This document shows, in pieces, positions 1 through 44,065 of a stretch of 44,065 bases of DNA. The notes under the pieces are model-generated. The model did no database searches, had not been told where the DNA came from, and saw only the letters and a list, made by a program, of their open reading frames with translations. Position numbers and translations under genes: made by a program. This stretch comes from Syntrophomonadaceae bacterium (lineage in GTDB: Bacteria > Bacillota > Syntrophomonadia > Syntrophomonadales > Syntrophothermaceae): positions 1-44,065 of the forward strand of contig JAAYAC010000166.1 in assembly GCA_012719535.1 (NCBI GenBank), in the 5' to 3' direction. Numbering within the stretch: the stretch's first letter is position 1; each line of letters opens with the position of its first letter.

Positions 1-78
1 CCCTTTCACCCCGCCCTCAGAGGCCCATTTGTCCACCCCGTTGCCCGCCGGGATCTCACCCTCCCCGGCTCTCTGCAT
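1..78 (-). CDS. Partial unidentified protein, N-terminus only
   Basis: An open frame of 26 codons begins at an ATG (76-78, read on the minus strand) and runs off the left edge without a stop. The visible start reads MQRAGEGEIPAG and matches no family I recognise. What supports it is position: a near-consensus promoter lies about 35 bases upstream, pointing into it. A purine-rich stretch (AAGAGGGAG, 97-105) is 18 bases from the ATG, which is far for a ribosome binding site, so the start is uncertain. An in-frame stop upstream and the absence of any other ATG, GTG or TTG in the leader leave this as the only candidate. It could be a leader peptide or chance frame; no function is assigned. Confidence 0.35.
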   Translation of the reverse strand, partial: MQRAGEGEIPAGNGVDKWASEGGVKG

Positions 79-120
79 GGCTGGTTTGTGGTTTTACTCC
101 CTCTTCAACGGTTTATCTAA

Positions 121-149
121 ATATAATCACATGCAAAATCCATTGTCAA
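121..149 (-). promoter_or_regulatory. Sigma-A type promoter facing the left edge
   Basis: On the minus strand a perfect -35 TTGACA (144-149) is followed after exactly 17 bases by TTATAT (121-126), one mismatch from TATAAT. Transcription would begin near position 114 and enter the partial frame at 1-78. It is the closest match to consensus that I found in the window. Confidence 0.7.
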
Positions 150-311
150 TGCCCTGCTACCCCTCATAAACTCCCCTGGAATTCCAGGATACTGTTCGTG
201 AAAGGTATTTAGCATGTCACTACCTGAATATGCTTTGGGGTCTGATGGTGAGAGCCTCCACCTCCAACCCGTATCCGCTACGACTATGTTTGGCAGGCAG
301 TAAAGTGAACC

Positions 312-344
312 TAAAAAACCGCAGTTGGAATACCCAACTGCGGC
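312..344 (-). terminator. Rho-independent terminator after hppA
   Basis: A perfect 10-bp stem (CCGCAGTTGG, 319-328, pairing with 334-343) closes a 5-base loop and on the minus strand is followed by six T residues (313-318). It lies about 80 bases beyond the hppA stop and should end the glycolysis-secG-hppA transcript. Confidence 0.9.
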
Positions 345-424
345 TCGCTAGTTTAATCTCGTTAAACAAAGCCGCGCTTCCTGTTTCTCCTTACGGTTGA
401 AGGGGTCAAACCAACATTTTTTCT

Positions 425-3010
425 CTACTTGTCCGTCGGGATCCTCATTCCGTAGAAGGAACGCCACACGAAGAACAGCGCAATGACAAGGAAGACACCG
501 CCCACAACCGGAGCCACCTCGCGGAATGACTCGGATATGGCTATTTCCATAGCCAACAACCCGAACAAGGTCGTGAACTTAATGATCGGGTTCAGCGCCA
601 CTGAAGAGGTATCTTTGAAAGGATCGCCTACGGTGTCACCCACCACGGTAGCATCGTGCAGCTCAGTCCCCTTTTCCTGCAGGTCCACTTCTACAACTTT
701 TTTCGCATTATCCCAGCATCCACCGGCATTGGCCATGAAGACTGCCTGGAATAGTCCGAAGACCGCGATGGAGATCAGGTAGGCGACAAACAACGCCACC
801 GGTGCTTCGCTGCCTTTGGGGGCGGAGAGGCAGGCAAAGGCCAGGGAAAAGGAGAATATGGCGATAAAGATGTTGAACATTCCGCTTTGCGCATACTGGG
901 TGCAGATCCTTACTACTTCTTTGGAGTTTTCCGTGGCTGCTTTTTGGCTGGCATTGGCATCAAGCTTGATATTCCTCTTGATATACTCGACCGCTCGGTA
1001 GGCACCCGTGGTAACTGCCTGCGTTGAGGCGCCGGTAAACCAGTAGATTACCGCACCACCACACAGGAATCCCAGGATGGTGTACGGGTTAAGTATGGTA
1101 AGAATGGTTTCCGGTTTTACCCCCAGCACACTCTGAATAACCAGAATCAGAGAGAAAATCATGGTGGTGGCACCAACCACCGCCGTCCCTATCAGTACCG
1201 GCTTGGCGGTTGCTTTGAAGGTGTTTCCCGCCCCATCGTTGGCTTCAAGGTAGTATTTGGCTTTTTCGAAATCCGGTTTGAACCCAAAGTCTTTTTCAAT
1301 TTCTTTGTCGACGTCGGGAATGGCTTCAATCAGAGACAGCTCATAGATGGACTGTGCGTTGTCGGTAACCGGCCCGTAACTGTCAACCGCAATGGTGACA
1401 GGACCCATGCCCAGCATGCCAAAAGCCACCAAGCCAAAGGCGAATATGGAGGGATAGATCATTATCTCGCTTAAACCAAACCCGCTGGCGTAATAGGCAA
1501 TATACATCAGAACAAGAAATACCATGCCTATCCAGAATCCGCTGAAGTTGCCCGCTACCAGACCCGATAGGATGTTGAGGGAGGGACCCCCTTCGCGGGA
1601 GGCTTTGACAACTTCCTCGGCGTGAGATGATTTGGGGCTGGTAAATATCTTGGTAAATTCGGGAATCAGAGCGGCCCCCAGGGTACCACAACTGATGATG
1701 GTGGCCAGTATAAACCACAGGTTTTGTAACTCGGTGCTTTCTTGTGAACCTGGCCCCAACATGAAATAGCTAACGGCAAAGGTGACCACAATTGAAAGGA
1801 TGGAAGTGGTCCACACCAGGTTGGTAAGGGGCTGTTCAAAATCTAATTCGTCAGCGTGGGCGTACCTTGCCTGGCTGATGGCTTTATTGATGTAGAATGC
1901 CGCTACCGAAGTAATGACCATCAGGACGCGCATGACAAAGATCCAGGTGAGCAGAGCGGTTTGCAGCGCCGGGGCCACGGCCAGTACTATGAATGTGACC
2001 AGGGCGACGCCGGTAACACCATACGTTTCAAATCCGTCTGCGGTCGGGCCCACGCTGTCACCGGCGTTATCTCCCGTGCAGTCGGCGATAACCCCGGGGT
2101 TGCGCGGGTCGTCTTCTTTAATGCCAAAAACGATTTTCATCAGGTCGGAACCGATGTCGGCAATCTTGGTGAAGATGCCGCCGGCGATACGCAAGGCGCT
2201 GGCGCCCAGGGATTCACCCACGGCAAAGCCGATGAAGCTGGCCCCTGCCAGTTCCCGAGGCACAAACAGCAAGATGATGAGCATCATGATGAGCTCAACG
2301 CAGACCAGGAGCACGCCGATGCTCATTCCCGCGTCGAGAGCTGTATTCAAAACCTTGAGGGGTTTTCTCTCCAGGGAGGCAAAGGCCGTCCTGCTGTTGG
2401 CTAGGGTGTTCATACGGATACCGTACCAGGCCACGCTGTATGAACCGAGTATGCCTATGACCGTCCAACCCAGGATGAGCAATACCCCGCTAATGGGTGT
2501 ATCCTGCAGAAACCCGAAGTAAAAGGCTATACAAAAGCCGATGAAGGCAAAAAGTATGAACAGGAATTTACCCTGCTGAATGAGATAGGTCTTGCATGTC
2601 TCATAAATGGTATTGGCTACATCCAGCATGGATTGATGGGCATGCAATTTCTTGACCTTCATGAACTGGTACAGGCCAAAAAGCATGCCTAATACGCAGA
2701 CCACTATGCCGCCCAGAAGCAAATTATTTTGCCCCTGGCTCAAGTGCGGTATTTTCAAATTTGCTTCGCTGGCAAACGCTACTGCCGGCGAAAACAGCAA
2801 CATAGACAGGCTTACCAGGCCGCCCAGCATAGCCTTAAAAGCGTTCCAGTACTGCCTTCCCAGAAATGCGCGAGCGCCTTCCCTGATGGTGCCGACGACT
2901 TCCTGTCTCTCGCCGTCACCTTTGCCCCAGCTGAAAACGCTCCAGGTCAAGCATACTGCGAATAGTAGAACAAATAGTCCCGAAATGGGGACAAGTACGG
3001 TCGCATCCAT
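425..3010 (-). CDS. hppA: Membrane-bound ion-translocating pyrophosphatase, divergent long form
   Basis: Hydrolyses pyrophosphate and couples this to pumping H+ (or Na+) across the cytoplasmic membrane. Family signatures are clear: DDPRNPGVIAD with GDNAGD (about residues 300-318), DSYGPVTDNA (543-552) and DTVGDPFKDTS near the C-terminus, spread over many hydrophobic segments. At 861 residues it is well above the usual 660-770. The canonical DVGADLVGK is changed to DIGSDLMKI (285-293), and a soluble insertion follows the DNA(Q) helix. The motif that reads GNTTAA or GNTTKA in the family is GNTFKA here; Lys599 at the A/K position predicts K+-independence. ATG start with GGGAGAGGG eight bases upstream. 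It follows secG by about 35 bases and precedes the terminator, so it is the last gene of the glycolytic unit. Family certain; transported ion not determined. Confidence 0.93.
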   Translation of the reverse strand: MDATVLVPISGLFVLLFAVCLTWSVFSWGKGDGERQEVVGTIREGARAFLGRQYWNAFKAMLGGLVSLSMLLFSPAVAFASEANLKIPHLSQGQNNLLLGGIVVCVLGMLFGLYQFMKVKKLHAHQSMLDVANTIYETCKTYLIQQGKFLFILFAFIGFCIAFYFGFLQDTPISGVLLILGWTVIGILGSYSVAWYGIRMNTLANSRTAFASLERKPLKVLNTALDAGMSIGVLLVCVELIMMLIILLFVPRELAGASFIGFAVGESLGASALRIAGGIFTKIADIGSDLMKIVFGIKEDDPRNPGVIADCTGDNAGDSVGPTADGFETYGVTGVALVTFIVLAVAPALQTALLTWIFVMRVLMVITSVAAFYINKAISQARYAHADELDFEQPLTNLVWTTSILSIVVTFAVSYFMLGPGSQESTELQNLWFILATIISCGTLGAALIPEFTKIFTSPKSSHAEEVVKASREGGPSLNILSGLVAGNFSGFWIGMVFLVLMYIAYYASGFGLSEIMIYPSIFAFGLVAFGMLGMGPVTIAVDSYGPVTDNAQSIYELSLIEAIPDVDKEIEKDFGFKPDFEKAKYYLEANDGAGNTFKATAKPVLIGTAVVGATTMIFSLILVIQSVLGVKPETILTILNPYTILGFLCGGAVIYWFTGASTQAVTTGAYRAVEYIKRNIKLDANASQKAATENSKEVVRICTQYAQSGMFNIFIAIFSFSLAFACLSAPKGSEAPVALFVAYLISIAVFGLFQAVFMANAGGCWDNAKKVVEVDLQEKGTELHDATVVGDTVGDPFKDTSSVALNPIIKFTTLFGLLAMEIAISESFREVAPVVGGVFLVIALFFVWRSFYGMRIPTDK

Positions 3011-3044
3011 TGCTTTTACCCTCTCCCTTTCTTAAATAGTCATG

Positions 3045-3269
3045 CTAAATCAAGGCCAGGGCCAGCGTCAGAACCATAAACAGTATGGCTAAAACCGCTG
3101 AAATCCGGCCAAACAGCTCATCCATGCCCTTCTTCTTACCAAAAATGGCTTCCGCTCCACCTGCGATAGAACCGGAAAGGCCCGCACTTTTACCGGACTG
3201 TAGCAGGACGGTAGAGATCAACCCTAACGCCACCAGCACCTGGAGCGTGGTTAAGAGGATTTTGAGCAA
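3045..3269 (-). CDS. secG: Preprotein translocase subunit SecG
   Basis: Small accessory subunit of the SecYEG channel. The 74-residue product has two hydrophobic segments flanking the typical Gly/Ser-rich loop (STVLLQSGKSAGLSGSIAGG, then FGKKKGMDELFGR), the standard SecG layout. Position directly after eno matches the common Bacillota gene order. The start is a choice: a GTG at 3278 coincides with the Shine-Dalgarno GGGGAGGTG, leaving no spacing, so the TTG at 3269, seven bases after GGGGAGGT, is preferred. Only the first three residues are affected. Confidence 0.9.
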   Translation of the reverse strand: MLKILLTTLQVLVALGLISTVLLQSGKSAGLSGSIAGGAEAIFGKKKGMDELFGRISAVLAILFMVLTLALALI

Positions 3270-3302
3270 TAACTTCACCTCCCCATCTCAAGGCCAGTGA
3301 TC

Positions 3303-3311
3303 ATTTTATCA
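3303..3311 (-). promoter_or_regulatory. Possible extended -10 promoter for secG-hppA
   Basis: TGATAAAAT on the minus strand fits an extended -10 element (TGnTAAAAT) in the eno-secG gap. No good -35 is present, and GTGAT/ATCAC arms around it could instead form a small hairpin. If real it would give secG-hppA transcription independent of CggR. Confidence 0.3.
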
Positions 3312-3344
3312 CAAGGTATTTTCAAAAAGTATACCAACCCGAGA

Positions 3345-4679
<1,335 letters not shown>

Positions 4680-4686
4680 TTAATCC

Positions 4687-6228
4687 TTAATCCACAATCA
4701 GGCTTTGGCCGGTCATTTCGGGTGGAACCGGTATGTTGAGGAGCTCCAGCATGGTGGGCGCTATATCCCGTAAAGAACCGTGCTCGCGCAGCCTGCAACC
4801 CCGGTGTTTTTCACTGACCAGGATGAACGGGACCCGGCACGTGGTATGAGCTGTATGTGGCTCCCCGTCTTCCGGTTCGTACATGATCTCTGCGTTCCCG
4901 TGGTCCGCGGTTACCAGAACCATACCTCCCTTTTCCACAACCCGGTCGACCACCTGGCCGAGGCAGTCATCGACCGCCCGCACGGCCTGGACAGCTGCTT
5001 CCGGGATTCCCGTGTGCCCCACCATGTCCGGGTTGGCGTAATTCATAATGATTACATCGTATTGGTCCTCGTCAATTTCCTGGATAACCCGGGCGGTCAC
5101 CTCCGAGGCGCTCATTTCAGGTTTCAGGTTGTAAGTGGGCACCCGGGGAGACGGAATCAATATCCGTTCTTCACCGGGATTTGGTTCCTCCACTCCCCCG
5201 TTGAAGAAAAAGGTTACGTGCGCGTATTTTTCCGTTTCGGCGATACGTAGCTGGCGCAGGCCCTCCCTCGCCAGGACCTCCCCCAGGGTGTTGGTCAGGT
5301 TCTGGGGAGGGAAGGCTACCGGGGCATCGATGGTTACGTCGTATTGGGTCAGGCAGACGTAGTAGGTACGGGGAAGAATTCGCCGGTCAAACCCGGTAAA
5401 ACCCGGGTCAACGAATGCCCTAGTTATCTGCCTGGCCCGGTCGGCCCGGAAATTAAAGAATATGATACCGTCCCCGTCTTGAATCCGGCCTACCGGCTCC
5501 CCACTCTCACCAACGATAACCGTAGGTTCAACGAATTCGTCGGTAACCCGCGCCTCGTATGACTGCTGCACCGCTGCCCGGGCGTTGGGGGCCTTGTAGC
5601 CCTCGCCGGCTACCATGGCGTAGTACGCCCTCTCGTTCCTCTCCCAGTGTTTGTCACGGTCCATTGCCCAGTACCGGCCCATAACCGTGGCAATCTTTCC
5701 CGTACCCAGTTCAGCCATCTTTTCCTCCAGGGTCTTGATATAGACCAGGGCACTGGCGGGAGGCACATCCCGGCCGTCCAGGAAACAGTGAACCATTACT
5801 CGGGGCGCCCCCTGCTGCTTGCACAACTCAAGCAACGCAAAAAGATGGCTGAGGTGACTATGCACCCCGCCATCCGATAACAACCCCATAAGGTGCACGG
5901 TGCCCTGGTTGCTGCGGGCAAAAGTAACGGCCGCCTGCAACTCCCGGTTGGAAAAAAAGGCTCCTGTTTCTATGGCTTCGCAAATCCTGGTTATCTCCTG
6001 GTAGACCACCCTGCCCGCGCCTATGTTGAGGTGCCCCACTTCCGAGTTGCCCATCTGCCCGTCGGGGAGGCCGACGGCCCGGCCCGAAGCCTCCAGGGCA
6101 GTAAACGGGTACCTGGACTGCAAGCGATAGAAATTGACCGGGTTGGCACTGGTTATAGCATTGGCCGGACAATCTTCGCCCAGCCCCCAGCCATCCAGTA
6201 TCATCAAAACCAGTGGACTCTTAGTCAT
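4687..6228 (-). CDS. gpmI: 2,3-bisphosphoglycerate-independent phosphoglycerate mutase
   Basis: Interconverts 3- and 2-phosphoglycerate using two Mn2+ ions and a phosphoserine intermediate. The alkaline-phosphatase-fold signatures are present: metal ligand Asp12 in MILDGWG, the catalytic serine (Ser62) in [15 protein letters not shown], and C-terminal metal motifs TADHGNAE and [11 protein letters not shown]. Length 513 matches the family. Its ATG overlaps the end of tpiA by 8 bases, implying translational coupling. No cofactor-dependent mutase is seen in the window. Confidence 0.97.
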
Positions 6229-6988
6229 GTACAGTTTCCTCCGTGTATTTTACAATGGTGATGAAAGACCCCGCGTCCAGACTGGCCCCACCTACCAGCG
6301 CACCATCAACGTCTGGCTGCCGTACGAAGTCCCTGATATTGGCCTGTTTCACACTACCACCGTAAAGGATGCGGGCTGCCCCGGCTGCTCCGTTACCCAG
6401 GAGCTGAGACAGCTGCTCCCGGATAAAGGCGCTCATCTCCTGGGCATCCTCCGGGGATGCGTTTACCCCGGTACCGATGGCCCACACCGGTTCGTAGGCA
6501 ACAACCAGGTCGGAGCCCTGGACCATGATTCCCTTCAGGTCCGACTTCAACTGTGCTTGCACCACCTCCCGGGCCAGCCCTGCCCGCCTTTCCTCCAGGG
6601 TCTCACCGACGCACAGTATAGGACGGAGCTGGTTGCCCAGGGCATTCCCGACTTTCTTATTAATGACCGTGTCGGTTTCCCCCAAAACCTGCCGTCGCTC
6701 GGAATGCCCGATGATTACATACCGGCTGCCGGCCTCCTGAAGCATTTCCGGCGATATCTCACCGGTGTACGCGCCCCGCTCTTCCCAGAAGACATCCTGT
6801 GCTCCCAGCCTGATTGCGCTCCCCTGCAGCCTTTGACTTAAAGGGTAAAGGGAGGTGAAGGGCGGACAGACGACGACCTCCACCTTGTGGATCGCTGCCA
6901 GGTGCGGTTCCGCCACCTTGACAAAATCGAGAGCCTCGGCCACGGTCTTATGCATCTTCCAATTGGCTGCAATCAGCGGCGTTCTCAA
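6221..6988 (-). CDS. tpiA: Triosephosphate isomerase
   Basis: Interconverts dihydroxyacetone phosphate and glyceraldehyde 3-phosphate. Catalytic residues are all visible: Lys11 in NWKMHK, His95 in VIIGHSERR, Glu166 in [11 protein letters not shown], and the C-terminal phosphate loop ILYGGSVK. The 255-residue length is standard for a TIM barrel. Start is a TTG preceded by GGTGAGAG at close spacing. It lies 19 bases after pgk and overlaps gpmI by 8 bases. Confidence 0.97.
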
Positions 6989-7007
6989 AGGACTCTCACC
7001 CCACTAT

Positions 7008-8189
7008 CTAGTGGTAACCCTCGCAGCTAACCACCCCGGGTAACTGTTTGCCTTCCAGGAATTCCAGGGTAGCCCCGCCCCCTGTAGAGATGTGGGTCAT
7101 CTTGTCCTCCAGCCCCAGCCGGTAGATGGTAGCCAGGGAGTCGCCTCCTCCCACCACACTTACAGCCCCGGAATCAGCTATCGCGAAAGCCACTTCCTCC
7201 GTCCCGCGCGCGAATTTCTCATACTCGTACACGCCCATGGGGCCATTCCAGACAATGGTACGGGCCGACTTGATGGCTTCCTTGTACATCCTCGCCGTTT
7301 CCCGGCCTATGTCCAGTATCATCCAATCGGAAGGAATTTCGTTCACCTTGGCCTCCCGGCTCTGGGCCTCCGCGGAAAACTGGTCTGCCACCACCACATC
7401 CACCGGCAGGAGTATTTTCACTTTCTTTTCTTCTGCTTCGGCCAGCAGCTCCCGGGCAAAATCCACCAGCCCGTCTTCACAAAGCGATTTGCCGATGTCA
7501 TAACCCTGGGCCTTGAGAAAAGTATTGGCCATTCCTCCCCCGATTATAATTACATCGGTTCGGTTCAGAAGGTTTTCCAGCAGGGCCATCTTATCCGAAA
7601 CCTTGGCCCCGCCCACTATGGCAAGCCGGGGACTCTCGACACTGTTCATTACCTTGCTGAGCATCTGCACTTCTTTTTCCAGCAGGAACCCGGCGGCACA
7701 AGGAAGGTATCTCGCCACTCCCGCCGTGGAGGCATGAGCCCGGTGAGCCGTCCCAAAAGCATCATTCACATAGATGTCACCCAGTGAAGCCAATTGAGCC
7801 GAGAACTCCGGATCATTCTTCTCTTCCTCCGGGTGAAATCTGACATTCTCCAACATCAGCACATCGCCTGGCTGCATGCGGGCCACCGCTGCCTGGACCT
7901 CGTCGCCAATACAATCATCACATTTCTTTACTTCCTTCTTAAGCAGGAGAGAGAGTTGCCGGGCTACGTTGTCCATCCGGTAAGCATCGTCCACTTTTCC
8001 TTTAGGTCGTCCCAGGTGGCTCATCAATATAACCCTCGCCCCCTGGTCAATAAGATACTCTATAGTAGGTAAAGAAGCTCTTATCCGGGTATCGTCGATG
8101 ATGGCGCCTTTTTTGTCCATGGGAACGTTGAAGTCAACCCTCACCAGCACTCTTTTCCCTTTTACATCCACATCCCGCAGGCTGCGCAT
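7008..8189 (-). CDS. pgk: Phosphoglycerate kinase
   Basis: Transfers phosphate from 1,3-bisphosphoglycerate to ADP, the first ATP-yielding step of glycolysis. Signature blocks include [10 protein letters not shown] near the N-terminus, MSHLGRPKG, the nucleotide-domain [16 protein letters not shown] and the C-terminal [13 protein letters not shown]. Length 393 is typical of the bacterial enzyme. ATG start preceded by CTGGAGGTG. It is 30 bases downstream of gap. Confidence 0.97.
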
Positions 8190-8219
8190 CCCAAAAACAC
8201 CTCCAGATTATCTCTGCCG

Positions 8220-9224
8220 TTATACACCCTTTTTCCCCACCAGGGAGACGACGTCAACCACCCGGCAGGAATATCCCCACTCGTTGTCGTACCAGCCTAC
8301 CACCTTGACCAGGTTGCCGCCTATCGTCATGGTTGACAGGGCATCAAATATGCATGAGTGTGGGTTCCCATTATAGTCCCTGGAAACCAGCGGCTCGTCG
8401 CAGTACTGCAGGTAGCCGCGTAGCTTTTCCTCACTCGCTTTTTTTACTGCCTGGTTGATCTCCTCCACCGTGGCCGGACGTTGCAGCTCGGCCACCAGGT
8501 CAACCAGAGAGACGTTGGGGGTGGGTACCCGTACTGCCATGCCGTTCAGTTTACCAGCCAGTTCGGGGATGACCAGTCCGATGGCTTTAGCGGCCCCGGT
8601 TGTGGTAGGTACCATGGAAAGCCCTCCCGCTCTGGCCCGGCGGAGGTCCTTATGCGCAAGGTCCAATATGCGCTGGTCGTTGGTGTACGAATGAATAGTA
8701 GTCATCAATCCCTTAATAATCCCAAATTCTTCGTGTATTACTTTAGTTAACGGAGCCAGGCAGTTGGTCGTGCAGGAAGCGTTGGAAATGATGTGGTGTG
8801 CCTCTGGATCATAAGCATCGTCGTTTACGCCCATGACCAGGGTGAGGTCTGCATCTTTGGCTGGGGCAGTAACAACCACCTTGCGGGCGCCGCCTTCCAG
8901 GTGGACCCTGGCCTTTTCCCGGTCAGTAAAGCGGCCCGTGCTCTCCACCACTACCTCCACCCCGAGTTCCCCCCAGGAGATCTTGGCTGGATCCGGCTGG
9001 GACATGAACTTTATGCGCTGGCCGTTGACAACCAGGCTGTCACCGTCGATATTCACCTCGCCCGTCCAGGTACCATGGACCGAGTCGTACTTGAACAGGT
9101 GAGCCGAGGTACGGAGATCGCCCAGCTCGTTTACCGCAACTATTTCAATATCCTGCCGCCCCGCGGCCGCCCTGGCCACTAATCGCCCTATGCGGCCGAA
9201 ACCGTTAATACCAACTCTAACCAT
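8220..9224 (-). CDS. gap: Glyceraldehyde-3-phosphate dehydrogenase, type I
   Basis: Oxidises glyceraldehyde 3-phosphate to 1,3-bisphosphoglycerate with NAD(P)+. The Rossmann motif GINGFGRIG begins at residue 5, the catalytic cysteine is Cys151 in SNASCTTNCLAP, and the C-terminal WYDNEWGYSCRVVD is intact. ATG 9224 is chosen over the in-frame GTG at 9233 because it gives the family's usual MVRVGINGFG start and is well placed after GGAAAGGGTG; it overlaps the cggR stop by 8 bases. As the gene directly behind CggR it should be the glycolytic isozyme (gapA-like), although the cofactor-determining residue after the second strand is less canonical (VAVNELGDL). Confidence 0.96.
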   Translation of the reverse strand: MVRVGINGFGRIGRLVARAAAGRQDIEIVAVNELGDLRTSAHLFKYDSVHGTWTGEVNIDGDSLVVNGQRIKFMSQPDPAKISWGELGVEVVVESTGRFTDREKARVHLEGGARKVVVTAPAKDADLTLVMGVNDDAYDPEAHHIISNASCTTNCLAPLTKVIHEEFGIIKGLMTTIHSYTNDQRILDLAHKDLRRARAGGLSMVPTTTGAAKAIGLVIPELAGKLNGMAVRVPTPNVSLVDLVAELQRPATVEEINQAVKKASEEKLRGYLQYCDEPLVSRDYNGNPHSCIFDALSTMTIGGNLVKVVGWYDNEWGYSCRVVDVVSLVGKKGV

Positions 9225-10251
9225 CTCGATCACCCTTTCCTAGTATTCTACGCGCGGCAGCCTCGTCAGTAATCAAGACTCCTCGCTTCCGGTTACGAAG
9301 CACTGCCGCAATGGCCTCGGCCTTGCTACTGCCCCCGGCTACCGCGATAACTTTGTCAATGCGTTCCAAATCGGCGAATTCCAGACCTATGCCCGGGTGG
9401 CAAAATACAATCTCCCCCTTTGCATTGAAATAATGGCGTATCGCCTCACCGACCGCTCCTTTTTCCTCTAACAACCGGCAGCTCTCCGGGGAAAGACCCC
9501 TCCGAGTCGCCATCTCCAATGCGCAGCCTATCCCATGCACCAGTATGTTGCAGGATTTGATCAACTGCACCATTTCATTTATCTTAGTATCCTTCCTGAG
9601 GCTTGCAATTAAACCTTCTTCGAGGTTATCCGGAACATGAAACAGGCGATACTCGGCTCCGATGGCCTTCGCAATGCGGGCGGCCACCACGTTGGCCTGC
9701 TCGTCCACGTCTCCGCCCAGTCCGCCCCGGGAAGGAAGAACAGTAACCCCGCGAGCCTGAACCCCGCCGGTAATCGCCCGGGCCAGTTCTGCCAGGGTAG
9801 TCCCACCAGTCACCGCTACACGGCAACCATCGTACAGGCAGTTCTTCAAGTAACGGGCTGCAGCCCGGCCCAGGTCTTTCTTGGCATAAATGTCCGTGGA
9901 CGAATCTCCCGGTACCACCAGAACATCGTCCAGGGAAAACTCGTTTTTCAACTGCTGGCTGAGGAGGTTGAGGTTCTCCAGGTAGGTTATGACCTCATCG
10001 GTCTCCTCGATAAGTTCTCGCCCGTATGCGGTAAGACGGATACCCGACACCGTGGTTTCCAGAGCACCTTTTTCCCGCAGGCTCTCGATTTCCGTCCGCG
10101 CCGTTCTCTCGGAGCAACCCACTCTCTGGGCAATCTGCCGGCGTCCTACCGGTTGGTGGTGCAATACCTCTCTTAGTATCTGGTAACGTAGTTTGACTAT
10201 ATGTAAGATTTCCGGCGCTATTCGCTCCAGGATTAAGACCATCTTTTCCAT
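9217..10251 (-). CDS. cggR: Central glycolytic genes regulator CggR (SorC family repressor)
   Basis: Repressor of the gap operon in Bacillus, released by fructose-1,6-bisphosphate. The protein has an N-terminal winged-helix segment (GRRQIAQRVGCSERTARTEI) and a C-terminal sugar-binding domain with VAVTGGTTLAELARAI, VLPSRGGLGGD and IAVAGGSSKAEAI. With the start at ATG 10251, five bases after GGGAGG, it is 344 residues, close to the 340 of Bacillus CggR; the frame stays open 23 codons further upstream but without support. It heads the operon and overlaps gap. Autoregulation is expected from the operator-like site in its leader. Confidence 0.93.
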   Translation of the reverse strand: MEKMVLILERIAPEILHIVKLRYQILREVLHHQPVGRRQIAQRVGCSERTARTEIESLREKGALETTVSGIRLTAYGRELIEETDEVITYLENLNLLSQQLKNEFSLDDVLVVPGDSSTDIYAKKDLGRAAARYLKNCLYDGCRVAVTGGTTLAELARAITGGVQARGVTVLPSRGGLGGDVDEQANVVAARIAKAIGAEYRLFHVPDNLEEGLIASLRKDTKINEMVQLIKSCNILVHGIGCALEMATRRGLSPESCRLLEEKGAVGEAIRHYFNAKGEIVFCHPGIGLEFADLERIDKVIAVAGGSSKAEAIAAVLRNRKRGVLITDEAAARRILGKGDRDG

Positions 10252-10273
10252 GCCAACCTCCCGGGCCACCAAT

Positions 10274-10298
10274 GACCCACAGGGGCAAATCTGTCCCG
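10274..10298 (-). promoter_or_regulatory. Candidate CggR operator
   Basis: Between the cggR promoter and start codon the minus strand reads CGGGAC, then 15 bases, then GGGTC, with an ACAG/CTGT inverted pair between. The Bacillus subtilis operator consists of CGGGAC-N6-TGTC units lying downstream of the promoter. One CGGGAC block matches exactly and the location matches, but the TGTC halves are not conserved, so this is tentative. Confidence 0.35.
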
Positions 10299-10339
10299 AT
10301 GCGAGCAACACAAGACGCAAAATGCTACTATAATTTAAA

Positions 10340-10352
10340 TATATTATAACAC
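10340..10352 (-). promoter_or_regulatory. Extended -10 promoter of the cggR-gap operon
   Basis: The minus strand reads TGTTATAAT (10343-10351), a perfect TATAAT with the extended TGn element; no good -35 lies at 16-18 bases. Predicted start of transcription is near 10336, giving a leader of about 85 bases that includes the candidate operator. Confidence 0.6.
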
Positions 10353-10445
10353 ATATGGTTGAATTCCATCACTTTTTCCTGCCCCACCCCCGAGCACCTA
10401 CTAAAACTTTACCCTGCCTGCCCGACCAGCTACCCTGCAACCCAC

Positions 10446-10490
10446 AAAAAAACGCACCTTCAAACGCCATCACGCCAGAAGGTGCGTTTT
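10446..10490 (-). terminator. Rho-independent terminator after rpoN
   Basis: A perfect 11-bp stem (AACGCACCTTC, 10451-10461, pairing with 10478-10488) encloses a 16-base loop and is followed on the minus strand by a T-run. It separates rpoN from the cggR operon. The T-rich flank on the other side would also let it work in the plus direction. Confidence 0.85.
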
Positions 10491-10533
10491 GTTTGCAATC
10501 ATAACTATCAACTATTACCAGCGTATCGCCTGT

Positions 10534-11919
10534 TTAGTAACGCCGGCGGGCCGCGGCGGACATGATACCCAGTTCGGTACGGTACTTGGCCACGGTACGA
10601 CGGGAAATCTGAATACCCACTTTCGCCAATTCCGCGGCGATCTTCTGGTCACTGAGCGGGTTTACCACATCCTCGGCCTCGATCATTTCTTTGATCATCT
10701 TCTTCACGCTGCGGGAGGAATACTGCTCGACTCCCTCTGCTGCGCTGACTCCGCTGCCGAAAAAGTATTTCAGTTCAAATACCCCTTGCGGAGTCTGAAT
10801 GTACTTGCCGGTAGTCGCCCGGCTGATGGTTGACTCGTGCAAACCGATCATGTCGGCCACTTGCTTCAGATTCAGGGGTTTCAGGTATTTCACCCCCCGA
10901 TCCAGGAATTCCCGCTGAATGTTCACTATGCAGTTGGCCACCTTGTACAGGGTGAGGCGCCGGTGCTCTATACTACGAATAACCCAGAGGGCGGATGCAA
11001 ACCTATCTTCCATGTATTTCCGGGCATCGGCACCGAACAATCCAGGCTGTTTCAACATGTTCTGGTAAAACTGGTTCGTCATCAACCGCGGCAGGTTGCC
11101 ATCACTGACCTGAACAATATACTCATTGTCCACTTTCTCCACTATGATGTCCGGAACCAGGTACCTGATGTCCTCATTGTTGCCATACCGCCGACCCGGT
11201 TTCGGATCCAGGGTGCGGATGAGGTCCGCAGTGTTCTGGACGTCCTGAATCGTGATGCCTAGCCGGGCCGCTATCTTGGCCAGCCTCCCTTTGGCCAGGT
11301 CATGCAGGTAGTCCTTAACGATTTTCTCCGCTATGGGATTGATTTTTCCGGTCTGCACGAGCTGAATGTGCAGACACTCCGGCAGGTTACGGGCCCCAAC
11401 TCCATACGGTTCAAAGGTCTGCACCACTTTGAGGACTTCTTCGACCCTGGTTACGGGCACGTTTAACAAGTCGGCTGCTTCTTCGACACTCACGCCCAGG
11501 TACCCGTTGTCATCGATGGAGCCTATAAGGAACTCCGCCACCGCCAGCTCCTCATCATCCAGGGTTATACTGGCCTGGAAAAGCAGGTGCTCGTGCAGGG
11601 TAGGCGCCCGCGTGAGAAGGTTGTCATAACCTTTACCTTCCGAGCTGCTGTCGGTCGGTCCCAGGTAGCCGATGTCACTCTTGTCGAGAAAGTATTCCCA
11701 CCACTCTATGTCGAAGCGCTCATCATCTGTCTTTACTTCTACTTCCAGCGCTTCCGGCTCGTCACGTACTTCCAGAAACGGATTTTCCTCCAGTTCCTGC
11801 GAAAGGTACTCGTCAAGCTCCAGAGTTGACATCTGCAGTATGGCGATAGCCTGTCTCAGCTCAGGCGTCATCATTAGTTTTTGACGTTGTTCCAGGGATA
11901 TGTCGTGGACCAGCCTCAA
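10534..11919 (-). CDS. rpoN: RNA polymerase sigma-54 factor
   Basis: Sigma-54 (SigL in Bacillus) directs polymerase to -24/-12 promoters that need an AAA+ activator. The N-terminal activator-interacting region reads MMTPELRQAIAILQMSTLEL, the core-binding middle is present, and the C-terminus holds the helix-turn-helix QVADMIGLHESTISRAT and the RpoN box (ISRRTVAKYRTELGI). Length 461 is normal. The start is TTG 11919, five bases after a run of eight G residues. It lies 68 bases after whiA and ends before a strong terminator. No sigma-54 activator gene is in the window. Confidence 0.96.
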   Translation of the reverse strand: MRLVHDISLEQRQKLMMTPELRQAIAILQMSTLELDEYLSQELEENPFLEVRDEPEALEVEVKTDDERFDIEWWEYFLDKSDIGYLGPTDSSSEGKGYDNLLTRAPTLHEHLLFQASITLDDEELAVAEFLIGSIDDNGYLGVSVEEAADLLNVPVTRVEEVLKVVQTFEPYGVGARNLPECLHIQLVQTGKINPIAEKIVKDYLHDLAKGRLAKIAARLGITIQDVQNTADLIRTLDPKPGRRYGNNEDIRYLVPDIIVEKVDNEYIVQVSDGNLPRLMTNQFYQNMLKQPGLFGADARKYMEDRFASALWVIRSIEHRRLTLYKVANCIVNIQREFLDRGVKYLKPLNLKQVADMIGLHESTISRATTGKYIQTPQGVFELKYFFGSGVSAAEGVEQYSSRSVKKMIKEMIEAEDVVNPLSDQKIAAELAKVGIQISRRTVAKYRTELGIMSAAARRRY

Positions 11920-11933
11920 GTGAACCCCCCCCT

Positions 11934-11949
11934 TTCAACTCCGGTGCCA
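11934..11949 (-). promoter_or_regulatory. Sigma-54-like -24/-12 sequence just upstream of rpoN
   Basis: The minus strand reads TGGCAC, five bases, then TTGAA, against consensus TGGCAC-N5-TTGCW. The GG-to-G spacing is exact, but the invariant C of the -12 GC is A. A start 12 bases downstream would fall inside the ribosome binding site, so use as an ordinary promoter is doubtful. Confidence 0.25.
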
Positions 11950-11987
11950 CATTATGCAAGTATTCTACAAATAAAACGGATTTCCTG

Positions 11988-12932
11988 CTAATTCGTCCCT
12001 CCCAAAATCTTCTTAGCCAACGCCTCCAGACGCCTCATCCGGTAAGCAAGTCCCGACTTACTGAGCGGCGGCTCCATCATACCTCCCAGCTCCTTTAGGC
12101 TGCAGTCAGGATGATTCAGCCGCAAAATCGCCACATTTCGTAAAGGGGCGGGAATACCCTGTAATCCCACCTTGTCGATAAGCCGCTTGATGGTCTCCGT
12201 TTGCCGCAGGGAAGCCTCCACTGTTTTTTCCAGGTTGGCTGTTTCGCAATTCACCAGGCGGTTGACCTGGTTGCGAACCGATTTGACGATCCTGACGTTT
12301 TCGAAATCCAGCAGCGCGGAACTGGCTCCGGCTACTCGCAAAAAGTCCACGATCTGTTCACTTTCTTTAATGTATAATACGATACTGCTCTTTCTTTCAC
12401 TGATCTTGGATTCCAAACCCATCTTGTCCATCAGCTTCCGCAACTCTCGGGCCATCCCGGCGGAAGGGCAGATTATTTCCAGGTGATACTCGCCTTCGGG
12501 CTTATTTACGGAACCACGTGCCAGGAAAGCCCCTCTCAGATAGGACCTCTTACAGCAACGGTTACGCAACAACCAGCTGGGTATCTTCTCCAACCTCTTG
12601 CCCTGGTCGTCACAAATCCCCAGTTCCTGCATAAACTTCAGGCCGTCAGAGCCAGCTTCCCCTTTAACCAGGTAAAGTTTGTTCTTCTTGAACTGTTTCT
12701 TGTTGACCGCGGTTACCTTTACCGGTACGGTGAAAAAGAGCTTGGAGAGTCTGTATGCCTTGCGGGCCGTGGCGGCATTCTCGGTACTGACAGAAAAAGA
12801 AGTCCTGCAACCGGGTTCCCCGTCACTCAGGCCGCCAAACCGCACCAACGCTGACAGTTCCGCCCGGCGGCAGCATTGCTTGTCCGGCAACAACCTGGCC
12901 AACTCGTTCTTGGTGTCGTGGGAAAAGCTCAT
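11988..12932 (-). CDS. whiA: DNA-binding protein WhiA
   Basis: WhiA is a DNA-binding protein needed for sporulation in actinomycetes and linked to division and chromosome segregation in Bacillus. The 314-residue product has the N-terminal homing-endonuclease-like fold (NELARLLPDKQCCRRAEL; LRGAFLARGSVNKPEGEYHLE) and a C-terminal helix-turn-helix (CSLKELGGMMEPPLSKSGLA). ATG start with GAGG eight bases upstream. It is the last of the conserved rapZ-yvcK-whiA trio, 22 bases after yvcK. Confidence 0.95.
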   Translation of the reverse strand: MSFSHDTKNELARLLPDKQCCRRAELSALVRFGGLSDGEPGCRTSFSVSTENAATARKAYRLSKLFFTVPVKVTAVNKKQFKKNKLYLVKGEAGSDGLKFMQELGICDDQGKRLEKIPSWLLRNRCCKRSYLRGAFLARGSVNKPEGEYHLEIICPSAGMARELRKLMDKMGLESKISERKSSIVLYIKESEQIVDFLRVAGASSALLDFENVRIVKSVRNQVNRLVNCETANLEKTVEASLRQTETIKRLIDKVGLQGIPAPLRNVAILRLNHPDCSLKELGGMMEPPLSKSGLAYRMRRLEALAKKILGGTN

Positions 12933-12954
12933 CCTATGCGCCTCTATTCTTAAC

Positions 12955-13947
12955 CTATTTACTCCGGACCACTTTTAGAACTGTTCTGGCCAGTTTGTCA
13001 GGATCGTGCCAGGCGACATTGGAATGCGACAACAGGTTTTCCCGAATCACCTTGACGGACATTGCCGCCAGTTGCTCGTAATCAGCCACTACCGGAAAGG
13101 CCTCTTCCTGGTGGTACCTGTGCAACAGCTCGCAGGGGATAGCCTCGTCATTCACGATAACATAGTCGATAAATCCCTCTCCTACGTGTTCATAAATGGC
13201 TGCCAGGTGGTCTCCCACCGTGTAGTTGTCCGTTTCCCCCTGCTCGGTCATGATGTTGGCCACATAGATCTTTGTTGCTGCAGTTTTCCGGATAACTTCG
13301 GCAACCCCCTCCACCAGCAGGTTGGGAACAATGCTGGTGTACAGGCTGCCCGGACCCAGTACCACCACATCGGCCCGGGATATGGCCTCCAGGGTCTCCG
13401 CCAAGGGTTGGCAGTCCTCTGGGATGAGGAAGACCCTTTTAATGCTTTCACGGACAGACCGGATGGACGTCTCTCCGGTAATGATGGACCCGTCGCACAT
13501 CTCCGCGGCCAGAACCACCTCCTGAAGAGTGGACGGCAGGACCCGACCCCGGACCGCCAGAACCCTGCTTACCTCCTTGATAGCCGAGATGATATCCCCG
13601 GTTATCTCGGCCAGGGCCACCAGCAGGAGATTGCCCAGGTTGTGATCCTTCAGGCCCCGTCCCGCTTTAAAACGGTGATCAAAAACCCGGTCCATCAGGG
13701 TCTCGGTTTCCGCCAGTGCGACCAGGCAGTTACGGATATCACCGGGTGGTAACACTCCTAGTTCTCCCCGTAACCTGCCCGAACTTCCACCGTCATCAGT
13801 TACGGTAACCACTGCAGTCAGGTTACTGGTATAATTCTTAAGCCCCCGCAACAGGACTGACAGCCCGGTTCCTCCCCCGATAGCCACCACTCGGGGGCCC
13901 CGCGCCCGAACCGTATCGTCCAGCGCCAGGCCTTTGTCTATTCCCAT
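12955..13947 (-). CDS. yvcK: YvcK/GlmR-type gluconeogenesis and cell-wall regulator
   Basis: CofD-like protein that in Bacillus binds UDP-GlcNAc and steers carbon toward cell-wall precursors. Seen here: the N-terminal nucleotide-binding block VVAIGGGTGLSVLLRGL with TVTDDGGSSGRLR, then GDIRNCLVALAE and GPGSLYTSIVPNLLV. The open frame extends 43 codons further upstream, but ATG 13947 follows GGAGGAG by eight bases and lies two bases after the rapZ stop, giving the expected size of 330 residues. Confidence 0.94.
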   Translation of the reverse strand: MGIDKGLALDDTVRARGPRVVAIGGGTGLSVLLRGLKNYTSNLTAVVTVTDDGGSSGRLRGELGVLPPGDIRNCLVALAETETLMDRVFDHRFKAGRGLKDHNLGNLLLVALAEITGDIISAIKEVSRVLAVRGRVLPSTLQEVVLAAEMCDGSIITGETSIRSVRESIKRVFLIPEDCQPLAETLEAISRADVVVLGPGSLYTSIVPNLLVEGVAEVIRKTAATKIYVANIMTEQGETDNYTVGDHLAAIYEHVGEGFIDYVIVNDEAIPCELLHRYHQEEAFPVVADYEQLAAMSVKVIRENLLSHSNVAWHDPDKLARTVLKVVRSK

Positions 13948-13949
13948 CT

Positions 13950-14843
13950 CTACAGCTCCTCCATCTTGTACCTGCCTACATCCCGGTGCTTGATAAATAC
14001 GCGGTAACCAAGCTTGCGGAGCTGTTTGCCCAGGTATTCCGCCAGCACCACCGATCGGTGCTGGCCCCCGGTACAACCGACGGCCACCACCAGGTGGGTC
14101 TTGCCCTCACGAACATAAAAAGGTAGGAGGAATTTCATCAAGCTCAGGTAGCGACGCAAAAACGATTTGGTCGCCGGAGACCCGAGCACGTATTTCTTCA
14201 CTTCATCGTCTTCTCCGGTGAGATAATGCAGGTCCGGTTCATAGTACGGGTTGGGCAGGAACCTTACATCAATAACCAGGTCCGCGTCCAGGGGCAGGCC
14301 CATCTTGTAGCCGAACGACATTACGGTGACCGTCATCATCCCGCCTTCCTTGTCCTCACCGTAAAGCCGTATCAGTTCCGCTTTGAGATTTTGGACGGAC
14401 ATGGTGGAGGTGTCGATGATAACGTTGGCCTTGCCTCTAAGCTCTTCCAGCATCTTCTTTTCCAGCCGGATGGCTTCCGGGATACGGCCGGTGGGGGCCA
14501 AAGGGTGTTTACGGCGGGACTCTTTAAAACGTCGGATAAGCACTTCCTCCGACGCTTCGAGGAACAGTATCTCGTACCTGATGCCCTGCGTCTTTAGCTC
14601 TTCCAGGGCGGCAAAGAGGTCGTGGAAAAACTGTCCCCCCCGGACGTCTATAACAAAAGCGATTTTCTTGTTCTTCCCTTCCAGCTGGCTCGTAAGCTCG
14701 GTAAACTTGGCAACCAGTGCCGGGGGAAGGTTATCCACACAAAAATAACCCAGGTCCTCTAGACAGTTAACGGCCTGGGTCTTACCGGCTCCGGAGAGTC
14801 CGGTTATGACGAGGACTTCCAGGTCATCATATCCTTTTGGCAA
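13950..14843 (-). CDS. rapZ: RNase adapter/nucleotide-binding protein RapZ (YvcJ)
   Basis: A P-loop protein: GLSGAGKTQAVNCLEDLG is the Walker A region near the N-terminus, FVIDVRGG the Walker B area, and the C-terminal domain carries VAVGCTGGQHRSV. Enteric RapZ guides RNase E to the GlmZ RNA; Bacillus YvcJ hydrolyses GTP, and the target in Bacillota is less clear. The start is set at TTG 14843, nine bases after GGGAGG, giving 297 residues; an upstream TTG at 14873 has no proper spacing. It overlaps the end of the PHP gene by 17 bases and precedes yvcK by two. Confidence 0.93.
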   Translation of the reverse strand: MPKGYDDLEVLVITGLSGAGKTQAVNCLEDLGYFCVDNLPPALVAKFTELTSQLEGKNKKIAFVIDVRGGQFFHDLFAALEELKTQGIRYEILFLEASEEVLIRRFKESRRKHPLAPTGRIPEAIRLEKKMLEELRGKANVIIDTSTMSVQNLKAELIRLYGEDKEGGMMTVTVMSFGYKMGLPLDADLVIDVRFLPNPYYEPDLHYLTGEDDEVKKYVLGSPATKSFLRRYLSLMKFLLPFYVREGKTHLVVAVGCTGGQHRSVVLAEYLGKQLRKLGYRVFIKHRDVGRYKMEEL

Positions 14844-15588
14844 TCCGTTTACCCTCCCCCACCAGGTTGACAACTCTCTCCGGAGCGATACCCAACCTGG
14901 CTATCACCTGCTCGCCGTAGTCAAAGTTACCCACTGTCTCAGCAAAGTGAGCATCACTGTTAATAATAAAATCTACACCCAGTTTCTCTGCCTTTATTAT
15001 ATCAGATACATCAGGATGTTCATGTCCACAATTTATTTCAAATAGGACCCCATTTTGGGTACACGCCCGGGCCACCTCCTCGATATCCACCTGGAAAAAG
15101 AGGCCGGGGTGGGCCAGGATATCTATATCGTGGTTATAAAGGCAGGCCACGGTAGCCTTGGTATTGGCATTGATGGCGCGTTCCCGCCATGTCCTACCCA
15201 GGTGTCGCAGGTGATTGGTGGCAAAAAGCTGGAAGCCATCTGTAACGGTTTTCGGAACCGTGTAGGGGTGCATCCCGGCGATGACGATATCCAGCTGTCC
15301 GGTAATCTCTTCCGGCAGGTCCAGGTCCCCCTGCAGGCTGGTGATGTTGGCTTCCGCCCCCACCAGTACCCGGGGAGACACGCCGGCCGGGTTTAATTCC
15401 CGTGCCCTCTCCCGCAACTCCAGGTAGATCCCCGCATCCTTCACCCCGATGCCCAGAGCTCCGGGACCGTGGTCGGTGACAGCTATCTCGTCCAGTCCTC
15501 GGGCGGCGGCCGCCGCCGCGATCTCCTCCAGTTCAACCCTCCCGTCACTGTATACCGAGTGGCAATGGTAGTCTCCACAAAACTTCAC
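14827..15588 (-). CDS. PHP-domain metal-dependent phosphoesterase (YcdX-like)
   Basis: Likely a polymerase-and-histidinol-phosphatase (PHP) hydrolase with a trinuclear metal site. Metal ligands are visible: HCH at residues 8-10 (GDYHCHSVYSD), DHGP, GMHPY, LAHPGLFF, EINCGHEHPD and the terminal NSDAHF. Length 253 suits the YcdX-like group; substrate is unknown. GTG start eight bases after GGAGAG. It heads the rapZ-yvcK-whiA group, suggesting co-transcription. Histidinol phosphatase itself is possible but no other histidine gene is nearby. Confidence 0.85.
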   Translation of the reverse strand: MKFCGDYHCHSVYSDGRVELEEIAAAAAARGLDEIAVTDHGPGALGIGVKDAGIYLELRERARELNPAGVSPRVLVGAEANITSLQGDLDLPEEITGQLDIVIAGMHPYTVPKTVTDGFQLFATNHLRHLGRTWRERAINANTKATVACLYNHDIDILAHPGLFFQVDIEEVARACTQNGVLFEINCGHEHPDVSDIIKAEKLGVDFIINSDAHFAETVGNFDYGEQVIARLGIAPERVVNLVGEGKRIAKRI

Positions 15589-16008
15589 ACCATGCGCTCT
15601 CCATTCTTAGCAAGCAGGAACGCTTCATACTCGCGCTCACTTCCGTTTTAGACAGCCAAACGCTCAAGTGGGGACGGTTCTTGCTTGCCTTTATTTGTAG
15701 CAGAACACCTCTGCCGCCGCACTCAACCGATGATTTGCCCCAGGATAGCGAGGATGCGGTTGACCGTCAACATGCACCCATTCTTTCGTTGAAACGTAAC
15801 CAACCGAGTGCCGGACGCCACCGGACCCCTCAGGATTCGGCCTCCATACCTCAGTCCCTCGCGGCCGAAACCTCCTGTTTTCCGCTGCGCTTCGTAGCCC
15901 TCAGCTTAGCAGTGGGTTACGACGTCTCATCATAAGTAGCTCGGCTCAGTTACACCCCCGGTTGCGTGGCTATGAAAATAGCGTGACAGAGAACCGTCCC
16001 CTGTCACG
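15589..16008. other. 420-base intergenic region without a gene, rich in inverted repeats
   Basis: No frame here looks coding. It contains a 12-bp imperfect inverted pair (15610-15621 with 15677-15688, 11 of 12 matching), two inverted exact copies of GGGGACGGTTCT (15670-15681 and 15990-16001), and an internal stem AGG-A-TTCGGCC with GGCCGAA-A-CCT (15832-15842 and 15863-15873). The arrangement resembles a non-autonomous REP/REPIN-type element or a structured RNA. Confidence 0.6.
15610..15688. repeat. REP-like inverted repeat with GGGGACGGTTCT core
   Basis: Arms GCAAGCAGGAAC (15610-15621) and GTTCTTGCTTGC (15677-15688) pair at 11 of 12 positions across about 55 bases. The right arm contains the end of the GGGGACGGTTCT motif that also occurs inverted at 15990-16001 and, one base shorter, at 19438-19448. 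Confidence 0.55.
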
Positions 16009-16013
16009 CTATT
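15977..16013 (-). repeat. REP-like palindrome at the isomerase 3' end, possible terminator
   Basis: A perfect 13-bp stem (15977-15989 with 16001-16013, core GCGTGACAG) encloses an 11-base loop AGAACCGTCCC. The right arm covers the stop codon of the isomerase gene. On the minus strand the stem runs into TTTTC, so it may serve as a terminator, although the conserved loop suggests a mobile repeat that has been co-opted. Confidence 0.75.
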
Positions 16014-17040
16014 CGGCCATTTTCGCCTTGAGGTAATCGATTATCTTGACCGGGGTGGGGTTGACGCCGTATTCCATAGCCAGATAGACGCTGGCATAGT
16101 CGCCCACATAAATGAGCGAATACAGCCTGGCCAGGAAAGAATTCCCCCAGGAATGAACTTCGGTCACGCTTTTTACTCGGCTGGAGATGATTTCCCTGGT
16201 TATCTCGATGCGTTTTTTCACCCGTTCGTGGTCGTTTCCATCCCGCAGAACAACTACCGCCGTTCGCCGCAGTACGTCCTCCGGTACTTCAAAACCTACG
16301 ATTTCGTTATGGTTCAATTCGGGAAACACGTTGAAATAGGCGGGGCTTTTGGCATTCTCGTTAATCTGGCCTTTCCACCTCATCGCCGCGATTTCGGTGG
16401 TGGACGATGACCCCCAGATCACCGGAATCGAGTCCTTCAGTACGGCGGCGATCGCCCGGGCTTCATTCTCCGGGGCGGGTTTGGCGGGCTCCAAGTTCCG
16501 CCTGCGGCTCCTAAGGACGGCTACCGGCTCCTCCAGTTCGGCCCTTACCCCGGGCAGCAGTCCCATCCCTTCTAAAATAAGCGCGGTCGGGGCAAAAAGA
16601 TATCCACTCGCAGCCCGCGGTACCAGCCCGGCCGGCACCTTTACTACCGGGTAGCCGTCTTGGGCGGTCATTTCGCCAAGTTTCCCCCCCGTGGTCACGA
16701 CGATGACCCGGGCGCCCCTGCTACGGGCCTCGGCATAGGCACTGATGGTCTCCTCAGTGTTTCCGGAGTAGCTGACGGCAAACACCAGTGAATCCGGACC
16801 GACAAACGCTGGCAGTACGTAGTCCCGGTTCACCACAAGCGGAACCCGCAGCCGCCGCAGGCTGTAGCTGCGCAAAATGTCCCCCCCGATGGCCGAGCCT
16901 CCCAGCCCGGTAACTAGGATATTACGGTAGTTCCCGCGCAGTGAGGTTACCCATGGGAACTCCATCTGCAGGCATTCCTCAAACTGTTCCGGGAGGTTAT
17001 AAAGAAAATCAAACATCAGTTCCGGGGTTAGCTCTTGCAC
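16009..17040 (-). CDS. Bifunctional phosphoglucose/phosphomannose isomerase (SIS domain)
   Basis: Interconverts glucose 6-phosphate or mannose 6-phosphate with fructose 6-phosphate. This is the short SIS-only isomerase of archaea and some bacteria rather than classical Pgi (about 450-550 residues): 343 residues, with VTGLGGSAIGGDILRSY, the SIS motif SYSGNTEETISAYAEA, ELNHNEIVGFE and a C-terminal MEYGVNPTPVKIIDYLK. GTG 17040 lies eight bases after AAAGGAGGT; a TTG two codons upstream is too close to that site. Found near a ROK sugar kinase, it would supply the second step of glucose entry into glycolysis. Confidence 0.9.
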   Translation of the reverse strand: MQELTPELMFDFLYNLPEQFEECLQMEFPWVTSLRGNYRNILVTGLGGSAIGGDILRSYSLRRLRVPLVVNRDYVLPAFVGPDSLVFAVSYSGNTEETISAYAEARSRGARVIVVTTGGKLGEMTAQDGYPVVKVPAGLVPRAASGYLFAPTALILEGMGLLPGVRAELEEPVAVLRSRRRNLEPAKPAPENEARAIAAVLKDSIPVIWGSSSTTEIAAMRWKGQINENAKSPAYFNVFPELNHNEIVGFEVPEDVLRRTAVVVLRDGNDHERVKKRIEITREIISSRVKSVTEVHSWGNSFLARLYSLIYVGDYASVYLAMEYGVNPTPVKIIDYLKAKMAE

Positions 17041-17122
17041 CGCCAAATACCTCCTTTACGGTAATTTACAACCTTGTCCCCGTCGCCCCCGGCCGACAAA
17101 GATGAACTACAGGTCACAGAAC

Positions 17123-18319
17123 TTAGCCCTTGCTGTCGGTTAGCACATGGGAAACCGCGTTTCTTCCCCTTTTTTTAGACAGATAAAGCCCTTGGTCAGC
17201 CGCCTTGATGAGGGCTGATACGGTCGAACCATCCAGGGGATATGCAGCTATTCCCATGGAGATGGTTATAGGCGGACCGGTCCTATCTTTCTCTATCCGC
17301 TTACGAATGCGCTCGGCAATGATCTTCGCGTCACTCAAAGGCGTATAGGGAAGCACAACCATGAATTCGTCGCCTCCATACCTCCCCAGGCTGTCTCCTT
17401 CCCGGATGGACGCCTTTACAATCTTGCTCAAACGCCTTAAAGCCATATCCCCGGCTTGATGACCCAGCTCGTCATTCAACTTCTTAAACTCGTCCAGGTC
17501 AAACATGAGCAGGCAGAACACATCCTTGTCTCGAGCCAGTATCAGGCGTTCGATCTCTTGCAGGAGTGCTTTCTTATTCAAGGCGCCGGTCAAAGCATCG
17601 CTTGATGCCTGATCTACCAAACGTTGCTTGGCCCTTTCCAGTTCAAATACGCGATACTTTACCTCAAGGTTCACAGCTTTTTCGAAGTCATCCAAAACAG
17701 CGCAGGCTTCTCTAATCTTCGCCTGCAGTTGCCAGTTGGTATCGTTGACCATGGCCTTGAACAAACCTGCCAAGGCCAACAATTGCATGAGAGCCAGCAA
17801 GATAACAAGGTTTACCGGCAGGAGACACCAGGCCGCGTTGCTAATCAGCAACAAGAGCACGGCGCCCACCTCGACCGACCATTTCCTGGTTCTCATGGCG
17901 GTTAAGATTAAGGTAGCCAACAGTACTAAAGCAGCCACCCATGTAAGATACACGTCATTGCTCATTACCGATCTGTTAACCGAAGCACCAGGTAACAACG
18001 GCCATGACAGACAGACCCCTAGCCCTGCGAACAGGAAGAGCAACTTTGAGGAATACATCACTCTCGGTTTAACCGAACACAGCAAACCAATGACCACAAC
18101 CGCCGCGGCTTGCAGATAAATGTACCCGGCCATCGCGTTCGTGTCCGTGGCCAACATCCAGTGACAGGCCGCCATGATAAAAGGCACCACAAAGGCGATT
18201 CCCGGTAGTTTCCATCTCGACTCTACTGGAACCATCAGGAAGGCATAAACCCAAAAAAGCAGGGTAAAACAGACTATCATCAAGCCATACAGTTTCGGCA
18301 CCACATTCAACCAATCCAT
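17123..18319 (-). CDS. Membrane diguanylate cyclase (GGDEF)
   Basis: Synthesises cyclic di-GMP from two GTP. The N-terminal half contains about seven to eight hydrophobic segments with no recognised sensor domain; a short helical linker (about residues 205-240) leads to the catalytic domain, which has an intact active site (GRYGGDEFMVVLP). An RxxD inhibitory site (REGD) lies exactly five residues before GGDEF, predicting product feedback. ATG 18319 is preferred, with GAGGAA upstream; an earlier ATG at 18352 has no ribosome binding site. No EAL or HD-GYP partner is in the window; possible targets include motility. Confidence 0.9.
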   Translation of the reverse strand: MDWLNVVPKLYGLMIVCFTLLFWVYAFLMVPVESRWKLPGIAFVVPFIMAACHWMLATDTNAMAGYIYLQAAAVVVIGLLCSVKPRVMYSSKLLFLFAGLGVCLSWPLLPGASVNRSVMSNDVYLTWVAALVLLATLILTAMRTRKWSVEVGAVLLLLISNAAWCLLPVNLVILLALMQLLALAGLFKAMVNDTNWQLQAKIREACAVLDDFEKAVNLEVKYRVFELERAKQRLVDQASSDALTGALNKKALLQEIERLILARDKDVFCLLMFDLDEFKKLNDELGHQAGDMALRRLSKIVKASIREGDSLGRYGGDEFMVVLPYTPLSDAKIIAERIRKRIEKDRTGPPITISMGIAAYPLDGSTVSALIKAADQGLYLSKKRGRNAVSHVLTDSKG

Positions 18320-18433
18320 ACACTTACATTCCTCAATCACAAGTTGCCCCATAATGTTTTATGAACCCAATTGCAGCAACTGTGACTAGTCTGTCCGGGC
18401 AGCACCTTCTGTAACAACATCCTCAACTTGGCC

Positions 18434-19459
18434 TCAAGGCCCCTGCACGGTCGATGAAATGTCACCAGCACCTGTTTTCATCCTCCTGGCCAGGACCAGG
18501 CAGCCGAGCAGCCCGGACCGGTCACCCAATGCCCCTGGCAGTACCTCAACCGTCCTCCCCAAAACCGGCATGACCCGGCGCCGCATCTCTTGTCGGGCGG
18601 GACCGAGCAGCATTTCGCCCAGGCCGTTGGCAACTCCTCCTCCTATAACTATGGCGGCGGGGTTTAATACATGCACCAGGTTGGCAAGCCCTATCCCCAG
18701 GTAATAGCCTGCCCGGCGCACGATATCCAGTGCCTCTCCGTCCCCGTTCATAGCCGCTGCGCCTACCGTCCTGGCGGTAATATCTCCGCCCCGGTTCCCA
18801 GCCAGCGCCAACAACGCTTTGCCCCCGCCCCTGGCAATCAATTCCCGGGCCCGCGCGGCTATCGCCGTTCCCGAGGCGAGAGTCTCGAGACATCCCTGCC
18901 CTCCACAGCTGCATCCGGGACCGCCATCGGGAATTATGACCATATGCCCGAACTCCCCGGCTCCCCCCGATACCCCGTGGTACACGCCGCCGTTGATGAT
19001 GATACCACCCCCGATACCGGTACTGACGGTAACATACAATAAGTCCCGAAACCGATGCTGGAATCCATACTCGTATTCTCCCAGCCCGGCCAGGTTAGCA
19101 TCATTATCAACATATACGGGAACCCGAAAATGCCTGGCCAGCCTGTCAGCTAGGGGGAAGTTGCGCCAGCCCAGGTTGGGGGCCTGGCGAACAATCCCGG
19201 TTTCCGGGTCGAGTGGCCCCGGGGCCCCTACCGCTATAACAGATAGTTCCCCTTCGCCAGCCCCGACCTGAGCAAGAAGTTGCCTGAGCAGGCCGGCCAT
19301 TTTCTCGACCACCTCGTCGCCGCTTTTGCCGGCGGGGGTCTCGGTTCTGGCTTCCGCCACCAGGTGGCCGTGCTGGTCCGCGATGCCGGCCAGTATTTTG
19401 GTCCCACCCAGGTCTATCCCTGCTATTAGGGAAGCAAGGGGACGTTCTTTTTGCTTCAT
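18434..19459 (-). CDS. ROK-family sugar kinase, probable glucokinase
   Basis: Phosphorylates a hexose, probably glucose, with ATP. ROK hallmarks: phosphate-1 motif IAGIDLGGTKILAGI, AVGAPGPLDPETG, sugar-binding VYVDNDANLAGLGEY, STGIGGGIIING, GEFGHM, and the zinc-binding CSCGGQGCLE. There is no N-terminal DNA-binding helix-turn-helix, so an enzyme rather than an NagC-type repressor. Length 341. It begins three bases after the DUF362 gene with a weak site (GGGTG). The first nine or so codons coincide with a REP-like palindrome (19431-19457), and no alternative ATG, GTG or TTG exists before the conserved domain. Glucose specificity is inferred. Confidence 0.88.
   Translation of the reverse strand: MKQKERPLASLIAGIDLGGTKILAGIADQHGHLVAEARTETPAGKSGDEVVEKMAGLLRQLLAQVGAGEGELSVIAVGAPGPLDPETGIVRQAPNLGWRNFPLADRLARHFRVPVYVDNDANLAGLGEYEYGFQHRFRDLLYVTVSTGIGGGIIINGGVYHGVSGGAGEFGHMVIIPDGGPGCSCGGQGCLETLASGTAIAARARELIARGGGKALLALAGNRGGDITARTVGAAAMNGDGEALDIVRRAGYYLGIGLANLVHVLNPAAIVIGGGVANGLGEMLLGPARQEMRRRVMPVLGRTVEVLPGALGDRSGLLGCLVLARRMKTGAGDISSTVQGP
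19431..19457 (-). repeat. REP-like palindrome within the 5' end of the ROK kinase gene
   Basis: Arms GAAGCAA (19431-19437) and TTGCTTC (19451-19457) pair perfectly around a loop which on the minus strand reads AAAGAACGTCCCC, nearly the AGAACCGTCCCC loop of the 15977-16013 element. The stem begins at the G of the kinase ATG. Confidence 0.6.
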
Positions 19460-19462
19460 TTT

Positions 19463-20584
19463 TTACACCCGGATCAGTTCGTAGTCCATGGTACCCAGCC
19501 CGATGGCCTGCGCGTGTACCAGTTGGTCACGCCATTCAATGCCGGGGTGAACCCCCTTGAACTTATCTTCTCCAGCCGATAGCGCTTCTATGATTGACCC
19601 GGCCTGGGAAGGCAGGCGGTTGATTGCCTCGGCACAGGCGTTGTCCAAGGCTACCGGGTCCAGGGAGGCGAAAATGCCTACGTCCTGGGTTATGGGGATA
19701 TCGTTGAATCCGTAGCAGTCACATTGTGGGCTGATGTCCATGACAAATGACAGGTAACCTACTTTCCCCGGCTTGTTCGCGACCACCCCCAGGGCGTACT
19801 CCGCGGTTTTCTCCTGTATGGTTTTGGGGGTGGTTTTCCAGCTTATGCCAATGCTATCGAACACGCAGGTCACCACGCACTCCCCACAGCCATAGCATTT
19901 CTGCGTGTCGATAACCGCCCTGGGTTTTTCCCCTGGTTTTCTCTCCACCATGGTGATGGCCCCCACCGGGCACCATTCGGAACACCTTGCACAACCGGTG
20001 CACTTTTCTTCCTTAACGCGAGGCTGGACATCCGAATGCATCTGCTGTTTGCCGCTGCGGGAGCCCAGTCCCATGCCCAGATTCTTGATAGCTCCCCCGA
20101 TGCCGGTCAACTCGTGGCATTTGAAATGGGTCATGGCAATAATGGCATCAGCATGGAAGGCGGCACTGGCAATGTGAACTTCTTTGAAGTGCCGGCCGTC
20201 GATCTTTACCTTTACATAATCCCTACCGTTCAGCCCGTCGGCTATGACCAGCGGCGCTCCCACCACTGCATAATCAAAACCGTTGATAATGGCTGTTTCC
20301 AGGTGGTCGACGGCATTGGCCCGGGTGCCCCGGTACAGGGTGTTGGCATCGGTGAGGAAGGGCTTGCCCCCCAGCTTCTTGACTCTTTCCACCACTCTTC
20401 TCACGTACGGGGGCCGGATGTAAGCCAGGTTGCCAGCTTCCCCGAAATGTATCTTGATGGCCACCAGGTCCCCTGAGGAAATCAAACTATCGAACCCAGC
20501 TCGGTCCATCAATCTTTCCATCTTGTCCAGCAGGCTGCGATTCCCCTTGGTCTGTAGGTCGGTAAAGAATACTTTAGCCGACAT
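19463..20584 (-). CDS. DUF362 protein with two [4Fe-4S] ferredoxin motifs
   Basis: An iron-sulfur protein of unproven function. The N-terminal DUF362 part runs to about residue 185 (IKIHFGEAGNLAYIRPPYVRR; MTHFKCHELTGIGGAIKNLGMG), followed by two ferredoxin motifs: CTGCARCSEWCP and CYGCGECVVTC. The C-terminal part returns to DUF362 sequence with GYLSFVMDISPQCDCYGF and GIFASLDPVALDNA. Length 373. ATG start after AAAGGGGAG, one base behind the HAD stop. Likely electron-carrying, in a HAD-DUF362-ROK run, but the grouping does not reveal a role. Confidence 0.88.
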   Translation of the reverse strand: MSAKVFFTDLQTKGNRSLLDKMERLMDRAGFDSLISSGDLVAIKIHFGEAGNLAYIRPPYVRRVVERVKKLGGKPFLTDANTLYRGTRANAVDHLETAIINGFDYAVVGAPLVIADGLNGRDYVKVKIDGRHFKEVHIASAAFHADAIIAMTHFKCHELTGIGGAIKNLGMGLGSRSGKQQMHSDVQPRVKEEKCTGCARCSEWCPVGAITMVERKPGEKPRAVIDTQKCYGCGECVVTCVFDSIGISWKTTPKTIQEKTAEYALGVVANKPGKVGYLSFVMDISPQCDCYGFNDIPITQDVGIFASLDPVALDNACAEAINRLPSQAGSIIEALSAGEDKFKGVHPGIEWRDQLVHAQAIGLGTMDYELIRV

Positions 20585-20585
20585 C

Positions 20586-21386
20586 TTAACTCCCCTTTCT
20601 TTTCAGTATAAATTTGGTGAGCGCCTCGGCAACCCCGTGTTCCTCATTGGAGAGGGTCACGTAGTCGGCTGCCCGGCGTACCTCCTCCCGGGCATTGGCC
20701 ATCGCCACCCCCAGACCTGCCCACTGGAGCATGTCCAGGTCGTTGTAACTGTCCCCTACCGCCATGACCTCCGCCCGGTCGATGCCGAAGTACCGGGCCA
20801 CCGCCTCCAGGGCCTTACCCTTGGTGGCCTCGGGGTGCATGGCCTCCAGGTAGAAGGGTTTGGATTTGGTAATATATAGGTGTTCGCCGAATTCGGCCAA
20901 CAAGACTCTTTCCAGCTCATCCAGACGACCGGTGTCGTTATTTATGACCAGTAGCTTGAGCGGGTCTTGGTCCATAACGTCCTCCAGCCTGTCCACTATC
21001 ACAGGAGTTACTCCCGCCAGCTCGGCATAAGCCTTGCCCTCCTCCGTCAAAGCCTCCATGCATAGCCGGTCATCAATGTAGGTCTGGCAGTGGTAACCAA
21101 ACTCCCGCACCCTGGCTAGCAGCGCTCGGGCCCATTTCCGGGGAACAGGCCGGTAGTACAGAGTTTCTCCGGACAGGGAGTTCCTTACCCAGGCTCCCTG
21201 GTAGGTGATCAGAGGCACGTTCATGTCAAGCTGGCGGGCGTAGGGTAAGGCCGAGCTGAACATCCGTCCGGTGGCCAGGGTAACCTTGACTCCCGCTTCC
21301 CTCACTCTGGTGATGGCTACCCGGCACTCCCGGGATATTCGCAACCGGGAATCGAGCAGGGTATCGTCCAGGTCAATCGCCACCAA
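20586..21386 (-). CDS. Cof-type HAD-superfamily hydrolase
   Basis: Probably a sugar-phosphate or FMN phosphatase of the Cof/YidA group. Motif I is VAIDLDDTLLD at the N-terminus with the nucleophilic Asp, motif II ATGR, motif III Lys in EATKGKALEAVARYFGI, motif IV GDSYNDLDMLQWAGLGVAMANA. Length 266. The start is odd: no ATG lies upstream and the frame opens only with TTG 21386 or GTG 21383, or a CTG at 21404, none with a ribosome binding site. The nearest (AGGGAGTG) is about 40 bases away across a REP-like fragment. The substrate cannot be read from sequence. Confidence 0.88.
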   Translation of the reverse strand: MVAIDLDDTLLDSRLRISRECRVAITRVREAGVKVTLATGRMFSSALPYARQLDMNVPLITYQGAWVRNSLSGETLYYRPVPRKWARALLARVREFGYHCQTYIDDRLCMEALTEEGKAYAELAGVTPVIVDRLEDVMDQDPLKLLVINNDTGRLDELERVLLAEFGEHLYITKSKPFYLEAMHPEATKGKALEAVARYFGIDRAEVMAVGDSYNDLDMLQWAGLGVAMANAREEVRRAADYVTLSNEEHGVAEALTKFILKRKGS

Positions 21387-21395
21387 CTTTATTTT

Positions 21396-21424
21396 GGGGG
21401 TCAGGCTTGAAATTCTTGAAATTC
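21396..21424. repeat. Degenerate REP-like fragment upstream of the HAD gene
   Basis: The plus strand reads GGGGGTCAGGC followed by a 9-base tandem repeat, CTTGAAATT twice (21406-21423). It resembles one arm of the palindrome at 29115-29171 (GGGGTCAGGCAC...TTGAAATTT). It lies between the likely ribosome binding site and the first HAD codon. Confidence 0.5.
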
Positions 21425-21500
21425 TCTATCACTCCCTATGAATAGAGGCGGGCCTCGCCCACCTCCACAATGCTGGTTTGTTGCTTTAGGCTTTTCCTTT

Positions 21501-21851
21501 TTACCACTCGTTCCGGTCCCTCACAAAAAAACTCAAAACAGCGCTAATAATGGATATTAAGAGCGCGCTCAGTACCGCCGCCCAGAAGCCGTTTATGTCG
21601 AAACCCTTAATAATGCTGGCGGTTAACCATAACATCAGGCCGTTAACCACCAGGGTAAACAGGCCCAGGGTGATTATATTGATGGGCAGCGTCAAAACCA
21701 GCACCACCGGGCGTATGATGGCATTAACAATCCCCAGGAACATCGAACCAACAATGGCTCCCAGCACTGTAACATTGAACCCCGGCACAATCGCCGCGGT
21801 AATGATTATGGCTACAATATTGGCCAGCCACCTCAAGACCCAGCCCTGCAT
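21501..21851 (-). CDS. Small membrane protein, YvlD/phage holin family 4
   Basis: A 116-residue protein with four hydrophobic segments (VLRWLANIVAIIITAAIVPG; VLGAIVGSMFLGIVNAIIRP; LPINIITLGLFTLVVNGLML; FWAAVLSALLISIISAVLSFF) and the family pattern NAIIRPV-LTLPINIITLGLFTLVVN. Members such as Bacillus YvlD are annotated as holin-like but occur widely outside phages; the role is unknown, possibly envelope-related. ATG 21851 follows AAGGAG by eight bases; the frame open further upstream is not supported. It lies about 90 bases after uvrC. Confidence 0.85.
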   Translation of the reverse strand: MQGWVLRWLANIVAIIITAAIVPGFNVTVLGAIVGSMFLGIVNAIIRPVVLVLTLPINIITLGLFTLVVNGLMLWLTASIIKGFDINGFWAAVLSALLISIISAVLSFFVRDRNEW

Positions 21852-21895
21852 AGTTACCACTCCTTCGCCAGCAAAAAAGGTGAATACATTTACAT

Positions 21896-21904
21896 TGTAC
21901 CATA
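21896..21904 (-). promoter_or_regulatory. Possible extended -10 upstream of the YvlD-type gene
   Basis: TGGTACAAT on the minus strand has the extended TGn element and one mismatch to TATAAT; no matching -35. It would give a leader of about 40 bases. Confidence 0.35.
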
Positions 21905-21937
21905 AGTAGCGACATTTTCTCCCAGGCAAAATAACTT

Positions 21938-23731
21938 CTATGTCTCCTGCCGGAAAAACTCATACACCCTCTGCGCCACCGCCCGGTTCATACCCTTTAT
22001 CCCGGACAACTCGTCCAGCGAAGCTTCCCTCACCCTGGCCACCGAACCAAAATGGTTCAACAGGGCCTGCTTGCGTTTTTCCCCGATACCTTGAATCTGG
22101 TCGAGTTCTGACCGTCGTAACTTTTTCCCCCGCTGCTGGCGCTGGTACTGGAGCGCAAAACGGTGGGCTTCGTCCCGGATGCGTTGCAAGAGATGAAGGG
22201 TCTCGCCGTCTTGCGGGAGCTTGATGGGGTGCGAATCATTGGGACGATACAATTCCTCATTCTTCTTGGCCAGGCCCAGGACCGGAATTGCCGCACCAGT
22301 CTCCTCCATTACCTGGTAAGCTGCGTTAGCCTGTCCCAGTCCCCCATCGACGATGATCAGGTCCGGCCAGGGCAGAAAGGCTGGATCCTCTTCCCGGCCA
22401 CGCGCGATACGCCGCCTCAGCACCTCGCTCATGGCCAGGTAGTCGTTGTTCACGTCCTGCCCCAGCTTAAAACGCCGGTAAGCAGAACTGTCCTTCTCAC
22501 CTTCGGTGAAGACCACCATGGACCCCACCGTCCCTTCCCCCGCTAGGTGAGATATGTCATAGCACTCGATGCGCGAGGGAACCACTTCCAGGGACAAGGC
22601 ACGGGCCAACTCCTGCACTGCCTCCCGCCCCTTTCCCCGCGTCTTTTCCTCCGCCAGCACACGGGCATTCTCCCGGGCCATCTCCAGTAGCTGATGTTTC
22701 GTCCCGCGCTGTGGTATCTTGAGGCTGGTCCTGGTCTTATTTTTTTCTGTCAGCCATGCTTCCAGTACACTTTTTTCCGGCGGCTCGACCGGGACCAGGA
22801 TCTCCCGCGGGGTGTCGGGGTTGTCGCTATAATACTGCTGTAGAAAAAAACCTAGCATCTCGGCAATGTTCTCATCCATGGCCATCCGCAGCCAGAAGGT
22901 GTCTTTGGCCACTACCTTGCCCGCCCGCACCTTGAACACCAGCACCAGTACCTCCCGGTTGACCGGCGCCAGCGCCACCACGTCCAGCTGTAAGGGGGCA
23001 TCCAGCACTACCTTTTGCTTCTCGGCCACCCGCTGAATGGCCTGAATGGTGTTGCGCAGCCGGGCCGCCTTTTCAAACTCCAGGTCCCGTGCAGCCTCTT
23101 GCATCTCCTCTTCCAGCTCCCGGACCAGCCGGGCATGGTCTCCTTCCAAAAACCTTATGATAGACTCTACCATCTGATGGTATTCCTGCCGGTCCACCTC
23201 TCCGGTGCAGGGAGCCAGACAGCGGTTGATGTGCCGGTTCAGGCAGGGTCTGGAGCCCGGCTTCATCCGGCGGCAAGTCCGCACCGGGAATATCGAAGTG
23301 AGCAGCCGAACCGTCTCCTTCAAGGCCTTAACATCGCTGTAAGGTCCGAAATACCGGGAAACATTATCCTTCTTCTCACGGGTTATCACCAGGCGGGGGT
23401 AGTCCTCCCCCAGGGTTATCTTCAGGTAGGGGTAGCTCTTGTCGTCCCGCAGCAGAATATTATAGCGGGGTTGGTAGGCCTTGATGAGGTTGGCTTCCAG
23501 GATGAGGGCCTCCACTTCGTTGCCGGTGACGATGTAGTCGAAATCATGCACCTTGGCCATCATCGCCCTCACCTTGGGAAGCAACTGGGAAGGCGACTGA
23601 AAATACGACCGCATCCGGTTGCGCAGGACCTTAGCCTTCCCCACGTAGATGACCTTCCCCTGTTCATTCTTGAACAGGTACACGCCCGGCTGCCGGGGCA
23701 CGTTCTTCAACCTCTCCTTCAGTCCCCTCAC
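21938..23731 (-). CDS. uvrC: Excinuclease ABC subunit C
   Basis: Makes both incisions in nucleotide excision repair. Domains in order: N-terminal GIY-YIG nuclease (PGVYLFKNEQGKVIYVGKAK), a cysteine-bearing segment (CRRMKPGSRPCLNRHINRCLAPC), the UVR motif that contacts UvrB (EMQEAARDLEFEKAARLRN), the RNase H-like endonuclease (IECYDISHLAGEG; LIIVDGGLGQANAA) and C-terminal helix-hairpin-helix repeats (IQGIGEKRKQALLNHFGS). Length near 597. The listed GTG overlaps the Shine-Dalgarno AGGGAGGTG with no spacing; a CTG at 23722 or TTG at 23710 may be the real start. It has its own promoter in the long gap after uvrA. Confidence 0.95.
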   Translation of the reverse strand: MRGLKERLKNVPRQPGVYLFKNEQGKVIYVGKAKVLRNRMRSYFQSPSQLLPKVRAMMAKVHDFDYIVTGNEVEALILEANLIKAYQPRYNILLRDDKSYPYLKITLGEDYPRLVITREKKDNVSRYFGPYSDVKALKETVRLLTSIFPVRTCRRMKPGSRPCLNRHINRCLAPCTGEVDRQEYHQMVESIIRFLEGDHARLVRELEEEMQEAARDLEFEKAARLRNTIQAIQRVAEKQKVVLDAPLQLDVVALAPVNREVLVLVFKVRAGKVVAKDTFWLRMAMDENIAEMLGFFLQQYYSDNPDTPREILVPVEPPEKSVLEAWLTEKNKTRTSLKIPQRGTKHQLLEMARENARVLAEEKTRGKGREAVQELARALSLEVVPSRIECYDISHLAGEGTVGSMVVFTEGEKDSSAYRRFKLGQDVNNDYLAMSEVLRRRIARGREEDPAFLPWPDLIIVDGGLGQANAAYQVMEETGAAIPVLGLAKKNEELYRPNDSHPIKLPQDGETLHLLQRIRDEAHRFALQYQRQQRGKKLRRSELDQIQGIGEKRKQALLNHFGSVARVREASLDELSGIKGMNRAVAQRVYEFFRQET

Positions 23732-23784
23732 CTCCCTAAAAAGCAGAAGCAGACTAAGCAGATTTACATGATTTGCGCTGACCT

Positions 23785-23790
23785 ATTATA
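23785..23790 (-). promoter_or_regulatory. -10 element of the uvrC promoter
   Basis: A perfect TATAAT on the minus strand, about 55 bases before uvrC. The sequence at -35 is poor (TTACCA at 15 bases), suggesting weak or activator-assisted use. Confidence 0.5.
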
Positions 23791-23806
23791 TAACTACAGT
23801 AGTTAT
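23790..23806. promoter_or_regulatory. 17-base palindrome at the uvrC promoter, possible operator
   Basis: ATAACTAC-A-GTAGTTAT: perfect 8-bp arms around one central base, directly upstream of and touching the -10 hexamer. This is a typical place and symmetry for a repressor site. It does not match the Gram-positive LexA box GAAC-N4-GTTC. Confidence 0.45.
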
Positions 23807-24075
23807 GGTAAGTTAGTGGTTCACACATCCGCTTAAAGATCATTTGAAACTCATACTTTCAGAATTAGGTCTTTATCTACGGTTTCCTTATGTTCATACC
23901 TGCAACCCAACCCTCGTTTGAATCGCAAAATTACACTAATCATGCGTTCGTTATTGAAATCCTTATCAGGTTTGAATGCCAGCTTCTTAGCAACGTTTAC
24001 CTGCTTAGTCTGAGGTCCCAATTTCAGAGGTGTCTGCGTTTATCATGTTTGTCCGCGTCATCTGCATCCATTTCC

Positions 24076-26931
24076 TTACCCGTGGGCGCGGACTTGTTTA
24101 GGTTTCTCCTCCGCTAAGACCTTTCTCAAGAACTGCCCCGTGAACGAACCGGCGTGGCGGGCTAGTTGCTCCGGGGTTCCCCGGGCCACGATCTCACCCC
24201 CGCGCTCTCCGCCCTCTGGTCCCAGGTCGATGATGTAGTCCGCGCACTTGATCACATCCAGGTTGTGCTCGATAACCAGCACTGTATTGCCCGCATCGAC
24301 CAGGCGGTTTAAAACCTCGAGCAGGTGTTTGACATCCTCCTTGTGCAAGCCGGTGGTCGGTTCGTCCAGGATATACAGGGTCTGGCCGGTCGAGCGCCGG
24401 GCAAGTTCGGTGGCCAGTTTAACCCGCTGCGCCTCGCCCCCGGACAGCGTTGGCGCCGGTTGCCCCAGAGTGATATACCCCAGCCCCACGTCCTGCAACA
24501 CCTTAAGTTTGCGGTATACCCTGGGGATGTTGGCAAAGAAATCGACTGCCTCGTCCACCGTCATATTGAGCACATCCGCTATGGATTTGCCCTTATACTT
24601 CACCTCCAGGGTTTCGCGGTTATACCTTCTTCCCTTGCAAACCTCGCAGGGCACGTAGACATCCGGTAGAAAGTGCATTTCAATTTTGATGATGCCGTCG
24701 CCCGCACACGCCTCGCACCTGCCCCCTCGTACGTTGAAACTGAACCGCCCGGGCTTGTAACCGCGCATCCGGGACTCGGGGGTATTGGCAAATAACTCTC
24801 TGATGCCGTCAAAAGCCCCGGTGTAGGTAGCCGGATTGGAACGTGGGGTACGCCCGATCGGAGACTGGTCGATGTTGATAACCTTATCGATGTGCTCGAT
24901 GCCGGTGATGCCATCGTACTCCCCCGGCTTCTCCCGGCTTCCGTGCAGGGCTTTCATCAACCCGCGATACAGGATTTTCTCCACCAGGGTACTCTTCCCC
25001 GAGCCGGATACCCCGGTGACACATGTAAGCGTACCGAGCGGTATCTCCACCTCCAGGTTCTTAAGGTTGTGCTCCCGCGCCCCCTTGATGACCAGGAATT
25101 TGCCGGAGCCGGGGCGGCGACAGGCAGGAACCTCGATGCGCCTGATCCCGCTCAAATACTGTCCGGTCAGGGACTCTTTCTCCCGAAGGATGTCGGGAAG
25201 GGTCCCGGCAGCCACCACCCGCCCCCCGTGGACACCGGCTCCCGGGCCAATATCCAGTATCCAGTCCGCTGCGCAGATGGTGTCCTCATCGTGCTCGACC
25301 ACTATGACCGTATTCCCCAGGTCACGCAGCCTTTCCAGGGTGGCCAGCAGCCGCGCGTTATCACGGGGGTGTAGGCCAACACTCGGCTCGTCCAGCACGT
25401 ACAACACCCCGACCAGGCTTGACCCCACCTGGGTAGCCAGGCGAATCCGCTGGGCCTCGCCGCCGGACAAGGTTCCCGTCGCCCGGTCCAGGGTCAGGTA
25501 ATCCAGCCCCACGTTGACCAGGAAGGACAGCCGTTCTTTTATCTCCTTCACCACCTGGCGGGCGATGAATTCCTCCCGCTCGGAAAGCTGTAGCTCCGCA
25601 AAAAACTGCTGAATACCGGCCACCGGCCAGGAGCACACCTCGGCGATCGACCTGCCTCCTACCAGGATCCACCTTACCTCTTCCCGCAGCCTGGTTCCCT
25701 GGCACTTGGGGCAAGGACTCACCGTCATGTATCTTTCTATTTCCTCCCGGATGGAGTCCGAATTGGTTTCCTGGTAACGGCGGCGGAGGTTGTTGATGAC
25801 TCCCTCGAAACTGGAGCGAAAAACGCCCGTCTCCCCGTAGCTGTTGGTGTACCGGATAGGTATACGCTCTCCACCGTTGCCGTACAGCACGAAGTTGAGC
25901 TGATCTCGGGAATACTCTTTCAAGGGACGATTTACCGGCAGGCCATGCTTCTCGGCTGCCGTCATCATGACCAGGTTGTAATAGGTCGACAGGTTGTTCG
26001 ACCAGGGCTTGACCGCCCCCTCACCCAGTTTTTTTTCCATATCCAGAACCAAAGCCGGGTCAATCTCCTGCCTTACTCCCAGCCCGTCGCAATCCGGGCA
26101 GGCGCCATAGGGACTGTTGAAGGAAAACATGCGGGGGCTCATCTCGGGCAGGCTGAACCCGCAACCGGGACAGGCAAATTCCCGGCTAAACAGCAGTTCC
26201 TGCTCCCCTTCCTCCTTCAGCACCTGAATGACAGCAATTCCCTCGGCCAGCTCGAAAGCCAGTTCAACGGCCTCGGCCAGTCGGGCGCGGATGTTATCCT
26301 TGGTAACCAGCCGGTCAACCACGACCCGGATATCGTGTTTCTTGTTCTTGTCCAGATTGATCTCCTCATCCGCAGTATACTCCAGTCCATCAATCATCAC
26401 CCTGACGAACCCTTCCTTGAACAGGTCGGCCAGGAGTTTCTGGTGCTCACCCTTTTTTCCCCTGACGATCGGGGCCAAAACCTTGATACGGGTCCGCTCC
26501 GGCAGGGCGAGCACACTATCCACGATCTGGTCTACGGTCTGTCGCTGAATGGGACGCCGGCAATGCGGGCAGTGCGGCCTGCCGATGCGCGCGTACAACA
26601 GCCTGAGATAGTCGTAAATCTCGGTGGCCGTACCCACCGTGGACCGGGGGTTGTTGGAGGCTGCCTTTTGATCAATGGAAATAGAAGGCGAGAGGCCTTC
26701 GATATAGTCCACGTCAGGCTTATCCATCTGCCCCAGGAACTGGCGGGCGTAAGTGGATAACGACTCCACGTACCGCCGCTGGCCCTCGGCAAAAATAGTA
26801 TCAAAGGCCAGAGACGACTTCCCCGACCCCGACACCCCGGTGAATACCACCAGTTTGTTTCGGGGTATGGCGACATCTATGTTTTTCAGGTTGTGCTCCC
26901 TGGCACCTTTCACCAGAATATAGTCTTTCAC
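24076..26931 (-). CDS. uvrA: Excinuclease ABC subunit A
   Basis: ATP-driven DNA damage sensor that loads UvrB. Two ABC cassettes are visible: Walker [18 protein letters not shown] with signature [19 protein letters not shown], and [17 protein letters not shown] with [18 protein letters not shown]. Zinc fingers are present ([11 protein letters not shown]...CPDCDGLG and CEACAGDG...[10 protein letters not shown]). The frame opens 36 codons earlier, but the promoter lies inside that stretch. GTG 26931, nine bases after AAGGG, gives the family start [17 protein letters not shown] 26940 is the alternative. It is about 180 bases downstream of uvrB. Confidence 0.95.
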
Positions 26932-26971
26932 AGTACCCATCCCTTGAAGAATTTCCTTCTCCGCGCTATCT

Positions 26972-27000
26972 ATTATACCTTCCTTGCTAAGACTTGAAAA
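26972..27000 (-). promoter_or_regulatory. Promoter of uvrA
   Basis: TTTTCA (26995-27000), 17 bases, then a perfect TATAAT (26972-26977). Transcription would begin near 26965, just before the preferred uvrA start. Confidence 0.55.
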
Positions 27001-27117
27001 ACAAAACCCGGCGTCCATTTCATGGAATACCGGAGGCATTAGGCAGTACTTGTCTCCCCTTCTCAGCCAAAGTCGCCCTTGGAAAGCGACTTAGGCTTGT
27101 GTATTTTAGGTTTAATG

Positions 27118-29100
27118 TTATCGGCGTCTATTACGCGAAGAAGCCTGGCCTTTCTTGATGAGGTCGCGCAGGTAGGCGGCGCGTTCGAAATCAAGCATCT
27201 CCGCCGCGTGACGCATCTCAAGTTCCAGGTTGCTCAAGAGCTGCTGCTTTTCCTTCCGGGAAAGCCCCTCGAAGATCGAGGTGTTATAACCAGCGGCTTC
27301 CTCGGCAATAGTCGCCTCGATGCGGGGGCGAACCTCCTTTTGCACGGTTCGGGGAGTAATACCGTGTTTCCGGTTGTACTCCATCTGGATGGTGCGGCGG
27401 CGGTTGGTCTCGTCGATGGCCAGTCGCATGGAGGGGGTTATCTTGTCCGCATACATGATGACCCGGCCTTCGATGTTCCGCGCCGCCCGCCCGATGGTCT
27501 GTACCAGAGACCGTTCGGAGCGCAGAAACCCTTCCTTGTCCGCGTCCAGGATCGCCACCAGCGCCACCTCGGGGAGATCCAGGCCTTCGCGTAACAGGTT
27601 TATCCCCACCAGCACATCGAAGGCTCCCAGGCGCAGGTCGCGCAGTATCTCCATCCGTTCCAGGGCGTCAATCTCCGCATGCATGTACCTCACTCTGATG
27701 CCCGCGTCGCTCAGGTAATCGGTAAGATCCTCGGCCATGCGTTTGGTCAGAGTGGTTACCAACACCCTGAAACCCTTGTCCACCTTGCGGCGAATTTCCT
27801 CCATCAGGTCATCTATCTGGTTCTGGGTCGGCCTTACCTCGACCTCGGGGTCGATCAGCCCGGTGGGACGAATAAGCTGTTCCACCACCTGGCTGCTGTG
27901 TTCAAGCTCGTAAGCCCCTGGGGTAGCACTCACGTAGATAACCTGACCGGTTTTCTGTTCAAATTCCTCGAATCGGAGCGGGCGGTTATCCAACGCCGAC
28001 GGCAGGCGAAAACCAAAGTCGATCAGGGTCTGCTTACGGGAGCGGTCGCCTTCGTACATCCCGCGTAACTGGGGAATACCCATGTGCGATTCGTCCAGGA
28101 ACACGATGAAATCGCGGGGGAAGAAGTCGATGAGAGTATACGGCGGTTCCCCGGGCCGTCTCCCGGTAATGTAGCGCGAATAGTTCTCTATTCCCTTGCA
28201 ATACCCGATTTCCCTGATCATTTCCAGATCGTGGCGGGTACGGTGTTCCAGGCGCTGGGCCTCGAGCAGCTTCCCAGCCGCCTTGAGCCGTTGCAGGCAC
28301 TCCGCCAGTTCCTTTTCGATCTCCCCAGCTGCCTGCAGCATCCGTTCGCGGGTGGTAATATAGTGCGAAGCAGGGAAAATGAACACGTGGGTCCGGCGGC
28401 CCAGAATTTCGCCGGTCAGGGGGTTAAACTCCAGTATCCGCTCGATCTCGTCACCGAAGAACTCGACGCGGATGGCATTTTCACCTGCAGAAACTGGTAT
28501 CACTTCCACTACATCCCCGCGCACCCTGAACTTTCCCCGCGTGAAATCGATTTCGTTACGCTCGTACAGGATCTCCACCAGGCGGCGTAACAGCTCGTCC
28601 CGGCCAATTTCCATGCCCGGTCGCAAGGACAGGGCCATGTCATAGTAGTCCTCAGGTGAACCCAGGCCGTAGATGCAGGAAACACTGGCTACGATTATAA
28701 CGTCCCTGCGCTCCAGCAGGGCGGCCGTGGCCGAGTGGCGGAGCTTGTCTATCTCATCGTTAATGGAAGAGTCCTTTTCGATGTAGGTGTCGGTTTGCGG
28801 AACATATGCCTCCGGTTGATAATAGTCGTAATAGCTGATGAAATACTCCACCGCGTTCTCGGGAAAAAACTCCCGAAACTCCGCGTAAAGCTGGCCGGCC
28901 AGCGTTTTGTTGGGGGCAATCACCAGCGCCGGTCGTTGCACCGCGTTGATGACCTGGGCCATAGTAAAAGTCTTGCCGGAACCGGTCACCCCCAGCAAGG
29001 TCTGGTGCCGGAATCCTCGCTCCAAGCCCTCGACCAACTTTCTTATAGCCTCGGGCTGATCCCCGGTAGGTTTGTACCCCGCTTGCAACTTAAATTTCAA
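27118..29100 (-). CDS. uvrB: Excinuclease ABC subunit B
   Basis: Damage-verifying helicase of nucleotide excision repair. Visible: Walker [16 protein letters not shown], the damage-probing beta-hairpin [21 protein letters not shown], helicase motif [12 protein letters not shown], motif [11 protein letters not shown] and the C-terminal UVR motif ([22 protein letters not shown]). Length 660 is standard. Start is TTG 29100, five bases after GGAGGGG. The leader is occupied by a 24-bp palindrome whose arm is complementary to the first codons. Nearest upstream gene is the two-P-loop ATPase; uvrA follows. Confidence 0.96.
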
Positions 29101-29114
29101 TTTTACCCCTCCAT

Positions 29115-29171
29115 GGGGTCAGGCACTTATTGAAATTTAGAACAGCGAAATTTCAATAAGTGCCTGACCCC
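29115..29171. repeat. Perfect 24-bp REP-like palindrome between the P-loop gene and uvrB
   Basis: Arms at 29115-29138 and 29148-29171 are fully complementary around a 9-base loop; each ends in GGGGTCAGGCAC. It follows the ATPase stop by six bases and ends 15 bases before the uvrB start. Its inner arm AAATTTCAAT also occurs over the uvrB start (29092-29101). Confidence 0.85.
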
Positions 29172-29177
29172 TATTGA

Positions 29178-30245
29178 TTATTTGCGTAGTATCTCCTCGA
29201 GTACCCGGGCACGAATACGGTCGACCTCGCTGAAGTCCATGGCACGGGTGTAGAGTTTCTGCAGTCGCTTGCGGTGCGACTCGGCATCCCGCAGGGTTTC
29301 TACCGCATCCAGCAGCAGGGACTCAAGGGTACGCCGGGTATCGTTGATCTCCGGAGCGTTGTCATCACCGGGCTTCAGGTCTACACACTCCCCGGTATCA
29401 ATGATTGTATCATACGGCCCGGCACTGACGTTAATTCCTTCCCCGTCAATAAGGGCTACCTGTAAGTTAGTGATTATGACCATGTCCAGGCTATCCGGGT
29501 TTAAACCGTTGTGATAGTATTCCACCAGGTACCCGCGTTGGGCGGCCCGCGTCCCGATAGCCGCCAGTACCGTCGATTTCCCGCTGCCCGGGGGCCCCTT
29601 CAGGATATACCTCTTACGGCAGTGCTCGCTGAGTTCGTCAATAAAGCTTACCAGTCCCTGGGAGCTGCCCGTCGAGCCGAAGAAATGCCGTTCACCCGGT
29701 TGGCCGTCCAGTATCTCTTTGGCCAGCTTCTGCACCAGCGCATCAAGCCGCTCCAGGTCCAGGTCCGGTAGCCAGTTGCCCTTCAACTTCTCCTTGGCCA
29801 GCTCGGCCTCCCGGAGCAAGCTGTACGCCCGCCCGGTTTCCTTTTCCATCTCGTTTACTAGCTGCTGGATTTCTTCCTGGTTCGTGACAATCTTCTCCCT
29901 GTCCCAGTGCTCCCCCAGGTTGATGATATCCCCGGTCACCCCCGGGTACCTGGGCTCGACCGGACAAGGCAGGCTCCCGTTAACAATGCCTGTTGCCAGT
30001 TGCGGAAACACCACACCCTCCAGCGACGAGGCATTCAAAGGGCACACGTAGAACTCGACATCAAATCCCCTTTCACAAAGCGCCAGGCCGGCTTGCCTGA
30101 TAAAGGTCGAACGCCCCGAACCGGGTGCCCCCTTGAGAATATATACCCTGGCCAGGCTATCAATTATCGCCGGCAGGAACGACTGGTATCCTGCGGAGGT
30201 ATTGCCGCTGGCCAATACATACCGTATCTTACCCCGTTTATTCAC
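29178..30245 (-). CDS. Conserved ATPase with two tandem P-loop domains (PRK06851-like)
   Basis: Function unknown. The 355-residue protein is an internal duplication: YILKGAPGSGRST (residues 36-47) and YILKGPPGSGKST (214-225), each followed by a similar run (RGFDVEFY...LNASSLEG and RGYLVEYY...LNPDSLDM) and a matching block (GDIINLGEHWD and DTIIDTGECVD). A charged, probably helical linker (about 120-180) joins them. It resembles hypothetical ATPases of anaerobic Bacillota that I know as PRK06851. GTG start six bases after GGAGGAGG. It lies between the MinJ-like gene and uvrB, separated from uvrB by the palindrome, so a repair role cannot be inferred from position alone. Confidence 0.8.
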   Translation of the reverse strand: MNKRGKIRYVLASGNTSAGYQSFLPAIIDSLARVYILKGAPGSGRSTFIRQAGLALCERGFDVEFYVCPLNASSLEGVVFPQLATGIVNGSLPCPVEPRYPGVTGDIINLGEHWDREKIVTNQEEIQQLVNEMEKETGRAYSLLREAELAKEKLKGNWLPDLDLERLDALVQKLAKEILDGQPGERHFFGSTGSSQGLVSFIDELSEHCRKRYILKGPPGSGKSTVLAAIGTRAAQRGYLVEYYHNGLNPDSLDMVIITNLQVALIDGEGINVSAGPYDTIIDTGECVDLKPGDDNAPEINDTRRTLESLLLDAVETLRDAESHRKRLQKLYTRAMDFSEVDRIRARVLEEILRK

Positions 30246-30378
30246 CTTCCCCCTCCTCCCAATGCTGCACTAATATATGCTATTCGAAATGGGAGTGAAA
30301 GGTGAATATTCGCTGTACAAAAGGCTCTACTCATATGGCAGCCTCTGGTTGAAGGGCTGCAATACTCGGTGCCATTTG

Positions 30379-31611
30379 CTAGACCCTGGGTCTCCTGAAC
30401 AGAGAAACCACCCGCGCCAGCCTACTATCACCGGCGAAGCTCAGGTACCGGTCGGCGCTGCTTTCGGGTACCAGGATTATTCCCAGGACTTCACGGGGAC
30501 GCTTCTGAACCGAAAAGTACCTGGTTTGCTGTCCACGCCGCACCTCCAGATTCAGGCGGCCCCAGGTAAACTGCAGGATATGCTGCAATTCCCGGCGGTT
30601 ACTGACCACCACTCCGTTTACCGAAACCACCACATCCCCGCTGGCCAAGCCCGCAACCGCCGCCAGTGACCCGGGCAGCACGTCCAGTATCATCACCCCG
30701 GTCTCAGGCATAACGAATATGGGTTCCCCCAACGATTCCGTTTTCAATCCAATCCAGAGCACCAATTCGTGCCCCAGGGGGGCAAAGACGGCCGGCAGGA
30801 TGCTCAGGGCAGGGTAGTGCGATGCCAGCACGGCCAGAAACAGCAGTACCAGGCTGAAAACGAACAGGTTACGGGCCGAGTACCTGGCCTTCACTCGCGG
30901 CGCAGCCGTGGTGGCCACCTCTCCGTACCCGAGAATGGCCAGCACCGGTAGCAGCGCGTACCCTGCTTCCGGCGCCATCTCCGTGTAGGTCTTCATAAGC
31001 GGCCACCAGTGCGGGGTGGAAAAGGTGATTCCCGAGGATTCGACTCCGGCGGCACTCATCACAGCTACCAGGGGGATTGGCCAGAATTTCTGCAGGTTAA
31101 AACCGCCGACCACGGGGCCGTCGTTTCTTCTGACATAAACCGGTATCGGGTCCAGGTGGCCACTGACTAGGATAAGGACACTTTCCACCATGTGCAGGAC
31201 CGCGACTAGTCCCAGCAGCTGGGGAACCGCAATGTGTGGTACGCCAAAGAGGATGTTAGAGAGGCACAGCAGCCCCCCGGCATAGGCGAAACACAGGAAC
31301 CGGGGGTGAAACAACATCAGCAGGATGGCCACGATGAAGAGGTAGACAATACCCATTCCCGAAAGGTCGATGCCAAAAAGGAGCAGCAGGAGACTTCCCA
31401 GGATTCCCCCGGCAATGCCGAACAGAGTTGAGGTTACGGTGGAGCGAAGGTAGATATTCTTCTCGATGTAGAAGAGGCCCTCTGACATCCGCTGCAGCCG
31501 CTTATACTGCCAGCCGACTACCAACACCATCACCACGAAGAGAGTTAGCAGCGTTTGAAGAAGCACCTTGTCTACCACCGGCAGGAATAGCTGCGCTGCC
31601 AAGAATTTCAC
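30379..31611 (-). CDS. Multi-spanning membrane protein with PDZ domain, MinJ-like
   Basis: About eight to ten hydrophobic segments fill residues 20-300, followed by a PDZ domain (GVMILDVLPGSLAAVAGLASGDVVVSVNGVVV) and a short basic tail. In Bacillus subtilis the order ftsE-ftsX-ctpB-minJ places a PDZ membrane protein here; MinJ links DivIVA to MinD and affects division and swarming. Size and topology agree, so a MinJ/SwrB-position homologue is likely, though sequence similarity could not be tested. The start is uncertain: GTG 31611 has little spacing from its site, and TTG 31602, eight bases after AGAGG, is equally possible. It begins about 50 bases after ctpA. Confidence 0.75.
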   Translation of the reverse strand: MKFLAAQLFLPVVDKVLLQTLLTLFVVMVLVVGWQYKRLQRMSEGLFYIEKNIYLRSTVTSTLFGIAGGILGSLLLLLFGIDLSGMGIVYLFIVAILLMLFHPRFLCFAYAGGLLCLSNILFGVPHIAVPQLLGLVAVLHMVESVLILVSGHLDPIPVYVRRNDGPVVGGFNLQKFWPIPLVAVMSAAGVESSGITFSTPHWWPLMKTYTEMAPEAGYALLPVLAILGYGEVATTAAPRVKARYSARNLFVFSLVLLFLAVLASHYPALSILPAVFAPLGHELVLWIGLKTESLGEPIFVMPETGVMILDVLPGSLAAVAGLASGDVVVSVNGVVVSNRRELQHILQFTWGRLNLEVRRGQQTRYFSVQKRPREVLGIILVPESSADRYLSFAGDSRLARVVSLFRRPRV

Positions 31612-31661
31612 CTCTACCAGAAGACAGCTACAGAGCCGGCCGCCCAAAACGGGGCCAGCTC

Positions 31662-32840
31662 CTACTTGCTGGATATCCTCTGTTCCAGGAGTTCCCGCGC
31701 TCTTTCGAACTGCGGGTCCGTCTTACCACCGTTGGAGTTGGGCACGGTGTAATCCGGTACAATGCCAATCTGGTTAATATCGGTACCGTCGGGGGTAAAG
31801 TACTTGTCGGTAGTCAGTTTGAGCGCGTCGCCCCCCACCAGCGGGTAAACGGTCTGTACCAGCCCCTTGCCAAAGGTCTTTTGCCCGACCAGGGGAGCTA
31901 CATGATGGTCCTGCAACGCTCCCGCCAGTATTTCCGAAGAACTGGCACTGCCCTGGTTAACGAGAACCACCATCGGTAAATCAAGGGCAGGCGGGCTGGC
32001 CTGATGAACCACCTCATCACCTTTATGATCGGCTACCTTCACAATGGTGCCCTTATCCAGAAAGATATCCGCGATCTTCAGAGCAGCATCAAAGTCTCCG
32101 CCCGGGTTATCGCGCAAATCCAGGATTAGTCCCCGGGCTCCCTTGTCGAGGAATCCCTTCAAAGTCTTTTCCACTTCCCGCGGGGAAGTAGCACTGAACT
32201 GCAGCAGGTGCAGGTAGCCAATACGGGGCTTGCCTTCCAGCATCCGGGACTCCACCGACGGCACGTTGATAACTTCGCGGGTGAGCCTGAAATTATACTC
32301 GCGCTTATCGCCCTCGCGGTAGATACCAATATCCACCTGAGTTCCGGGCTCACCCCGCATGAGCTCGACAGCTTCATCCAGACTCATACCCCGGGTCGGT
32401 TCACCGTTTATCCGAAGAATGATGTCCCGGGACTTTATGCCGGCCCGTTCCGCCGGGGTTCCCTTCATCGGGGCCACCACCCGGAAACGGTTTTCCTCGT
32501 CAGCCCCCACCACCACGCCTATCCCGCCAAAGCTAGCCTGAATCCTGATAGTAAGGTCTTCAAATTCCTGGCGGTTCAGGTAGGTGGAGTAGGGATCCTC
32601 CAGGGAGTTCACCATACCGCGCATCGCCCCCTGAATGAGGGTGGAGGTGTCAACCGGGTTAAGCGCCTGGGTTTTAAGGAGCAGTGTCAAGTTTACCAGG
32701 CTGCCCAGCGTGCTTTTGTGGGCTACAAAAAGATAACCCGCAGATAGGGTTAACAATAATCCTATGGCGGCAAAGAATATGACTGCTCCCTTTAAAATAC
32801 CCGATTTTTTCAATACCCAACACCCACCGTTTCCATTCAT
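31662..32840 (-). CDS. ctpA: C-terminal processing peptidase (S41 family, CtpA/CtpB)
   Basis: Membrane-anchored serine protease facing outside the cytoplasmic membrane. Order: N-terminal hydrophobic anchor (about residues 16-40), S41 N-terminal helices, PDZ domain (FGGIGVVVGADEENRFRVV; GIKSRDIILRINGEPT), then the protease domain with catalytic Ser in GSASSSEILAGAL and Lys in GQKTFGKGLVQ. Length 392. In Bacillus the counterpart CtpB cleaves SpoIVFA during sporulation. ATG 32840 lacks a ribosome binding site; TTG 32813, after GGTGGG, may be the true start and leaves the anchor intact. The preceding gene ends in a terminator, so a separate promoter is needed but not clearly seen. Confidence 0.93.
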   Translation of the reverse strand: MNGNGGCWVLKKSGILKGAVIFFAAIGLLLTLSAGYLFVAHKSTLGSLVNLTLLLKTQALNPVDTSTLIQGAMRGMVNSLEDPYSTYLNRQEFEDLTIRIQASFGGIGVVVGADEENRFRVVAPMKGTPAERAGIKSRDIILRINGEPTRGMSLDEAVELMRGEPGTQVDIGIYREGDKREYNFRLTREVINVPSVESRMLEGKPRIGYLHLLQFSATSPREVEKTLKGFLDKGARGLILDLRDNPGGDFDAALKIADIFLDKGTIVKVADHKGDEVVHQASPPALDLPMVVLVNQGSASSSEILAGALQDHHVAPLVGQKTFGKGLVQTVYPLVGGDALKLTTDKYFTPDGTDINQIGIVPDYTVPNSNGGKTDPQFERARELLEQRISSK

Positions 32841-32899
32841 AAGTTTATTATGAAGTTACAACTAATATGTTACCTCAAGCCCCTGCATTTCACAAACGA

Positions 32900-32924
32900 C
32901 AAAAAAATCGCCCTGCGGACGATT
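32900..32924 (-). terminator. Rho-independent terminator after the M23 peptidase
   Basis: On the minus strand ATCGTCC-GCA-GGGCGAT forms a 7-bp stem with one G-U pair and is followed by seven T residues (32901-32907). It lies about 45 bases beyond the peptidase stop and closes the ftsEX unit. Confidence 0.85.
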
Positions 32925-32969
32925 AGCCATTAGGCCACTTGTACCATGTTAGTACCAACCTGTGGCGGA

Positions 32970-34103
32970 TTATATCCATTCCCTGGGATTAACGGGGGTT
33001 CCGTTTTTGCGCACCTCGAAATGCAGGTGGTTACCCGTACTCCACCCGGTTGACCCCACGGCACCCAGTGTGTCACCCTTGTCCACCCTCGTCCCCGGCG
33101 ATACTGCAATCGAGGACAGGTGTGCATATAGCGTGGAAATTCCACCTCCGTGGTCGACAATAACCGTGTTACCGTATCCGCCCATCCGGCCAGTATCGAG
33201 CACCGTCCCCCCATCTGCTGCCACTACCCTGGCCCCCCGGGGAGCAGCGATGTCCGTACCGGTGTGCATTCTTCTCGTCTGCAGGATTGGATGATAACGC
33301 ATCCCGAAGTCGGAGGTTATGCGAGTGTACCCGGGGACCGGCCAGCAAAACACCCCGGTTCCCTGGTAAGCAGTACCCGACTTCTGCAAGGAACGGATAA
33401 TCTGCTCCAACTTCCTGGAGGTAGCCTCCAACTCATCCAGTGCCTTTTCATACGCCTGCCTTTGGGCCTTGACGCTGTCCAGCACCTCCTGTTTCATATC
33501 CGCCTGCTCACCCAGGAACTCCTCCTGGGCCTGCCGGGCCTGGCGCATGTAGAGAAGCTCGGCCTTCTTGTTTTCCAGTTCCTCCTTGGTTTGGGCCAGC
33601 CTATTCCTTTCCTGCTCAATGGATTCAATCAACTGCATATCCTGCTGAAAGATCTCTTTAAGAAAATCATAGCGGCTGAGGAAGTCGGCTATATCTGTTG
33701 CACTGAACAGAACTTCCAGGTAGGAAACCTCACCGTTTTCATAAACGGCGACCAACCTTTCCGACAGGTAACCGGTCCTTTCGGTCAGGTTGGCTTCGGC
33801 TTCTTCTATATCGGCTTCCGTCATCTCTATATGACGTTCCACCGAGCCAACCCGGGCATCCAACCTCCGGATCTCGCTGCGAGTGGCTTCCATTCCTCTT
33901 TCGATTACCTCTATTTCCTTCATAATGCTCTTTTCCTGCTTGCGGGCCCGGTTGATCTGCTCCCGGCGCTGCTGTATCTCCCGGTTGATAGCACGCAGCT
34001 GGTCCTGCTTGTCCTCTAGTTCGCCGGCCTCAACCGGGGAAAAAACCGGGACCGCCAGGGCCACGGTCATTAGCATGACTAACAACCTCACCAGTCTCTT
34101 CAT
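32970..34103 (-). CDS. Secreted murein hydrolase, coiled-coil plus M23 peptidase
   Basis: A signal peptide (about residues 1-26) leads to a long coiled coil (about 28-245) and a C-terminal LytM/M23 domain. The zinc ligands are present: His and Asp in MHTGTDIAAP, and HLHFEV near the end. Unlike the degenerate LytM domain of E. coli EnvC, this should be an active endopeptidase. Coiled-coil hydrolases of this layout are activated by FtsEX, and the gene follows ftsX by about 20 bases. ATG start after GGAGGAG. Length 377. Confidence 0.92.
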   Translation of the reverse strand: MKRLVRLLVMLMTVALAVPVFSPVEAGELEDKQDQLRAINREIQQRREQINRARKQEKSIMKEIEVIERGMEATRSEIRRLDARVGSVERHIEMTEADIEEAEANLTERTGYLSERLVAVYENGEVSYLEVLFSATDIADFLSRYDFLKEIFQQDMQLIESIEQERNRLAQTKEELENKKAELLYMRQARQAQEEFLGEQADMKQEVLDSVKAQRQAYEKALDELEATSRKLEQIIRSLQKSGTAYQGTGVFCWPVPGYTRITSDFGMRYHPILQTRRMHTGTDIAAPRGARVVAADGGTVLDTGRMGGYGNTVIVDHGGGISTLYAHLSSIAVSPGTRVDKGDTLGAVGSTGWSTGNHLHFEVRKNGTPVNPREWI

Positions 34104-34124
34104 CAGTTCTCCTCCGCAACAGGT

Positions 34125-35015
34125 TTATACATCCAGGTAGCGATTGGCAGAAATGAAGGTCCCGGTTATCCCCAGGACGCCCCCAACTGCCAACAGCCCC
34201 CCCGCCAGTCGGGTCATGACGGCAGTATCAGTCACCAGCGGAATAAAGGCTATCGACACCGTCAGACTGTTTACCAGGTAATAGTATCCTGCCGCCAGCG
34301 CCAGCACCGCCAGCAACGAACCCGTTAAACCAAGCAGTAGCCCCTCGATAAAAAGTGGCCAGCGGATAAACCAGTTGGTAGCCCCCACTAGCTTCATCAG
34401 GTAAATCTCCTTGCGCCGGGAAAAAATAGTAAGCCGGATGGTAGTAGCAATAAGAAAGACTGCCGCACAGGCCAGCAGTACAATTACTACCACACTAAGG
34501 TTACGGACCCACCTGGTGGCGGCGAACAATTTTTCCACTACTCCCTGACCATAGCGGACCTTATATACCCCCGGTATCCTTGCCACCTTTCGAGCCAGTG
34601 ACGGAACCTGGTGGGGATCGGTGGCCTTGATACGGTAGCTGTCAGGGAGCGGGTTCTTTCCTCCCAGGGTCTCGCGCAGGTTATATTTCCCCTGGCCAAA
34701 CCGTTTTTCCAGGTCGCGCAGGGCCTTTTCCCGCGAAACGAAGGTAACCTCCTTCGTCCCCGCTATGTAGCCGATTTCCTTGCCGATTGCGGCCTGTTGC
34801 TGTTCGGGCAGGTCTTTTTCCAAGAAAGCCACAATCTCGACGTTAGATTCCAGGCTGGACATAACCGCCTGGGCGTTAACCACCACCAGAACCGCTATGC
34901 CCAGGATAAGAATGCACGCCGCCACCGTGGTCACCGTGGCCAAGCTGAGCAAGCGGTTGCGGAACAAGGACCTGGCGGCCTCACCACAATAGAACCTGAT
35001 ATTGGCCAGGGTCAT
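34125..35015 (-). CDS. ftsX: Cell division protein FtsX
   Basis: Permease-like partner of FtsE that transmits ATPase cycles to an extracellular murein hydrolase. Four hydrophobic segments with a large extracellular loop after the first (about residues 45-165) match the family, and the cytoplasmic stretch TIRLTIFSRRKEIYLMKLVGATNWFIR is characteristic. Length 296. The ATG overlaps the ftsE stop in an ATGA arrangement, implying translational coupling. Confidence 0.95.
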   Translation of the reverse strand: MTLANIRFYCGEAARSLFRNRLLSLATVTTVAACILILGIAVLVVVNAQAVMSSLESNVEIVAFLEKDLPEQQQAAIGKEIGYIAGTKEVTFVSREKALRDLEKRFGQGKYNLRETLGGKNPLPDSYRIKATDPHQVPSLARKVARIPGVYKVRYGQGVVEKLFAATRWVRNLSVVVIVLLACAAVFLIATTIRLTIFSRRKEIYLMKLVGATNWFIRWPLFIEGLLLGLTGSLLAVLALAAGYYYLVNSLTVSIAFIPLVTDTAVMTRLAGGLLAVGGVLGITGTFISANRYLDV

Positions 35016-35695
35016 GCTATGGACTCTCCTGGCATAGAATCAGCCACTAGCCTGCCTTCGTTCAGGACGATCACCCGCTTGCCCAGGCGCTTGACTATAT
35101 CCTGGGCGTGGGTGGCCATGATAACGGTGGTTCCCTTCTTGTTGATCTCCGATAATAATTCCATGATGCCCCACGAGGTATCCGCATCCAGGTTGCCGGT
35201 GGGTTCATCGGCCAGAACAATCAGGGGCCGGTTGACAATAGCCCGGGCAATCCCCGCCCGTTGCTGCTGCCCGCCGGAAAGCTGGGAAGGGTAGCAATCG
35301 CGCTTGTCCTTCAGTCCTACCAGTCCCAGGGCTTCCTCCACGCGCTCCCTGATTTCCCGGCGGTTGGCTCCGACCACATGCATGGCAAAAGCCACGTTTT
35401 CAAAGACCGTCTTATTCTCCAGCAGTTTGGAGTCCTGAAACACCACCCCGATATTCCTGCGCAGCAGGGGGACTTCCCGGGTTTTCATGCGCACAATACT
35501 GCGGGAAGCTATGAAGATCTGCCCCCGGGTGGGGAGTTCCTCACGGTACAAAAGCTTCATGAGGGTGGACTTACCCGCCCCGCTCTGTCCCATCAGGAAA
35601 ACAAACTCACCCCGGTCTATTTTAAGAGAGATATCGTTCAGAGCCTTAACCCCGTTAAGGTACGTCTTCGATACGTTGTACATCTGCACCAGCAA
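35012..35695 (-). CDS. ftsE: Cell division ATP-binding protein FtsE
   Basis: ABC ATPase of the FtsEX complex. Walker A GQSGAGKSTLMKLLY, signature LSGGQQQRAGIARAIVN, Walker B LIVLADEPTGNLD and the H-loop MATHAQDI are intact. Length 227. The TTG at 35695, seven bases after GGGAGGG, is used as start; GTG 35689 or ATG 35683 are possible but too far from that site. First gene of the ftsE-ftsX-hydrolase unit, with a promoter just upstream. Confidence 0.96.
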   Translation of the reverse strand: MLVQMYNVSKTYLNGVKALNDISLKIDRGEFVFLMGQSGAGKSTLMKLLYREELPTRGQIFIASRSIVRMKTREVPLLRRNIGVVFQDSKLLENKTVFENVAFAMHVVGANRREIRERVEEALGLVGLKDKRDCYPSQLSGGQQQRAGIARAIVNRPLIVLADEPTGNLDADTSWGIMELLSEINKKGTTVIMATHAQDIVKRLGKRVIVLNEGRLVADSMPGESIA

Positions 35696-35725
35696 CTCGT
35701 TTCCCTCCCCAATAACCTCATACCC

Positions 35726-35753
35726 TATATATAGCTGTACACAAATTTCACAA
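35726..35753 (-). promoter_or_regulatory. Candidate promoter of ftsEX
   Basis: TTGTGA (35748-35753), 16 bases, TATATA (35726-35731) on the minus strand, placed between the transketolase terminator and ftsE. Moderate match to sigma-A consensus. Confidence 0.5.
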
Positions 35754-35760
35754 TATTAAG

Positions 35761-35788
35761 TAAAAAACCACCTGTTTATAGGTGGTTC
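35761..35788 (-). terminator. Rho-independent terminator after the transketolase genes
   Basis: AACCACCT (35766-35773) pairs perfectly with 35780-35787 around a 6-base loop, and on the minus strand a T-run (35762-35767) follows. It lies about 40 bases past the transketolase stop. Confidence 0.88.
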
Positions 35789-35825
35789 TACACTAGTAGG
35801 CAAAATCCTTCTATTTTCTTATCTT

Positions 35826-36773
35826 TTACCGGTAACCATCTCGTAAAGATATCGCTTTTTCGACCGCCTTTACCAGGTTGCCCGCGGTCAACCCGTAAAA
35901 GGCCAGCAACTCCTCCGGCGTACCCGATTGACCGAACCGGTCCTGAACTCCCACCCGGACGACCGGGACCGGGCACTGGGCCGCCACGGCTTCACACACC
36001 GCCCCTCCCAGGCCGCCGATGACGCTATGTTCCTCGGCCGTAACCAGAGCCCCCGTTTCGGCCGCCTTCCGGCAGATTAATTCCTCGTCCAGCGGCTTGA
36101 TGCAGAACATATCCACCACTGAAACCCGAAGGCCCTTCTCCTCAAGCATGCGTGCAGCTTCCAGGGCCTGGTAGACCATGATGCCGCAGGCGATGATAGT
36201 CGCGTCGCCGCCTTCTCGCAATTCGACTCCCCGCCCCATGTGCAGCTCCTGTTCGGGCCGGTAGATGGTCGGAACGGCGGAACGTCCCAAACGCACGTAA
36301 GCCGGTCCTTCCTGGTGGTAAACGGCGGTTACCAGCTTCTCCGTGGCCACCGCGTCGGCGGGAACCAGCACCGTCATACCAGGCAAGACCCGCATCAAGG
36401 CAATGTCTTCCACCGACTGGTGGGAACCCCCGTCCTCTCCCACGGTTACTCCTGCATGAGAAGCACATACCTTAACGTTCAGACCGGCGTAGGCAATGGA
36501 GTTACGTACCTGTTCCCAGGCCCTGCCGGTAGCAAAAACTGCGAACGAACTGGCGAAAACCACCTTGCCGGCGGCAGCCAGGCCCGCAGCGGTCCCCATC
36601 ATGTTTTGCTCGGCGATACCCATATTAAAAAAGCGCTCCGGAAAAGCAGCGGCAAAGTCCGCCGTCTTTGTAGACTTGGAGAGATCGGCATCCAGCACGA
36701 CCACATTTTCATACATCTGCCCCAGCTTCACCAGGGACTTACCATACGCATCTCGTGTCGCTACCTTTTCCAA
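35826..36773 (-). CDS. Transketolase, C-terminal subunit
   Basis: Second half of a split transketolase, moving two-carbon units between sugar phosphates in the pentose pathway. Visible are the pyrimidine-binding domain (RFFNMGIAEQNMMGTAAGLAAAGKVVFASSFAVFA; SHAGVTVGEDGGSHQSVEDIALM) and the C-terminal domain (VVDMFCIKPLDEELI; EEHSVIGGLGGAV). The frame is open 40 codons further upstream, but TTG 36773 sits seven bases after GGAGGAGG and gives the expected 315 residues. The N-terminal subunit lies about 210 bases upstream, a wider gap than usual; that gap shows no clear promoter or terminator. Confidence 0.94.
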   Translation of the reverse strand: MEKVATRDAYGKSLVKLGQMYENVVVLDADLSKSTKTADFAAAFPERFFNMGIAEQNMMGTAAGLAAAGKVVFASSFAVFATGRAWEQVRNSIAYAGLNVKVCASHAGVTVGEDGGSHQSVEDIALMRVLPGMTVLVPADAVATEKLVTAVYHQEGPAYVRLGRSAVPTIYRPEQELHMGRGVELREGGDATIIACGIMVYQALEAARMLEEKGLRVSVVDMFCIKPLDEELICRKAAETGALVTAEEHSVIGGLGGAVCEAVAAQCPVPVVRVGVQDRFGQSGTPEELLAFYGLTAGNLVKAVEKAISLRDGYR

Positions 36774-36986
36774 CCCATATCCTCCTCCAATAAATTGGAC
36801 ACTGAACCAATCACCATAATACCTTCGGTTCCGCTTCGCTCCGGTAAACGATCCGCAGAAATTTGATTTAAAAAGAAGAAGTGTTTGCGCCACGAAATAG
36901 TGAGGAACCTTATTTTTCCCTCTATTATCCGGAACTTTCGGACCCGAAGTAAGGTAAGGTTACCGCCGCGGGTTGTCAGTGTCCGG

Positions 36987-37814
36987 TTACATCAATTCGG
37001 CCAGGGCCTGGGCGACCTGTTCCGGGTTAGGGGCCTTGCCGTGCCAATCCACCAGGTTTTCGATGAAGGAAATCCCCCGGCCCTTTATGGTGCGCGCCAC
37101 TATGGCGGTGGGTCGACCCCGGGTCTCCCGGGCCAGGTTCAGAGCTCCCATGATCTGGCGGTAGTCGTGCCCGTCAATCTCTACCGCCTGCCAGCCGAAA
37201 GCCCCAAATTTGGCAGCTATCGGTAGCGGGGACATCACGTCTTCCACCCGGCCATCGATCTGCAGGCCATTGAAATCCACTATGGCTACCAAGTTGTCCA
37301 ACCGGTAGTGAGCACCGGCCATGACCGCCTCCCAGACCATTCCTTCTTGGAGTTCGCCATCGCCCAGGAGAGCATAAACCCGGTAGTCCTTGCGGTCCAG
37401 CCGCCCCGCCAGGGCCATACCTATCGCCCAGGCTATGCCCTGTCCCAGGGAACCGGTAGAGGCCTCGACTCCCGGCACCTTCTTCATGTCCGGGTGCCCT
37501 TGCAAGGGGCTACCGAACTTCCGCAGCCCGGCCAGGTCTTCGCGGGGGAAGAACCCTTTTTCCGCCAGAACTGCGTACAGCAGCGGGGCCGCGTGCCCCT
37601 TGCTGAGAACGAACCGATCCCGGTCCGGCCAGCGCGGGTTGCGGGTATCTAGTTTCATTTCCCAGAAATACAGACAGGCTACGATATCGGCAGCTGAAAG
37701 GGAACCGCCGGTGTGACCCGACCCCGCCTGCCCCAGCATTTTAACGATGTCCTGCCTTAAAACACGGGCCTTGCCCTGCAATTCAGCTACAACCTGTTCA
37801 TTTATCTCGTGCAT
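36987..37814 (-). CDS. Transketolase, N-terminal subunit
   Basis: Thiamine-diphosphate-binding half of the split enzyme. The signature region GDGELQEGMVWEAVMAGAHY followed by NLVAIVDFNGLQIDG is the cofactor motif, and GSGHTGGSLSAADIVACLYF and KGHAAPLLYAVLAEKGF are typical. ATG 37814 gives 275 residues, the normal subunit size; GGGAGG is 11 bases upstream. The upstream 47 codons that remain open are not supported. The 200 bases before it, after prfB, show neither a clear promoter nor a terminator. Confidence 0.94.
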   Translation of the reverse strand: MHEINEQVVAELQGKARVLRQDIVKMLGQAGSGHTGGSLSAADIVACLYFWEMKLDTRNPRWPDRDRFVLSKGHAAPLLYAVLAEKGFFPREDLAGLRKFGSPLQGHPDMKKVPGVEASTGSLGQGIAWAIGMALAGRLDRKDYRVYALLGDGELQEGMVWEAVMAGAHYRLDNLVAIVDFNGLQIDGRVEDVMSPLPIAAKFGAFGWQAVEIDGHDYRQIMGALNLARETRGRPTAIVARTIKGRGISFIENLVDWHGKAPNPEQVAQALAELM

Positions 37815-38015
37815 TCCTGCCAGAACCTCCCAGCACTGATTAGATACTGAATAACCCTGACTAAATACATGTGTGTTGTTGCGGTCTTCATTACACTTAC
37901 TGAGCTTGAAAGAAAAAGGAACCCCCAGATGCACCTCTACCTCCGAGCTAATCAAATCCCTTGGAAAGTTCAGTGATATTCACGTCTTTTCAGTGTTGTC
38001 TGTGTCTGATTAGTA

Positions 38016-39111
38016 TTACACCTGCATATGAAGATAGGCTGCGATGAGAGGATCGATGTCTCCGTCCAGGACGGCGTTTACATTGCCAATCTCGAGCCCG
38101 GTGCGGTGGTCTTTAACCAGGGAGAATGGGTTCAAGACGTACGTTCTTATCTGGCTCCCCCAGGCAATCTCCTTATATTCTCCCTTCAACCTCTGGATAT
38201 TATCCTCGTGTTCTTTTTGTTTCAGCTCGTAGAGCCGGGAACGGAGTATCTTCATGGCCGCCAGCTTGTTGGCGTGCTGGGACCTCTCGTTCTGGCACTG
38301 GACCACTATACCGGTAGGCAGGTGGGTTATTCTGACCGCAGAATCAGTCTTATTTACGTGCTGTCCTCCGGCCCCCCCCGACCGGAAGGTGTCGATGCGC
38401 AGGTCGTCCGGGTTGATGGTGACTTCCACCTCGTCGGTGATCTCCGGTAATACCGACACTGAACCGAAGGAAGTATGCCTTCTTCCCGAGGCGTCAAACG
38501 GTGAGACCCTGATAAGCCGGTGAACCCCTTCCTCGGCCTTCAACCGGCCGTAGGCATATTTGCCCTTGACCAGGAAGGTGACGCTCTTGATGCCTGCCTC
38601 CTCCCCGGCCTGGTGGTCCAGGATCTCCACCCCGTACCCATTGTCCTCCGCCCAGCGGGTGTACATGCGCAAGAGCATTTCCACCCAGTCCTGGGCGTCG
38701 GTACCCCCGGCACCGGCATGCAGGGATACTATAGCATTGCTATCGTCGTGCGGCCCGTTAAAAAGGACCATCAGCTCGTAATTGTTAAACTTCTTTTGCA
38801 GGGCGGCCAGGTCCCGGACCGCTTCGTTAAACAGCTCCTCCTCACCTTCCGCTTCCGCCAGTTCCAGCAGGCCGCATATGTCTTCGGCCTCCCGCCTCAG
38901 GGCTTCGTGGTTCTCAACCTTCTCCTTCAGGTCGCTTATCCTCTTCAGGACCTGCTGGGCTTCCTGGTTGTCATCCCAGAAACCGGCCTGGTAAGTTTTC
39001 TTCTCCAGTTCATCGATCTCCCGTCTGGTTCCCTCCAGGTCAAAGGGACTCACCTATTTCTGCGAGGCGGGTTATGATATGCCGCGCCAGCCCGCTAACA
39101 TCTTCAATCAT
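38016..39111 (-). CDS. prfB: Peptide chain release factor 2, with programmed frameshift
   Basis: Recognises UGA and UAA stop codons and releases the nascent peptide. The catalytic GGQ lies in RSGGAGGQHVNKTDSAVRI and the codon-reading SPF motif in RLIRVSPFDASGRR. Translation starts at ATG 39111, six bases after AGGAGGT, reads 23 codons to CTT, meets TGA (39040-39042) and must shift +1 to continue with GAC-CTG-GAG. The total of about 364 residues then matches the family. The frame alone would begin at an internal GTG and lose the N-terminus. It follows motB by 16 bases. Confidence 0.97.
39039..39056 (-). promoter_or_regulatory. RF2 autoregulatory +1 frameshift site
   Basis: The minus strand reads AGGTGAG, three bases, then CTT-TGA-C (39039-39045). 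The internal Shine-Dalgarno-like sequence and the CUUUGAC slippery stop are the standard signals by which low RF2 activity raises RF2 synthesis. Confidence 0.95.
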
Positions 39112-39127
39112 GGTTCTACCTCCTCCA

Positions 39128-39904
39128 TCAGTGTATTAACAAGGGCGGCTCGAAGTAATCGTATTTCTGCTTGAGAATGACGATATCCACCCTGCGGTTC
39201 ATCGAACGGTTGACCTCGGTATCATTGGGTACCAGGGAACGGTATTCCCCGTACCCCGTAGCTGACAACCGGGCTGCCGGTATACCCACTTCCTCGTTCA
39301 GCACGTGCACCACCTTCGTGGCACGCAACACAGATAGCTCCCAGTTGGAAGGAAACCTAGCCGTCCTAATGGGCAAGTTATCTGTGTGCCCCTCTACCCG
39401 GATATAGTTGGGTATGGTTTTCAGGCTTCCCCCCACCTTACGGATTATCTCCCTGGCGTGGGGAGTTAATTCATCCGAACCCTTCGGGAACAGCAGGGTA
39501 TCCTTCAAGCTTATGACCAGGCCCCGCTCCTGGTTCATGATTATAACATTCCCGGCCAGCCCTTCTTCCTGCTTTATATATTCCGCCAACTGCTTCTCGA
39601 TGGCCTCCAGGTTCCCTTGCAGGGAAGGATCTTCCCCGGGACCTTCGCGGGCGATCTGGCCACTGCGCCCTTCTACAACCGAAGGACCGGCCGTGTCCAA
39701 GATAGAAATGGACTTGCCAGACAGCACTACGCTGAGAGAGTTAGCCACGGCCTCGAACTTCTTGGCATCTACCTGGCTCATGGTGTACATAACTACGAAA
39801 AAGATCATCAATAAGGTAATAAGGTCGGAATAGGTAAGCAGCCACCGCTCCATGCTCGGCCCCTCTTCTGCAGCCTGCTGTTTTTTCTTGCTGCGCCTGG
39901 CCAT
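39128..39904 (-). CDS. motB: Flagellar stator protein MotB
   Basis: Peptidoglycan-anchored stator subunit. A basic N-terminus (MARRSKKKQQ) leads to one membrane helix containing the ion-binding aspartate (LLTYSDLITLLMIFFVVMYT), then a plug/linker region and an OmpA-like peptidoglycan-binding domain (LFPKGSDELTPHAREII; RVEGHTDNLPI; LSVLRATKVVHVL). Length 258. It follows motA by one base. Confidence 0.95.
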   Translation of the reverse strand: MARRSKKKQQAAEEGPSMERWLLTYSDLITLLMIFFVVMYTMSQVDAKKFEAVANSLSVVLSGKSISILDTAGPSVVEGRSGQIAREGPGEDPSLQGNLEAIEKQLAEYIKQEEGLAGNVIIMNQERGLVISLKDTLLFPKGSDELTPHAREIIRKVGGSLKTIPNYIRVEGHTDNLPIRTARFPSNWELSVLRATKVVHVLNEEVGIPAARLSATGYGEYRSLVPNDTEVNRSMNRRVDIVILKQKYDYFEPPLLIH

Positions 39905-39905
39905 C

Positions 39906-40697
39906 CTACATCTCCACTCCTGCCTGTTCCAAAGCCAGTAACGCCTGCTTATCGGCCGGGGAAAGGAAAGTCATGAGTTTCTCTCTGATAACCCTGGGGT
40001 TCTCTCCCGCCTGAACGGAAAGCACTCCCTCCAGGATGAGCTCCATGTGAATGACTTCCTTCTCGGTCTTAACCTTGATTTTGCCGGCAAAAGGTATCCA
40101 AAGAATGTTGGCCGAGAATATCCCGTAAAGAGTGGCAATAAAAGCCACCGCAATCGCACCTGCCAGTTTATTCGGATCGCTGACATTGCTCAAAACCTGC
40201 ACCAGCCCCATAACCGTCCCAATGATGCCCATGGTCGGAGCAAAACCCCCGGCAGTATTAAAAATATCAATCCCAATCTTTTGCCGCTTTTCGAATGCCT
40301 CTATTTCCATCTCCAGCATGTTGCGCGTCAGATCAGGGTCAGTCCCATCGATTACCAGTTGCATACCGCGCCGCATGAACTCGCTGTCTATCTCGTCCAG
40401 CTGGGTTTCCAGGCTCAAAAGCCCTTCCCGCCGAGCCTTGTCTGCGATTTTTACCAATTGATCAATGGTTTCGCTGAACTGGATCTTCTTGTGAGTAAAG
40501 ACCACCCGTAGGAAATAGGGGATGGTCTTCAACTCCTCCGGGCTAAAACTGACGGTGACCGCCCCGATAGTACCCCCAAAAACTATGAGGGCGGCGGTCT
40601 CCTTCAAGAGCATTCCTAACCGTCCTTCCTCCAGGATAAACCCCAGGACAAGACCAGCCAGGCCGATTATCAAACCGATTACAGACGTAAGATCCAT
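39906..40697 (-). CDS. motA: Flagellar stator protein MotA
   Basis: Four-helix stator subunit forming the ion channel with MotB. Membrane helices lie near residues 4-22, 33-50, 150-170 and 185-205, with the proline-containing channel segment AGGFAPTMGIIGTVMGLV and a large cytoplasmic loop (about 55-145). Length 263. Its ATG shares one base with the secA stop (TGATG). Whether it uses H+ or Na+ cannot be settled by eye. Confidence 0.95.
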   Translation of the reverse strand: MDLTSVIGLIIGLAGLVLGFILEEGRLGMLLKETAALIVFGGTIGAVTVSFSPEELKTIPYFLRVVFTHKKIQFSETIDQLVKIADKARREGLLSLETQLDEIDSEFMRRGMQLVIDGTDPDLTRNMLEMEIEAFEKRQKIGIDIFNTAGGFAPTMGIIGTVMGLVQVLSNVSDPNKLAGAIAVAFIATLYGIFSANILWIPFAGKIKVKTEKEVIHMELILEGVLSVQAGENPRVIREKLMTFLSPADKQALLALEQAGVEM

Positions 40698-43195
40698 CAG
40701 CTAGCTCCTCTCCCACAGCACTTCTTGTATTTTTTGCCGCTGCCACAAGGGCAGGGATCATTACGACCAATTTTTTTATCTGCCCGGACCGGCTTGCGCG
40801 CCACCTCGCCGTCCCGGTTCTCCACGGTAGCTCTTTCCCGGGGCTGACTAACCACCCTTACCCGGAAGATGTACCGGACAACATCCTCTTTAATTGAAGC
40901 AATCATATCCTGAAAGGCGTTATAGGCCTCGAACTTGTATTCCACCAGGGGGTCCCGCTGCCCGTAAGCCCTGAGGGAAATACCATGGCGAAGCTGGTCC
41001 ATGGCATCAATGTGGTCCATCCACTTATCGTCTATAATGCGCAGCAACAGGGCTTTCTGCAGCTCGCCAACCGTTTCCGCCCCCATCTCCTCTACCCGCC
41101 GGTCATACAGTGAACGGGCCTTCTCCTTCAACAGCTCAGTAACCTCGTCACGGGTGAGACCCATCAGTTCCTGCCGACCGAAGTCGGGCTCGGGGATGAA
41201 GTTGCGCTCCACGTAATTGAGGAAACCTTCCAGGTCCCACTCGTCTGCATACTTCTGCTCACCGGCGAAGCGGTCGACAATACCTTGGGCCACATCATCT
41301 ATCATGGCCAAAACGGTTTCGGAAAGATCTTCCCCATTCAACACCTTGTTTCTTTCCGCGTATATAACCTCGCGTTGCTGGTTGATAACGTCGTCATATT
41401 CCAGCACATGCTTGCGGATGTCGAAGTTGCGGTTCTCTACTTTTTTCTGGGCGTTCTCAATGGCCCGGGAGATAAGCTTGTGTTCGATGGGAACAGAATC
41501 ATCCATTCCCAGCCGGTCCATCAGCCCTTCAATGTTTTCCGAGCCGAACAGCCGCATCAGGTCATCTTCCAGGGACACGTAAAACCTGGATTCCCCGGGG
41601 TCCCCCTGCCGACCGGAGCGGCCCCGCAGCTGGTTGTCGATCCGCCGCGCCTCGTGCCGCTCGGTTCCCAGGACATAGAGTCCACCCAGCTCGGCTACCC
41701 CCTCGCCCAGAACAATGTCCGTTCCCCGCCCGGCCATGTTGGTGGCAATGGTCACACTGCCCTTTTGCCCGGCCTGGGCGATGATCTGCGCCTCTTTTTC
41801 GTGATACTTCGCATTCAGCACCTGATGGGGCACCCCCCGCCGGGAAAGCATATTACTCAGTTTTTCCGACTTTTCAATAGAGATAGTACCCACCAGCACC
41901 GGCTGTCCTTTTCGATACCTTTCAACAATATCTTCTACTACTGCCTGGAATTTCCCTTCTTCCGTGCGGTAGATTATGTCCGGTTTGTCCTCCCGGATCA
42001 TTGGCTTGTGTGTGGGTATAACCACTACATCCATTCCATAGATTTTGCGGAATTCGGTCTCTTCGGTAGCTGCGGTACCGGTCATCCCGGCCAGCTTCTT
42101 GTACATGCGAAAATAATTCTGAAAAGTAATGGTGGCCAGGGTTTGTGATTCCCGTTCGATCCTGACGCCTTCCTTGGCCTCGATGGCCTGATGCAGCCCA
42201 TCACTATAGCGGCGACCAAACATCAAACGACCGGTAAACTCATCGACGATGATCACCTTGCCGTCCTTCACCACATAGTCCCGGTCCCGCTTCATCAGGC
42301 AGTAGGCCTTCAATCCCTGGTTGATATGGTGTGCCAGCTCCAGGTAGCGATCGTCGCCCAGGTTGTCGATGTTGAAATACTTCTCGGTCCGGGCCACCCC
42401 CTCATCGGTCAGGGTCACCAAGTGAGCTTTCTCATCGACCTTGTAGTCCGTCTCGGGCTTCAGCCGGGGAATAAACCTGGCAATCTGGTAGTAAAGGTCG
42501 GTTGGTTTGTCGGCCTCACCGGAAATGATCAAGGGCGTTCGCGCCTCATCGATGAGGATGGAATCCACTTCGTCGACGATGGCGTAGTAAAGTTCCCGCT
42601 GCACCTTGAGGTCCGGGGTCACCACCATGTTGTCGCGGAGGTAGTCGAAGCCGTACTCATTGTTAGTCCCGTAGGTTATATCCGCCCGGTAGGCCCGTTG
42701 CTTCTCCTCATGGTTCATCCCGTGGACCACCAATCCTACGGACATGCCCAGAAACTCGTAAATCGGCCCCATCCACGCAGCATCCCGGCTGGCCAGGTAG
42801 TCATTGACGGTGACGATATGGACACCCCGGCCGGTAAGGGCATTCAAGTAGGCAGGGAGGGTCGCCACCAGGGTTTTACCTTCCCCGGTCTTCATCTCGG
42901 CGATGCGCCCCTGGTGGAGAACTATGCCACCCAGGATCTGCACATCAAAATGACGCATGCCCAGGGTCCGGCGCGACACTTCCCGGACCACGGCGAAAGC
43001 TTCAGGTAATATATCGTCCAACTCCGCGCCGTTCTTTAATCTTTCCCGGAACTCATCCGTTTTGCCCGCCAAGGCGGTGTCGCTCAACTGCTGCATTTGC
43101 GGTTCCAGTTCATTTACCTGCTCCACGATGCGATAAAGCCGCTTAACTTCACGCTCGTTGTCATCTAGCAAATTCTTAATAAATCCTAGTACCAT
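40697..43195 (-). CDS. secA: Protein translocase ATPase SecA
   Basis: ATPase motor pushing unfolded proteins through SecYEG. Visible: Walker [18 protein letters not shown] (about residue 102 on), [19 protein letters not shown], helicase blocks [14 protein letters not shown] and [17 protein letters not shown], and the C-terminal zinc motif [13 protein letters not shown] that binds SecB or lipids. Length 832 is typical. ATG start with GTAGAGGA upstream. It leads the secA-motA-motB-prfB run; its leader holds a hairpin. Confidence 0.97.
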
Positions 43196-43214
43196 TTTCC
43201 TCTACCTTTCTTCA

Positions 43215-43252
43215 CCTAAGGTGTGAGCTCTACACACCGGGGTATACTTAGG
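43215..43252 (-). promoter_or_regulatory. Hairpin in the secA leader
   Basis: GGTGTG (43220-43225) pairs with CACACC (43233-43238) and the flanking CCTAAG (43215-43220) with CTTAGG (43247-43252), leaving an 8-base bulge. It ends about 20 bases before the secA start, next to the ribosome binding site. Role unknown. Confidence 0.4.
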
Positions 43253-43270
43253 CTGCCAGACAATCTCCAA

Positions 43271-43298
43271 ATAAAGGAGGAACCACACCAGGTTCCTC
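43271..43298 (-). terminator. Rho-independent terminator after hpf
   Basis: GAGGAACC (43277-43284) pairs perfectly with 43291-43298 around a 6-base loop; on the minus strand CTTTATTT follows. It separates hpf from secA. Confidence 0.75.
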
Positions 43299-43350
43299 AA
43301 TACAAGTAATATCCAACTAAAATATTATCATTTTCAAACCGTCTGTGCCA

Positions 43351-43893
43351 CTACTCGAACTCAGGTTCTATCAACCCGTAGTTACCATCCTTTCTCCGGT
43401 AGACCACATTCACCTCGTTGCTATCCGCATTGAAGAAAACAAAGAAGCTGTGTCCCAGGAGGTTCATCTGCATAACCGCTTCCTCCACGTCCATCGGCTT
43501 GAGGGCAAACCGCTTGGTCCGCAAGACTTTGACCGGCTCCTCCTTTTCCTTCTCTTCTTTGAGCACCGTGGGGTCCACGGCACCTTTCTTCAGGCCTACC
43601 CCCCGATAGCGCCGGTAGATCTTGGTCTTGTACTTGTCAATCTGCTTTTCCAGCTTATCTATCACCAGGTCGATAGAACTGTACATATCATCGGTGGTCT
43701 CTTCTCCTCTCAGGATAATCCCGTTTAGCGGAATGGTCACTTCTACCCGGTGGCTCTCTCCCTCAACCGACAAGGTTACCTGGGCTTCTCTGGCATCATC
43801 GATGAAACGCTCCAGTTTGGAAAGCCTCTTTCCCACGTAGTCCCTCAAGGCGCCGGTAAGTTCGATGTTTTTTCCCCTTACCTCAATCCTCAT
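43351..43893 (-). CDS. hpf: Ribosome hibernation promoting factor, long form
   Basis: Dimerises 70S ribosomes into inactive 100S particles in slow growth. The N-terminal S30AE domain (MRIEVRGKNIELTGALRDYVGKRLSKLERF split over residues 1-30) and the C-terminal dimerisation domain (RTKRFALKPMDVEEAVMQM; LGHSFFVFFNADSNEVNVVYRR) are both present, giving the long Bacillota form of 180 residues. ATG 43893 follows AAGGAG by seven bases; an upstream GTG is unsupported. The 170 bases upstream carry an AT-rich run at the window edge (TATTATATATATA) that may be a -10, with its -35 outside the window. Confidence 0.95.
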   Translation of the reverse strand: MRIEVRGKNIELTGALRDYVGKRLSKLERFIDDAREAQVTLSVEGESHRVEVTIPLNGIILRGEETTDDMYSSIDLVIDKLEKQIDKYKTKIYRRYRGVGLKKGAVDPTVLKEEKEKEEPVKVLRTKRFALKPMDVEEAVMQMNLLGHSFFVFFNADSNEVNVVYRRKDGNYGLIEPEFE

Positions 43894-44065
43894 ACGACCA
43901 CTCCTTTCCACTCTGCCATGAAAATGACTTTGGAACCGAAGATTACGCAGATTGCCGTAGATGCCCGCGGACTGAACAGCAGCTAACCATATCCTGAAAC
44001 AGCTGCATTTTCATCCCTCGGCCCGTGCCGGCGCGCCAGCCTGAACATCTACTATATATATAATA

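Follow-up and report, generated by a model that had tools for sequence, protein, structure and literature searches.

REPs are usually regarded as extragenic. In the described systems of REP/REPIN and RAYT (TnpA-REP), a short palindrome occurs in tens of copies, some arranged as inverted doublets; inverted copies flank the RAYT gene, and others sit at gene ends, where the first G of the repeat can complete a TAG stop (PMC3116915, PMC3733652, PMC8266576). Some REPs lie within ORFs, with just over 10% at the coding end and a larger number at the NH2 terminus, and both TAG stops derived from REPs and repeat-encoded peptide tails have already been described (PMC3733652). Di Nocera et al. (2013) suspected that many N-terminal REPs are in fact extragenic, given the start codons found downstream of them (PMC3733652). 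The three Firmicute terms that we looked for in the REP survey were absent from it.

A second class of mobile palindrome is also found in coding sequence. Rickettsia palindromic elements (RPEs) are about 150 bp long, reside in genes and lengthen the proteins concerned by tens of residues; N-terminal RPE insertions are reported to be expressed (PMC10969869, PMC3733652).

Here we describe, in an anaerobic bacterium, a ROK-family glucokinase gene whose start overlaps a REP. The case adds a clean instance to a habit already known from REPs and is no new kind of system. As in the REP-decorated proteins (PMC3733652), a peptide end is encoded by the repeat, whereas here no start lies downstream and the edge of the repeat itself bears the start codon. 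The locus therefore lends itself to a clean test of whether cells produce N-termini encoded by a REP. As with RPEs, a selfish palindrome would be read in frame as part of a host protein that is conserved in its other parts; the likeness is one of behaviour, and the sizes differ, 29 bp and 9 residues here versus about 150 bp and tens of residues for RPEs. We think it highly probable that a REP inserted at this locus, that it replaced the start region of the kinase gene and that it is translated as MKQKERPLAS.

The palindrome at the kinase start

The window, by which we mean the whole stretch of 44,065 nucleotides (44 kb) that was analysed, contains the following features at this locus:

18434..19459, minus strand: ROK-family glucokinase, 341 aa, glucokinase motifs intact, fold from residue 11
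19430..19458, plus strand: REP-type palindrome GGAAGCAAGGGGACGTTCTTTTTGCTTCA, 29 bp, overlapping the glucokinase start
19430..19456, minus strand: nine repeat-encoded codons AAG CAA AAA GAA CGT CCC CTT GCT TCC (KQKERPLAS, residues 2-10)
19457..19459, minus strand: kinase ATG, the only in-frame start codon
19463..20584, minus strand: DUF362 4Fe-4S protein, directly upstream and sharing the kinase frame

The kinase gene is present in a single copy, and no second homologue was found in the genome. Its product matches PF00480 (ROK) with 239.7 bits over residues 13-326 and retains the conserved positions of the family. The match to TIGR00744 (ROK glucokinase), at 243.7 of 260 bits, falls just under the cut-off, so glucokinase is the best but an uncertified call for its substrate.

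The original prediction placed at the G of the kinase start codon a hairpin with a 7-bp stem, and this part holds in every detail. The arms (19431-19437 and 19451-19457) are complementary at 7 of 7 positions around a loop of 13 nt, and on the minus strand the first base of the kinase-side 5' arm is the G of the ATG (19459-19457). The palindrome is thus where it was claimed to be, but it is slightly bigger than was thought: 29 bp, from 19430 to 19458, which brings residue S10 (TCC) into the element as well.

Is the repeat translated? The TAA stop of DUF362 (19463-19465) shuts the kinase frame one codon ahead of the ATG. From that stop the in-frame triplets read TAA AAA ATG, then the nine repeat codons, then CTA ATA GCA GGG. 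There is no alternative in-frame ATG, GTG, TTG or CTG before the conserved GIDLGGTK motif, which bears out the earlier statement that no ATG, GTG or TTG exists there. Because every other usual start is eliminated in this way, K2-S10 can be read as translated repeat, as had been proposed for the first nine or so residues; unless an abnormal start codon is used, KQKERPLAS would by elimination be the product of the repeat.

The original prediction turned on a comparison of N-termini, in which the same residues in relatives without the repeat would speak against insertion. A KQKERPLAS-like N-terminus occurs in none of the homologues examined. In the order the motif is usually preceded by 6-7 residues (LRELVV, MQELII, MNREVIA), compared with 13 here. 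The kinase of the same-family genome G002 begins MRLGRGWMA and that of G003 begins MPMPARVVV. The same-family genome G001 has a long N-terminus of 19 residues, MKVAPRENGSPLKARSWIV; we considered a repeat origin for it and rejected the idea, since the segment occurs only once in G001. That long, unique sequence indicates that the N-terminus of the kinase varies without a repeat.

A structure model built with 21 own-locus sequences has a mean pLDDT of 92.4. Residues 1-10 are unstructured in the model (mean pLDDT 57), and the first strand begins at residue 11, immediately past the end of the repeat. In the closest solved glucokinase, 3vgk, residue 3 aligns with residue 11 of the kinase. The N-terminal extension is thus predicted to be disordered and, with the fold beginning at residue 11, the repeat would have lengthened the kinase solely outside the fold. 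For annotation this is a caution: a variable, disordered N-terminus may be a mobile element.

The repeat family and its RAYT gene

The repeat occurs once in the window, so its nature as a repeat can be demonstrated only from the whole genome, a draft of 2.49 Mb in 203 contigs. There its core matches 37 places with three or fewer mismatches, while the reversed control matches none. From 36 distinct aligned copies we built the consensus GGAAGCAAGGGGACGWTCTTTTTGCTTCC (W at position 16). The kinase copy is identical to it at 28 of 29 positions, the sole mismatch being C to A at position 29. The flanks of the 36 aligned copies are mostly A on the 5' side and TT on the 3' side, and beyond these bases nothing is conserved. 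In both loop variants the repeat (29-32 bp) is free of stop codons in all six frames.

Pairs of copies in opposite orientation, 34-46 bp apart, form inverted doublets on contigs C137, C203, C56, C146, C184 and C142. A RAYT gene is itself bracketed by copies:

L037:1383-2268 (contig C24 of this genome, G000): RAYT gene between two inverted REP copies, CDS 1468-2238
L037:1383-1411, plus strand: REP copy 5' of RAYT, about 57 nt before its ATG
L037:2241-2268: shortened inverted REP copy, just past the RAYT stop

The RAYT protein (256 aa) scores 81.3 bits against NF047646, whose curated cut-off is 80. The upstream copy shares the GTTC loop variant with the kinase copy, and the L037 RAYT locus is the probable source of the family. 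Contigs C95 and C151 carry two more genes for Y1 transposases, one an open frame of 369 aa, the other IS200-like and 139 aa long.

The palindrome had been called REP-like, a description that the roughly 37 dispersed copies, the inverted doublets and the RAYT gene flanked by inverted copies justify. The inverted doublets and the flanked RAYT mark a REP/REPIN system; with a dispersed short palindrome, close inverted doublets and a RAYT between its cognate repeats, the family is, by its sequence organization, a RAYT-associated REP/REPIN system. It differs from REPs tagged with GTAG or CGTC. Neither motif stands unpaired at the foot of the stem in the flanks of the 36 copies; CGTC is present on one strand in the loop, outside the stem foot, and the asymmetry between strands comes from G-U and A-C pairs.

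How far does the family extend? The comparison genomes belong to the same family and order, none of them to the same genus, and no empty site came to light. Among 61 genomes of the order, 33 contain matches to the repeat; the same-family genomes G001 and G002 contain none. A search of a named genome collection yielded no close relative, its matches being mostly Gemmatimonadota at about 40% identity.

History of the junction and initiation of the kinase

The pairing of DUF362 and ROK genes is kept in relatives, several of which have the two adjacent. In the compact ones 32-34 nt separate the stop of DUF362 from the kinase motif, and this stretch carries a strong Shine-Dalgarno, a start and five codons. 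Here the distance is 42 nt, of which the repeat takes up 28-29. These lengths argue that the original Shine-Dalgarno and first codons were replaced and not displaced. The original prediction had allowed either for domestication of the element as the start of the protein or for replacement of the original start; the latter fits, in that nothing here corresponds to the Shine-Dalgarno and first codons of the relatives, and the repeat seems to have supplanted the kinase's former ribosome-binding site and opening codons. Another species, represented by genome G039 (L063), also has a REP-like palindrome in the DUF362-ROK interval, just upstream of its ROK start, though a different one, reading GTGTCAAGGGGACGGTTCTCCTGACAC on one strand; the junction seems to have been struck by palindromes more than once.

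We infer the insertion history, the loss of the original start, the translational coupling and the origin of the ATG as follows. A single REP of the RAYT-associated REP/REPIN family would have inserted at the junction of DUF362 and the glucokinase gene, replacing the original ribosome-binding site of the kinase along with its first codons. Translation would then start at the ATG on the edge of the repeat and read through the stop-free element, so that MKQKERPLAS precedes the older fold. GGGTG, the Shine-Dalgarno that is left, is the second weakest of 23 (-6.3 kcal/mol against the anti-Shine-Dalgarno). With so weak a site and the DUF362 stop 3 nt upstream, re-initiation coupled to DUF362 is likely, and kinase initiation probably depends in part on termination of DUF362.

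Where did the ATG come from? Its G belongs to the repeat, its T is the lone departure from the consensus and its A is either flank or consensus position 30. In 25 of the 36 copies the triplet at this place is AGG, the rest having other NGG or odd triplets; ATG occurs only at the kinase. A search of 63 genomes of the order returned 69 occurrences of the AGG-ended sequence AGGAAGCAAAAAGAWCGTCCC, in 17 genomes, and one of the ATG-ended sequence ATGAAGCAAAAAGAWCGTCCC, at the kinase gene. A single base change at the end of the repeat, from AGG to ATG, may therefore have created the start codon. On this account the insertion removed the ribosome-binding site and start of the kinase, the substitution restored initiation, and the start codon and first ten residues alike are REP-derived, a possibility to which we give slightly less than an even chance. 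We found nothing relevant on repeat-made start codons in the literature. Since a single substitution turns AGG into ATG and the repeat is free of stops, such elements are well placed to become the starts or ends of genes.

The ATG could instead be ancestral, the REP having landed just behind it, perhaps through GAAG microhomology (ATGAAG versus GGAAGC), and replaced the codons that follow; the repeat would be translated all the same. The G001 kinase starts with ATGAAG 5 nt past the DUF362 stop, much as the present ATG stands 3 nt past it. Such a landing requires, however, a repeat trimmed to the point at which its final bases fall on an ATG. The kinase copy also fits the partly conserved consensus positions 30-31 (TT) past the changed base, an argument against an ancestral ATG that is weak because the flank is a run of T. 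We rate this variant, too, at a little under one half, and the choice between a repeat-made ATG and an inherited ATGAAG is near even. Under a different reading the REP is confined to the leader, with kinase translation beginning beyond it at a non-canonical codon. Many N-terminal REPs elsewhere were judged extragenic on the basis of shorter homologues (PMC3733652), and a start right before LIAG would suit the length of some ROK kinases. Yet only CTA, ATA and GCA stand between the repeat and the motif, with no ATG, GTG, TTG or CTG, and by inspection the repeat holds no Shine-Dalgarno-like stretch ahead of these codons; we regard a leader-only REP as extremely unlikely. Hardly credible at all is the view that the palindrome arose by chance or reflects an artefact of assembly or strain. 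The genome is a draft in 203 contigs and repeats are prone to misassembly, but the frame is open throughout the repeat, from an ATG seen in no other copy, and a family of 37 dispersed copies against a control of zero excludes chance.

The hairpin might also regulate the kinase, as a brake on its translation or as an RNA switch: the stem overlies the start codon, and a 41-nt segment taken on its own is more stably folded than shuffled sequences (z -4.9). In its 101-nt context, however, the fold is no better than that of shuffles (z +0.57). The strands are also unequal, the repeat folding with -13.4 kcal/mol on the strand with G-U pairs and with -6.4 on the kinase mRNA strand, where A and C are mismatched. 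The region from -12 to +13 has an openness of 0.72, compared with 0.25-0.64 in 22 homologues, making it the most accessible of the 23, and a ribosome that terminates DUF362 would sit on the hairpin. The idea of a hairpin that covers the start codon and reduces translation finds no support, given the weak mRNA-strand fold and this open start region. On the accessibility of the start region and the strand asymmetry we reject a translational brake, and we think regulation by brake or switch very unlikely.

Repeat copies at other genes

In the loci read around the repeat copies, many ORFs that overlap REP copies match no family and are apparently spurious. At two genes the repeat seemed to supply a TTG start, thiamin pyrophosphokinase (L030) and a UvrD-like gene (L008). 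We rejected both, as each has an ATG with its own Shine-Dalgarno a short way downstream, which places the REP in the leader. Two proteins end in repeat:

L023:1487-2434 (contig C38, G000): SPFH/Band 7 protein, C-terminus of repeat-encoded GKQGDDLSAS followed by SGS
L009:3-1544 (contig C5, G000): large membrane protein, C-terminus of repeat-encoded RKQGDDLFAS followed by LGGAER

A 90%-identical G001 homologue of the SPFH/Band 7 protein can be aligned no further than residue 303, the point at which the repeat starts, and relatives have short, unrelated tails. The G003 homologue of the membrane protein aligns only to residue 500 of 513, the repeat running from residue 498. In an S24-type regulator and a sigma-70-family factor (L025 and L032) the G of the TAG stop is the first base of the repeat. 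With repeat-encoded C-termini and repeat-completed TAG stops together, the capture of gene ends is recurrent in this genome.
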